NCBI GenBank assembly: GCA_036250195.1
Contig: JAVHZZ010000001.1
Location: forward strand, 397,422,117-397,486,116
DNA length: 64,000 bases
Reading direction: 5' to 3'
DNA from: Mixophyes australis
Lineage: Eukaryota; Chordata; Amphibia; Anura; Limnodynastidae
Each line of letters starts with the position of its first letter. Position 1 is the stretch's first letter. The notes under the pieces were generated by a model. It had not been told where the DNA came from, searched no databases, and saw only the letters and a program-made list of their open reading frames with translations. The translations under genes and the position numbers were made by a program. This document shows positions 1-64,000 of this stretch, piece by piece.

Positions 1-95
1 AATTATATTTCTGTATGAGTTTTTGTACCGATTGTCCGGCTCTGCAGAGTTTTGTGGCACCTTCTAAACAAGCCATGATGATGATGAAAAGACAA
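1..95 (+). repeat. L2-like LINE 3' tail
   Basis: The sequence reads like the 3' end of an L2/CR1-type LINE: a GGCTCTGCAGA..TTTGTGGCACCTT stretch followed by a short ATG-type simple repeat. The same layout occurs at about 19.25 kb and 52.3 kb. The element is cut off by the window edge. Confidence 0.55.
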
Positions 96-3000
96 GCCTA
101 CATGATAGGCATTTGTTAAAGGTTTGAAGCATATCTGTAACTAATATTACACAACAGTAAAAGATTGAAATCTATTTACATTACAGACATTCTGTACACC
201 TGAAGAAATCTCCAGGGGCCAGAAATTGTATAAGGGAAATAAGCGATTGCATATCCACCGCGTTCCATTTGTGCACATGCAGGAAAAAAGAGAAAAAAAA
301 GAAATAAAAACAGTGGAAGGTGAATTCAGTATTCGGAAGTGATGTTCAACAGCATAATTCCAGAGGGGTCTTCAAATTCTGGTTATTGATTTACAAGATG
401 ATATTGCAAATGTATACACACATGGCTATTTCAAAAGTATACTGCAAGGATAATCTAAAGGGTGCAGCCCAGAACATTTTTTCTGTCTTTCAACAAGTTC
501 CATGGTGACAAATATATATACATATATAATACATGGTAGTATGCAGGCCCACTACCTAAGCCCAAATTGCAAATAACCGAAAAAGCATAACAGCATGGTC
601 TAACACACAAAACAACATTTGGAGCTATGCTTCTTCTACACATAGCATATACATTGGCAGTCTTATCAAGTGAAGACCAAAAGCAATGGGCTATGTACCA
701 AATTTGGTTCTCTTTTACACATTCCCAGGATGGGAGAGATGATAAAAATACTGTAGCAGCCATTTGAGGATTCCCTGAAAAGAGCTCTGTTTCACTATAA
801 CTTTGGCAACCGTAATCCACAGTACGAAGACAACAACAAGACGGACATCTTGGTATTGAGCCAGTCTATAATAAACTGCACACGTCTGGCACGTATATAT
901 CTGAATTTTTGTAAAGTGACTGATCAACCACATCTCAGACTTGTAACAGAGATTAGCTATCAGTCACACTTCAGCTTCATGATTGAAGGCCGCTTCAATT
1001 TAACTACCAGTCTTCTCTCTATGCTCCTTATATACACTCTTAAATTGTGGGTGGGGAAAAAATATTGTCCATAACCATGTCTTCCATTCTATACACTGAA
1101 ATAAGAGATCAGATTGTAATTGTACTAATTACTACACTAGACGTTAAAGGACAAAAACTGAAAAGGAAGAAAGACAAAAAAGGACATAAAAAAGATAAAT
1201 TCATACAATTCATTCATTTTTCTACATTCAAGCATATTTCTTAAAGAAAACATATTTATTTGTTAAAGTTCACAAATAAGGGGAAACTAGAGACGAGGAT
1301 AAAATTTATTTAAATATCATTGCTAGAAAAAAGGGAAATTCCAATGGGTAAAAATTTCTATCACAAGAACATACAGTTGAGGGTGGGTACAGTATTTACA
1401 CATGATTTATACAGATTACAAGACTGCACTGCAGCACTCATTTGGCAGGACTTGGGACACATGAACAAGCCAAATATAAAAGCCGCCCTACGATGCCAGT
1501 ATGTCATAAGTTGTTTCCTACGCATCCCTGTTCAGTAATAGAACTCCTAATCTCCCTTTAAAATGAACCTATAAAATGTGGAAAGATATTCAGCACAGAA
1601 CCTTGCTGTGATGAGACCAATTACAGGAAAGCCAATGTCACTATTAATAACCCACTGATTGAGCAATTTAGGGATACGAATTATGCACTTGCACTAATTT
1701 AAATCTGAGAAGCCATCAGGACAGAGGACATACAGCAAATGTGACAAGTGAAGAGAAAAGCCAGCACTCCAGACTACCCACATGGAGGTAACAAGGAGCC
1801 CAGCCTAATGTGGCTCACACTGGGGCAATATGTGACACTTAAGGAAGCATTTTCCTAGATCATAAGTATCAATAACATTTTAGAAGAAGCATGAATGGCA
1901 ACAAGGCCTTTGTTATTTCATTCAGTGCTTAGAAAATAAGACTATACATTGTGCATTAAAGGAAGGTCAGTGGGCATCACTTCCCTTCGTAACACAATAC
2001 TGAATAGAAAGAAGAACTCCTTGCTGTTTAGACCTACAAAGCTACCAGTATGCGTTCTTTAATAAAGTGATTTGTACAGCACAGCTTCTAATAATGTAAC
2101 CTTTTATTACATTATGAAACTCCAGAAACCCCTTATGAGGAATCTCACTTGGTATGCTTCTGTCCACTGTTTAAATTAGCAACATCGTCTTAGATAGAAA
2201 GAAGGAATTGTACCAAGAAAACAGAACTGGATACTGTAATTAAAACATTAAGTATGGAAAACATGTAATCCTTTGTAAGAATGCTTTATTAAATAGTATT
2301 TTTTATTTACTCCAAAATGTTGCATTGGTCAGACTTTGCCTCAACAGTTTAATGTTCATAAAGTAACAGTTTTTGCATTAATTACAACAAACATCTTAAA
2401 TGTATAATTACACCAGCTAGACATTAGCTGCAGAAATACATGTGGTTATTGCATACCTTTCAAGTTTTGTTTCCCTCTTTTGTTAGTAGCCCCCATTTGT
2501 GCCAGTGGCATTGTATTTATGTGAGAGGAGTGAAGCATATGACAGGAGATTTAACAGAAAGATGCTCCTGCCATTGTCAAAAAAATAAAAATAAAACGGC
2601 AATAACTAAAGCAGACCATACAGGCTGTTCCCGCAGCTCAGCCCAGTGCCAAACAGGTTAATGCCCTCCTGTGATTCTCCTGCAGTCCAGGACATGAGAG
2701 CAGCAGGAAGCTTCAGCACACAGGTGCACGTGTTGTGGGAAGGAAAGAAGAAGGAAGCTATCCAAAATCTAGTAGGCTGCCTGTCATGGATAGAGATTCA
2801 TTACTTAGAAGCTGGATAGAAGTCCATAACCAATTAAGAATAATTTCTGTGTTGTAGATTTTGAATTACAAAGTACATGTTAGTGATTAAATTATAAAAA
2901 AAATTATACTGATAGTACACAGAAAAAATTAAACACACCAATAAAATCACTAAATAGGGCGCTGGGCAGCCACGTGCAGCCTATATGGCCTGTATGTGCT

Positions 3001-4550
3001 GTGACATTCAGTTTACCAGTTTTGAAAGTGTGCAGAGTTATACAGCACCATTCTCCTGCAAGACACTCACTGAACTGACACCAAGATCAATATGGTCAAA
3101 AATACGATCTCAGATGTTGTTCCAGAATATCTCATAAATGTTGACTTGGGATAAGAACTGGTGAACAAATAGGCCACTGCATGGAAAACATCCGTGTCAA
3201 ATGATTGGCCAACCAAACATGCTTTGTAGACGGGGGCACTGATATCCTAGAGTAGAGTACACCCCTGCTTTCATGAAATGTTGCAAGTGTGGTAAAGATG
3301 ATCACTCAATATCATTAACTAGCGATTAGCATTACAGAACCACCAGAAAAATCTAGTATTGGAGACAATCGAAGCAAGGATCTCACGATTCTAGAGTATG
3401 CACATGTGCCCACTTACACACAGTTGCTTGTGAAACATTAGCAAATCGAGATGTCTTGGTCACTGAGGGTTCTGCCAGACGTGTTGTAACAATCACCCCT
3501 CTTTCAAAGTCATTCAGGTCTCCTCCAGCAGCCATGCTAGTTATAATTAAAGGCAACCAAATTCATCTGCCATTTTTTAACATGACCCTGAACATGCTGG
3601 GATAAACACAAGAGGCACTTCTGTGTGAAGCCTTTGCTTTCAAAATGTATAGTGTCCTTCATTTACTAGGTGCGGTTTATAGCCACATTTCCGTAATAAC
3701 GCCAAAAATATGAAGTTTGAAAGAGAGGAGGCAAGGAGCTGGAACCTGTCAAACACTCCCAGGCCAGGGTAAATTAAGAGAAATGCCGTCACACAACGCA
3801 AAAGCGCTGGAACGACAAGCATGCTTTCTGTAGCAAAGCAAAGTGTCAGATCACAAGATTACATGGACACTAACTGTATAAACAGTTTTTTTGATCATTA
3901 CACTATTGATAATACATTACTGTAGTAACACTTTGTGTGTATTATAGTCGATTAATTCTGCCACAGCCTGTTTCCAGCAGGTCTAAGAAAAAACTGCACT
4001 GTAACAGGAGCAGACATAGTGTATTTGCAGAGGCATGTCTGGATACAGCAGAAACTGAATAGTTTGGGGGACAGGTTTGGTAATAAAAGTGACTGCCCAA
4101 TACAATTATAGTGGATATACCTGTATCACTGTAATGTGAATCTGAGTAATGAAAATGTGTGGTAAATGGGATTTGGTGTTGGACAAATTTACAACAGTTC
4201 ATATTCAAGTATTATCTCAAGTATTTATTGTGTCTTTCAAAAGACTATTCCAATCCGTAATGGATAAACACGCTGCAAAGCAACCTTAAGGACCACAAGC
4301 TTTATAAAATTCAACATATCAACAGATAAGACATTTATTAAATATAAATATTATTTACATCACTACCAAACATTTCTATGAATAATGACTAGTTAAAATC
4401 AAGCAGAATTAACTTTTAAAATGAAATTAAATTTATATAAGAATTTGCTAGTAGTTTGCTCTAGGCAATACATTGCAATGTCAAAATGTATGGTTTTATT
4501 ATGTCCATTCTCCTTCTAGTGAGGTTTATTTAAGTGGCTTTAACATAATA
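96..4550. other. Stretch without a recognisable gene
   Basis: This AT-rich, mostly non-repetitive DNA holds only short chance reading frames of up to about 120 codons, with no domain signatures or convincing exon pattern. It could be intergenic, intronic or a long 3' untranslated region of a minus-strand gene. The sequence does not decide between these. Confidence 0.5.
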
Positions 4551-4554
4551 CTGA

Positions 4555-4790
4555 GGCAATGCCAACTATAAAACGGGCTCCAGAACAAAAAGCTGAGTCA
4601 TTTGAGCATGACGACATCACTGGCCCTGCCCCAGTATATGAACCCACAAATCCACACAGCAAGGCTGTCAGTCACTGTCTTACGTTTACTCAGAGAAGCG
4701 CTTCACTCGTAATATGGCAACCTGCTGCAGAACAAGAAAATACAGCACTACATACATATTTCCCAAAATGTAAATATACTCCTGGCAGCA
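4555..4790 (+). repeat. Local dispersed repeat, copy 1
   Basis: This is a diverged member of a family found again at 4862-5157, about 5757-5930, 8490-8835 and 11030-11370. Shared landmarks are a GACATCACTGGCCCTGCC block, a stretch about CAAATCCACA, and a GCTGTCAGTC block followed by CTGCTGCAGAA. No coding potential is apparent. The class is unknown. Confidence 0.5.
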
Positions 4791-4861
4791 AGTATCTGTA
4801 GAGAAGGAGAAAACATTTAACATACAAAAAGGATCACTAAATCCCAAAAAATAAATTTTCA

Positions 4862-5157
4862 GATGTGAACCATAAAGGTAAAATACATTGTTCCTGTTTT
4901 CTTTTTTTTTTTCTTTTTCTTTTTTCTGACAGAGCTTTAAAGGAATGTCAGTTTAACATGGAAGACCTCTGCCTAGCTTTAGGACAGTATCCTGACGGGA
5001 GATGACACGTCAAAATGCTGCAACTGAGTTGTTGTGTAGGAGTCAAACACTGCGCATTTTTACAAAGCACAGCCCGCCGAGCTGTCTGTCCCTTTGCTCT
5101 ATTAGAAGCACCTCCATCCTAGCATTATAACCTGAGTGAGAGAGCATAATGCCCTTA
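4862..5157 (+). repeat. Local dispersed repeat, copy 2
   Basis: It starts with a GTGAACCATAAAGGTAAAATACATTG block that matches the start of the 11030 copy and ends with GAGTGAGAGAGCATA, which also ends that copy. A T-rich tract of about 40 bases interrupts it near the start. Confidence 0.5.
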
Positions 5158-5756
5158 GCCACAAGCAAACACACATACGATACATATTATTCTGCTCAGT
5201 AACCCATGGCATGCAACCTATTTCAATAAGTGGCTTTACTTTATTTTAGATCCATTCTTACTCCATATTTTGCAAGGATAATATTACAAAAAGAGAGAAC
5301 CATCAGCACTGATGTTTCTCCAAAAACTGTCTGAACCCAGCTTCTGCAAATTCACTTTATCAAAATATACCCAAATTAAAACAGTCATGTAAAAGGGCTG
5401 CTAATAACAGTCAGGGAAATGTGTGTGTGAATCAGGAGTGGAAAAACTAGCCTCAATGTAAAGTTCTCAAACCTTTACAAAACTTGTTACAGTGAACTTT
5501 AATTTACATTGTCCTTACATTGTACTGCAAGGTACTTTCTGCAGAAGCTGGATACAATGTCTGTCTGCAGTGTCCTCCAATGGGATTACTGTCAGTCTGC
5601 TCTGTGCAGGAAAATGTATACTCCTCTGAAATTTCTTTAGTTCTGATAAACATTTGAAACTTTCACTTATATTTGGAAAAGTTCATAATAGTTTATCTAT
5701 AAAAGGCAACATATATTTAAAAAACAACCAAACTCCAAAACTACCTCTAAAAATTG

Positions 5757-5930
5757 TCAGATATGAACTATGACAGTAAAATACAATGTTTAGTGGTAGT
5801 CTGGCAATCCACTGCAGTAAGGTAAAGTAATATATCCAGGATCGTATATGCATGCAGCAGAAATGAGCAGACACACATGACTGTAGCTCTTCCAGACTAC
5901 TTATCCTTCTCGAAGTTTGCACCTCACATC
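5757..5930 (+). repeat. Local dispersed repeat, partial copy 3
   Basis: Only the first part of the family is present: an ATGAACTATGACAGTAAAATAC start followed by a TGGCAATCCACTGCAG block that aligns with the 11030 copy. Confidence 0.4.
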
Positions 5931-5984
5931 CTCAATTAATAGAGATCCTCAGACGATTACAGGTGAGCTTAATCTAACTCATGC

Positions 5985-6125
5985 TTATGAGAAGGGCTAG
6001 ATTTACTCAACTGCGGGTTTGGAAAAGTGGAGATGTTGCCTACAGCAACCAATCAGATCCTAGCTTTTATTTATTTAGTGCATTCTACAAAATGACAGCC
6101 AGAACGATTGGTTGCTATAGGCCTA
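5985..6125 (+). repeat. Half of a foldback MITE
   Basis: The block starting TTTACTCAACTGCGGGTTTGG and continuing GTGGAGATGTTGCC matches the left arm of the complete MITE at 15213-15378. Its right arm is missing or too diverged, so this copy cannot fold like the other one. Confidence 0.55.
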
Positions 6126-7080
6126 GAGGTGAATAACAACCTTGAAAAGTCTATTCCGTGGCCTGAAATAATAGACATCGCAGCCATTTTGGAAACACTG
6201 AGTCGGGCACACTACAAGCAGTGGATAATCCCTCTACTAATCTGGAATTACAGTATGTACTGCAAACTATTAATCAAAGTCAGAGAGTGGCCTTATGGGC
6301 AAAATAGAGCGCAATATGACCCTTATCTGGGGTGACATACCAAAAAAGCAAGAACACATGAAGGCGTCAGAGAAGAGTAAGTATCATGGAAGATATATCC
6401 AATACGAAGATGTGCCTTTAAAAAAAATAAAAAATAAAAAAAAGTACGCTAAATTGGCAGAAGGTGGATGACATTGAGAAAAGACTCATGCAGAACAATA
6501 TATGCTTTGTTGGACTTCTTGAAGGTGCAGAGAACTTTCCTAGATCTCCTACTAACGCAATTGTTTGAATCCGGTCTATTAATGTGTGCCAACTTGCATT
6601 GCCAGATTATTCAACTTCAGGCAACATAATTTTTTTTTTTTTTTTAAAAAGAGCAAGAAAAAGGAAGTCTGTCTGTAATGTGTTTTCTTGCCAATGGTTC
6701 ACAGAATACTTACTATGAGTTGGTAGATAAGCTTTGGGACATTAACCTAAAAGTTGCAACAATGCATCTTGAAGCTTAATGTGGTGGACCAGGAAAAGTT
6801 TTCTCCTGCCCCCATATACGCTACGGACATACATACATGGATGGATTAGAAAGGGTCAAAGTAAAGAGCTATGGGTGGTTCTGTAATCCATTGCACCTGA
6901 CAAAATATGTGGTCCCTCAGTCATGCAATTGATAACTTATTAAAACAATTTATATAATCTCTGACAAAAGAACCTCTCTTCCTCCTCCATGTCCTCATGG
7001 AGAATTTATTTATATTCTGTTCTGTCTCTTCTGATATAATTGCTATTTTGACTTATACTGATGTAATTATTTGTTCTCTT
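6126..7080. other. Stretch without a recognisable gene
   Basis: AT-rich DNA with A-rich and T-rich runs (about 6418-6443 and 6631-6650). I see no gene or named repeat in it. Confidence 0.4.
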
Positions 7081-7084
7081 ACTC

Positions 7085-7562
7085 CTATATGTATTCAAAT
7101 AAGGTAACTTGTACCATACTGCCATTCTGCTCCACAGAAGGTTTCTGTCCTCCCTGATCTTGCCTTAGAACACCTGCATTACAGTTTAATAGGTGTACCA
7201 CCTTGTACTTAACTGTATTGCTGACTGTAGAGTGCTGCGGAATCTGGGGCATATCATAAACATTGATATTTTCCTTGGGGGGAGGTTCGCGACTGGGCTG
7301 TCTACCATCTCCACTCATTTTACACTAGCACATGAGCCATTGGCAGAAATATTGTGGGCCTAATGCTGTGATTTAGAGGCCTAGGGTGGTCCAAGTGGAG
7401 GAAAACATAACTATGCGGCCAACATGCTGTAACTGGCTGAACCTTAGACTTCATAGTATCTGCTACTTGAGGTGGTTGATGAATACAAGAATTACTCGGG
7501 TCTAAATATAAATTAGTACAAATCAATAATGTTCCCCATAGATACACAGGCAGAGTGACCAT
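7085..7562 (-). other. Two adjacent short minus-strand reading frames, unidentified
   Basis: A frame of 80 codons (7562-7320) is followed, after two bases, by one of 77 codons (7318-7085). Both start with ATG and the second is hydrophilic and rich in Q, P and N. I recognise no family. The tight spacing could mean a frameshifted remnant of one longer frame, or nothing. No splice sites or poly(A) signal make a gene model convincing. Confidence 0.15.
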
Positions 7563-7593
7563 GACTTCTGAGTGCCCACTGGTCTAGGTAGAT

Positions 7594-8016
7594 CAGAGGT
7601 CGGCAACACCTAGCATACATGCCAGACACGGCACGCAGATCAGTGTAATATGGCACGCCAAAGCAGCTTCATTAAAGCAGTCAATGGGAAGAAACAGAGC
7701 TGCAGCTCCTCCCACGTTCCATAGCAGAACTGGAGACATGAATACTGACAACAGGCAAGTCACACATATGAAAATAGCTTCCTACATATATATGAAATTT
7801 AACTGAGGGCGCAACAATGTGGCATAATATGAACTGGGGGCGCAACTGTGTGACATAATATGAATGCTTATTTATTTGCTGGTCCCATTACTATTAATAT
7901 TAGCATGCTATTAGCATAATTATATAAGACATAATTAGAAATATATTGTACAAGTGACACCTGGGCTTAACTAGAATTTAGCCGCCACACTGATCGGAAA
8001 ATGTTGTCGATCCCTG
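7594..8016. mobile_element. hAT-like non-autonomous DNA element (MITE)
   Basis: The left end CAGAGGTCGGCAACA and the reverse complement of the right end, CAGGGATCGACAACA, form imperfect terminal inverted repeats typical of hAT elements. The flanking octamers AGGTAGAT (7586-7593) and GTGTAGAT (8017-8024) match at 6 of 8 positions, as expected for an old 8-bp hAT target duplication. The roughly 420-bp interior has no transposase. Confidence 0.75.
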
Positions 8017-8489
8017 GTGTAGATGAAAAATTAATGTATGTTCTATGTAACCAATATAGATGATCAGAAAAGATGTTTCCAATGGGCCACATAATTGGTC
8101 AAGATAGAGACACAAGTAATGTATATAGTTATATGTGCCTCTAAATTGTAAACTCAACAATAGGACGCATTCTAGTTTTTGCATCAGACTGTATGCATCA
8201 CACCATATCGCTCATTACTGTACTATTTTGGCACACCAGACATATATTGGAATCCCAGTACTACACTGAAAATGGGCTTATTTTATGCAGGGTGGGGAGT
8301 ATGGATCTCTGTAGTTATATTGGTTGGAACAAAATAAATGTTTCTGCTTAATAAGCCCAGCTCTCATCCTCCGCCAATGCGATAGGCAGTCCTGCACATG
8401 TCAAAAAAGACTGCTAGAGTTGAGCCCTTAAAGGTGGGAATAATATAGGGATGTAATATTTATACTCATATCTGGCTCTTCAACTTCAT

Positions 8490-8835
8490 TTAAAGGGCCA
8501 CTATACCACAACATTGACATTCTCAGATATGATTCATGAGGGAAAAATATATTGTCAACATGCTAACCTTCCCACTCCATTACATCTGCATTCCTCCCAT
8601 ATCTTTAGGACAATGTCCTCATGGGATCTGATGCTGCTCAACTAGTTCACTTGCCCTGCCCTGTGCATGAATCCATCGATCCACACAGTGAATTTCTGCA
8701 AAGCAAGTCTGCCTAGCTGTCAGTCATTCTGTCTGCTTGTTTAGTTACTGGAGCTCCTCCCTCCCAATATGGCACCCTGCTGCAGAAGAGTGAAAGAGTA
8801 CGGTGGACACATTTAGTTATTTCATGTATATTAGT
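8490..8835 (+). repeat. Local dispersed repeat, copy 4
   Basis: It shares the CTTGCCCTGCCC block, the ATCCACACAG block, GCTGTCAGTCATTCTGTCTGC and CCCTGCTGCAGAAGAG with the copies at 4.6 and 11.1 kb, in the same orientation and order. Confidence 0.5.
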
Positions 8836-8839
8836 CAGT

Positions 8840-11025
8840 TCAGTAATACACAGAATTTGGTATATTAAATTTAAATAGTAGTTTTACTTGCTGTTTAATA
8901 ACTGCTCAGACATCATCATAACAATAAGTCAGTTTCAGCACCCATGTAAACCTTTACTCACGCCATAAAATTAAAGCGGCTTGTAAACCAATTTAATGTG
9001 GCCACTACCTGAAAGGCCAGAAGTGTTTCAAACCATATTACCAGACTCATTATCACAGTTGTGAAAGCATTTGTTTCACCAGGAATAACTTTAGGCTTTT
9101 TCTTATATGTTACTCTTACTGTTTATTATCAAATAAGGCTAAATAGAATAATGTATTGTGTCCTAAATAAAAAAAAAAAGTTTAAGGGTTTGGTTTGTAA
9201 AGGAAACCCAATTATGGCATCCTTAAGTTTTCAAAAGTATTCTTGCATATAGAATACCGTGTAGAATAAATTGCATGTAATGTTTACCAGCCAATATAGA
9301 GAAAGCTGTACGAGTGGTGAACAGACCAACACGCTGGCCAGATATGAACAGGGAGTAACTACACATCCTTGTGTGGAAGGATATGGCTCAACATAAGCTG
9401 GGTGTCAGGTTACCATGGCAACTACAAAATTTTCCCCATAGCCTGTCTACAGGGGACACCCTGCCTCCCAGTATTGCACCTCTCCTGACAACATACCTGG
9501 GCCTGGTCTCTCACTGTAGGGGAGATGAATGGAGGATGGTGAGAGGTAATTTTTGGAGCAGTGATTCGAGAGCTGACATGATGGCAGATTTAGGAGGAGA
9601 AGCATAATTAGTCCCCAAACAACAATAGAGCTGGGGTTTCAAGAAAGGAGTCACTGATGTGACTTCTCAAGGAGACATCCCTATTTGAGTGAGGGGGTCT
9701 TGGCATCAGCTTCTTGGATTTCAAGGGTTTGCTTTCCTGGATCCTTGGTCGAGTCTGGAATCGCTGCAGGCATGACCTATGCTGCCACATGGGAAGTGTA
9801 ATGGCAACCAGGGGAGTCTCTGGGCAGTAGAGCACAGGGAACATGGAGGAACTGAATTAGAGGTATATGAAGAAGGAAGATTTTGGAGAGAAACCTGTAG
9901 GGGGCTGGATGGTTTTAGGTGAGAGTGTAAGGCTATGGCAAAAGCATATGGGAGCCCAATGCTAAGGCATAGAGCACCAGGATGTACAATTATGTACTCA
10001 CAATGATCAAAGACTGACTTTTTCAAATCCAACCACATGCTATAATAGCAGTTCCAGCTATTTGTGGCTGACGATATATGGGACTTGCATCCTCCAATAC
10101 AAAGGCTAAAAAAAGTTGCCATAGTACATTGGAAGTTCAGGACCACAATATGTAGACACATTAATAAGCTCTAATATAATGTCCAAGTAATTGGTCAGCT
10201 GATATTATGAATCATACTGTACATCAGTCTTAACTAAAAGAACATAAAACAACACATATTTGTATATAAGGAATCTGTCTCTAAAAACTCATGCAAACTC
10301 CACTTTCAAAGATCAATGTTGAACAAGCTCTTCTAAACACATACAACAGACCTATGAAAAGTGTAAGGTTATAGAAATCATGTTATTCTATTATGTGTAA
10401 ATGTAACCCATTGCATACTTAAAAAAAACCAGTAAGATTTGTGATTAATCAGTTTTTGGGGTTTATTTTTTTTTTAACTCATTGACCACTACATAACCTC
10501 TAAAACTGTTTTTGATAAATTAATCCACCTAAATATAAACTCACCTGTTTTAGCAGATAGCCCAGTAGAGAGAAGCTGACAGTGACTCTCAAAATTCCCT
10601 TCTGCAGCTAAGCAATGTCCAGGTGTGCTGCCATCAGGATCGCAGTAACAAATCCATAGCAAAAGTACTTAAGGCCAATATTCTGAAAAATGTGATATGT
10701 CTTCCTTTAAATTTCAGCATCCACTTTATGGTTTGGTTTGATGAAAACTTCTATACACCAAGAAGAATACCGGTTCTCTGGCTCCAAGTCTGCTTTATAA
10801 AGGTCAGAATATTAGATAGGAAAGCCTCTCCCACACAATGTACCTCTACGCAGATACATATTCGCTGGGACTTTTACACGTTAAGAGGCAAAGCTAAAAG
10901 ACCGGCTTTTTAAAAGTACACGTGAGGTCTGAACCAATACGATGACTTGGTAGCTGGTATCTGTGAAAAGGGGGGGGGGGGGGGAAAACAATGTTTAATA
11001 TGAAAATCACAAAAAACATTTTTAC
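8840..11025. other. Stretch without a recognisable gene
   Basis: Non-repetitive, AT-rich DNA. It has a poly-G run at about 10969-10983. A minus-strand reading frame of 146 codons (10161-9721) has no family signature and unremarkable composition, so I do not call it a gene. Confidence 0.4.
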
Positions 11026-11029
11026 ATAT

Positions 11030-11370
11030 GAACCAAGAAGATAAAATGCATTGTTCAGCGTTAGCCTGACATTCCACTGCAGCGCTGTTAAAAAGCAAAC
11101 TTTTATCTCCCCACTGTATTAACACAGATGGCTGCAACTCTTCTCACATCTTTAGGGAACGTACTGAAGGCATATGATACAGGTTAAAAATCTGAGACCG
11201 AGTTGTGACATCACTGGGCCTGCCACTATGTGTGATTCAACCAATCTACATTGTGCATTTTTGTAAAGCACATCTGCCAAGCTGTCAGTCCTTCTGACTG
11301 CTCTGTCTTCTCTCCTGACATATTCTGCTGCACATGAGTAAGAGAGAGCATACCGCACTAAGGTAAGTAA
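11030..11370 (+). repeat. Local dispersed repeat, copy 5
   Basis: This is the most complete copy of the 4.5-11.4 kb family, from ATATGAACCAAGAAG to the GAGTAAGAGAGAGCATA end. It shares the GTGACATCACTGGGCCTGCC and GCTGTCAGTCC blocks with the other copies. Confidence 0.5.
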
Positions 11371-11639
11371 AAAACACTCCAATTCACACATTTTTCAGAT
11401 CAGCAATACATGGGCTTTGATATATATTACTGTCAAATAGTGGCATTATTTATTTACTCTCTGAGTAGTCATGAAACAATGATATTAGCCATACAAAACA
11501 AGCATGGAAGGGGTATATGGAAATGGGTATGAACATAAACGGTTACCCTGTTCATTGGAGTGCATTTAATTATCACTAGATTTACAATCCCTTCAATTGC
11601 TATTGTCCCATACACATTCAGGGCAAGATAACTTGTGTG

Positions 11640-11810
11640 TCAATTTTTCCCCACACCTCTTAGATTGTAAGCTCATTTGGACAGGGCCATTTTTACCTTC
11701 TGTTTACATGTCACTATAAGTTATTTATTTGTATTATGATCCCCCCCAATGTACAATGATACATAATATGTTGGCGCTTTATAAGTGGTTAATAATAATA
11801 ATAAAGGCCA
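11640..11810 (+). repeat. L2-like LINE 3' tail
   Basis: It contains the LINE-tail landmarks AGATTGTAAGCTCATTTGGAC, then TGTTGGCGCTTTATAAGTGG and a terminal TAATAATAATAATAA simple repeat. The same order is seen at 19.1-19.3, 30.7 and 52.3 kb. Confidence 0.7.
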
Positions 11811-13270
11811 CAAAAGAGTCCTAACGAGTTATGGCTGATCTTTGCTGAATATTGAGTACCCTTATACCAGAGAGTGACTTGCACATTTGGTGAATATTAG
11901 GCTAGTAAAAACTTTAGTCAATATGGCGTCACTTCTAAAACGTGTATCAGATAACGGAGGGGAATTTCTAGCAGGAATGATGAAGTGAGCACAGTCTAGA
12001 AGGTGTACAGAAAGATAACAAAAACTAGGAGACCGCAAACCAGTCACTGAGACTTTGGCTTCACCACAACTCAGAAGTGATAGAAAGTAGGCAGCAACAG
12101 CCACCTAAGATAATAGTTTATGCGTCTGCTTTTACTAGAGGGATGTATAAATAAAATACCACACACTTCAGTGGATTCAGGTTTATTATTAAGCTCAGTA
12201 ATACAAAGGCTTTGATATCTATTAATGGCCTACATCTGGACAGAACGCCAAGAAACAACCTTTTCATCCTGCTGTGCTACAGCATGGTGTCTGTGCACAT
12301 ACATAAAATATACACAGGCTATATATTGTGTGCATTAAGCATTTTTATCTCAACTACTTGTACTTTTCAACAAGAATCACTTTTTAACATGAGGTGCATG
12401 ATTTCATTTGGTGTGGTCAGAGGGTGTGTAATTCTGTGCTGTGAGGGTGTGCATTGATACCAACCTTGAATTGAGCACTGTCACAGCAAATAAGCACCCA
12501 CCCAGTGACCCAACTGCTATCAAATATTATTACATAACAGGAGTAAACCTTTCAGTTTCCTTAGCAGTACTAATTATTTTAAAAATAAAAAAACAACAAT
12601 TTGCTCATCACAACACCAGATCATTTCAAAATCTAATAGAGTTACAACTTAAAAACATTACATTCACCAACACCACAGGCTTCGTGAACATTACTGCCTA
12701 TTACAGACAGCAATTCACTTCCTGCCACAACCCACAAACACAATACACAGCTCTGCACCATTCTCAGAAGTTATACACCATTTGTTATCCATTATGATGC
12801 AATACAAAAGCTGAATCAGCTCATTACAACTCAAACATGATGATTATTAACCACCTAGCGGTAAACTGACAGTTACCTATGTTTTTTCAACAAACAAAAA
12901 CCCATACTATTAAGGGTGAGCAGTTTTCAGGCTGGATAAAAAATAAATCAGCAGGTCCAGTAGAAAATCCACAACAATATTTTCACGTATTGTACAATCA
13001 GAAACACATCAGTATACATTGAAAAGCATAATAACCAGGCTAGTATGCACAAGAAGCTACAGATATGAGGTTTACACTTTACAGGAAGGATATCTAGCTG
13101 TCACAGGTCAGCACTGTACCATCAAGGAGTAAAAACAATAAAAAATAAAAGTTTTTCTGCAGCTGAGCTTGTTCCTTTAAAATGTTTTTGTTATGACAAA
13201 TTGGGCTTTTAAAAATACCTCCACAGGATGGATGGATCTGATGATGGTCGTTAGCTGACTGAAACATTGG
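11811..13270. other. Stretch without a recognisable gene
   Basis: AT-rich unique DNA. A plus-strand frame of 118 codons (12441-12797) is asparagine- and threonine-rich and has no recognisable domain. Nothing else stands out. Confidence 0.4.
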
Positions 13271-13282
13271 CACATGCAGCGC

Positions 13283-13440
<158 letters not shown>

Positions 13441-13447
13441 ACACCTA

Positions 13448-14090
13448 TTAGCCACAACATTAAAATACTGTGCAGGTGCCCCTCATGCCAACAAAACAGC
13501 TCTGACCCATCAAGGATTGACTTAATAAAGACCTCTTAAGGTATCCTGTTGTATCTGTAACCAAAACGTTAGCAGCAGAATCTTTAAGTTGCGAAGCGAG
13601 GCCTCCATGACTCCGATTTGCAGTGGCCATCGGGTATTTCCTGTGTTCTATCATCTATCATAGCCAGCATTAACTTTTTCAGCAGTTTGTGCTACAGTAG
13701 CTATTCTGTAGGATTGGAGCAGTCCGGCTAGCATGATTCCTCAAATGCATCAATGAGCAATGGGAGACCATGACCATGTCTCCGATTCACCAATTATCCT
13801 TCCTTGGACCACCTTTGGTAGATACTATCCACTGTATACTGGGAACACCACACAAGATATGCCATTTTGGAGATGCTCTGCCCCTGTCAGGCGTCTAGCC
13901 GAACTTGACACTTGTCAAAGTTGCACAGATCTTTATGCTTGCCCATTTTTCCTGCTTACAACACATCACCTGCAAGAACTGACTGTTCACTTGCTGCCTA
14001 ATATATCCCACCACCCCACTGGTACCATTGTAACAAGATAATAAATGTTACTCACTTCACTTGTCAGTGGTTTTAATGTTGGGGCTTATC
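13448..14090 (-). mobile_element. Internally deleted Tc1/mariner-like element
   Basis: The ends carry inverted repeats: TTAGCCACAACATTAAAAT on the left, and on the right AGTGGTTTTAATGTTGGGGCT, its rough complement. Inside, the minus strand keeps only short pieces of a Tc1-type transposase frame: the C-terminal part near 13480-13650 and N-terminal fragments near 13750-13960. At about 640 bp it is far shorter than a full element of about 1.3-1.6 kb, so most of the catalytic core is gone. A TA-rich microsatellite abuts it. Confidence 0.8.
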
Positions 14091-14094
14091 AGGG

Positions 14095-14450
14095 TATACA
14101 CACTAATATGTATACCTACACACACACAGTATATGTAGACACACAGTGTATATATAGTCACTTACTGTATATAGACACAGCATATACACAATACAGTATA
14201 TGTAGAATCACACACACACAGTATATGTAGACTCACATACATACATACAATATATATATACATACAATACATGTAGACTCACATACATTATATAGACACA
14301 CACAGTATATATAGTCACTTACTGTATATAGACAGCATATACACACAATACAGTATATGTAGAATCACATATACACAGTATATAGACACATGCAGTATGT
14401 ATATATAGATATACACAGTATATAGATACAGTATACAGACATAAACATAT
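14095..14450. repeat. CA/TA-rich minisatellite
   Basis: Irregular repeats of a unit like ACACACAGTATATGTAGAC, with blocks duplicated at about 14135-14230 and 14290-14390. It directly abuts the CpG-rich block to its right. Confidence 0.85.
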
Positions 14451-14454
14451 AGTC

Positions 14455-14790
14455 GGTGAAATACATACCTGCAGCCGGTAAGAGTGGCCTGTACCGATGG
14501 GCTGGGGTGGGAGCTGCCTGGTCGCGGTCACGTGTCCGCACGGTGGTTTGGTCGGTCCTCGTGCACACACTGGCACACGCGCACTTCGCGGAAGGTGCTC
14601 GCGGAGAGACACAAGCACGGAGGAGAGGGCGCGCCGGGATGACGTCAGTCGCTCGGCAACAACCAGAGCTGCCGTCGTCGCGGTGGAGATGAGGTCATCC
14701 ATGGGAGACGGAAAAGGAGACAGGAAGGGAAAAGGAGATGTTTGGGTTGTTGTTACCATGAGCCTGTGAGAGCGCGGCTGCGGAGGTATA
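14455..14790. promoter_or_regulatory. CpG-rich, probably bidirectional promoter
   Basis: This is the main block of dense CpG dinucleotides in the first 30 kb. It holds a palindromic CRE (TGACGTCA, 14640-14647), an E-box (CACGTG, 14529-14534) and an X-box-like site (GTCGCTCGGCAAC, 14648-14660). A strong minus-strand splice donor (CTGCAG/GTATGT, junction between 14469 and 14468) and a plus-strand donor (GCCG/GTAAGA at 14477/14478) lie at its left side. Together these suggest a vertebrate CpG-island promoter with transcripts leaving in one or both directions. The ERCC8 frame begins 1.2 kb to the right. In mammals ERCC8 is known to lie head to head with NDUFAF2, but I found no NDUFAF2 coding sequence here. 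Confidence 0.65.
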
Positions 14791-15212
14791 ATATCTTGGC
14801 GGTCAGAGACTAGTATGTTTTCTGGCTGTAGCCGTAACATTTCAGTATATGTCGTTTGAACAATACGCATCTGCAGTGTGTCGTTTCATAGTCTTCAGCC
14901 AAGACGTATTTGTATTCTTCTTTGCTTGGCCGTCCTGTCAGCCAGAGCCATTTAACAGTGTAATTGGTGTCTGTTCCTATGTTTGTCAGTTATGTTTTAA
15001 TTCCTGTCATTGTAGACCGTTAGAAGTTACATTTCATAGTTATCTGACTAAGCAATGTGTTGGGGCTGGGGATTATGTTCATTTTATGTTTACTACTATT
15101 TTTGTGGAGTTGGCTTCCTTCTTCGAACTATCTGCATTGTACAGTCTCAGTCCAAGGTCAGGACTCTGAATAAGCAGAAACATGTCTGCAACCTGTAATG
15201 TTTCAAAGACTT
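14791..15212. other. Spacer between CpG block and MITE
   Basis: A 106-codon plus-strand frame (14849-15169) is cysteine- and phenylalanine-rich and unlike any family I know. The stretch is best read as intron or 5' flank. Confidence 0.4.
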
Positions 15213-15378
15213 GAAGGGGTATATTCACTAAACTGCGGGTTTGAAAAAGTGGAGATGTTATCTATAATCAGATTCTAGCTATCGTGTTGTTGAATGTACA
15301 AAATAAATAACTAGTATCTGATTGCTATAGGCAACATCTCCAATTTTTCAAACTCGCAGTTTAGTAAATATACCTCCT
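15213..15378. mobile_element. Foldback MITE with 45-bp inverted ends
   Basis: The left arm GGGGTATATTCACTAAACTGC continuing to GTGGAGATGTT is repeated inverted at the right, AACATCTCCAATTTTTCAAAC to AGTAAATATACC. The spacer is short. A half copy lies at 5985-6125. No coding capacity. Confidence 0.8.
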
Positions 15379-15840
15379 GGAGTCTGAATGTAAACTGCTG
15401 TAAATGGTGAACAAGTCCCTACCACAACCTGCTTCTACAGCAGATTGCATTCAAACTCAAGCCTTAGAGAGTTATAGCTGAGTACATATATAATAATATA
15501 CACTGGCTGGTTAAGTTTAACCAAGACCATTGTGTTTGGCTGCACTGCAGTCCATTGCTAAAAATAACATAATGCTATTCTTTTTTAATTAAAAATGTAC
15601 ATTTCATTTGGTTAGATGAATCCAGTACAATGTTAAGAGGCCAAATCTCCCAGAGTCTAAAATAATTCTGAATTAACACAGGTGGCATTTAGAAAAGATT
15701 TTATAGACTTTGTTTTTTTTTTTTTTCCACCTTTCTAACTATGTAACAATGTATTTTCATTGTGATGTCCACTGAACCAGTAAAGATATTTCTTAAAACC
15801 AATCTAATATATAATATAATTTGTCTTTAGTGTATATAAT
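15379..15840. other. Presumed 5' intron or flank of ERCC8
   Basis: AT-rich DNA with a poly-T run (about 15710-15726). No gene or named repeat is seen. Confidence 0.4.
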
Positions 15841-15864
15841 TTTCTATTCTTATTTTCTTTTTAG
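15841..15864 (+). promoter_or_regulatory. Candidate splice acceptor upstream of ERCC8
   Basis: A pyrimidine-rich tract ending TTATTTTCTTTTTAG, followed by GAATTGATC, looks like a good acceptor. It would join a non-coding exon in the CpG block to an exon holding about 140 bases of leader plus the whole ERCC8 frame. The leader has several upstream ATGs (for example near 15935 and 15971), which argues against efficient translation unless another start of transcription is used. Confidence 0.4.
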
Positions 15865-16006
15865 GAATTGATCAGAGTAGTTATCACTGAATTGCTACTG
15901 AAATCCTTGAAGATAAATAGATCTCTCTCACATTAATGCTGGTCTTTTTACATTTAAACCGTTTGTCACCTATGAATCTATTCATACTATGTAATACTGC
16001 TAGAGA

Positions 16007-17206
16007 ATGCTTGGCTCTCTGTGGTCACGACGTTGTGGCTTAGATAATCCCATTCGTCTTAGTCGTGCTGAATCTACACGGAGGGTGCTGAGTTTGGAAC
16101 TAAACAAGGATAGAGATGTTGAACGGATGCATGAAAATGGGATCAACACTCTTGACATTGAACCTGTGGAGGGAAGATATATGCTATCTGGTGGTGCAGA
16201 TGGTATTATTGTCATTTATGACCTTGAAAATTTGAGTAAAACCTCATCCTTTACATGTAAGGCGCTTTCTACGGTGGGCAAAAGTCATCCCGATGTACAC
16301 AAATTTAGTGTTGAGACAGTTCAGTGGTACCCTCATGACACTGGATTGTTTACATCAAGTTCATTTGATAAAACACTGAAAATATGGGACACAAACTCAT
16401 TGCAACTAGCGGAAATGTTTCAGTTTGATGGTAATGTTTATAGCCACCACATGTCTCCATTGGCAGCAAAGCATAGCTTAATAGCAGTTGGAACAAAAAG
16501 CCCCAAAGTACAGTTATGTGACTTGAAATCTGGCTCGTGTTCACACATATTGCAGGGCCATAGAGCTGAAGTTCTGTCTGTCTGTTGGTCTCCAAGATAT
16601 GATTACATTTTAGCTTCGGCAAGCGCTGACAGCAGAGTGAAACTCTGGGATGTCCGCAAAGCTACTGGTTGCTTGATAACTCTGGATCAGCACAATGGAG
16701 AAAAGTCAAAAGCTTCCTCAGAATCTGCTAACACTGCCCACAATGGAAGAGTTAATGGGCTATGTTTTACCAGTGATGGGCTTCATCTTTTGACAGTTGG
16801 TACAGATGATAGAATGAGGCTGTGGAACAGTGCTTCAGGGGAAAACACACTTGTCAATTATGGCAAAGTTTCAAACAGCAGCAGAAAAAGTATCAAGTTC
16901 ACTGTTTCAGTGGGATGTAGTCCGGATTTTGTGTTTGTACCATATGATAGTACCATTGTTGTGTACACCATCTATTCTGGTGAAAAGATAAGTGTGCTGA
17001 GAGGACATTACAGTGATGTGGACTGCTGTGTATTTCAGCCTCACTTTCAAGAACTCTACAGTGGCAGCAAAGACTGTAATGTATTAGCTTGGGTTCCTGC
17101 AATGCGAGAGGCTGATCCTGATGAAGGCCATGGAAAATCAAGGTCATGGGCCCATCTTCATCCTGCATTTGAAGATGCCTGGAGTAGTAGTGATGAGGAA
17201 GGATGA
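16007..17206 (+). CDS. ercc8: ERCC8 (Cockayne syndrome A, CSA) WD40 protein, intronless
   Basis: The frame encodes 399 residues, close to the 396 of the human protein. CSA is the WD40 substrate receptor of the DDB1-CUL4 ubiquitin ligase that acts in the nucleus in transcription-coupled nucleotide excision repair. Visible hallmarks are the conserved start MLGSL, the helix segment [14 protein letters not shown] ([19 protein letters not shown], about residues 19-37), WD repeats in order (about 45-76, 100-131, 140-175, 184-218, 243-277 and 327-364), the DDB1-contact type motif KLWDVR (about 213-218) and the invariant C-terminal tail ending [12 protein letters not shown]. No stop, frameshift or missing blade is apparent. 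The odd point is the complete lack of introns: vertebrate ERCC8 genes normally have about a dozen exons, so this is a retrogene or an intron-loss allele. No poly(A) tail or flanking duplication is visible, so it is not a fresh retrocopy. The ATG was chosen because it matches the family start. Confidence 0.93.
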
Positions 17207-17224
17207 AGAAAATATTTAAATTAA

Positions 17225-17249
17225 AATAAAAAATCCAACATTTAATAAA
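17225..17249 (+). terminator. Two polyadenylation signals of ERCC8
   Basis: AATAAA occurs at 17225-17230 and 17244-17249, just past the stop codon. A GT-rich stretch (CTTTTGTGTTTT) follows at about 17253-17264, as expected of a downstream cleavage element. Such an element is not normally carried along in an mRNA-derived copy. Confidence 0.6.
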
Positions 17250-17264
17250 GAACTTTTGTGTTTT

Positions 17265-18050
17265 AACGCATTAAATGCAGATTTTTGCTGGGTAGCACTA
17301 ACTTTACTAGTCTGCTTTACCAATTGAGCCAAGTAAAGGCTGCAGCTGCCCAAAATAATCCATAACAATTCAAACTTCACCCCAAGTAATAAACAGTTCA
17401 GTGTACAAGCTTAAATTCTCTTGGCACATTATTTTCCACTTCATGTACACTTATGTTTGCAGCAAGAAGAGGTATTACCCTAACATGTTGTAAGAAAACT
17501 TTTCCCATAATTAGCCAGAGATAATCCTGGCATGACCACCTTGATCCACATTTAGGTTTCTTGGAAGTGCCAATCTGTTTCTACATGGTAAGACCATCTG
17601 GACAAATTTTTGTAGATGTCAGGTGTGTGACCTTAACTATTGTATTTACAGCTTGGTTGTAAATAGATAGTGCATTGGAAATGAGAATCAGGGATTTGTT
17701 TGAGCCCATCAATAGTAATGCAATACATGCTTAATATGTAAATGTACCCTTGAAATACTTGTGTGAATAAAGCCACTATTTTGTATGACTACATCAAAGC
17801 ATGTTGGTCAGTGTTACTAAAATTGATGATGTTTATGTCTTAACTGTGATATCCTCTATGAATAATTGATATATTTAGAATAGTAAAGCTTCTTTATCTT
17901 ATCACTTTTAGGAAGTGCAGAAGGATTGATTGGCTTGCAGTCTCGTAGGAATCACAGACTACAATTCATGGATTCTCACAAATGGGCATGTGGCTAGTGA
18001 TCTCGATCTTCTATTCCCATCATCCATCTCTCCATATTTCAGTCCATTCT
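17265..18050. other. Stretch without a recognisable gene
   Basis: AT-rich unique DNA downstream of ERCC8, with no coding signature and no named repeat that I can see. Confidence 0.4.
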
Positions 18051-18054
18051 AAAT

Positions 18055-18247
18055 GTTGCAGGAAGACAGAACTTCCTTTTTTACTTCTCACATTTGCTTT
18101 ACCACTCTGCAAATTTCTACACTGGCTCCCTAAAATCCAATTCAAAATACTTGCACTCACCTACAAAGCCCTTAATAACACCATCCTTTCATACATTTCA
18201 AACCCTATCTCGAAAATACTCTCCCTCCCATCCTTTTATTTCTGCCT
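18055..18247 (+). repeat. L2-like LINE 3' region, first half (interrupted)
   Basis: The text CACTGGCTCCCTAAAATCCA, then AAAATACTTGCACTCACCTAC, aligns with the L2 copy at 51330-51440. The element stops at 18247 where another repeat is inserted, and resumes near 18860. Confidence 0.65.
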
Positions 18248-18855
18248 CTATATATCTTGTGGCAGGATGGACCACCTATGCCACCCTGTCTGTTGTTGCT
18301 GGGAACCGTCTGGGTTTACTTTGCCACCGTTCCCTTTCGTTATCATAAATGCACCCTCTTGCCGCAGTAGGAGGGGCTTACAAAGGTTGTCACCACTGGA
18401 CTCCTATAACAGCATCCAGAACCAGGTTTCTTCTGGGTAACTGACGCTGCTAGCGTATCTCGTTGCTGGTGTACCTGGGCTGGTACTCCTGACCTTTTAC
18501 TATGGATCAGGGAAGCTGTGAATGGATCCCCCCTGGCCTATTACACTGACCAGGGCTGCATGGGTAGCAGGCAGAGTGGTGGTACTGGAAAAGCTTGGGT
18601 CCAAACCTCAGAGACAGCTGGAGAACGGATTAGATTTAGGGACTAATCTGCAGGTCACAGGAATACAGCAATACTGAAGATGTTTTCAAGCAGGTCTTTG
18701 AAGCAAGTGATGTTTATTTGCTCTCACACTGGTTGGAGGTACCAGGTGATCAGGTCTCAAAAATAACGATTTCCTATCTCGGCATATACACTATATCAAA
18801 CATAAGTGCTTTTATATAAATAAGCGCCCTGCGACTATTTCCTTTAAATAAATTC
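18248..18855 (-). mobile_element. LTR-like repeat, copy A, inserted in an L2 LINE
   Basis: Its inverted partner lies at 54485-55027; the two align over about 550 bases, for example GACCACCTATGCCACCCTGTC here and its complement near 55000. Read on the minus strand it contains GAGCAAATAAACATCACTTG with a poly(A) signal, and the outer end is TGTCACA-like in copy B, so a solo LTR is the best guess. It splits the L2 sequence around it and is therefore younger than the LINE. Confidence 0.6.
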
Positions 18856-18859
18856 ATAC

Positions 18860-19310
18860 CAGAAGTTATTTATCAGTGATCCAGTCACACCTCTCCTTAC
18901 TTTCTCTCTGATAATCACCTCTTGAACCCAAGACTTCTTCCATGCTGATACCCACATATGGATTTCATTACTATGTCTGATTATATACTCCCCTAGTCTT
19001 CAATCTTTAAACACTCTCTGAAAACCCAACCCTTTACTAGACAACCATGCTCCCATCTATGCTACTCAAATTAATACACCCTCACTAGTGTCCCAAAATC
19101 TTCGCTGTGCCACACTTGCTCCTTTTGTCTCTGCTCTGCACGTTTCCCACTACATTGTAAGCTCTTTCATAAGGAGCCCTCAGTACCGTTTGGTTTCATG
19201 TCTGTATTTATTTGATCTACCTTGTATGTCCTCTGTTCTATGTATCCTCTGTTTACCTACTGTTCGGCTCTGCACTACATTGTGGCGCCTTACAAATAAA
19301 TGACAATAGT
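18860..19310 (+). repeat. L2-like LINE 3' region, second half
   Basis: It continues the LINE with CTGAAAACCCAACCC, CTACATTGTAAGCTC and the tail GGCTCTGCACTACATTGTGGCGCC followed by AAATAAATGACAATAG. The order agrees with the copies at 51.3-51.9 and 52.25-52.9 kb. Confidence 0.75.
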
Positions 19311-20640
19311 AATTGAGATTTGAGTTGTGGCTTTAGCGGTTTGTGTTAGACAGCCCAAAACACTTTCATTTTTATCTACATGCTACAGATATAAAAACTT
19401 TAATTGCCTTAATAAGGATTTAGCAAATACTTGTGTATTCTAGATGATTGATAAACCACCCAAGGAACTTGGGCTTGATTCCTCAAGGCATGTATCTGCC
19501 AAATTTGAGTGTATCGTCTGCAAAATCACTGCACATGCCCAGAACCGGGATATATAAATGTTTAATTATTTTTTTTACCTGTTTTATCATGAATGACTTT
19601 GTTAATAACAGGTGACTTTAGTTCAGTATTTTTTTTTTATATTTTTTTTTACTTTTTGCGTTCTGTGACGAATTTATAATCCACATAAGTATAGGACATG
19701 TCCCGCAGTGTTTTGAGTAGTAGAGTGCAGCAGACTTGCCCCGATTTCAAAAACACATGTTTCTTGAGAGCTGTACCTTGATAAATTCGGGAGTACGCAA
19801 AGCCTAAATACGTGCTCCCTTTGTGTCCTTCTGAATTGTGAGTTTGATAGTTTGCATTAAATGGATCAGCAAAGTAGGAGACCGCCTATATTTGTGGATT
19901 TTGACTGAAATTGAGTCGTTTTTTGCATCAAAGGTAAAAGTAGCAATGCTTTCCGAAATGGATGAAATGGTGGGGCATGTCTCGCTGGAGATTTTAAATG
20001 AACACAATAATTAATTTTAAATTGTTTTAAAAGAGAATATAATAAAGGGTACATTTTAACCTTCCTAATAAAAGACTCTTTTCTTGTTTTGTAAACACAA
20101 ACTAAAATTTTGTCCAAATTTGTTCATGCTGTGTTCCAGATGCTCATAACAGGAACAAGCCACTTTTAAGAATTGTGCATTCACTGGGAAGAATGATCCC
20201 AATGCTTGAGCTATTTTACAGCAATTTACGTTTCTTGTGTTCCATCCGGAATGCAGCATGAGCATTTGTCAAAATGCTTATCCGAACAAGACCTAAATCT
20301 TCAAATTTTAAACACATTGAGAATAAAAACTTGGATACTAGACTCATGATCTTGAATGCACTGCTAACAAATGAGCATGCTACTTTACATTCAAAAATTA
20401 CAAAGTTAGTTTTTTACCTATTTAGCATTTTCTATTTGCTTAAAACCTCTGCTGACACTGGTAGTTAAATCTCTAATCTGTTTAGAACATTTTAAATAAA
20501 TTCTAAAATTAAATTTGCTTTATATGAAAGTCCTGCAATAATTTATACAAATATGTAAATAACTAATCGCTCTAGCAGTCAATAACCAGTTCAGTTTGTT
20601 CATGTCTACAAGATGACAGCCCTCCTTTGTTCACCTGCTG
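19311..20640. other. Stretch without a recognisable gene
   Basis: AT-rich DNA with T-rich runs near 19630-19650. Short reading frames only. Confidence 0.4.
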
Positions 20641-20647
20641 TTTATTA

Positions 20648-20690
20648 GGTGTTGGCTAGCATGATTCCTCAAACGCATCACAGCATTAGG
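20648..20690 (-). repeat. Tiny fragment of the Tc1 family at 13.4-14.1 kb
   Basis: GGCTAGCATGATTCCTCAAA followed by CGCATCA is shared with 13727-13752 (one mismatch in the core). It is too short to say more. Confidence 0.5.
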
Positions 20691-20699
20691 TGTTTCAGT

Positions 20700-21249
20700 T
20701 TTGGTCTCTCTAAAGAGGAAACCCCCTTCCCATCAGTTTGTTTGTTTCATTTCTTGTATGGGAGGTTTATCCCAATGCCTCAGTTTAGTTCACTTTTTTG
20801 GTATGGTTTTTAACAATGTGTAAATTATGTATGCTGTACAGCAGTAATCGAGCATCAACTTCATTATTTTTTTTCTCCACTATGAAAGAGAGTACCCGGC
20901 TGATTTTTTTTGTGGTAGTAATTTATACCTTTTTTTAAACACCCCCCAAAAAATGGGATCCCTAATGTCAATTGAATCTAGCGTTTTTAATGATATTCAA
21001 AAAACATGCGTTTTTGCCATAACACAAAACATGAGGCAGATAAAGTAATTTGGTTTGGATTTTTGGATTCAGGAGGAAGAGTTACCTTAGGGGTCCAAAT
21101 TTTGTGTCGATTCCTTAATAAACACCCGTAATACTTCAAATAAACTGGATAAAGAAGCCGCGATTAGTAAATTATTTAATAAATTGAAAAATCACTATAT
21201 AATCAACTAATTGTCAGACAGTCGAGATATTTGGCAGAAATAGTTGTTT
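20700..21249. other. Stretch without a recognisable gene
   Basis: AT-rich DNA with several homopolymer runs. Nothing recognisable. Confidence 0.4.
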
Positions 21250-21992
21250 TGACATCCTCTCTTAACTAAAAAATTTTCGTAGAAATCTGAGATGGGTGGT
21301 GGACAACCCTGGTTGAACTGATGTGGAATGACCCTGGAGTGTTTCCCTGGGAATTTGTGCCTCTTCATTCTGTAGAGCATTTATGAGTTCAGGCACTGAT
21401 GTTGGACAAGAAGGCCTGGCTAGCAATCTCCATTCCAGTTCATCCCAAAGGTGTTCGATGGGTTTGAGGTCAGGGCCAGTCAAGTTCTTCCACAGTGGAC
21501 TCTTCAAACCATGTCTTAGTGCCCCAGTGCACAATGCAGGGACTACAGTCATGTTGAAATAGAAAAGGGCCCACCCTAAACTGTTGCCACAAAGTTTGAA
21601 GCATAGCATTGTCCAAAATGACTTGGTATGCTGAAGCATTAAGATTGGCTTTCACTTGAGATAAGGGGCCTAACCCAAACTCTGAAAAACAGCATCATAC
21701 CATTATACCTTCTCCACCAAACTTCACAGTTGGCATAATGCAGTCAGACATAACGTTTTCCCAGCATCCGCCAAAACCAGACTCTCCTATCTGACTGCCA
21801 AACAGAGACCATGGAATATCCAACAGGGATGAAATTTAACAAACTCTCTTACCCATTTCATATTTGAAATGTTTGCAAATGGAGACTCCATGGCTAGGTG
21901 CTTGATTTTATACGCCCCTAGCAACAGGTCTCAATGAAACACCTCAATTCAATAATTAACAGGTGTGGTCAAATACTTTTGTCCATATAGTG
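21250..21992 (-). mobile_element. Decayed Tc1-like transposon, second family
   Basis: The right end ATACTTTTGTCCATATAGTG is the complement of the well-known CACTATATGGACAAAAGTAT terminus of Tc1-like elements in fish and frogs. The minus strand encodes the last part of a Tc1 transposase with the landmarks FLFQHD (second catalytic aspartate), EELDWP, PIEHLWDELE (third acidic residue) and RPTSVPEL-like. A frameshift near 21480 separates the first two motifs from the third, and the N-terminal DNA-binding half is deleted. The opposite inverted repeat is not found. Confidence 0.85.
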
Positions 21993-23635
21993 TTTCTTCT
22001 GCTGCTTGAGTCAGTGTGTTTGACCTTGGCTTTCTTTACGTGGCCTCTGTCTGCCTTTAAACTCTATACCTGTTTATTGACCTTGTGTACCTGTCCAGTC
22101 CTGTGACCTCAGCTTGCCAATTGACCATCCTTCTTTGTGTCCTGTTTGTCTGTGTGTCTCTCCATAGTTGTTCGTGGAACTAGCCTGAAATAACGTGCTT
22201 TGTGGTCTTTAAGGTGATAAACCAAGTGTGTCTTATTAAAAAAAATATATATATATTATATGTGTGTGATCTTACCATTCTGCATGCAAACAAAAAGTGT
22301 GATTTGAGCATATTTTATTTCTTGGTGTCTGGTACCTCCTGCAGTTTAGTTGTCGCTACACAGCTGATTTTCCTTGTCTGATTTCAAGAGCCTGAAGTAT
22401 CTACAGTGACCTTTCACATTTCCTGAGTGCAACATAAGAGGTCCACTGTCATTATCCCTTCTGTTGCTATGACTTCCTCTCTGATTGCAGGTCTCTCTAC
22501 CTTTAGTAGTGACGTAATAGAGATACTGGCGTTTAGCACTTGTTGCTCTGGAGTGTGAATAGAGGTCATAATTGTAAAAATGCAGACACTGGATGTGTTA
22601 CTCATTGTATCTACTGCATTTTTTATTTCCTTTAAATACTTAAATTCATTTTCATGGGCATTTGAACAACAATTGCATCACATGCTTGATGTGCCGTTTC
22701 ACTCCTCTGTCTCATTTAAACATTTGAATTGTCTTTTTGCATTTTGCTCTTGAATGCACCAGACTATTAAAAGTTAACATAGGAAAAGAAATGTTAATTA
22801 GTTTGATAGTATCCACTTCAACCCCAGTGCCTTAACTTTGACATTAAAAATTGCCACCCAGCATTCTATTATGCTGACACATATTGCTACATTAAGTGAA
22901 TTACTTGTATGTTAATTTATGATGTACATAGAGTTTGACTATTAAATAAGTGGTAACTGCTGGGGAGATGTCCACGGCAAGACAATCAGGCTGGTGCGAT
23001 CTCATCTGGAACAGGGAGCTGGTCTGTGAACAGAAGTGAATTGTGAGTAGAGCAAAAATTTGAGTGAGCGTTCAAGTAGAAAAAAATGTTGGGGTATTAT
23101 AATAATAGAATAAAGAGTGAGAGAAATAAGAAATGTAGATGAATAGAAAATCCAAAGTCTCCAGCTGATGGGAAGCCTACAGGGTCTAGAAAAGACCCAA
23201 CTCATTTCTCTTTTCCGTCCGAATTTTTGTTCCTAGCAACTATAGCTATTGGGGTAGGGTTATTGCATTTGGGAAAAGAAGAAAAGGACACATTGGGCCA
23301 TGGAGAGCATAATGCTGTAGACAATAGGTCATGCCCCCTTAGTTAAGCCATGCCTCTCAACATTTTTACACCACAAAGAAGCTGGAAATTTTATTTTCCA
23401 TATAACTTCTTTCTACAACTGTATGTAATGTTATTGGATACATGCTAAGATTAGCACTCATTATTATATATTTCAAAACACATTCTGGTGGCATACATAT
23501 AGCACATAATAACATACCTAACTGTAGGAACATGCTAATTCCTATACTCGGCAGTACCAATACTATAACCTGCTTCAGTAGTAATGTGCAATTAATTCAC
23601 AGTGCTTGTAGATCTACAATCAGCATACCCAAATC
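21993..23635. other. Stretch without a recognisable gene
   Basis: Unique-looking DNA with CT-rich text at 22010-22180 and a short AT run near 22240-22260. No gene or named repeat is supported. Confidence 0.4.
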
Positions 23636-23639
23636 GTTT

Positions 23640-23755
23640 AGCTTAATTGGACATGGGAATGAGTTCCATAAGTGTGGGGCGGAAGTCTTGGGGCAGTGTG
23701 AAGTGGTTAACAGTGGGGTGGTAAGGTGGTGGTTGTTGCCCAGGTAGAGGGAGAG
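23640..23755 (-). repeat. L2-like LINE, 3' part left of a solo LTR
   Basis: On the minus strand the text gives the ACTCATTCCCATGTCC (WNSLP-type) block of the LINE end. It ends at GAGAG, which is repeated on the other side of the LTR. Confidence 0.6.
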
Positions 23756-24330
23756 TGTCACAGACCTCAAACAGATGTACAGCTAGGAGTCACGAATTTG
23801 GTGAAAACACTCGGTGTTTATTTGCAGAGAGGTATTAACAACAGGTAGTAAGGAGCAGTGATAAATACCAGGTTCCAGCTGATGCAGAAAGTAGCATAAA
23901 TGTCCAGAAACAACCAGGTAAACGGTAATGCAGGGTAGCAGAGGGTAGGTATTAACAACAGGTAATAAGGAGCAGTGAAAAATACCAGGTTCCAGCTGAT
24001 GCAGAAAGTAGCATGAATGTCCAGAAACAATCAGGTAAGGACAACAGGAAATTACATCAGGATTGGACAACAGGAAAGGACATCACAGGATGGGACAACA
24101 ATAACCAGCCCTGTGTGCTGGGAGTGACAGGTATATAAAGGGAAAACCACACCCAGGTGCATGGGATAATTGGTGAACAAGTTAACCCCTAAGGCAAACA
24201 AGAAAGGCATAATAGCAGCACCTCTGGTAATCAGAGGTACTGCTGCAATACAATACAACAATAGACACAAAGGGCAGGAGCTGCCATGCAAAGCAGCATG
24301 TAATGCATAAGCTGAGGGCAGATCGTGACA
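23756..24330 (-). mobile_element. Solo LTR with internal duplication, family TGTCA
   Basis: TGTCACAG starts and ATCGTGACA ends this 575-bp LTR. The exact target duplication GAGAG flanks it (23751-23755 and 24331-24335). On the minus strand it is a close relative of the LTRs at 40060-40511 and 43709-44160, including the start of the transcript region and the CAAATAAACACCGAG poly(A) signal. A segment of about 117 bp (starting at 23831 and again at 23948) is tandemly duplicated, which explains the greater length. Confidence 0.93.
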
Positions 24331-24335
24331 GAGAG

Positions 24336-25950
24336 GTGAAAAGGTAGGATATGTAAAGATGGGGAGGGGGGCTTTGTAGGTGAGGGTGAGGAGTTTGAAA
24401 TGGAATCTAGGGAATATGGAACCAAAATAGTGATTATCAGAGATTGGAGGCAGAGCAGCAAGAAAGGAAAATCGGCAGCATTGAGGATAGATTGAAGTGG
24501 GAAGAGGCGGGTGAGAGGGAGACCAGACAGGAAGGGGTTGCAGTAGTCAAGGCAAGAGAAATGAGAAAGTGGATTAGAGTTTTGTGAATTCAAGGATGAG
24601 GAAGGGTCTAAACCTGATGATGTTGGACGTGGACCAGGAGAGAACAGTGTCATGAAGGCCAAGGGAGTGAAGGGTGTACAGGAGGAAGAAACGAAAGCCA
24701 AATTGGAGTGAAGGAGGTAGTAAGAGGAGAAAAAGCTAAGGGAGTTGTAGACAAGCTGCTTGAGTAATTTGGAGGTGGAGGGGAGGAGAAGGATAGGGAG
24801 GTAGAAAGAGAGACTTGACCAAGGGGGTTTTTAAGGATGGATGAGACAAGAACATATTTAAAGGAAGAGGGAAAGGTGCAAGTGGAGAGGGACAAATTGA
24901 AGAGGTGGACAAGGTGAAGCAGGCAGTGGGAGAGAGGAAGTGGAGAAACTGAGATGGAATATGATGGGACAGGTAAAGGGAGAAGATACAAAAAGTGTTT
25001 TCCTCAACCCCAGAGATGGGGGGGGAGAGAGAATATAGTGGGCTTGTTTGTCGGAGGGTGAGAGTAAGACGGGGGGGGGGGGGGGCTGACAGGATATTTC
25101 TTGACAGATGGTGACAATTTTGGAAATTAAGTGGGTGGCTAAGTCTTGGAAGGAGGGGGAGGGCAGAGGAGGGAGTTGAGGGTGACAACGAAGCAACAGG
25201 GATTGTAAGAGAGAAGAAATAAGAGACTTGGAGGCAGATTTAATTTTTTAAAACAATCGCTGCATTTGTCCCGGAGCAGCCGCAAGACACTACGCAGCAA
25301 TTTTTTTTTTCTGAAATATCCGCTCACTTTTGCTCACGTCTCATAGATTGGCAAGCAAATTTTGAGTGTTACTTTTACCTTGTAATCGGTAAAAATGTGC
25401 AGGTGTGATTTACTTAAAGTAGAATTGCTTAGAGAGAGAGAGAGAAGAAGGTGTAGAGCTGTAGTATGAAAGAATGAATGAAGGTGTATCAGGCAAAGAC
25501 ATAGATGCCCATTATTAGGACAAGACATGATGCGGGACAAGGGACACATGATAAAAGGAGGAGGCAAAGTAACTGGAGAGATTGCTGAAGTGTGGCAGAA
25601 TGTGGAGGATGCAGGGAGAATAAGAAAAGAAAGAGGTTCAGGCTTAAGATAGGATGGAGAGGAAGAAGATGCTCTATCAATTGAACTGCGAGAGGGAAAG
25701 AAGGGTGAGGTGTACTGCAGAAAAAGCCTCAAGGCAGAAGGATGAAGCAGGAGTTAGGGGTGAAAGGGATTGGGAAGCAAAAAAAAAAGTCAACCTGTAG
25801 TGAAATGCATACTCTGTGATATATGGGGAGCCTTGAGTAAGCCACAGTGGGAGTGTGTGCCAAGTCTTGCGATCCAGTCTGGGGGTATCCAACTAACAGC
25901 CTAGTGGTACAGTAACTGGGACAAATCACATGAATGGCATCAAGTGAGGG
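24336..25950 (-). pseudogene. Decayed L2-like LINE (reverse transcriptase region)
   Basis: The minus strand carries a broken LINE open reading frame. Near 24480-24560 it reads LDYCNPFLSGLPLTRL, then PLQSILNAA, which parallels the same segment of the L2 copy at 52.9-53.0 kb. Farther along come several long but proline- and serine-rich frames in different phases, as expected from a frame broken by indels. It continues the fragment left of the solo LTR, so the LINE was in place before the LTR inserted. A poly-G run lies near 25070-25084. Confidence 0.7.
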
Positions 25951-26630
25951 ATGACTTCAAGACTCCCTTGGCGCTCAGAGCCACAGACTGGATGGGAAGT
26001 TCAGGAGGCAAGTGCAGGTGTGTCACGAGGGACAAGGAGTTAGGTATATATAAAGTGGTGAAGTATGAAGGGATAGTAGCCGCATGTGTTACTTTGTTGA
26101 CCTGTCTTTAAACATTTTTTTTTCTCCAACACCCACCAGCAAGGGGTGTTGGGAGGAGTCTTAATACCACAGGAATTTTTTTTTCTGGGAAGTAGGGAAC
26201 CCACAATTGTTTTGCAGACCCGATTCTCCTAGAGAATTCAGCCTTGTGCTGGACAGGCTATGTGTCATTATAACAAGTGAACCCCACTTTGCAGGTTTCC
26301 CTGTTATAGTGTCACCAGCCCAGTAACAACCTTTATTTTTTCACACTAGCAATGTTTCTGCTGATAATCCTCATCAGCAGCACAATTCATTGCACTGGTC
26401 CTTCAGCAGCCACAATAGTTGCGGCTCTTGACAGGCATATATGCATCTTTGTCCACACGTGACTCATCCCGTTTGCGTGAACATGCTTTTACTGTACTCT
26501 CCAAGCAAGTGTAAGATGCATCCGAATATGCATGTACTTAGGAATATGCATTTTTTTGTGCACATATGCAATACGGAAATGGGTATTTTATACTAGCAAA
26601 CCGCCTGTAAGATTGACTTTATATCAGCCT
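25951..26630. other. Stretch without a recognisable gene
   Basis: Contains a small hairpin, CCAACACCCACC..GGGGTGTTGGG (about 26128-26156). Nothing else is recognised. Confidence 0.4.
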
Positions 26631-26636
26631 CCAACA

Positions 26637-26803
26637 GCGGAGGGCTGGCAAATTTTAGTCTGGGGGAAAGACTCAACTCAGCAGCCTATTAGGAGCATTT
26701 TAAAGGGAAAAAATGCAGGTGATCCAGGCCAAGGTAGCCCACTATTGAACCGGCCCAGGGGCGCAGATGTCCCCCAGTACAGCCTGCCCCTGTCCTCCAA
26801 GCT
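26637..26803 (+). repeat. Dispersed repeat, copy 1 (partner at 63.1 kb)
   Basis: GAGGGCTGGCAAATTTTAG followed by GGGGGAAAGACTC and a TTTTAAAGGGAAAAAATGC block is found again at 63092-63263 in the same orientation, with similar spacing to the end of the match. Class unknown. Confidence 0.7.
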
Positions 26804-26814
26804 TTAAAACAATC

Positions 26815-26985
26815 CCTCAAAATGCATCTTTTCAGTCAGACATATAACTGGATTTCATAATAACTGGCTCCACTCACCTGATAGAACCGGCTCATTCTGC
26901 AATCTGATTTACAATGAACTCTGTCACATATTGTTTCTATCCATTTTCCTTTAGATGGTATGCTTTCTGTGCAGGGTTCCCATGC
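26815..26985 (+). repeat. L2-like LINE remnant, first part
   Basis: AAAATGCATCTTTTCAGTCAG and the following TTTAGATGGTATGCTTTCTGTG resemble the LINE end; the tail itself appears again at 27235-27330 after an unrelated stretch of about 250 bases. Confidence 0.45.
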
Positions 26986-27234
26986 TTAAGGAAAAATTGA
27001 ACTGCTATCGATGTTCCACCAGACATCATCATGATGTCCAGCTGCACACGTTGTTGGCCGCGCACATTGCCAGCCACCTCCTCCTCATGTCCTTATGGGA
27101 AACAAGGGAAAATGAGTTAAGATTTATGAAAAGACTCAGCTGTGATGTGTCTCTTTGGACTGTTCCGGAAATGCACTGCAGCTCCTCCCACCAAATTGGA
27201 ATCCTTATTTGGCATATTTGTGCTTATGTTAAAG

Positions 27235-27330
27235 TCATATACTTGTTATAATGCCTTGTATGTATTACTTATTCTGTACAGCACTGCAGAAAATGTTAGC
27301 ACTTTATACATAATTTATGGAAAGTTTTTC
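27235..27330 (+). repeat. L2-like LINE remnant, 3' tail
   Basis: TGTATGTATTACTTATTCTGTACAGCACTGCAGAA followed by TTAGCACTTTATACATAATT is the degenerate 3' tail of the L2 family. Confidence 0.5.
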
Positions 27331-28760
27331 TGTTAAACAGCTCTATCAGTACAGAGTAGTAACAGGTTACAACAGCGTAAATAATATAACAACAGATTTG
27401 TTAGTAAAACATTTTTTATTTCAAAATATAAACACTATATTATGTATCTTGTACCTCTAATCAATCATTCATCAGTCCTGTGTTGCCTCATTATTATTAT
27501 TTTCTTATGGGCTATACCAGTCACTGATGTGGGAGGGGACCGTTTTCAGGGCCTCCTGAAGCCCATGTAGCTGGGTATATGTGTGAATATAATCAGTACA
27601 AAGGGAAAATCCTCACTTTAGATATGGATTTAAATAAAATTAATAAAGTGGATTTGTTATATCAGCCTCACATGGACACGTTTAAAAATAGTTGAAAAAG
27701 TTCGAGAAAGAGAGTTCAAAATGTTGATATACTGTCAATAAAACCACTTAATTCATGATAGACACTGCTGAATACAAACAAAATGTAGCTAAAATCAAAT
27801 AGGAGACAGACATATACAGGAGGTGAAGTACCTCTTAGATTATCCAGTCAGAGAGCACTTGCTCTACAAAAGAGTCACTTTCTGCCTGGTACGTACCTGC
27901 TTCTTCCCTTTCACACCCATATGCGTTCACATACAGATACACGCTAGAATAGGCAGGGGGGTCAACAGGAGCAGAGAGTATGACAATCTCAATGTCTATA
28001 ATGTTGCACACTCACTTTTGGACTGCAAGTCCATCATGAGGACAGTCTTTCACTTCATCTGGGGCTACAAAATGGACAGAGTGAAGTGAAGTGAAGTCTA
28101 CAATGAGCCCCACATAGGTGGTGGGAAAGGGATACCAGACATCCCCACCATACTGCGAGCCTTCTCTGTTTGTAGCTGTATCTGCAGGACTTTGAATGAA
28201 AAGAACACTTGCTCTGCTGGAAAGTCCATGGGCCTGATTCATTAGCCCTCCGATCTTCTTTTTCCTCATCTTAAGTTGGGATGAGTACTTTAAGAAGAAA
28301 CAGGGAAGATAAGAAATTGGCAATTCAATAAGGAACGGAAAGTTGAAAAACACACCCACCTTCAGTCCTTTACGCAATGGAACATAAGAAGAAACAGATC
28401 TTAAGCATCTTCTTAACTTCCGCTTCTTAATTTAAGATAAGAAAGTGTTCCGTAACAGCAAATGTAGGAGGTGCTAAGAGTGTGATTACAAATGTAAAAA
28501 CACACTTGGGAGTGTATTATGCAGCACAGTTGTAATCTAATTATTAGTTGTCACACTTACATGTTTATGGAACCTGGGAGAAATCATTTTGAATTGTTTT
28601 AAATGAGATAAATTAACACACTTTCTTAATCTCCTACATGAAAGATCGTGTAAAAAGTTTGATTACAACTAAGAAGGTGGATGCAGGTTAATCTCATAAT
28701 AATTCGCAAGCATAAAAAAACATGCATATGAAAATAAAACATAATGTATACGAAAATAGG
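27331..28760. other. Stretch without a recognisable gene
   Basis: Unique-looking DNA. A purine-rich, partly palindromic block around 28250-28440 (CTTCTT/AAGAAG runs) may be an old MITE, but I cannot delimit it. Confidence 0.35.
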
Positions 28761-28769
28761 ACTTTGGTC

Positions 28770-28850
28770 TCACAACACTGGCGTCATGAGTTCAAATACC
28801 AAACATGGCCTTAGCATCTGTATGCAGCTTGCAGCCGTGAATCATTAAGG
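28770..28850 (+). repeat. Fragment of tRNA-derived SINE
   Basis: GTCATGAGTTCAAATACCAAACATGGCC matches the B-box region of the SINE at 44383-44780, with several changes. Confidence 0.5.
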
Positions 28851-29340
28851 AAACCAGCACAACAGGGGCTTTGGCCAAACCAGGCTTTTTTTTTAACCCA
28901 ATTGCAAGTTGTACAATTAGGATACAATTTAGGTAAAGTAATGTAATGGTTTGTTTTTAGGTAACGCACAAACACTTATTAGCTTCATTTTCACTCTGTC
29001 GTTCAAATGTGATCTACTACGTGCTCTACCACAATGATAAATCTGTCCTCCTATTTTAGATGTATCTCCCCCTCCAATGCCACTTTCTTAGGGCAAGGCG
29101 CATTTTTGGTTTATTACAATGTTTTACTTTCAAAAAGAATGATGGCCCACAGGTCACATTCACATCATTCTGTGGATCCATATGAATGGCCTAAGAATCA
29201 GAAGAGAGTGGCTTCATTTTTAGGGCTCTTTCTTAGACTAAAATGGAACATTTTATGGAATCCTTGTTTTTTCACCATCTACGGCTTGTATGTGTTATGT
29301 TATGTACTCACCTTAACAAAACTTCAATGCAGGCCACAGT

Positions 29341-29480
29341 CGACCAGCACAGTGGTTTAGTTGCTCACACTACTGCATTACTGCACTGTGGTCATGAGTT
29401 CAATTCCCAAACATTCCTTTATATGTGTTCACTTTGTATGAACTCTTCCATATTTGTGTGGGTATACTTTGACATTGGAA
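29341..29480 (+). repeat. Diverged tRNA-derived SINE head
   Basis: It begins CAGCACAGTGGTTTAG (A-box part) and continues GTCATGAGTTCAATTCCCAAAC (B-box part), with a TTGTGTGGGTAT block where the better copy has TTTGCGTGGGTTT. The remaining body is absent. Confidence 0.6.
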
Positions 29481-29836
29481 GTTGATGTACGGTATGTTTC
29501 TTTCCAATTTTAAGCTTAACTCATATTATATTTGGCATTTACCTACCGCTTCAATGCCAGATGGTTTTCTGAAGGTGTTAATTTCATTTGTCATTTGGCA
29601 TATACCTTGCTTAATGATTTAGGCCCCAAAGGCACCTTATGTTTCTGATATTACTACGAATGGATTACCTTTTGGAGGGCTGGTGGTGTTGTTGTGAAAT
29701 GCAATTAGCATCTGCCAACCTTACCTTGTTTTCTTCATCTCCTGCTTGTATGGCTTATCTGGGTGGAGTTAATGTTCTACCCATTTTTGTTTTTTTAATT
29801 TCCTCTATCAACTCCATTTGACTTAATCAATCAATA
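29481..29836. other. Stretch without a recognisable gene
   Basis: Unique DNA up to the next element; its last five bases (CAATA) are duplicated on the other side of that element. Confidence 0.4.
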
Positions 29837-30657
29837 CAGGGGCAAATGCAGGATTCGAGGAGGGGGGTTTCCACGCCACAATGCAAGTGGGCGTGTCCAG
29901 TATGTGTAGGGGCGTGGCTACAAACACACAGATACGTAAACTGTCCCATACACAGACAAGCACAGACACACACGATCAAACATGTAAGCTGTCACATACA
30001 CACACATACATAAACACACACATACATAAACACACAGGATCTAACACACAGATATGTAAGCTGTCACATACACACACATACATAAACACACACAATCATA
30101 AAAACACAGATATGTAAGCTGTCACATACACACATATACATAAACACACTGGATCAAACACACAGACATGTACACTGTCATATACACACATATACATAAA
30201 CACACAGGATCAAACACACAGATATGTAAGCTGTCATATACACACATATACATAAACACACTGGATCAAACACACAGACATGTACACTGTCATATACACA
30301 CACATACATAAAAACACTGGATCAAACACACAGACATGTACACTGTCATATACACAGATAAGCACAGACACACACAAACACACAGGATCAAACACACTGA
30401 CAAACACAGACTCACACACACATTCTTACCTTCTTCTGCTGCCTCCTGCATAACACCCATGCTGGCTGTGTGGGAGGAAGGGGCAGGGTCAATCTGCCAG
30501 CAGAGAGCTGTGCTCACACAGCAGGGAACTGACTGGGAGAGGATTACAAGCAGTAGTGGCTGGTCCCGGGAGAGGGGCCAGCCACTGTAAGCATATGGCA
30601 CCCCAGGTAGGACAGGGGTTTCTGGGGACTAGGAAACCCCCCCTGGGTGTGCCCCTG
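29837..30657. mobile_element. hAT-like non-autonomous element carrying a minisatellite
   Basis: CAGGGGCA at the left and its complement TGCCCCTG at the right bound the element, and inner GGGGTTTCC/GGAAACCCC blocks also pair. The flanks share CAATA (29832-29836 and 30658-30662). About 500 of the 821 bases are a CA-rich minisatellite. There is no transposase. Confidence 0.65.
29921..30420. repeat. CA-rich minisatellite, unit about 58-60 bp
   Basis: Each unit contains GATATGTAAGCTGTCA or GACATGTACACTGTCA, followed by TATACACACATATACATAAAC and ACTGGATCAAACACACA. About eight irregular units are present, in two sequence variants. Open frames on both strands come from the repeat. Confidence 0.9.
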
Positions 30658-30664
30658 CAATATG

Positions 30665-30765
30665 TGTGTGTTGTTAGACTGTAAGTTCTATTGGGCCAGG
30701 GACTGTGTTCTCTGTACAGCACCTCAGAGTTGCTGGTACCATCATAAATAAATAAAAATTAAGAT
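30665..30765 (+). repeat. L2-like LINE 3' tail
   Basis: AGACTGTAAGTTCTATTGGGC, GGGACTGTGTTCTCTGTACAG and a terminal ATAAATAAATAAA give the canonical tail order. Confidence 0.75.
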
Positions 30766-30769
30766 GTAA

Positions 30770-31650
30770 CGCAAAGGGACCAATGTAAATTAAATATTAA
30801 GTTATGTTGTAAATGTTTATGTATATCTTCATAAGGATAGGCTTCAGTAACGAGCATGTGGATTCCAAGGAAAAGGTTCTTGGTTTCTGCACTGATCACA
30901 ACTGGCAATTAAACAATGTTCACACTGATTAGATGGGGTGCACAGTACAGCGGTTAAGACAGATGTGGTAACTTAAATTTTTCTGGAAGAGAAACACTTA
31001 GCTTTAATTCACTTGTTAATAAGCCACATCATCAGTTTTATTAATATATATATATAATGATTAGTAACAGTCCTTGAAGTACAACATGTATAAAACCTGA
31101 TAACCATCCTCCTATACCCTTGAACCAATCGGCCAGGTACAGCTAAAACTATCCTTCTAGATGAGCATCTCCAGTGTGCTCCTTTAAAAATGTATATTTC
31201 ATGTCTTACTTTTTTGTAAGTGTTCAGCAAACATTTTCTCTGAATCATCTGTGTCATTAGTTAAAAAGGTGCAACCCTGGGCTTCAATTTAAATATTTAG
31301 GGTAAGGCAGTACCCTCCTGTCAGGTAGTCCAATATTAACCTATTGTCTTGTGTAAATGTAATGTGTTGGGCCACAATACTCACAAATACATTTCTGTAT
31401 TGGGTGTAAACCCCTACAGTCATGGGTTGCTCTTTTCTTTATTTGGTTGGGTTAAGCTTTCATATTCACATTTTTCTCATTATGTATAATGATCTCTACA
31501 TTACTATTGGCGTGAGTCTAGTTCTTCCAGACCTAGCTTTCCTTTCTAGACAAGTACACATCTACAACCTACAGCAAAGGAACATAACGTGCAATCAATA
31601 TTCCTCATGCTAATATCAATGAACACCACTCTCTGGTGTCCTTTGGACCT
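30770..31650. other. Stretch without a recognisable gene
   Basis: AT-rich unique DNA with a short TA run (31043-31055). No gene is supported. Confidence 0.4.
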
Positions 31651-31654
31651 TTAA

Positions 31655-32020
31655 ATATTATTATTATTATTATCCTTTATTTATTAGGCGCCACAAGAGT
31701 TCCGCAGCGCCGTACACAGCACATACAGTAGACTAAACAAGGTGACACATTACAAACGGTTAACAAAAAATACCAAAACTTCAGAGACTCCAGGCAGGCT
31801 AATGCAGTAAAGACGGAGCAGAAGAGCAGGTATGGAGAACAGAGGGAAGAGGGCCCTGCTCAAATGAGCTTACATCCTAAGGGAGGGTAGACAGATCTCA
31901 GGCACACAGGGAGCAAGTTGAAGTAAGTGGGGAGAGAACAGGGGGGGCGGGAGGAGAGAGGGGAAGAACAGGTGGAGGAGAGGTTAGGTGGAAATAACTT
32001 GTAGAATACATTTTACTCAG
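31655..32020 (-). repeat. L2-like LINE 3' tail
   Basis: Read on the minus strand it gives GGATGTAAGCTCATTTGAGC, then TGTACGGCGCTGCGGAACTC and TTGTGGCGCCTAATAAATAAA, and ends in (ATAATA)n. It abuts the retroviral remnant to its right. Confidence 0.75.
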
Positions 32021-32029
32021 ACTCCCCTT

Positions 32030-34115
32030 GTCTGAAGATCTTGCAGTGGGCTGCGTGTATTCAGGTGTCATTTCCCTGTACTTCCACTGCCATGGGAGTC
32101 GTCAATAAGACCTGGAAAGGACTCTCATATCTGGGTTCAAGACTCTTCCTGACGTGCTTTGTCACGACCACCCAGTCCCCCGGTTGCAGTTTATGTGTAC
32201 CTGCATCAAAATTTGGGCCTGGAATAGAAGAGAACACTTGACCATGTATTTCAGTTAGTGTTTTCTATAATAAAGCAACATAGTTCAAAGAATCACTATG
32301 TACATGCTGTAGTTGCTATGGAAAATAACAGCCTGATTTGTGTGCTGTGCCAAACTATCTCATTTGGTGCTAAACCTGTGTCTTTAATAGGAGTGTTTCT
32401 TACTGAGTGCAGGACCATAGGTAAACATGAGATCCATGGCAGGCCTATTTCAGCCATTATTTTCTGCATTTTCAATTTCAGAGTACCATTAAGTACCATT
32501 AAGGATCTTCACACATCCCGAACTTTGGGGTCTGTGAGGGGTGTGAAGGGCAGATATGATTCCCATGTCTTTTAACAGTTCCTGGAATCCTTGCCCTGTA
32601 AAGTGTGTCCCTCTGTCACTTTCAATGACCTCTGGTATCCCATATCAGCAGATTACCTCCCTCGTAATTTTCTTGGCTACTGCTTTAGCATTTGCTTTCC
32701 TATACAGCCATGCTTCCAGTCAGTGACTAAAGAAGTCGACACAGACTAGCACATTCTCAAAGCCCGAGCATTTGGAAAGTTGTATAAAGTCTATCTGTAT
32801 CCTTTATAGGGATACTATGTCTGGGGTGTGCTTTTCCATGGGACAGACTCACCCGGGTTATTCTGTGCATAGATTAGGCATCCTGCCACTAACGCCTGTG
32901 CAGCTTGGGCAAACCCTGGTGCTATCCATAACCTGTTAGTGAGTACAACCATAGCATCTTTCCCCAGATGTCTCTGTGTGTGTCTTCACCTTCAACACTG
33001 AACGTTTGGAGGCAGCTGGAATGCGGTGAACAGTGCCCTGGTATGTTCAGCATGTTGATTGGTTTGCTTGCTGAACCCATAAAGTCCCTACTTTTCTATA
33101 TAGGGCCATAATCATGCACAATTACAAACGCATAACTTGAATCAGTGTAAATATTTACTCTTTCTGACTGTCCTTCTGCATATATGCATGCAAGTGTCAG
33201 GACCTTCAGTTCAGCTTCTTGCGCTGACATGTGACTCGGTAGAGTCTGTTGAATCACTATTTCTGTGTGTGTGGTTACAGCACAAACTGTATAAGAAACA
33301 CCATCTATGTGGTAGCGTAAGATGTCTGCATTTGATAGCGGTGTATCTTTAATGTCGGATAAAACCAAAGATACTTGTCTCATTAGTTCTACACAATCAT
33401 ATTCCGAAAAATTTTGTGTTTGCATTTTTTTTTCTTCCTGTTCAGGCTGGGATGGGATTCCCCCAAATCCCTAGCGAAGCCCCAATATATACAAGTACTT
33501 CTCCCATTTTTTTGAAACTTGCTGCAATAAGGCAGCAGGATTCAACATTGTGCACCACTTAAGTGTAACATTACAGGCAGTTAGCAGTGCTACTTCATAT
33601 TTGGTAAGTCTGGCTGCTGAGAAGTGTTTTGTGCTTGATTTAAAATTTCTGTTATTGCATGTGGCACCATTAGGGTTACTGGGTGCCCTAGCACAATATC
33701 TGTACTTTTTTACAAAACACTATGGCTGCTGCAGACACTGCTTTTAACACAAGTAGGTGCTGCTCGTATGACTGGGTCTAATCAGGGGCAGGGGGGCAGC
33801 TCAGTCCAACCGCTGTTAGGGTCGGATACCCCCCCCCCCCCCCCCCCTCTCCGGTGCAATATTTCTTATTTATTTTCTTCGGCCGCATCACATGACATGT
33901 GATGAGGCCGCATCAGCGCACAGGCGGCCGCATCACGTGACACGCGATGCGGCCGCTGGGCTTAAACGTGCCAGCCCGCGCCTGGGTCTAATTGTGCAAA
34001 GTAGTATGCAAGTGACCTTAGCTTGCGACCATGTATCTGTGTCAGTACTCCTTGTGCATGTGCACTGACTTCATGACAAAATAATGTGAAAGGCTTGTCA
34101 TAATCTGGCATAAGT
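32030..34115 (-). pseudogene. Endogenous retrovirus pol remnant (RT connection, RNase H, integrase)
   Basis: Minus-strand reading in several frames gives, from right to left, the end of reverse transcriptase with the connection domain (34.1-33.5 kb), an RNase H domain in one open frame (33425-33096) with the YTDSSYAF active-site block, an integrase core (32.8-32.3 kb) with a DSVRNTP-like block in place of the usual SIRNTP (HSVRNTP here), and the integrase C-terminal domain (32.24-32.03 kb) with its PGDWV-type start. The best match is to gamma/epsilon-like (class I) retroviruses. Stops and frameshifts occur throughout, and a separate insertion cuts it at 33.78-33.97 kb. No env is seen to the left, where an L2 tail begins. 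It is clearly non-functional. Confidence 0.85.
33781..33973. mobile_element. Short GC-rich insertion with 11-bp target duplication
   Basis: CTGGGTCTAAT occurs on both sides (33770-33780 and 33974-33984 approximately) and interrupts the retroviral frame. The insert has a poly-C run of about 20 bases and inverted repeats of GCGGCCGCATC around a CACGTGACA core. It has no coding capacity and no poly(A) tail. The long target duplication suggests retroposition, but the class is unknown. Confidence 0.65.
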
Positions 34116-34199
34116 CAGTGCTGGCGCTGAAGTTACTTCAGCTTAAAACTGGTTAAACATTTGGTTCTGCTCAGAGGAGAGTATAAATGGCTTGCTATT

Positions 34200-34860
34200 A
34201 TCCAAAAGTGCTAATGCAAGAGCACAAATAATAGCTCTTAAAGTCTTAAGGCTTTTTTTCATTTATGTACTAACATTGAATTCCCATCAATACATAACCA
34301 TGCCCATCATATAAAGAGGTATTTACAGTATATGATGATTATAGCACAGTAAATAAGTGAATGTCTATTATGAGGATAAAAATAAAAACCTTTTGTTATC
34401 TGCCATAATTTAACATTACATTGCATTACTTTCTTTCAAACCATCTGATATAAAATTTGGTTAAAAAAAGCAAAAACAAACCCAAACACTATTTCATATT
34501 CAACTATGTTAGTCCATTTCTCCTTTTCTCTTTAAAAACACAGAAGTCATTACTCAGCAGAGTCTACATTATTTAAATCCTTCATTAGTTTCTACTTATG
34601 TTTGTTGTGGCTGTGGACCAAAGCATATGGCAAACTTCTATTCATTGGAAGTTGGATAAATTCAATCTGGATTGCCTAAAGGGTCTTTGTAGCTGGAGAC
34701 CTTCTGTGAAGAAAAAAACGTTTGCATAGAGATTAACATTTATTCATTAGGGATTACAGTAACTGTCATTCATTCACATCTCCCAATTAGTGTGTGTTAT
34801 TGCATGTAACACGCTTGTACACCATTTTCAGATGACCAGTAAAACATTTTTGTGCAGTGA
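34200..34860. other. Stretch without a recognisable gene
   Basis: AT-rich DNA between the pol remnant and the next frame. It may be retroviral sequence too decayed to recognise. Confidence 0.35.
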
Positions 34861-34867
34861 ACAGCTA

Positions 34868-35092
34868 CTAATAAGACACCTGTTTACGTGTTTCTCTGTG
34901 TAGTTTAACTGTGACTCTATGCGTTTCATGCCATGAAAATATGATTTCCTCAAAGCGGCAGTCCCTAATCTCACAAACAGGGAATGTCAAAGTGATGTGA
35001 CCTGGGCGAGGCTTCAAAGCCACTTCTTTCTCATCATCGCCTAGTACAGCCCCCTTTAATGACTCTAATATGTTTTCCGGGTTTCCAAACAT
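34868..35092 (-). CDS. Hypothetical minus-strand reading frame, possible exon
   Basis: A frame of 74 codons reads as a compact, mixed-composition protein, with PGHITLTFPV and FSWHETHRVTV inside it. Near its end AAACAG/GTGTCT could be a donor, and 190 bases on there is an acceptor-like TTTTTTTCTTCACAG (about 34708-34722, minus strand) followed by 13 open codons. To the right, a second open frame overlaps in another phase (about 35182-35050). I do not recognise the family. It may be an exon of an unknown gene or part of the decayed retrovirus around it. Confidence 0.2.
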   Translation of the reverse strand: MFGNPENILESLKGAVLGDDEKEVALKPRPGHITLTFPVCEIRDCRFEEIIFSWHETHRVTVKLHRETRKQVSY

Positions 35093-35570
35093 TCAATCTG
35101 TAATCTTGGTTCCAGGCTTTCAGCCATTTGAAAACAACACTGCTTCTCTCATAAATCAGAGTACTCTCGTTAGACACCTGTCGAAGTCAGCAAATTGGAT
35201 AAAGTCATTTCAATTAATATCGAGCAAACTTGATTGTCTTTGTCTGAAATTATGCGTAGAGCACGGTACGGCGTAAAAGGGCGTATCCAGCCGCAACCCG
35301 TGGCAATAAACAGTTTCTACACTTTTACACACATTCGCACAAACATAAACATTTGTAAATAGTACACATTAATTGTAGTTGCAACACAGTCATTTATGTC
35401 GAAATATAATAGAATTCATGTTTAATAAAGAAGGTATATGCATACTAGTGAAACCTATGGTTCAGGTTAAGGGAAATGTGTCATGTTTGATATCATATTA
35501 ATCCCCTTTACATCAGCAGCTGTCCGGTGCATTCGGCGAAGAGATTGCACATTGCATACTCTAGTTATTG
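35093..35570. other. Stretch without a recognisable gene
   Basis: Unique-looking DNA, no call. Confidence 0.35.
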
Positions 35571-35992
35571 ATGTTAGGGAATAAACCTTTAATATGATTC
35601 TGACTGTAAAATGCTAATAGACTGGTTGTAATTGGAGTTATGGCGGGAAGAACAGAGCTCATCGACCGGGAGAGATGACCCCTACCTTTGGATTCCTTAG
35701 ATTAAACCAGCCTATGATCTACAACCCCCTGGACCTTCCTTAAACCTGGACCAATAGAAACAAGCCACATCATCTGCATTGTATTACTGTATTTCTGTTT
35801 GCATATAAGCATGAGCCTCACATCCAGTGAACAGACTTCTTGTCCACAGACTTCAGGATTGAATGACTGTTCGCTGGATCCAGAGCGCCTGCGATAAGTA
35901 ACGGCTGTACTTATTATTATTTCGCTTGAATTATTCTGCTACTCTTTGAGAATAAATATTTGTGCGTTGGAAACACAAATCGAGATTCGACA
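35571..35992 (+). mobile_element. Retroviral-type LTR, plus orientation (edges approximate)
   Basis: The order TGTTAGGG start, TATAAGCATGAGCC promoter-like box (about 35805), then GAGAATAAATATTTGTGCG with a poly(A) signal (about 35948), and an ATTCGACA end is that of a solo LTR. The orientation is opposite to that of the pol remnant, so it belongs to another insertion. I could not find an exact target duplication, so the ends are uncertain. Confidence 0.5.
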
Positions 35993-36744
35993 ATCGTTAT
36001 TGGATAGCGACAAAACGCTCTTAACACACCTCACATTGTGTTTGTAAATCACTCAACATTTTCTCAACAAAATCTCACGTCACCAAATATTCACATATAT
36101 TTCCAGATTCTATGATTTCCATGTTGAAAGTACAAATATATTCATTTAAGCAAGTCTCGCTCGCAGACAGCATTTTATCTCGTAAGATTTCTTTATGGAC
36201 ATAACAAACCCGCCTGATTTCTGAGAACATTCATCAGCACCATTTTAACACAGATTAAAACCGCTTGTTATATCTACATATAAAAGCTCACTCCCACAAT
36301 TTTTAACTTAATTAAAGAGAAAGCTATTTTTCTCAACTTCAGAAACAAAATTATTTTATTCAAATGCAGAAATGGCTTGTTGGACCCCTGCCAGTTTTCT
36401 TCTGACACTAATAATATACATTATTTACAGTCTTGCCCATCCACTGAATTGTGCAGTGACGGACCAAACATTTCAACACTTGTTTTGCATCTCTTCAAAA
36501 GCTTACAATTAAGCAATGCAGGCATTACTATGTCTCTTGTAAAACGGTCAAGACAGACAAACACGGATCTCCCTCACATGCAGTAAGACAGAAACAAAAC
36601 TCACATACAGAGGAAGAAAGACTTATCTTCCAGCCTAAAGCTGTGCAACTACAAGTCCCAGCATTAAATTAAATACAATTCAGCTCCGGACATAGTTTTT
36701 ACTCTTGAAATATTGAAGCATACTTGAAGAACCTTTTTATCAAT
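35993..36744. other. Presumed retroviral leader and unresolved DNA
   Basis: If the next LTR belongs to the minus-strand retrovirus, this stretch would hold its leader and gag. No gag frame is recognisable. Confidence 0.35.
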
Positions 36745-37110
36745 TGTGGCAAGAGCCCGCTACTGCAGAAGCACACGCGAACAACTTCCTCCTTTTTTAT
36801 GTAGTTTTATTGTCAGGATAGTAAATGTTTTGACACCGTACAGATTTCACAGCAATACTTGGAGACCCTAAACGCTAGCTAGACATAGCTCAGCTCTCTC
36901 TCTCTCAAGATCAGCCAGCTTCCCCAGCGTTGATCTCAGTGAACAAATGATACAAACAAGCTTTTATACCTGATACTCCTCCCCCAGCCTTAGCTTGATG
37001 GACAGGTGACACCCACCTTCTCTTTAAAAAGGAAACGCCCATCCCTGGCTCTGTTTGCACAAGCAGACCCTCCCTGTCTGTTTGCTGAGAGAAAAGATTT
37101 CAAAACATGT
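36745..37110 (-). mobile_element. Retroviral-type LTR, minus orientation (edges approximate)
   Basis: On the minus strand GGTATAAAAGCTTG (36958-36973) is a good TATA box, followed 150 bases on by GACAATAAAACTAC (about 36801-36815), a poly(A) signal, and an end at GCCACA. It has the orientation of the pol remnant at 32-34 kb and the right place to be its 5' LTR. Confidence 0.5.
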
Positions 37111-37830
37111 AAGTTTAACCAAACTTAAACTATTGCTTTTCATATATAAGTCTTCACATTCAATCTAGGTGCATTACTGCACAAATGTTTTACTCTACTT
37201 CCCTGCTTTCTCTGCATATTGCCAGCTAAATGCCTCCTTTTGTTACACAATGTTACATACATTGCCAGATAACAAAATACAGAGTCCTTCTTATCTTAAC
37301 ACACTGAAATCTTTTACACAAATAAGGGAGGGGCACATTTCACTCTTTCAGCTGCGCAGCCTCAACCATACATATTTAGTACACAACCTACTTGATTCAT
37401 TATTTTAGTCATTATATAATTTAGCTTGTGATACATTTAGCATATCCACATATATTACGACTTTTCAGATCTCTTAACTTTCCTGTGCCGCCTCAAACAA
37501 TCTCTTGGGGTTTGGTCTCAATAGTCCTTTGTTCTTGTCACATTACCACTTGCAACACCCTTGTTTCTCCATCCACAGATATCAATTCCTTCTTTGTCTA
37601 TCCCTGCTTTGGTGAAAAATTACTTGCAGACCTTCTATTCCCCCCATATCCTAGAAATCTGCGCATCATTTCTATGGGGAGGTTGCTGTCATCTATCTGC
37701 TTACTGTCTATATTCCCCTATATTGACAGTACTGTTGAGTCCCAATAGAAAACTCTGATCTAGTTTCTGTGGGTTGTCCTAACAGTGGGTGTCCTGTTCT
37801 GGTGACACATTGGGGTGGATGTCCAGTTCT
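37111..37830. other. Stretch without a recognisable gene
   Basis: Pyrimidine-rich on the plus strand (37430-37740). Open frames here lack any signature. Confidence 0.35.
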
Positions 37831-37935
37831 TTGGATGTCCGGTTCTTTGGACTCCAGACACTGGATGTCCGGTTCTTTGGACTCCAGACACTGGATGTCC
37901 GGTTCTTTGGACTCCAGACACTGGATGTCCCTGTG
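37831..37935. repeat. 30-bp minisatellite, about 3.5 units
   Basis: The unit GGATGTCCGGTTCTTTGGAC followed by TCCAGACACT repeats with virtually no change, after a degenerate first unit. Because the unit is a multiple of three, frames stay open on both strands. Confidence 0.9.
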
Positions 37936-38039
37936 CAGAATAGCCTGACAGTATCTGGGAAGAAGGCCTGCCAAATTAATCTAACTTCTTGACAAAGTTC
38001 TGGGGATAGTGTTAGTGTATCACACATACACTCAAAGTT

Positions 38040-38503
38040 TGTAACGACCTGCCTACAATCTTCCTGCTTTGTATTGAAAGCTCCTGCCTCTTGGACTTTT
38101 GGACTTTATTTGTGTTTCATTTTATGTGTCAGCAGCAGTACCTCTGATCACCAGACATGCTGCTATTGTGCCTGTTTCTTGTGCTTTAGGAGTTAACTTT
38201 GTTGAACTAATTATTCCTTACACCTGGGTGTTCCCCTATGTATTCTTGTCACTCCCAGCATACATTGCTGGTTATTGTTGTTACATACTGTTGTTACTTT
38301 GTTGTTCCTGCCTTCTGCTATGCTTCCGGTTACTTGCTGCTTGGGATCTCTCCATACCTCCTGCTTTCCTGCATCAGCCGTGTGCCTGGTATTTTATGCA
38401 AGCTCATGAATACCTACTGTTTTGTACACCTCAGCAAATAAACATTGAGTGGTTTTCATCATATTTGTAGCTCATAGCTGTATTCCTGCATTCAACCGTG
38501 ACA
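38040..38503 (+). mobile_element. Older solo LTR of the TGTCA family
   Basis: It starts TGTAACGACCTGCC, ends CAACCGTGACA and is flanked by an exact AAGTT duplication (38035-38039 and 38504-38508). The body aligns throughout with the LTRs at 40060 and 43709, including CACCTGGGTGTTCCCC and CAGCAAATAAACATTGAGTG, but with many differences. Confidence 0.9.
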
Positions 38504-38508
38504 AAGTT

Positions 38509-39300
38509 CACTCATCTTTCAGAAATCTAATTACCAATACAATTACAGTAAACAAATTGAGTTAGTAATTCCTGTATAAATCGAAGACTTACAGATCTGC
38601 GTGCCTGATACCTTAGACGGACATGAGGAAGCTCTAAACAGAGGAGCCTGACGAGTAGAAAACTCTTCTCACCCGGATTATAGTCAGAGTCCTGTGTCCA
38701 GGGCGACCTCCATGTTCTGTCTGCCCTTTAGCTCAGGTCAGCAGTCTCCGTGTCGACCTCCAATGCTGTCGAAAACAGAAAACTACGCCCCAAAAGGTTT
38801 TAACCACTCATGCTTTCTCTACACAGATCTTGATACATTCTCACATTTTCACATGGGAATACTCCCCAGGGGGGAGTTGGTTTGTCTCCATCTGCTATAT
38901 CCAAGCTCATGGGCATAGTTTCTTGCAAACAATGAATAACTCAAACAAACTAGCTGTATCTAATCTGTCTTTAAGCTATAAGAGAACAAAATGGCTATAA
39001 GGCAACAAGATGGCGTCAGCTTAGCAAAATCACATTTCTCAGAATTCTAAACACAGTACTAGGCAGAGGATTTATACTTTTAGTTGACAGATGAATTTAT
39101 ATATACAAATTTGTGTGGTGGCCGGGGGAATGGGTTTTACTTGAATCCACAAAAAAACATTTATCTCGACTTCATGGTTGTCAACTGTCGAATGGATAAC
39201 TAGCTATTTGGAAAATGGCATGTGGATAATCATGATTTTTGAGCAACTACAATGTTCCTCAAAGTAATACAATTAGGGAAGGGGTTTAATTTAAATACTT
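38509..39300. other. Stretch without a recognisable gene
   Basis: Unique-looking DNA. No call. Confidence 0.35.
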
Positions 39301-39472
39301 ACATTCACCCATTGCCACCTCCAACACCGCCTGTGTGGCAGCCACCTTCTCCGGTGCCTCCTCAACCACCTCTTGTGCCTCCTCAGCCACCTCTGGTGCC
39401 TCATCAACCTCCTCCAGTTCCTCCTCGGCTGACTGCTCCTCCTCCTGAACAGTCTCTGACAGCCTATCGGAT
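39301..39472 (-). other. Exon-like low-complexity coding segment
   Basis: On the minus strand a stretch between a weak acceptor (ATACTTAATCCGATAG) and a consensus donor (GAAT/GTAAGT) is open and rich in E, V and A, with EEEQSAEEELEEV near its start. On the plus strand the same bases give a proline-rich frame. It could be an exon of a host gene or of a DNA transposon gene, or simple GAG-type repeat DNA. I do not recognise it. Confidence 0.25.
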
Positions 39473-39919
39473 TAAGTATAACACATTCATTTATTTAAAA
39501 ATGTTCTCCCTGTTTCACAGTTACTTACATGTATCCATATAATAATATGAGCTGACATTGTGAAACATACATTTAGTAACATAGATAATTGAGTGTCTTT
39601 AAACCAAAAACTCAAAAATTACAGACACACAACACTTTCAGATGTCCTGTAACAAATCTTAGATTTGGCTTAGGTGACGTTTGCAAATGTAATGACATGT
39701 AGTACATTAATATTATAGTTTTCTGCCCAAATACTTAAAGATTCTAAATAGTGACAGATTATGGAGACATATTACAGGAGGTATTTGGGTCAGGACTTGT
39801 AATATGCTTTAATAAGCATAGGGCAACTGTGAGCGTTGGACCCCCAGACCACCTGGACAAATATTTGCAATATAATTTATCTGCCACAGTTAGGTTAGAA
39901 ATGTCTGGTAGTGAACATC

Positions 39920-40020
39920 ACCACGTTGCCTTAGTGGTTAGCACTTCTGCCTCCCAGCACTGGGATCATGAGTTTGAATCCCAAACATGCCTTATTGGTC
40001 TGGAGATTGGGCCTCCACCA
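39920..40020 (+). repeat. Truncated tRNA-derived SINE
   Basis: TTGCCTTAGTGGTTAGCACTT (A-box) and GATCATGAGTTTGAATCCC (B-box) are better preserved than in the other fragments. The body is missing. Confidence 0.75.
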
Positions 40021-40059
40021 GCAATGATACAAAAATCAAATTCTTCTTAAAAAAATCCC

Positions 40060-40511
40060 TGTCATGATCTGCCTACAGCGTATGCATTACATGCTGCTTT
40101 GCATGGCAGCTCCTGCCTTTTTGTCATTCTATTATTTGTATTTCTATTTTGTGTCCCAGCAGTACCTCTTTTCCCCAGAGGTGCTGCTATTGTGCTTTAT
40201 TCTTGTGCTGAAGGAGTTAACCTGTATGTTCACTAATTATCTCATGCACCTGGGTGTGTCTCATTCCCCTTATATATACCTGTTCCTCCCAGCAGTCATT
40301 GCTGGTTATTGTTGTCCCATCCTGTGATGTCATTTCCTGTTGTCCTTACCTGATTGTTTCTGGACATTCATGCTACTTGCTGCATCAGCTGGAACCTGGT
40401 ATTTATCACTGCTCCTTATTACCTGTTGTTATCACCTCTCTACAAATAAACACAGAGTGTTTTCACCGAATTCATGACTCCTAGCTGTACTTCTGTTTGA
40501 GAACCGTGACA
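40060..40511 (+). repeat. Left LTR of the young element
   Basis: It runs from TGTCATGATC to ACCGTGACA. It holds a TATA-like CCTTATATATACC (about 40268-40280) and a poly(A) signal in ACAAATAAACACAG (about 40441-40454). Solo relatives lie at 23756-24330 and 38040-38503. Confidence 0.95.
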
Positions 40512-40612
40512 GTATAACCAGCCCAAAAAACAGCTTTGGAGTCAGGTGAAAGTTTTGTTTTATTCTGGGACTTTTTTTTGCTGCAATCAAGTTTTCATTT
40601 GTCTTTTGCAAC

Positions 40613-43375
40613 ATGTCTGTTTTACCAATCATGGAATTACCCCTGCTACAAACCTTACAAATGGACATTATATTGTTGCGCTCCCAGCTGGCCGGATTTT
40701 CCGCTTTGCTTTTGGACCCACTCAGGAGACTATCAGAGACGGTTTCACTGAAATCTAATGCTGTTGATTTGACCCAGCCAACTCTGTCTGCTGCTGAATC
40801 CGTGCCGCCAACACCTTGCAATAATACCATGTCAAATTTGCATTTAACTAACAACTGCAGTTTAACTAATGCCCGGTTCACAAGTGGGCCACGCCCCCAT
40901 CTGACCGAAGTGGAGCGACAGCGCAGAGTAACCAACAAACTGTGTCTCTACTGTGCCAGCAATGCACATTTCTTGCAGGACTGTCCTGTCCGTAGACCAC
41001 GTCAGCTTACTGAACCATCTCCTGTTGTTTCCTCTCGGCACTCCAAATCTGTTTATGCTCCAGCATTCCTGTTCTCTGCGAAGAGACCCAATCTGCCAGC
41101 TCCAGCCGCCTGTCCTGAGGCACCCATTCCCTCTGTCTCCTGTGCCGAGGTGCCAGCCTCTGTCTCCTGTGCCGAGGTGCCAGCCTCTGTCTCCTGTGCC
41201 GAGGTGCCAGCCTCTGTCTCCTGTGCCGAGGTGCCAGCCTCTGTCTCCTGTGCCGAGGTGCCAGCCTCTGTCTCCTGTGCCGAGGTGCCAGCCTCTGTCT
41301 CCTGTGCCGAGGTGCCAGCCTCTGCCTCCAGCTCTGAGGTCACATCATCTGCCTTCAGCTCTGAGGTCACATCATCTGCCTCCAGCTCTGAGGTCACATC
41401 ATCTGCCTCCAGCTCTGAGGTCACATCATCTGCCTCCAGCTCTGAGGTCACATCATCTGCCTCCAGCTCTGAGGTCACATCATCTGCCTCCAGCTCTGAG
41501 GTCACATCATCTGCCTCCAGCTCTGAGGTCACATCATCTGCCTCCAGCTTGGAGCCTGCTGCCACTGTGTCCGGTTCCGAGTCTCCTGCCACTGTGTCCG
41601 GTTCCGAGTCTCCTGCCACTGTGTCCGGTTCCGAGTCTCCTGCCACTGTGTCCGGTTCCGAGTCTCCTGCCACTGTGTCCGGTTCCGAGTCTCCTGCCAC
41701 TGTGTCCGGTTCCGAGTCTCCTGCCACTGTGTCCGGTTCCGAGTCTCCTGCCACTGTGTCCGGTTCCGAGTCTCCTGCCACTGTGTCCGGTTCCGAGTCT
41801 CCTGCCACTGTGTCCGGTTCCGAGTCTCCTGCCACTGTGTCCGGTTCCGAGTCTCCTGCCACTGTGTCCGGTTCCGAGTCTCCTGCCACTGTGTCCGGTT
41901 CCGAGTCTCCTGCCACTGTGTCCAGTTTTGAGTCTTCAGCCGCTGTCTCTGTTCCGGAGCTCCAGTCTGCTCCAGAGGGGGCGCTGCCCTTCCAGTCTGC
42001 TCCAGAGGGGGCGCTGCCCTTCCAGTCTTCTCCAGAGGGGGCGCTGCCCTTCCAGTCTTCTCCAGAGGGGGCGCTGCCCTTCCAGTCTTCTCCAGAGGGG
42101 GCGCTGCCCTTCCAGTCTGCTCCAGAGGGGGCGCTGCCCTTCCAGTCTGCTCCAGAGGGGGCGCTGCCCTTCCAGTCTGCTCCAGAGGGGGCGCTGCCCT
42201 TCCAGTCTGCTCCAGAGGGGGCGCTGCCCTTCCAGTCTGCTCCAGAGGGGGCGCTGCCCTTCCAGTCTGCTCCAGAGGGGGCGCTGCCCTTCCAGTCTGC
42301 TCCAGAGGGGGCGCTGCCCTTCCAGTCTGCTCCAGAGGGGGCGCTGCCCTTCCAGTCTGCTCCAGAGGGGGCGCTGCCCTTCCAGTCTGCTCCAGAGGGG
42401 GCGCTGCCCTTACCGACTGTTCCAGAGGGGGCGCTACTCTTACAGTCTGCTCCAGAGGGGGTTCTGCCCGTCCAGCCCGAGTTGCCAGTCCATGCGGTCC
42501 AGCCCGAGTTGCCAGTCCATGCGGTCCAGCCCGAGTTGCCAGTCCATGTGGTCCAGCCCGAGTTGCCAGTCCATGCGGTCCAGCCCGAGTTGCCAGTCCA
42601 TGCGGTTCAGCCCGAGTTGCCAGTCCATGCGGTTCAGCCCGAGTTGCCAGTCCATGCGGTTCAGCCCGAGTTACCACTTGGTGCTGTCTGCCCTCAGGCT
42701 TCTCAAAGCGCTGTCTGCCCTCAGGCTTCTCAAAGCGCTGTCTGCCCTCAGGCTTCTCAAAGCGCTGTCTGCCCTCAGGCTTCTCAAAGCGCTGTCTGCC
42801 CTCAGGCTTCTCAAAGCGCTGTCTGCCCTCAGGCTTCTCAAAGCGCTGTCTGCCCTCAGGCTTCTCAAAGCGCTGTCCCTGGCAAGCCTTCTGCCCAGTC
42901 CGGGCCTGCTCCCAAGTCTGCCGCCCAGTCCGGGCCTGCTCCCAAGTCTGCCGCCCAGTCCGGGCCTGCTCCCAAGTCTGCCGCCCAGTCCGGGCCTGCT
43001 CCCAAGTCTGCCGCCCAGTCCGGGCCTGCTCCCAAGTCTGCCTCCCAGTCCGGGCCTGCTCCCAAGTCTGCCGCCCAGTCCGGGCCTGCTCCCAAGTCTG
43101 CCGCCCAGTCCGGGCCTGCTCCCAAGTCTGCCGCCCAGTCCGGGTCTCCTGTCAAGCCTGCTGCCAAGTCCGAACCATCCGTTGCCAAGGGTGCCAAGTG
43201 TGAGCTGTCATCTACCTTTGAGGGGCACCTTTCTCAATTTAGTGCTCTACTGAGGTTTTGTGCTTCTTATTTCCCCTCAGTACCTAGCCTTGACAGTGAC
43301 CCAAAGAGGCAAACCCTTTGGTTGAGTCTGATCACCCCATTCTTTCTGACTTACAACAATTTGTCGAGGCAGTGA
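40613..43375 (+). CDS. Zinc-knuckle protein with seven tandem peptide arrays
   Basis: The ATG at 40613 opens a frame of 920 residues and is the first good start after the left LTR. Residues 1-100 begin with a leucine-rich helix-like stretch; ERQRRVTNKLCLYC and the CX2CX4HX4C knuckle (C111, C114, H119, C124) match the nucleocapsid end of gypsy-type gag. The capsid domain is missing. Seven arrays follow: SCAEVPASV x7 (176-238), SSSEVTSSA x8 (239-310), SGSESPATV x13 (320-436), QSAPEGALPF x15 plus 2 degenerate (451-620), QPELPVHAV x7 (621-683), CPQASQSAV x7 (693-755) and SGPAPKSAAQ x8 (763-842). The first three are rich in S and T, the others in P, Q and A, so most of the chain should be disordered. 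The tail (about 850-920) has no array. The function is unknown: an RNA-binding, gag-like packaging protein is my inference from the knuckle alone. Confidence 0.8.
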   Translation: MSVLPIMELPLLQTLQMDIILLRSQLAGFSALLLDPLRRLSETVSLKSNAVDLTQPTLSAAESVPPTPCNNTMSNLHLTNNCSLTNARFTSGPRPHLTEVERQRRVTNKLCLYCASNAHFLQDCPVRRPRQLTEPSPVVSSRHSKSVYAPAFLFSAKRPNLPAPAACPEAPIPSVSCAEVPASVSCAEVPASVSCAEVPASVSCAEVPASVSCAEVPASVSCAEVPASVSCAEVPASASSSEVTSSAFSSEVTSSASSSEVTSSASSSEVTSSASSSEVTSSASSSEVTSSASSSEVTSSASSSEVTSSASSLEPAATVSGSESPATVSGSESPATVSGSESPATVSGSESPATVSGSESPATVSGSESPATVSGSESPATVSGSESPATVSGSESPATVSGSESPATVSGSESPATVSGSESPATVSGSESPATVSSFESSAAVSVPELQSAPEGALPFQSAPEGALPFQSSPEGALPFQSSPEGALPFQSSPEGALPFQSAPEGALPFQSAPEGALPFQSAPEGALPFQSAPEGALPFQSAPEGALPFQSAPEGALPFQSAPEGALPFQSAPEGALPFQSAPEGALPFQSAPEGALPLPTVPEGALLLQSAPEGVLPVQPELPVHAVQPELPVHAVQPELPVHVVQPELPVHAVQPELPVHAVQPELPVHAVQPELPVHAVQPELPLGAVCPQASQSAVCPQASQSAVCPQASQSAVCPQASQSAVCPQASQSAVCPQASQSAVCPQASQSAVPGKPSAQSGPAPKSAAQSGPAPKSAAQSGPAPKSAAQSGPAPKSAAQSGPAPKSASQSGPAPKSAAQSGPAPKSAAQSGPAPKSAAQSGSPVKPAAKSEPSVAKGAKCELSSTFEGHLSQFSALLRFCASYFPSVPSLDSDPKRQTLWLSLITPFFLTYNNLSRQ
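41138..41326 (+). repeat. Array 1, 27-bp unit, 7 copies
   Basis: Unit TCCTGTGCCGAGGTGCCAGC plus CTCTGTC, encoding SCAEVPASV. Copies are identical except the last, which ends GCC instead of GTC. Confidence 0.97.
41327..41542 (+). repeat. Array 2, 27-bp unit, 8 copies
   Basis: Unit TCCAGCTCTGAGGTCACATC plus ATCTGCC, encoding SSSEVTSSA. One copy has TTC for TCC. The unit is related to that of array 1, which suggests descent from a common 27-mer. Confidence 0.97.
41570..41920 (+). repeat. Array 3, 27-bp unit, 13 copies
   Basis: Unit TCCGGTTCCGAGTCTCCTGC plus CACTGTG, encoding SGSESPATV. Copies look identical; one degenerate copy follows. Confidence 0.97.
41963..42472 (+). repeat. Array 4, 30-bp unit, 15 copies plus 2 degenerate
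   Basis: Unit CAGTCTGCTCCAGAGGGGGC plus GCTGCCCTTC, encoding QSAPEGALPF. Copies 3-5 share a TCT for GCT change, so a block of three was probably made by unit duplication. Confidence 0.97.
42473..42661 (+). repeat. Array 5, 27-bp unit, 7 copies
   Basis: Unit CAGCCCGAGTTGCCAGTCCA plus TGCGGTC, encoding QPELPVHAV. The last copies have GTT for GTC at the end and one copy has GTG for GCG. Confidence 0.97.
42689..42877 (+). repeat. Array 6, 27-bp unit, 7 copies
   Basis: Unit TGCCCTCAGGCTTCTCAAAG plus CGCTGTC, encoding CPQASQSAV. Copies are identical. Each brings one cysteine. Confidence 0.97.
42899..43168 (+). repeat. Array 7, 30-bp unit, 8 copies plus 1 degenerate
   Basis: Unit TCCGGGCCTGCTCCCAAGTC plus TGCCGCCCAG, encoding SGPAPKSAAQ. 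One copy has CC-T for CC-G at the second alanine (serine). Each unit carries one lysine. Confidence 0.97.
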
Positions 43376-43671
43376 TCAACAAGTTTTCACCAACACCTCC
43401 CGCTATGTCTTGTTACGGGGCCTCTGTATTGTCAGCAGGTCCACCCATCTCACCTGGCCTAGAGTTTTCTTTGTGCTCCACCCAATTGGTTCAAACTGCT
43501 GTTCCAGGGAATTCTCGCAAAAAGAAAAAGCGAAAGAAGAGAGCAAGGTCTACAGAGCTTGAACTGACAGCTGGCATAGTCTCCTTTGCCCATCCACCCA
43601 TGGACGAGGACTTTTCTGCCGGGCCCCCAATTTTGGACTATGATTCCGATGAATTCAGACATTTTTGGTAA
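43300..43671 (+). CDS. Second frame of the young element, basic cluster
   Basis: A frame in the -1 phase relative to the long protein is open from 43300, right behind a TGA at 43297-43299, to TAA at 43669-43671. It has no ATG near its start (the first is internal, in the codons for AMSCYG). It overlaps the last 25 codons of the long frame. At its middle lies a lysine/arginine cluster (KKKKRKKRAR, about 43520-43550) of the nuclear-signal type, and it ends in an acidic, aromatic tail (DYDSDEFRHFW). The overlap starts exactly at CCCAAAG, so expression by a -1 shift is possible; a simple one-base deletion in this copy is the other explanation. Confidence 0.5.
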   Translation, partial: PKEANPLVESDHPILSDLQQFVEAVINKFSPTPPAMSCYGASVLSAGPPISPGLEFSLCSTQLVQTAVPGNSRKKKKRKKRARSTELELTAGIVSFAHPPMDEDFSAGPPILDYDSDEFRHFW

Positions 43672-43689
43672 TTGGGCGTCTGGAATCCG

Positions 43690-43708
43690 CCCTTAAGGGA
43701 GGGGGTAC
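43690..43708 (+). promoter_or_regulatory. Polypurine tract
   Basis: AAGGGAGGGGGTAC directly in front of the right LTR has the position and composition of the plus-strand primer site. Confidence 0.8.
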
Positions 43709-44160
43709 TGTCATGATCTGCCTACAGCGTATGCATTACATGCTGCTTTGCATGGCAGCTCCTGCCTTTTTGTCATTCTATTATTTATATTTCTATTTTG
43801 TGTCCCAGCAGTACCTCTTTTCCCCAGAGGTGCTGCTATTGTGCTTTATTCTTGTGCTGAAGGAGTTAACCTGTATGTTCACTAATTATCTCATGCACCT
43901 GGGTGTGTCTCATTCCCCTTATATATACCTGTTCCTCCCAGCAGTCATTGCTGGTTATTGTTGTCCCATCCTGTGATGTCATTTCCTGTTGTCCTTACCT
44001 GATTGTTTCTGGACATTCATGCTACTTGCTGCATCAGCTGGAACCTGGTATTTATCACTGCTCCTTATTACCTGTTGTTATCACCTCTCTACAAATAAAC
44101 ACAGAGTGTTTTCACCGAATTCATGACTCCTAGCTGTACTTCTGTTTGAGAACCGTGACA
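43709..44160 (+). repeat. Right LTR of the young element
   Basis: Same length and ends as the left LTR. The one difference noted is A at 43788, where the left copy has G. Confidence 0.95.
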
Positions 44161-44382
44161 ATCCCAAAAGCATGTTGCATTGGAAGGGGAGTTACATTTG
44201 TAATCTGGAGACAGATTATTATATTTTGAGTAGGACATGTCCTTGATTAACTTTGAAAGTTGTTTTAAAAATCTATCAAGTATTTGATTTATATTTTTTT
44301 TCGCAAAATACTAGAGAACTCGCATCTCCTGATCTCTTTCCTGAGCTCCTGCAAGAGCTGTGGTTGGCACCTCTGCAAATCA

Positions 44383-44780
44383 TCATCATCATCATCATCA
44401 TCATTTATTTATATAGCGCCACTAATTCCGCAGCGCTGTACAGAGAACTCATTCACATCAGTCCCTGCCCCATTGGAGCTTACAGTCTAAATTCCCTAAT
44501 ATAAACACACATTCACACAGACACAGACAGACAAAGAGGGAGATAGACAGACAGGGAGACAGACAGACAGAGACTAGGGGACAATTTTTGATAGCAGCCA
44601 ATTAACCTACTAGTATGTTTTTGGAGTGTGGGAAGAAACCGGAGCACCCGGAGGAAACCCACGCAAACACAGGGAGAACATACAAACTCCTCACATATAA
44701 GGCCATGGTCGGGAATCGAACTCATGACCCCAGTGCTGTGAGGCAGAAGTGCTAACCACTAGGCCACTGTGCTGCCCAAA
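44383..44780 (-). mobile_element. tRNA-derived SINE with L2-type tail
   Basis: The minus strand starts GGGCAGCACAGTGGCC with an A-box (TAGTGGTTAGC) and B-box (GAGTTCGATTCCC), continues with GTGGGTTTCCTCCGGGTGC, a (CTGT)-rich block, and ends with CAGCGCTGCGGAATTAGTGG, TATATAAATAAA and (ATG)n. The same tail is used by the L2 LINE at 52.25 kb. A target duplication TGCAAATCA lies at 44374-44382 and 44781-44789. It is transcribed by RNA polymerase III in principle and moved by LINE enzymes. Confidence 0.92.
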
Positions 44781-44789
44781 TGCAAATCA

Positions 44790-46254
44790 CTCCACCACTG
44801 ATGCTGCTGGTCTACAGACCTGTGACGGTGGAATCGCAACCATATGAATCGGCGAACCATTTGGTAGGCCTGCAGCTTTATTTCGTTGGTGACATACCTG
44901 CCACTGGGCATGCTGTCCAAACCTTCCTCCAACAGATGCAGCTCTCGACGAGCAAATGTAGCCAACTTCATTTTGCAACTCAAGTATTCAACTGTGTGAT
45001 TGGTTCTCAGAGCACATCTGGGCGTGCTTACATCACTTGCGGATCTCTTTGCAAAATGTCATGTCATTCAGTACTTGTATCTTAACAAACAGGGGGCCCA
45101 ATGTAAATTGTACTCAGCTATTCGCAATTATTGGCACTTTATTTATAAAATGTACTAATTTTTGGCAAAGCTGAGTTGTAAATGCAAGTGTAGAAATAAA
45201 TTATAACATTTAGAGGTAATTACCAGAAAAAGCATACAGTAATTTACTTATGGTTTAAAATAGTTGTCTGGAATTTAACACAACTTGGTGATCTGGTTTT
45301 GATAAGGTTCAAAGTAACACATTTTGTGGGCCCTAATTTGCCTCAGGAATCTGCTCCTCATATTCTCATCACAAACTTACCGGAAAAAATATTTTTAAGC
45401 AATACACAGGTTGTAGTGGTGTTATTTACATCTATGAGCCAAATACAGAAAGACAGTGCTTAAAGAAATAGGGTGTCCTTGATGTATAGATGGTATATTA
45501 GGGCAAATTACCAAATTAGTACCCCAACACTAGAGATGTACAAAATTAAAGTACAACATTTTGCAAAAAAAAAGGAGCCTTGTGACACCTCAATAGAAAG
45601 TGAGAGTGAACGGGAGAATGTGCCAGAGGTGGGTACACTACAGGAGCGGTTAGAGAGCTAGCAGGTGACCCAGGAGATAACGGTGTCTAGATGGACAATG
45701 GAGTGAAGCATGTGTAGGAGAAGAGGGTGTTAATCACTGTCCAAAACAGCAGAGAGTTACAGGAGAATGAGTATTGCACCAAAAAAAAAAAAATAATTTA
45801 TAGACACAATTACAGTTGTCAAATTAAACAACATGAGAACCAACTGAAAATAACAACTCCCTTGTAAACTAAAAATGATAAACACATGCATGTTGGTTTC
45901 ATCCCATTGGTTAGAAGTGTTGCAAGGTAAGTCATCTTGGAACCCATAATGCCCATCTTACTTCTCCGTTTAAAATATAAGAGAAAAAGCAATCAACCTT
46001 AGGCCATTTGAAAATCAAAAATTTGTTGACCTTGATCTTTGTACACACCTGTACTTTCAAGCAGTAAAATCAACAATTTGTTGCCTTAACTTTAACACAG
46101 GTTCCCCAATAATCTAAAATGAATAACATAACTAGATACTTGCAAGCTGCAAAAGGCTCCTCCATGTCTTGATCCTTTTGCATGAAATGAAACTTGCCAA
46201 TCCTTCTTGATTGCTGAATATTTTTCAGGTGAGCCAGACATGTTCCAGCTAAGG
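44790..46254. other. Stretch without a recognisable gene
   Basis: Unique-looking AT-rich DNA, with an A run at 45780-45793. No gene is supported. Confidence 0.4.
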
Positions 46255-46269
46255 CCTGTTAGTACATAA

Positions 46270-46425
46270 AGTAGTGATGGGAAATCTAGTTCATTTTGGA
46301 GATTAGTTCATTCTGATCTAGTTCACACAAAAGATTAGTTCATTTGGCTCATTTAGATCATTTGGCTCACTTAGATCATTTAGCTCAGTTAGTTCAGTTA
46401 GATCACTAGCTCTGGAACACTGCTG
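46270..46425. repeat. 10-bp-periodic TTAGNTCA repeats
   Basis: Following TAGTGATGGGAAAT, blocks such as TTAGTTCATT, TGGCTCATTT, AGATCATTTG and GCTCAGTTAG follow each other with a period near 10 bases. The opening resembles that of hAT-type MITEs, but the other end is not found. Confidence 0.55.
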
Positions 46426-46429
46426 AGGG

Positions 46430-48081
46430 AAGTGATTGGAGACATAGAATTAGTTTATTACACATATTGTAGGCATATCTACTACTACCTCATTAGATGA
46501 GTTATAGTCCTGTTAAAATGATTGGATAATTTTAATATGTCAGATCATTTTTTTAAAAAAAGGGCAATCACTTCCACAAAACTAGTAGTGACATTTTGAG
46601 CTCTGCAAAGTTAATTACATTTTCATTATTATTTTTTACTTCCATAATATGCAAATGAAAAAGACCCAAATTCAGAGTATTATAAAGTGTCACATTTTTG
46701 CTTTTAAAATACAATGATTAGATAAAAAAAAAACTTACCTTTTGACCTAATCTTATTTCAACCATTAATGTCACTGAATGCACGCTTTAGAAAGACCCAA
46801 AACAGGCATCACGTCACTGGGGGTGGGGCCACAATGGCGCAATTCATGAAGCCCCGCCCCCTCCACCCATACACCGCTTCAGAAACTCCCAGACGTAAAC
46901 AACATAATGTTGGCAATTATGACTAATCAGCTTCTGTCATTTATCTAGCAGAGTCTATAAAATGGCAGAAAATTATTTGTTGCTAAGGGCAACTTTTCTA
47001 CTTGATCTCTCTTGAAGGTTTAATACACCTCCCCTGTATATATGGTGGAGTAAACAGAACTATAATATAGAGCATGCAGCACTCAGCAGTGCAGTGTGTC
47101 TTGAGCTGACAGAAAGTAAATGTATCCTGTGACTCATGAGCTGTGGAGCTGGTGCTGCAACCCAGAACGCAGGGCCAAGGGGGCACCATGCCCGCTGCTA
47201 TTTACCCCAGGTATGCATGTGGTACCACAGGACTGCACCTGCCCTGCTCCTGGACAGAGATACGTAACTATGAAGAGAGGTGCTCTGCTCTAGCTCCCTG
47301 CAGTGTCACTGGTGTCAACTAATGACATCACAAAGCTGTCACTGGAGGGGAGCGGAGAGAATCCAGCAAGGAGAAGAGGCAGCGAGGAGAAGCAGAAATA
47401 AAACGAAGAGAAGCTGAGAGGAGCCCTAAGGTAAGTAATATAACTGCAGGGGTTGGAGAGAACCAGGAAGGGGTGCTGGAGCAAACCGGAGGGAGTGGTG
47501 AATTTTAGATGGTTGGATGGAGAATGTCAAAGTATTAGAGGTCAAGGAATGGTTTTCACCAGTAACTGAAGGCATTGCTTGGGCGTACTCATGTATTGCT
47601 ACAAATCACTCTAAGATATGGGCCATGAGATCTGTGCAAAGCGGCCTCTACAATGGAACAGGTTTGAAAATTAGAGTCTGCAAAAATGTGTTCTTGTGCA
47701 AATTACACAGTGGCATCTGTGCATTGCGAACCGTGGAACAACGTCTACGCAGTAAAGTGTGTGCAAATGGCATTTGGTTGCATAAATTGCATTGGACGTG
47801 TGCACTGCAGTTTATACAAAAAAATGATTGTTCAAATGGCCCTGGGCTATTTTAATAAGGTCTATGAAACAGGCTAAAAGCAAATTGGAATTTGCTGTAT
47901 GAAATGGGAAGCGGTGCTATTAATGAAATGTGAGGTCTCTAATAATAGTGGGGGAAATGTGTATGCTATTAAGTTGATATTGGTGCTGGTTGTGTGGGAC
48001 ATGCCTTTTTTAAATGGTAATGCTATTAATTTAATGTTGGGGCTGATTGGGAGAAAATAGGTATATTTATTAAATGTGAAT
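46430..48081. other. Stretch without a recognisable gene
   Basis: Holds a GC-box-like patch (about 46800-46875) and purine-rich text (47340-47480). Short frames only. Confidence 0.35.
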
Positions 48082-48086
48082 GATAT

Positions 48087-48844
48087 TGTCACGAGCCGCG
48101 GCAGTACTCACAGCCGCCGCGGCTCGCTTCTCATGCGCCCCAGCGTCCCGGCCGTCACCTTGACGACCGGGACGTCATTTCCTCTTCCTGTCCGGCCGTT
48201 ACCAGGGCAACGGCCAGACGCTAGTACACTAGCGCTGCGTCCCGGCGGTGCTGGTAGCCGGGCGCATGCGCATAGCAGGCAGCCTGTGGGCTGATTAGGC
48301 TTATTAACAGGCATTAGCCTGCAACTGTGTAGGTCAGGGGCAAGCCCTGATTGGCCCTGCTGGATACTAGTAAATTAGCCTGCAGGAGTGTGTTCAACTG
48401 CTGATTGGTCTGTGTCTGTACTTAAGGCAATGAGGTCTGCTGCCTCATTGCCGGTTATAGCTTCTGTGCTCCAGTCTGCTGACCTGCTTGTTCCAGTCCC
48501 TGTATCCTGTATCTACGTTTGACTTCCCGTGTATGACCCTTGGCTTCGTATTGGACTTCGCTTGTGTTTCCTGTGACCCTGATCCTTGGCTTGTTTACCC
48601 GTTCTGCTACTTTGCCTGTGACCTCTGACCTCAGCTTGTTCATCATTACTGTTACCTGCTGCCGGCCTTTGACCTCTGCGTGGACCTGACTCTTCTTGCC
48701 TGGGTTCTCCCCAGCCGGTACACACTTCACGACCCTCTGTCAGTCTGCAGCCCAGTCTGTCCCCACCATCAGGGGCTCCAGTGAACACCTGACTGGCAGA
48801 GTAGACTCCGGGTTGTGTTGTGCCGGCTGGAGGGGTTCCTAACA
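48087..48844 (+). mobile_element. Solo LTR, gypsy-like, with exact target duplication
   Basis: TGTCACGAGC starts and GGTTCCTAACA ends this 758-bp LTR. GATAT is found on both sides (48082-48086 and 48845-48849). The first third is CpG-rich, with an inverted GCCGCGGC motif, and the last part is made of CCTGTGACC / CTTGGCTTG-type repeats. It shares only the termini with the TGTCA family, so it is a different family. Confidence 0.9.
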
Positions 48845-48849
48845 GATAT

Positions 48850-48959
48850 TAAATTAATTTTAAGATCAAATTGAGCAATTTGGTAAACAAAACCACTATT
48901 AATCTAATTGCGGCCTGGTTGAGGGTAGGACGCCCTGAAGGGTTGGGTGCATGTATGCG
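48850..48959. other. Spacer
   Basis: Unique DNA between the solo LTR and a foldback element. Confidence 0.3.
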
Positions 48960-48964
48960 ACACT

Positions 48965-49372
48965 GACAACCCTGACAGCACATACCACGACATCATGACA
49001 GCGATGGTGTCATCCCCAATACACTCTTCAGACCAACTGCTTCAAAACCTGACTTGAAATAATTGTGATGATTAAAGATGCCGGGCACTTACAGTGATGT
49101 CACTTTTAAGGCCAACTGTATTGTTGTTGCTGTTAAGGTGGTAATTTAAGGAGGACATGGCTGTACAATGTACAGCCTTTGTAAAGCACATTGTACAGCC
49201 GTGTCCTCCTTAAATGACCATCTTAACAGCAACAACAATACAGTCGGGCATAAAAGTGACATCACTGTAGGCGCCCGGCATCTTTATTCATTGCAATCCT
49301 TTGAAGTCGCATTTTGAAGCAGTCACTGTCATGATGTCGTGTTATGTGCTGTCGCGGTTGTCAGCATCGCTG
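48965..49372. mobile_element. Long foldback (inverted-repeat) element
   Basis: The left arm (48965-49178) and right arm (49190-49372) are complementary over most of their length: TGACAGCACATACCACGACA against TCGTGTTATGTGCTGTCGCG, TGCCGGGCACTTACAGTGATG against CATCACTGTAGGCGCCCGGCA, and GGAGGACATGGCTGTACAATG against its inverse near 49190. The outer ends TGACAACC are also inverted. There is no coding capacity. Confidence 0.85.
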
Positions 49373-49375
49373 TTA

Positions 49376-51145
49376 AGACTAACACTGGACCTAGAATGTT
49401 ACTTTCACTCATTGCTCAGCTTTCCAGGAGGTGAATAGCACCAGCCAAGCATCTATTGAGCTGAAGACACCAGCAGCAGCACCGTATAGTCAAAGCTGCA
49501 AAAACAGATAGGAGAGAGCATCGGTAACCAGATAAAAGCTCACATGAAAAAAACCCACAGAAAAATTGCTCATGGATAAAACCGAGAGCAGCACAGGGTT
49601 GTAGAATGGTCAAACAATTGAAAAGGCTTAGGTGCACCACACAGTAGGAAAAGTATACCTCCTCCAGTGATGCGCTACCACCGGGAGACAGCATCTACTC
49701 CCACAAAGATGGGAACAAGGTACCAGTGTTCGCTCTCGCCCAGATAACTCAAATGTTTAGTTACTGCTCTGTCACATACACCCTTACCTCAGACAGTCAC
49801 TGCCTCCCATAAGAGCGCAATTACCTCCTGAAAAATATTGCACTGCTGTAAGCATTCTGATGTTGTGATTGATTACAGACCTGCTCAAAAACCAGGGACA
49901 CGCATATGAGCAAGAGATACATAATGATAACAAAAAGGTATTCTGCTTCTAGTCAAATGCACATTAAATACATTTGTATTCCCAGATATCTTCTGGGATC
50001 AATGGTGGTATTTTACCGTCAATGTCAAAGCATCATAAAAAGCCAATAAACTACAAACTGACCATCTTTTCCAATACAATAAATTGCAAATACTCCAAAA
50101 TATTGTATCATGATAGTTTATTACAATACTTCTACACTAATCTGTCATTTAGCACACTTTGATAAGAACATTGCATTGTTTAAAGATTGAGAGATTGGAC
50201 TTGATTCCAAGTTCCTAAACCATTCATACTTTGTTCTGTACACTTTTATTCCATTTATTACAATATTATAGTAATCGCCTGCGCTATGTTTTGCAAGAGA
50301 TTGTCATAGCCTCATGATGATTCCAGTAGAACAGGGGTGTGAGTTTGACAGATACATTTGTCAGATTGTACTTTTTCTGGCTATAAACAAACACATTATC
50401 AGCATCCTTGTGAAAAAGAAATTCATGTACTGTGTCAAAGGAGCAATGGATCATACCCTAAATAGATGACGTGTACAGGTCTGTAGCATATGGGATGCAA
50501 TTTGTCACTGCCAGTGTGGCAGGAATGAGTCAAATACATTTTCTACCTAATTTGTCAAACCATAATACTGTAATGAGATAGATATGAGTCACGGTGTCAA
50601 TCTAAGTTTCAGCACAGCGGGATTCAAATTGTCTTTTTGAGTCACATAACACATTAACCAGGTCAGGCACAGTGGAATTACTTTTTATTAGCTTGAACTG
50701 CACACAATGTGTTACAATATCTCTTTCTCCTTTGTTAATTACAGAAGAAATCTGCAAAAAACATTGAATATAAATATTTTTTAATTTGGGCATAGTTTTT
50801 ATTTTAAGAGAGTTTTTACATGAAATAGATAATTGTGGACATAATTTACAACAGATAATGGAAAAGTTAAAAACTGTGTGTTCATCTATGATTGCCCACT
50901 CCAGTTCTACTACCTGGAGTTTCTGGACCTCCTACTACGCTGCTGACCCATAGTCAGACGGGTGGGGTACGAAATTTAGGTGGTGGTGTCACCGACAGTG
51001 ACTACCACGAAGGGACCAAAACGAAAATTAATTCCCCGACTTAGAAGAAAGGAGAACTGACCTTAAGAATGACAGAACAAGTGCCCGACAGTGTGGTAAG
51101 AAATCACGATCCCCAGTAACAATGGCATGTTGTTAGTACGTCATA
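49376..51145. other. Stretch without a recognisable gene
   Basis: AT-rich unique DNA. Only short frames. Nothing recognised. Confidence 0.4.
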
Positions 51146-51149
51146 TTCA

Positions 51150-51290
51150 ATTGCGACTTGTCTCTCACTAGTTTTAAAGGGGCAATGCCGCTTCTCATCC
51201 CACCTAACTATTACACGTAAGCTTAAGTCTAATAGGTGGAATGAGAAGCGGCATTGCCGCTTTAAAAATAGTGAGAAACTGGTCTTCCCT
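51150..51290. repeat. Palindrome of about 45-bp arms
   Basis: CTCACTAGTTTTAAAGGGGCA to CCACCTAACTATT is repeated inverted as AATAGGTGGAATGAG to AAAAATAGTGAG, around a spacer near 51210. It directly abuts the L2 copy to its right. Confidence 0.8.
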
Positions 51291-51895
51291 TCTCGCTGCC
51301 CCAAATCTGCTGGACTACTCTGCAAATCCTTACACTGGCTTCCCATATCCTTCAGAATCCAATTTAAATTACTCTCCCTCACCTACTGAACTCTCAAAAT
51401 CTACATCCATCATACATCTCAAACATCATCTCAAAATACTTTCCCTCACACCCTCTTAAAGCTACTTCTGCAATTCCCTGCCATGCCCAATCAGACTCTA
51501 CCCAAGCTTTCAGATCTTTAAACCGTGCCTGAAAACCAACCTCTTTTGTATAGCTTACCCTACTCACACTTATCCGTTTTCACATCTGCATTTATTTTGT
51601 CTACCATGTATGTATCAGTTTTATGTATGTCCTCTTTTCCCCACTGGCTTTGTAAGTGCTTTGGTTCTGCGGTTTAGCCCCAATACATCGCTGGAAGGCT
51701 TAAAAAAATATCACAAGCCTTTGCAACACTTTGGTTACATAACATTGTATTCTGCAACACAATGAAGAGCCTTAAGAAGTAAAGTTGATCATATTTTAGT
51801 TTACTGGTACAAAACTATGAAAATGACGAATTTAAGATGTTGAGTCGTAAAGCACTGTGGTGCCTTGCAAATCAATTACAATAATATTAATAATA
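51283..51895 (+). repeat. L2-like LINE 3' region
   Basis: CTTACACTGGCTTCCCATATC, CCTCACCTACTGAACTC, GCCTGAAAACCAACCTCTTTT and a degenerate tail GTGGTGCCTTGCAAATC.. AATAATATTAATAATAA give the order of the other copies. Confidence 0.75.
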
Positions 51896-52240
51896 ACAGT
51901 AGAACTAGCGTAGCTACTGACCTTGATAGGAAAGAAGCTGTGACTCAGAACCATAAAGGGGCTTCAATCCTTCCTTGGGGTCTAGAAGTACAGTTGGAGA
52001 ATTGACGAGTTCTCAGTGCTTTTAGTGTCTCAGCTACTGAGTCAGTTGCAAAATGATTCTGATAGTAAAGGCCATAGAAGGACTAGGTTTGTTATAAAAT
52101 GTACAAATGTTTATCATGCATTCAAATGTACTATATGCACATTGGCAGTGTTTGCACTATACTTATTATACAATAGAAGCATACAAAGCACTACAATATG
52201 TCATAATATATAGAGCGGATGTTGCTACTACACAGTTAAG
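51896..52240. other. Spacer between two opposed LINE copies
   Basis: Unique DNA, nothing recognised. Confidence 0.35.
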
Positions 52241-52244
52241 TGCG

Positions 52245-53875
<1,631 letters not shown>

Positions 53876-53879
53876 ACAC

Positions 53880-53907
53880 ATATATATATACAGACATATG
53901 TATATAT

Positions 53908-53985
<78 letters not shown>
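53880..53985. repeat. (TA)n microsatellite
   Basis: ATATATATATACAGACATATG, then CA steps and two long TA runs split by one AATA. Confidence 0.95.
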
Positions 53986-53986
<1 letters not shown>

Positions 53987-54484
53987 GACTGGATCACTTA
54001 TAAATAACATGGTATAAATTTATTTAAAGGTGATAGCGTAGGGCGCTTATTTATTTAATTGCAAATGTACTTATTTTTTATATTGTGTGTATTTTGGTAA
54101 ACAAAATATCTTTATTTCTGAGACCAGGTTGAGGAAGTTGTTTTGTGTATTTTGGTGGGGAAATGACTTGTTTGAGGTTTGGTAACTTGCCTTTGGGAAT
54201 GTGTTTTCAGCAACTGTCTGAAGAAAGGACCCATGTTAATCTCATGTTAATTAGACCCTTTGATTGTGAGGGTCCAGCACCTGAAGGCACAGGGAGGTTT
54301 AATTAGACTTGCTGTTAGATTTCCTTTGTCTAAAACAAGATGCAGGAAATCACAGCAAGTTTTAGGATGTCACAGATAAGTGCAAAAATTGTTAGCTTTG
54401 AATTGCATGTAAATCCATGTTTGGATAAATACATTGCATCCTGATTCTAAAAACAGCTCAGACCTCAGGGGGCTGGCTTACCAT

Positions 54485-55027
54485 GTGAGGTCAAAATCTG
54501 TATAGAAAACACTGTTTTGTATTGACAATTGTTCTTCTTGGTTCATCTGACCTGCTCCCAGGTACCTTCAACCAGGGTGAGCAAATAAACATCACTTGCT
54601 TCAAAAACCTGCTTGGAAACTTCTCTATCCCTGTGACCTACATATTAGACCCAACTCTAATCCGTTCCCGGCCGTTTCGGAGGTTTGATCCCAGCTTTCT
54701 GGTACCACCGCTCTGCCTGTTACCCAGCAACTCTGGACAGTGTGATAGGCCAGGGGGGATCCATCCACAGCAACCCTGATCTATAGGAAGAGGTCAGGGG
54801 TACCAGCCCAGGTATACCAGTAACAGGGTACACTAGCAGCGTCTGTTACCCAGAAGAAACCCGGTACTGGATGCCGGTAAGCAGTCCAGTGGTGGCAGCA
54901 TTTGTAAGCCCCTCCTACTGCACTTGGAGTGCGCATTTGGGATAACGAAAGGGAACAGTGGCAAAGTAAGCCCAGCCAATTCCCAGTAACAACAGACAGG
55001 GTGGCATAGTTGGTCCTTCCTGTCACA
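54485..55027 (+). mobile_element. LTR-like repeat, copy B
   Basis: Inverse of copy A at 18248-18855. In this orientation GAGCAAATAAACATCACTTG supplies a poly(A) signal and the element ends CTTCCTGTCACA. The outer TGTCACA of the complement suggests LTR-type ends. A (GT)n run follows directly. Confidence 0.6.
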
Positions 55028-55058
55028 ATATATATGTGTGTGTGTGTGTGTGTGTGTT
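55028..55058. repeat. (GT)n microsatellite
   Basis: TATATATGTGTGTGTGTGTG and further GT units, right at the end of copy B. Confidence 0.95.
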
Positions 55059-55059
55059 T

Positions 55060-56200
55060 TAACTGGGCAGTGGCAGCAGAGTCCGTTGTTCGCATGGGCA
55101 GTACCGTCAGTAGTTCCACTTTTGGTCTCGTCTTATATTTGTAATGGAACTTATTTTGCTCCTTTAAGTTGTACTTTGGTGGAAACAGTATTTCAATTCA
55201 CACTTTGCCCAATGTAAAATATTGTTTTTAATGTAACCCCATGTTCCAGTATGTAATGTGAGGTGCACAGGTTAGGCAGTACACCTCCTTCTCTAGCCCT
55301 GGCTCGGGTCATGGCTATGAGGTGTAAATGACCCACACATGCAGGTTATTTTTAAAATGTCTCGTTTGAAGGTGGAGGGACACAGGTGATGTAATAATGC
55401 AATGAAAGTCACAATAATTTGTGCGCCAGACCATCTCTATCACAAATTGAACTTGTATTTAAACAACTTTTTCCCTCCAGCACATTACTTGGTTTCAAAA
55501 AAAAGAAAGAAAATATGTACAGCTCCTTACTCTCTCCAGCGCAGTTCTTAAAATACAAATATGTAGTATATTTCCTTACTCCTCCTGCATACATCTTAAA
55601 CTGCTGTTGTTGTCACAGTACATACCAGGTTCTCCTGGTCACAGTAGTTCCAAAGCTACTTACAGTTCAGCCTCTGTCTGTTTCCCGTATTCATATGCAG
55701 GATTCACTATGTAGCTTATCTCCAACACACACAGGCAGCTCTGACACTTGGGCTATAACACTCTTCTCTAGTGTTCTCTCTGACCCTCCTGGGTTTCCCA
55801 CAACTGTCTCTCTTTACTATAGCCCTCTCTCTAGGGTCTCTTTTCTTATATCCCTTAGTGTATGCACGCTTTCACTTACAGCAATCCCCCCTTATCTCCA
55901 GGGGTCTCTGCTCTGTGGTCTTTCCTCCTATTCAGAACACCCATTACCAAGCTGTGGTTATAAAGTGTAAGGAGCTGGAATTTGATGTAACACTTACATT
56001 TTGCCTCACTTTAGAATTTATACCTTACTCACATGACCAAGACTGGTTGACTCACAGTGAGTTCATCGTTATCAGTATCTGACTGCAATCAGCCCCCAAT
56101 ACTGCAGGATTATCAGAGGGTATTGACTGTGAATTCAGGTATATTTTAGTGTAGCCACAATAAGGAGAGCAATATTATGCAGCCTGTTGCCCCAATATGT
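55060..56200. other. Stretch without a recognisable gene
   Basis: A plus-strand frame of 183 codons (55419-55970) is rich in S, L and C, without any domain signature. I do not call it a gene. It may be part of an LTR-like element. Confidence 0.3.
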
Positions 56201-56209
56201 CTGGGGCTT

Positions 56210-57300
56210 GTAATTCAGTTTCCGAAGTAGGATTCCTTTTGTTAACCTAGATTGGCGCTGGCCGACCAAGGGTGCGGAGTCTAACAGATTCCCTGGTTTT
56301 CACCAAGAACCCCCACAAGGCGGGATGGACTTAGCTGCCGTGAACCCGCAGGTCGAATTGCCGTGACATGCCACGAGGTGTAACACATGATACTGAACAC
56401 AGTAGAAGAGGGAAGAAGCACTTCGCAGCAATCTAAGAAACGGAATCTAAATATGTACACGAATGGTTAATAATAAATTCTGATAGCTGGTGGAGTGTCA
56501 AAATAAGTTGGAGTCTGTTCAGGGCCCTCTTAACAACATTTGGGGCCCCCGGGCAAAGCAGTGCACCGGGGCCCCTATATATATATATATAAAAAAAATA
56601 AATTCAAAATGATTATATATATGGGCCCTGCAGCCCGTCAGAGGCAGCGAGAGAAAAAAGTTCCTAAAAAAAGAAGAAGAAAATACTTACCTTGCTCTCA
56701 GCTAGCAATCCGGCTCCCTCCCTGGTCTCCTCCTCCGTGCTGCGCTCCGCAATGGATGTCGGGCAGGCGTGATGATGTCACGCCCGACATGCACTACGAG
56801 CGCCGCACGGAGGAGGAGATCAGGGAGGGAGCCGGATCGCCAGCTGAGAGAAGGTAATTATTTTCTTTTTTTTTTTTTTTCAGGAACTTTTTTTTTTAGC
56901 TGCCTCTGACGGGCCCCCTGGGCTGCAGGGCCCCCGGGCACCTGCCCATCGTGCCCTATGGAAGAGACGGCCCTGGGTCTGGTACACAGGCAGACAATGA
57001 GGTACAAAGTCAGGAGGCAGATGGATAGTCAGAACGTAGCCAGAGTCTGGTATACAGGAGGGAAATGCAGTAGCAGAATCAGGAGGCAGATGGAGTGTCA
57101 GGATGGAGCCAGTGTCTGGTATACAAATGGTCAATCAAGAGGAAAGCAACTCAGGGAGCGAAAGCACAGCAACCGAAACAGGACCAGGAGTCAAACAAGC
57201 TGAGATACTTTTTGCTCTGACACTGCTATAGTCTCAGAGTGAGGTATATATACTCTGCAGAAAGACTATGCCGCCTCCCAGCCATGATCACGTGTCCACC
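56210..57300 (-). repeat. Degenerate gypsy-type LTR, split by a MITE
   Basis: The plus-strand block GTGCGGAGTCTAACAGATTCC to CCCACAAGGCGGGATGGAC (about 56270-56330) parallels the GGCGTGGAGTCC...CCCACAAGGAGG block of the LTR at 60044-60652. On the minus strand a TATATATACCTC box (about 57244-57255) follows the chromodomain frame. The stretch 56520-56975 is a later insertion. It is the best candidate for the 3' LTR of the chromodomain element, much diverged. Confidence 0.4.
56520..56975. mobile_element. Palindromic hAT-like MITE
   Basis: The ends CAGGGCCCTCTT and (inverted) CAGGGCCGTCTCTT are hAT-like, and the flanking octamers AGTCTGTT and GGTCTGGT agree at 6 of 8 positions. Nearly the whole interior folds on itself: CCGGCTCCCTCCCTGG to GATGTCGGGC pairs with GCCCGACATGC to GGGAGGGAGCCGG around a centre near 56775, and GCTGCCTCTGACGGGCC pairs with its inverse near 56640. 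No coding capacity. Confidence 0.85.
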
Positions 57301-59870
57301 TGAACCAGGAATTGCTGAGTTGTGAACATCTGTGGCTTTGATCCAGGAATGTTCCTCAGGACCGTATCCTTTCCAGTCTACTAAAAACTGTAGGGAACCA
57401 ATCAAAATATGAGAATCCAAAATTTGTCTCACCTCGTACTGCTGATCCTGAACTCACACTGGAGATGGTGGTTTAGCTGTAGTGGTGTAGTGATTCGTAA
57501 TTACTGGTTTTAAGAGAGAAACATGAAAAACATTTGATATTTGTAAAGATGATGGTAATTCTAATCTGACATGAACCGGATTAATGATCTCAGTAATCTT
57601 GTAGGGACCAATAAACTGAGGTGCCAATTTCATGCTGGGTACTCTTAGTCGAAGGTCACGGGTTGATAACCAGTCTTGATCTCCAGGCTTCCATTATCTG
57701 AGAATTTCTTATAGTGGTCAGATGTTTTGTTGAGGTCCTCTCTTACCTGAGCCCAAATTGAGGAGAAGTCCCTGAGGAGGGAATTCACAGTTGGTAATTC
57801 AGAGGTAGGTAGCTGCGGCAAAGTAGGAAGTCCAGGATGGCATCCATAAGGAACAAAGAAGGGGGAATTGGAAATGGCTTTGTGAAAGAGATTATTGTGG
57901 GTGAACTCCGCTCAGGGGAAAAATTCAACCCAATTGTTTTGGTTAGCAGATACATACATATGAAGAAACTTCTCAAGTTCGTGGTTGGTCCTCTCTGTCA
58001 ACCCATAGGCGGATGAAAAATTTAGTTGAATATCAATGATCCTACAAAAAGATCTCCAAAATTTAGACACGAATTGAGAACCACGGTAGGACACAATCTC
58101 TTGAGGACATCCGTGTAGGCAGAAAATCTCCTGAATAAAATGTTTGGCTAAAGTAGGAGCCAAGGGAAGACCTTTCAGAAGGATGAAATGAGCTGTACGA
58201 GAAAAAAAATAAATGGTCAACAACAACCCAAATAACTGTACAGCCCCTTGAGGGAGGTAAATCAGTAATAAAATCCATCGACAGATGAGACCACGGGCGA
58301 TCTGGAGTGAGCAGAGGGACAAGAGGACCATAAGGTTTTTGTCGAGGCACTTTATGTTGACCACAGGTAGAGAATGTGGATACAAGTTTCTTAACATCAT
58401 CACAAAGAGAAGGCCACCAGTAGTTTCGAGAAAGTAGTTCCCATGTTTTTTTAATACCGGCATGACCGGAGAACCGAGAGGTGTGGGCCCAACGTAAAAG
58501 TTTGATACGTAATATGGTAAGGATAAAGGCTGTGTTGGGTGGACAATTGATAATTGTAGATGTAGTGGTGGCTACTATGCATTTGGGATCCAAGATTAAT
58601 ATACTCTCTTCAGGATATTATGTACCCGAAGGATCTGTAGAGCGCATCCGCCTTCTTATTTTTGGACCTTGGACGATAGGTAAGGATGATGTCAAAACGT
58701 GAAAAAAATAGTGACCATCTAGCTTGACACTGAGCAGTCTGTAAGTAGAACAGGTTTTTATGGTCTGTGTAAATTATCACAGGGAACTGTGCACCCTCCA
58801 ACAGATGTCTCCATTCGGTAAGGGCCAAGAGCTCCTTATCACCTATGCCATAGTTCCTCCCCGCAGGTAGAAGTTTGAGGGAGAAGAAGCCACAGGGGTG
58901 AAGCTTCCCTAAAGAGTCTCGTTGGAAGAGAACTGCACCTACCCAGTAGGAAGAGGCATCAACTTTTAAAAAGAAGGGGCGTTGGCGACCAGGTTGCTGC
59001 AGGATCGGTGCTGAGAAAAAAAGCTTCCTTAAGAAGCTTAAATGCTTGTTTAGCTTCAGGAGTCCAATTCTTAGCACAGGCCACTTTCCTCGTAAGAGAG
59101 GTAATGGGAGAAACCAGAGAAGAATATCCCTTGATAAACTGGCAATAGTAATTAGCAAATCCCAGGATACGCTGTGTGGCTTTCAAACCAAGAGGTTGAG
59201 TTTAGCAGGGTCCATTTGTAGGCCAGTGCCAGAGACAATATAACCTAGGAAGGGTAATTGATCCTGCTCGAACATACATTTCTCAAGTTTACAAAACAGA
59301 TGATTAGTCCTGAGGCGGGTAAGGACCTTAATAACATGTTTCCGGTGAGATTGGAGATTCTATGAAAAGATGAAAATATCAACTAGGCAAACCACTACAA
59401 AGCGGCACATGAGATCCCAGAATATCTTGTTGCATAGAGAAATTAGTTCGTCTAGAGAGGAAGGTAATTCATGTGAAACTAACTCGTCCTTGATTCTGTC
59501 AGATAGCCCTTCCCAAAAAGTGGCTATAAAGGCTTCTTCATTCCAGCGGAGCTCAGAGGCCATTGTACGAAATTGGACAGTCTACTGCCCTAATGGCAAG
59601 TGGCCTTGACACATCCGTAGAATTCCTGCAGCAGCACTGGAGACACTGCCAAGTTCATTGAATATTTTCTTGAAAGTAGCCAGGAAATTAGTACAATTAT
59701 GAAGCAGGGGGACATTCCTTTCCCAAAGGGGGAGGCCCAGGCGAGAGCCTGCCTGGAGAGGAGAGAAATAATGTATGCAACTTTATTTTTCAGAAGGGAA
59801 ATTGCCTGGGAGCAACTCGAATTGAATTGCACAAAGGAAAATCAGCAACACAGAAGTGTGTGGAACAGGT
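57226..59870 (-). pseudogene. Decayed chromodomain Ty3/gypsy element (gag-pol)
   Basis: Right to left on the minus strand: gag capsid part (59.85-59.42 kb) with FWEGLSDRIKDEL; reverse transcriptase joined directly to it (from 59.42 kb) with a changed active site (CLVDIF in place of a YLDD-type block) and LFCKLEKCMFE; the connection and RNase H (59.19-58.6 kb) with [13 protein letters not shown] and YTDHKNL; the integrase zinc-binding (58.55 kb) and core domains (58.4-57.9 kb) with MDFITDLPPS; and a chromodomain (57.43-57.23 kb) with [14 protein letters not shown]. The type is that of the vertebrate Sushi-like chromoviruses. Frameshifts divide it into at least six pieces, and the protease and first half of reverse transcriptase are deleted. 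Confidence 0.9.
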
Positions 59871-60043
59871 AAGTTGTGACACTGAGTGGGACGGTAGGGG
59901 GTAGCACGGAATTCGTTTCCATACTATCTGTGACTTGACTGCCTTCTGCAATAAACTGAAAGGGTCCCAAAATTTAGAAGTTAGAGATTATTATCATTGT
60001 TCTACTCCTCATTGCTGAGTTGTCTGAGTCTTTATAATGGGGG
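59871..60043 (-). other. Leader of the gypsy element
   Basis: Lies between the LTR and gag. No clear tRNA primer site follows the LTR (minus strand CCCCCATTATAAAG). Confidence 0.4.
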
Positions 60044-60652
60044 TGTCACAATCCAAGGTATCTATCGGATCCTTTGTGATCGGTTTGGTTTAACGCTACC
60101 ATACTGGGAGGCGTGGAGTCCAAAGGTTCATCAGGCAGCCCCACAAGGAGGTTTTGTCTTCAGCCCCACAGATCGCGGTTCTCTGTGTGGGTACCAAGCG
60201 AGACCAGTTGGAGATAATAAAGGAATCTAGAAGGAAGCAGGTACAGTTAGTAAGGATATGCTGGTGGTAGCAGATGGAATAATGAAGCTGAGCACCAGGC
60301 CGAAGAGATGCAGGTTTGGACAGTCGGAGTGATCAAGTAAGGCTGAGACCCTTGAAAAGGACAGGATACAGGAAGCCACAAGAAACCACTCCTGAACAGG
60401 TAAAGGACTTGAAGATCTGGCAGCCATGAAGGAGCACAGGAGCTTTAAGTAGTTGTAAGACCATAATATGTCAGCCAATAGCTGAGGGGCAGAAAACATG
60501 AAAGACAGGTCTGTGCATGTGCAGACCCGAATCCAAAATGGTGGCTGCCACAGCTGTACAGCAGAGTTCAGTGACGACGATGAGGAGAGCAGTGACGGAC
60601 AACTAAGTGCGCCGGACCCTAACCGAGTGGTCCATGTGTCCAGTGCGTAACA
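60044..60652 (-). mobile_element. 5' LTR of the chromodomain gypsy element
   Basis: On the minus strand it starts TGTTACGCACTGG and ends GGATTGTGACA. It lies directly upstream of the gag remnant in the right orientation. No matching 5-bp duplication is seen next to it, as expected for one end of a longer element. Confidence 0.75.
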
Positions 60653-63085
60653 AGGTGTGTGTATTGGTGGTACTGCGGACCATAATAAAGTGAGAAGGTG
60701 GCAAATTAAATTATTATTTGTTTGTGGGGAGGGAGGGGATTTCTTTGGGAATATAATGATGTCTGAAAGGGGACAATGTTGTGACACTATGTCTGTGGAT
60801 TTGATGAGGGTGTCCAGGGCCAGAGTACTATATTCATGCTTATGTGTGTTTGGGGAGGAGGGCATAAGTGTGCTCAATCTGAAGGACTATATGTATATAA
60901 GTATATTTGTGTCAAAATGTTAACTATGAGGAGGAAAAATGAGAAATAATGTTGGGGGCACATATAAGGTAAATACCATAAAGAGTTGTATAGTGGAAAG
61001 GTGTTGAGGAGTGCAATGAGGCTTTTTGCTATGTATGGATCAGGGTGTGTGAGAGAGGGTTAAAACAGTATCTTTCCGTGGCCCAATGGGGTATTTCTTT
61101 GGCTCTGCCTGTCTGGCACTAACATATGGATCTTGTATACACACAGAGTGATGAATATAAAACTAATTTTCTCTCCTAACTTGTCAGTCAGTAATAATGA
61201 CTGTTATATAACACAATACATAACATCACCCATAACTCACTAAGATTATTTACCATCATTACACCTCCTATTTTGCCTGCTTTTCAAACTTTTGCTTATA
61301 TATGTTCATAAAGTTGATTTGCCTTTTTGTAACTGATTTACCATTGGGCTTAATGTTGCAGAACTTGTAAAAACTTTATTTAAAACAAAAAATAACATGG
61401 TAATAATATTTAATTCTGATTTTTGTAACTTGTGAGATGAAGCTTGATATATTTCCGTTTACAGCATGGAGGTACCAAGAACAGCCATTACCAACACCCG
61501 TCTGGTTACAGCACTGCAAAACAAACACACATTATAAACAAAATTAGTTCACTGCATTGCACAAGGCTTAGATTTCACAATGTCTTGCAGTGTTTGGCCA
61601 CTTTTATAGATGTCACAGAATGTTAAAATATCAGTAAGACCAAGAAAAATATTTCATCCAAAAAACTGATGTCTTTTGATTTGTTCTTATTCTGTGTTTG
61701 ATTAGTCTGTTTATTTTTACAACATGTGTACCCATAGTAAAAAACTGTGATTATTAGGGTGTTCTTTTGCATTTAGCTAATCCAAATTCCAGGAGGTGCT
61801 AGAATAATCTTTCAGTGAAACAATCGCCACCACAGCAATAAACAATGACTGTGATTGGTGACATTTCCCAGCTGGATCAACAGGATACTCTGTAGACACA
61901 ACAAACACTGTACATGTTATCCCGTCTTCTGCAATATAAAGTGATAATAGGGCCTGCTCTAACATTAAGTGACCCTAAGCATTTGCCTTGAGCGCCAATG
62001 GATAGGGGGGCGCCTAAAACACTAAATGGGTGACATGTCACTCATCTAATTAAAATTCCCCTGTGTCAGATGGGCCACTGGCCACTGACACGAAAGAAAA
62101 GTAGCCTTTAACTTAAATGTGAAGCGGTTGGTTACTGCTCCTCCATGTGATAGGCTGGGAGTGTGACACTAGGCTATGATGTCACAGCAAAGCGTCACAT
62201 TATTCCAGGAAGAGAGGATGTTGCTCCCACCTCAGGTAAGGTAAACAGTAGGGGTGGCAGTCTAAAGCGGGGGTGGGGGGGTGGCACCTCTCACATGTGG
62301 GGTGGTCAGTATCTAGAGCGCCCCACGGCTTGCTGGGTGGTAAGCTGTTATGTTACCAATTAATGCTTCCATACCGATCAATTATTAACATTGCACTTAG
62401 TATAAGATTGTCCCCCAGGAAATAAAGGAAACACAAATATAAAAAAGTGAAACATAAGTAGATTTTAATTAAAATAGACTTGTTTGCTTTATTGTATAAA
62501 ATTAATTTCATTTATAAACACAAAGTTATTGTTTCTCTTTAAAGTAGCTAGAAAAGGTTTTATGAGGGCTTCCTTGTAATAGACAACATCAAGACCTGCC
62601 TGAATTCCTAGTGTGTATAACACCAATGCCTATCACTCAGGACAGGAATACTAATCTAAAATGCTAAATCTGACAGCGTGTCAGATTCAAAGAAAAGAAT
62701 TGTGTTTCCGACTCATTTGCACATTTAATATTGGCAAAAGAGAACATCTATCTAGGATTAGAACAACAGGTTTAGATGACAGCTTGATACTCATATTAAT
62801 AACATGATGCAGATGTTTTGCAGGCTGACTCTACGATTTGTGTTACATTTGGATGAAATATGATTTTAAAGTATTGTTCATAAACTATAGCAAACAGAAA
62901 CATATATGATCACATGTTTTAAACTGATTGTCCATGTCTTTTATGGGGTTGGTCATCATTGTGTTATAAATAAATATTCACAGAACAGATTATATGGGAT
63001 AAAATGAGGTTATGCAATGGATATACTTGAGGACGTTATGGCCAAGGATCCGTTCTGCATCCTCAGTCCTCACTTTTGCACACCT
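60653..63085. other. Stretch without a recognisable gene
   Basis: AT-rich unique DNA with a G-rich patch at 62268-62282. A block with GAGCGCC.. near 61970-62030 and AGCGCCCC near 62318 may be ends of an old DNA element, but I cannot confirm it. Confidence 0.35.
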
Positions 63086-63091
63086 GACATC

Positions 63092-63263
63092 AGGAGGGCT
63101 GGCAAATTTTAGCCCAGGGGGAAAGACTCGACTCAGCAGCTTATTGAGAACATTTTAAAGGGAAAAAATGCTGGCGACCCAGTGACCCAGCCCAAGGTAG
63201 CCCACTATGGGACCAGCCTGGGGGGGCAGATGCCACTCTGCCCCAGCTTAACCTACCCAAGCC
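63092..63263 (+). repeat. Dispersed repeat, copy 2 (partner at 26.6 kb)
   Basis: Same order of blocks as at 26637-26803, including GGCTGGCAAATTTTAG, GGGGGAAAGACTC and GGTAGCCCACTAT. Confidence 0.7.
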
Positions 63264-63274
63264 TGACATGTTTA

Positions 63275-63395
63275 GTGCAGTGCCAAAACTAGACATTTCA
63301 GTGCCCTGGGCGAGACAGGGCATCGGCGCCCCCCATCTTAATAGGAGTGACGTTTGTCGAGTGGGTGTGGCCACCCTAATGTAGGGGTGTGTCTA
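63275..63395. repeat. Possible hAT-like element end
   Basis: CAGTGCCAAAACTAGACATTT followed by GTGCCCTGGGCGAGA is like the start of frog hAT MITEs. The other end was not found. Confidence 0.35.
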
Positions 63396-63499
63396 GCATT
63401 TTTTCTTCTATGTCTGTAACTGATATTCTTGAAAGTTGTAAAGAAGCCCAACAATGGTGAAAAAACTTGTATCTATAAGAAAACCCATACACACTACAA

Positions 63500-63515
63500 T
63501 ATATTTATATATATA

Positions 63516-63558
<43 letters not shown>

Positions 63559-63560
63559 CA
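63500..63560. repeat. (TA)n microsatellite
   Basis: TA runs broken once (ATATTATATA), followed by CACATACACATACATACACA. Confidence 0.95.
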
Positions 63561-64000
63561 CATACATACACAGAAACTAATAATCCCTCTCCCAGTGTAA
63601 TTATGTGATATATATGAGGATATAACTTATGGTCCCTCTCTCAGTGCTGTGTTGCAAATGAAAAGACTGGTCCACCCACTGTGCCCTGAGAGTGGTCAGG
63701 TGGCGTGTTTCTCCGTCTCTAGTCGTTGCACCCGGTCCTGGTCTGGGGCACAGGGGTAAGCAGTTCTAGAGAGGCGTTCAAATAAAATAATGGCTTAAAA
63801 CAAAAATAAAAATAATATAGCAATCCCAGACATTGTAGCCTTTTCATATATATATTACTCTCCCAATCCCAAGCAAAATGTACAAACAACACTCTTGGCA
63901 GAGTGAAAGGTGTTGGTATATTTGGAGAGACAACTGATTTGATGGCGATATCAGCTATAGATTTTTCTGCATATTAAAATAATAGGTAACAGACTCCTCC
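63561..64000. other. Stretch without a recognisable gene
   Basis: Nothing recognised up to the window edge. Confidence 0.4.

What the first reader, a model, noticed from the sequence alone, without database searches (positions are those of the whole stretch)
40060..44160. Very young LTR element that carries a repeat-array protein instead of pol
Seen: full-length, 5-bp target duplication (ATCCC), LTRs of equal length with one difference, polypurine tract, but no enzyme domains. The only long frame is a 920-residue zinc-knuckle protein made largely of peptide repeats. Known: non-autonomous LTR elements usually carry non-coding DNA or plain gag. Inference: this is a mobilised, recently active gag derivative of a distinct kind.
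Basis: partly seen in the sequence, partly recalled or inferred. Interest (0 to 1): 0.9.

Follow-up and report, generated by a model that had tools for sequence, protein, structure and literature searches.

The report
Jumping gene with rearranged capsid protein
This is a young copy of a several-hundred-copy mobile element that has no enzymes of its own but carries a long-conserved, rearranged shell (Gag) protein with seven highly variable repeat blocks, and it probably moves with the help of related complete elements.

Summary
40060-44160 is a complete LTR element (LTRs 452 bp, one difference, ATCCC duplication) encoding a zinc-knuckle/repeat protein and no recognisable enzyme. It is not unique: the host genome holds 713 exact LTR-primer-site junctions. 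Eighteen full-length copies read (13 close ones, the window's included; 5 of a second subfamily) carry zinc knuckle, then seven peptide-repeat blocks, then a capsid N-terminal piece (Pfam DUF4939), basic patch and acidic end. Block numbers vary wildly; no two of the 13 match. The frame is open throughout in 11 of 18; the window copy is a broken one, so its 920-residue frame is truncated. The non-array parts show purifying selection (dN/dS about 0.26-0.44 in most between-subfamily comparisons); a tail only ~45% identical keeps the capsid motif. The primer site is complementary to the element's own RNA start (Tf1/sushi-type self-priming). Sushi-type elements in the same genome share LTR ends and polypurine tract and are candidate helpers. 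Best reading: a vertebrate semi-autonomous Ty3/sushi-type element with a domain-shuffled Gag and a hypervariable coding array. Mobilisation in trans and the protein's role are inferred. New variant of a known kind.

The parts
40055..40059 (+). target-site duplication ATCCC, left copy
40060..40511 (+). 5' LTR, 452 bp, TGTCA...CCGTGACA
40271..40276 (+). TATA box, 30 bp before the self-primer site in 13 of 13 sf1 copies (28 bp in 5 of 5 sf2 copies)
40301..40309 (+). GCTGGTTAT: inferred start of R / RNA 5' end, complementary to the primer site
   Evidence: in both LTRs of 18 of 18 copies
40445..40450 (+). AATAAA polyadenylation signal (by reading)
40514..40522 (+). primer-binding site ATAACCAGC (self-priming), 2 nt (GT) after the LTR
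40613..43375 (+). 920-aa main frame of the window copy (truncated form of the family protein)
40613..40915 (+). conserved N-terminal segment (ELPLLQTLQMDIILLRSQLA...DPLRRLS; coil-like by eye), no Pfam match
40943..40984 (+). CCHC zinc knuckle CLYCASNAHFLQDC
41130..41329 (+). array block A, 27 nt (SVSCAEVPA)
41321..41549 (+). array block B, 27 nt (SASSSEVTS)
41552..41946 (+). array block C, 27 nt (PATVSGSES)
41961..42475 (+). array block D, 30 nt (QSAPEGALPF)
42470..42676 (+). array block E, 27 nt (VQPELPVHA)
42683..42877 (+). array block F, 27 nt (AVCPQASQS)
42893..43172 (+). array block G, 30 nt (QSGPAPKSAA)
43217..43386 (+). capsid N-terminal piece (DUF4939 in other copies), shortened and split over two frames here; no Pfam match in this copy
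43405..43671 (+). 88-aa frame: basic patch KKKKRKKR and acidic end ...DYDSDEFRHFW; in frame with the rest in 11 of 18 copies
43695..43708 (+). polypurine tract AAGGGAGGGGGTAC
43709..44160 (+). 3' LTR, 452 bp
44161..44165 (+). target-site duplication ATCCC, right copy
23756..24330 (-). solo LTR of the second subfamily (575 bp; duplication CTCTC by reading)
38040..38503 (+). older solo LTR related to the family (duplication AAGTT by reading)

Best explanation
A semi-autonomous Ty3/Gypsy element of the Tf1/sushi type. SHOWN by sequence: hundreds of copies with LTRs, polypurine tract and a primer site complementary to the element's own LTR; no enzyme domain in the window copy and no room for pol in the 18 interiors read; and a conserved, rearranged Gag: N-terminal segment, CCHC knuckle, seven-block repeat array, capsid N-terminal piece, basic patch, acidic end. 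INFERRED: reverse transcriptase and integrase come in trans from complete sushi-type elements of the same genome, which share LTR termini, the GT spacer and the polypurine tract; each RNA primes itself, so a common primer site is not needed. INFERRED: the array protein is made from the element's own RNA, holds that RNA through the knuckle and basic patch, and docks into the helper's particle through the capsid piece, the array serving as a long flexible tether. INFERRED: arrays change length, and subfamilies exchange segments, by template switching of reverse transcriptase between two packaged RNAs.
For: 18 full-length copies with the same domain order and distinct duplications. Block numbers differ in all 78 pairs of the 13 close copies. 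Frame open throughout in 11 of 18. Selection on the non-array parts: N-segment pN/pS 0.18 within sf1 (66 pairs) and 0.44 sf1 v sf2 (48 pairs); frames +1/+2 within sf1 0.98/1.26; omega 0.26-0.30 for tails of L009/L013 v L030/L033; 0.40-0.42 for the N-segment of L009 v older copies L078/L079; tail of L084 v four others: pS 0.74-0.84, pN 0.34-0.36. Capsid piece: DUF4939 in 4 of 4 pieces, best 2.2e-11, in L084 2.5e-8; hhalign to sushi Gags probability 89, E 2.5e-6. Self-priming: 18 of 18 copies; complementarity with different letters in 3 of 3 left ends of candidate helpers and in L040 and L053. Shared ends: 5 of 13 P0001-like gag hits on C1 within the listed range have our exact 19-mer polypurine tract + LTR start 2.5-2.6 kb downstream on the same strand; LTR 3' end CGTGACA|GT in 3 of 3 of them read. 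Sushi-type relatives here encode RT, RNase H and integrase parts: 2 of 2 scanned, L037 and L053. Mosaic: L018 is sf1 in LTR and front tail but 95% like sf2 in its last 190 nt.
Against: No helper with the same LTR body or primer site was found: the interiors or interior ends read behind the 40 best LTR matches show no pol (for 8 of them only 100-400 nt of interior were read); two candidate helpers' LTRs do not align to ours beyond 18-20 nt (third not compared); the shared 19-mer is short and G-rich, 8 of 13 hits lack it, and the pol region of the five sharing it was not read. No transcript, protein or mobilisation data. 7 of 18 copies are frame-broken, as are the two older copies read. Selection is not uniform: N-segment pN/pS is 0.67 within sf2 (6 pairs), where the +1 frame gives a lower 0.24; between subfamilies +1 gives 0.55 against 0.44. 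Array residues show no clear purifying selection: 28 synonymous of 76 distinct changes, 22 expected; the +1 frame gives 29. The N-terminal half, knuckle included, has no Pfam match.
Confidence: 0.62

Rival explanations
1. The protein is a parasite's interference factor: a Gag fragment without the capsid C-terminal half enters the helper's particles and diverts or poisons them, in favour of the element's own RNA (works like a restriction-type Gag fragment such as Ty1 p22, recalled).
For: Only the capsid N-terminal piece was found; no match to PF03732 Retrotrans_gag in the pieces scanned (window ORF and pieces, four capsid pieces, one whole tail, one N-segment). Purifying selection fits any protein function.
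Against: A knuckle, a conserved N-segment and a basic patch are kept too, which an inhibitor would not obviously need. No functional data.
Confidence: 0.15
2. The element is purely an RNA parasite; the frame is a fading gag relic and the arrays stay open because 27- and 30-nt units without stop codons stay open however often they are copied.
For: The arrays are also open in a second forward frame and show no clear selection on residues; 7 of 18 copies are broken; within sf2 the N-segment shows no excess constraint in the coding frame.
Against: Tails show a strong synonymous excess in the coding frame and a weak one or none in the other two, as does the N-segment within sf1; one tail keeps its capsid motif, basic patch and DYDSDxFxHFW end at about 45% identity.
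Confidence: 0.13
3. An autonomous member with the same LTR exists in the genome but lies below the 40 best LTR matches, and the array copies are its internal-deletion derivatives.
For: Only the top 40 of 3443 first-look LTR candidates were scored; 29 of the 40 best sf2 LTR matches were not read further; 165 of 713 left junctions lack the exact leader motif; 66 of the 100 listed left junctions did not pair with a listed right one.
Against: 40 of 40 best LTR1 matches are array elements, their ends, or solo LTRs as far as read; 28 of 34 paired junctions on C1 span 1.5-4.2 kb and the 4 sampled of the 6 longer ones begin with the array-type N-segment; the same architecture recurs in two copies with diverged tails.
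Confidence: 0.1

Closest known systems
RLG_Quinta / RLG_Cereba pair of einkorn wheat (PMC11302176; passages read)
   Same: A Ty3/Gypsy element without reverse transcriptase and integrase keeps a Gag frame and shares diagnostic end motifs with a complete partner; subfamilies recombine.
   Different: Quinta's Gag is described as a clear Gag plus a domain of unknown function, and its primer site is identical to the partner's. Here the capsid piece lies behind the knuckle, the capsid C-terminal half was not found, a seven-block coding array is present, and the primer site is private (self-priming).
RLG_Sabrina_SA and its non-autonomous variants, wheat (PMC9744471; passages read)
   Same: 'Semi-autonomous' Gag-bearing elements and short variants with unique proteins in a cooperative complex.
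   Different: Plant; Gag with protease immediately downstream; no repeat array in the passages seen.
TR-GAG elements of plants (titles and starts of abstracts only; the definition is recalled)
   Same: LTR elements with a gag frame and no pol.
   Different: Plain gag; here the standard Gag Pfam domain was not found and the order is changed.
Tf1/Tj1 and vertebrate sushi elements (PMC4600332 passages read; Butler et al. 2001 seen only in its reference list)
   Same: Self-priming: primer site complementary to the 5' end of the element's own RNA; Ty3 group.
   Different: Those are complete elements with pol.
SVA elements of apes (recalled; paper titles seen)
   Same: Non-autonomous retroelement with a variable-number tandem repeat whose length differs between copies.
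   Different: SVA has no LTRs and is moved by L1; its repeat is not known to code (all recalled).

Membership tests
Ty3/Gypsy LTR element, Tf1/sushi type | LTRs with TG...CA ends, 5-bp target duplication, PPT | tested here: met
   18 of 18 copies; duplication perfect in 17
Ty3/Gypsy LTR element, Tf1/sushi type | self-priming site complementary to R start, near a TATA box | tested here: met
   18 of 18 copies; 22 of 5000 first-order resampled LTRs contain the 9-mer (37 of 5000 for the sf2 LTR), before asking for its place. Sequence only, no biochemistry
Ty3/Gypsy LTR element, Tf1/sushi type | Gag with capsid then CCHC knuckle | tested here: not met
   both parts present, order reversed; capsid C-terminal half not found in the pieces scanned
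Ty3/Gypsy LTR element, Tf1/sushi type | pol with protease, RT, RNase H, integrase, chromodomain | tested here: not met
   no Pfam match in the window copy; the other 17 interiors (2.8-4.0 kb) are leader, main frame and 3' end by their frames, not scanned with Pfam
Semi-autonomous (Gag-only) LTR element, as RLG_Quinta | maintained Gag-type frame, no RT/IN | tested here: met
   11 of 18 open; dN/dS below 1 in all comparisons in the coding frame, 0.18-0.72
Semi-autonomous (Gag-only) LTR element, as RLG_Quinta | LTR termini and PPT shared with a complete partner | tested here: inconclusive
   19-mer PPT/LTR start shared with 5 of 13 sushi-type hits on C1 (four with open frames of 1492-1509 aa, one of 672); LTR 3' end CGTGACA|GT in 3 of 3 read. 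Short motifs; their pol was not read
Semi-autonomous (Gag-only) LTR element, as RLG_Quinta | primer site identical to the partner's | tested here: not met
   ours ATAACCAGC, theirs TTGTTCTGGC, each self-complementary; with self-priming a shared site is not required (inference)
TR-GAG | plain gag domain (Retrotrans_gag; definition recalled) | tested here: not met
   no PF03732 match in the pieces scanned
LARD/TRIM (non-coding interior; recalled) | interior without a maintained coding frame | tested here: not met
   selection on N-segment and tail

The most novel reading that the evidence does not exclude
A vertebrate lineage of retroelements has replaced the capsid shell protein by a domain-shuffled adaptor with an array that reverse transcription itself re-lengthens in almost every round of copying, so that practically every insertion encodes a protein of different length: a self-diversifying, selected Gag-derived protein living on helpers' enzymes.
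Probability: 0.25. Interest if true: 0.85.

Novelty: new variant of a known kind. Interest (0 to 1): 0.64.

Why it matters
Gag-only partners of LTR elements are described in wheat; in the listings of my ten paper searches (open-licence papers only) I saw no title or abstract about a vertebrate case, a Gag with capsid behind the knuckle, or an LTR element with a multi-block coding minisatellite. If right, it shows that an enzyme-free element can persist for a long time under selection for its own shell-type protein, gives hundreds of copies in one genome to measure how fast reverse transcription changes tandem repeats, and gives self-priming a reason to matter: self-primed parasites need not match a helper's primer site.

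Tried and rejected
Host-gene or known-protein origin of the array: search of residues 640-920 gave 21 weak matches at E up to 10, best 5.1e-3, with only the 7995 candidates sharing most words scored; residues 1-190 gave one protein, P0001. Dual coding by the second open frame (763 aa): not supported overall: pN/pS in that frame 0.98 (N-segment) and 1.21 (tail) within sf1, but 0.24 within sf2 on 6 pairs and 0.55 between subfamilies. Helper among the 20 best P0001-like loci L035-L054: no LTR match; a first scan for self-priming sites, in one orientation only, gave none; a wider scan in the right orientation gave 10-13-nt self-complementary stretches in 13 of 20, of which I kept only L040 and L053, where the stretch follows CA+GT as at an LTR end; the other 11 lie inside gag or elsewhere and look unrelated, and 7 gave none. 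Of 10 left junctions with other leader letters I read 6: L078 and L079 are array elements, L080 has array sequence right behind the primer site, and L077, L081, L082 run into inverted LTRs. The degraded chromovirus at 57-60 kb in the window: no LTR match to the family. Older LTR at 38 kb: matches of 79-92%, no helper seen. Solved-structure search with the capsid piece: only weak, mostly armadillo-repeat matches, best E 0.026. No structure was predicted: the intact copies come from the fetch from genomes, which the folding tool does not list as an accepted source, so I did not send them. Dropped rows: L032, fetched as a sixth sf2 pair, is the DNA between two neighbouring copies and is left out of all counts; L029 (no segment) and L015 (489 nt) were left out of the N-segment counts; the window, L012, L016 and L029 were left out of tail rates because their tails are not a multiple of 3; the 0.26-0.30 tail figure rests on 4 of the 14 usable tails, and 7 of 14 enter any pair. 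Block counts depend on the mismatch limit: differ by a few units; at the looser limit the order string departs from A-G in 5 of 18 (four with an extra A or B among A-C, the window with one stray C after G), which I take for mislabels between similar units; at the stricter limit 13 of 13 are in order, one without a B unit. My note says all five candidate helpers have frames of 1492-1509 aa; one search shows 672 for one of them, corrected here.

Full report
1. THE OBSERVATION. The element runs from 40060 to 44160. The two LTRs are 452 bp each with one difference, the flanks carry ATCCC on both sides, and AAGGGAGGGGGTAC precedes the right LTR. The main frame is 40613-43375 (920 aa) with one CCHC knuckle; 41130-43172 is made of seven successive tandem blocks with units of 27, 27, 27, 30, 27, 27 and 30 nt. 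Pfam finds nothing above a curated cut-off in it.

2. OTHER COPIES. The window lies in a 3.13-Gb genome in 680 contigs that is held without a name; I think an amphibian, from memory of genome size and LTR style, untested. The 40 best matches to the left LTR are all 99-100%: 26 form 13 pairs with spacings of 3.3-4.5 kb (the window's included), 4 are left LTRs with the same leader and 4 are right LTRs with the same last 100 nt of interior, and 6 are solo LTRs with a 5-bp duplication by reading. None shows pol as far as it was read. A second subfamily (sf2) was found with the solo LTR at 23756-24330 (575 bp); 11 of its 40 best matches lay close enough to pair, giving five full-length copies; the other 29 were not read further. 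In these 18 copies the 5-bp flanks are all different; 17 duplications are perfect and L012 has 4 of 5 bases. LTR pairs differ at 0-2 sites in sf1 and 1-5 in sf2. The exact string LTR end + GT + primer site occurs 713 times in the genome, the reversed control 0 times; 548 also have the leader motif GGAGTCAG within 4-30 nt. On C1, 34 of the 100 listed left junctions pair with a listed right junction within 12 kb; 28 span 1.5-4.2 kb, and four of the six longer ones were sampled and begin with the same N-segment, 65-98% identical.

3. THE PROTEIN. The 18 copies carry the same order: N-segment, knuckle, blocks A to G, then a tail; at the looser match limit each copy has at least one unit of every block. 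The frame is open from the first ATG to the end FRHFW in 11 of 18 (8 of 13 sf1, 3 of 5 sf2), giving 983-1299 aa; the other 7 are broken by indels or stops in tail, array or, in L029, also near the start. The window copy is one of these: its tail is 452 nt instead of 501, the loss falling in the capsid piece, so the frame leaves the normal one and ends at 920 aa, while the last 88 aa lie in another frame. Other copies show what was lost: an 88-residue piece that matches PF16297 (DUF4939, which I recall as the N-terminal part of sushi/PEG10-type Gag capsids; it is listed for most of the Gags) in 4 of 4 sequences, best E 2.2e-11, and PF19259 Ty3_capsid in 3 of 4 at weaker scores. Profile comparison with 15 Gags of the P0001 kind, fish where a source names them, aligns 77 columns, probability 89, E 2.5e-6. 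The knuckle region is 52% identical over 50 residues to P0001. In P0001 the capsid precedes the knuckle; here it follows knuckle and array, and its C-terminal half was not found in the pieces scanned. After it come a basic patch and an acidic end.

4. AGE AND SELECTION. Two more distant copies were read in pieces: L078+L083 and L079+L084. Both have the leader, the N-segment (64% and 71% identical to L009), an array and the tail; TRF calls six blocks in each, with the A-type block in L083 and the B-type block in L084 and the other of the two not called. Both are frame-broken in the array. The tail of L084 is 43-45% identical to those of L009, L030 and L033 yet keeps the capsid motif (DUF4939, E 2.5e-8), a basic patch and DYDSDxFxHFW. 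Rates (Nei-Gojobori, my script): tails of L009 or L013 against L030 or L033, omega 0.26-0.30; the other six pairs tested 0.27-0.72, the highest being L030 v L034, an almost identical pair with a broken partner. N-segment pN/pS: 0.18 within sf1 (66 pairs), 0.67 within sf2 (6 pairs), 0.44 between (48 pairs); omega 0.37-0.58 among L009, L030 and L033, 0.39-0.44 for these against L078/L079, and 0.55 for L078 v L079. Frame controls: in the tails a strong synonymous excess appears in the coding frame and a weak one or none in the others; in the N-segment this is clear within sf1, weak between subfamilies for the +1 frame (0.55), and reversed within sf2 (+1 frame 0.24). Pairs are not independent and copies are few. 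On balance the protein looks maintained in N-segment and tail. For the array the evidence is different: 76 distinct unit changes split 28 synonymous, 46 replacement, 2 stop, with 22 synonymous expected, and frame +1 gives 29, 46 and 1. The array's residues look weakly constrained; what is kept is block order and unit length in threes.

5. ARRAY HYPERVARIABILITY. Block counts vary widely: A 7-20, B 2-15, C 5-14, D 6-23, E 2-11, F 1-12, G 3-15 in the 13 sf1 copies. None of 78 pairs has identical counts; the closest pair differs at 5 of 1974 non-array sites (0.25%) but in 4 of 7 blocks by 12 units; the median pair differs at 1.4% of sites and by 26 units. Subfamilies also exchange segments: in the pairs compared sf1 and sf2 LTRs are 86-88% alike, N-segments 97-98%, tails 67-79%; and L018 has an sf1 LTR and sf1-like front tail but is 95.3% like sf2 in its last 190 nt. 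Both facts fit template switching between co-packaged RNAs. I cannot separate this from minisatellite mutation after insertion, nor rule out some assembly error in repeats.

6. PRIMING AND HELPER. The nine bases at 40514-40522 are the reverse complement of 40301-40309 in the LTR, 30 bp after the TATA box; this holds in both LTRs of 18 of 18 copies, with 28-30 bp spacing. By chance 22 of 5000 resampled LTRs contain the 9-mer, before requiring its place. Self-priming is stated as demonstrated for Tf1 and proposed for Tj1 in PMC4600332 (passages). The genome holds many sushi-type gag-pol frames: 84 P0001 hits were scored out of 52863 first-look candidates, 14 of them with an open frame of 1509 aa; the two loci scanned, L037 and L053, encode RT, RNase H and integrase zinc-binding parts. 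Of the 13 hits on C1 within the range covered by the listing of right junctions, 5 have our exact 19-mer polypurine tract + LTR start 2.5-2.6 kb downstream on the same strand (four with open frames of 1492-1509 aa, one of 672) and 8 do not; 3 more C1 hits lie outside the range. Three of the five were read at the left end: LTRs of about 670-780 bp, end CGTGACA|GT, and a different primer site, TTGTTCTGGC, again complementary to their own LTR. Two further loci, L040 and L053, picked out of 20 by their CA+GT context, keep complementarity with yet other letters. The LTR bodies of the two compared do not align to ours. They are plausible, not proven, helpers: integrase sees LTR ends, which match over a few bases; self-priming removes the need for a shared primer site (inference).

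7. WHAT IT MOST LIKELY DOES. I commit to an adaptor-type Gag: knuckle and basic patch hold the element's RNA, the capsid piece docks into the helper's shell, the array is a flexible tether (probability of this detailed role about 0.3; of the broader semi-autonomous reading 0.62). An interfering Gag fragment is the main rival. Wheat has the closest precedents: RLG_Quinta is said to supply Gag and use RLG_Cereba's enzymes (PMC11302176, passages), and RLG_Sabrina includes 'semi-autonomous' elements (PMC9744471, passages).

8. NOVELTY. Gag-bearing, enzyme-free LTR elements are a known kind; the domain-shuffled Gag, the seven-block hypervariable coding array and the private self-primer make this a new variant. 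My paper searches cover open-licence PubMed Central only, mostly as listings, and no repeat library such as Repbase was available, so an entry for this family may exist there. The two frog papers opened (PMC4131045, PMC12822217; passages only) gave no such element in the passages seen.

Noticed in passing
window 16007-17206 (+): An intact, intronless 399-aa frame matching DNA repair protein ERCC8 (CSA) end to end (best E 5e-215 to PDB chains): a full-length retrocopy or an intronless gene.
   Followed up: partly
window 57300-59900 (-): Degraded sushi-type element: capsid fragment, RNase H, integrase zinc-binding and core pieces, and by eye a chromodomain; frames broken, no LTR match to the array family.
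   Followed up: partly
window 40962-43253 (+): A second long frame (763 aa) overlaps the array in the +1 frame and is open in full or in part in the other copies; selection in it is not supported overall, though sf2 N-segments give a low ratio there.
   Followed up: yes
G000 C1:28579729/28583481, 29966627/29970442, 271457238/271459983; C5:118051619-118060080: Left junctions or LTRs of the family repeated 2.7-4.3 kb apart on one strand, looking like tandem elements sharing LTRs or close neighbours.
   Followed up: no
L077, L081, L082: At these LTR-primer-site junctions the sequence beyond the primer site is the family's LTR in reverse orientation: head-to-head LTR rearrangements.
   Followed up: no
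G000 C17, C39, C70, C139, C160: Seven equal-scoring copies (three on C17) of an LTR 79% like the 38-kb solo LTR on small contigs, perhaps in a satellite or duplicated region.
   Followed up: no
window 52878-53471 (-): A 197-aa stop-to-stop frame that looks like the end of a LINE reverse transcriptase ([10 protein letters not shown]..., by eye).
   Followed up: no
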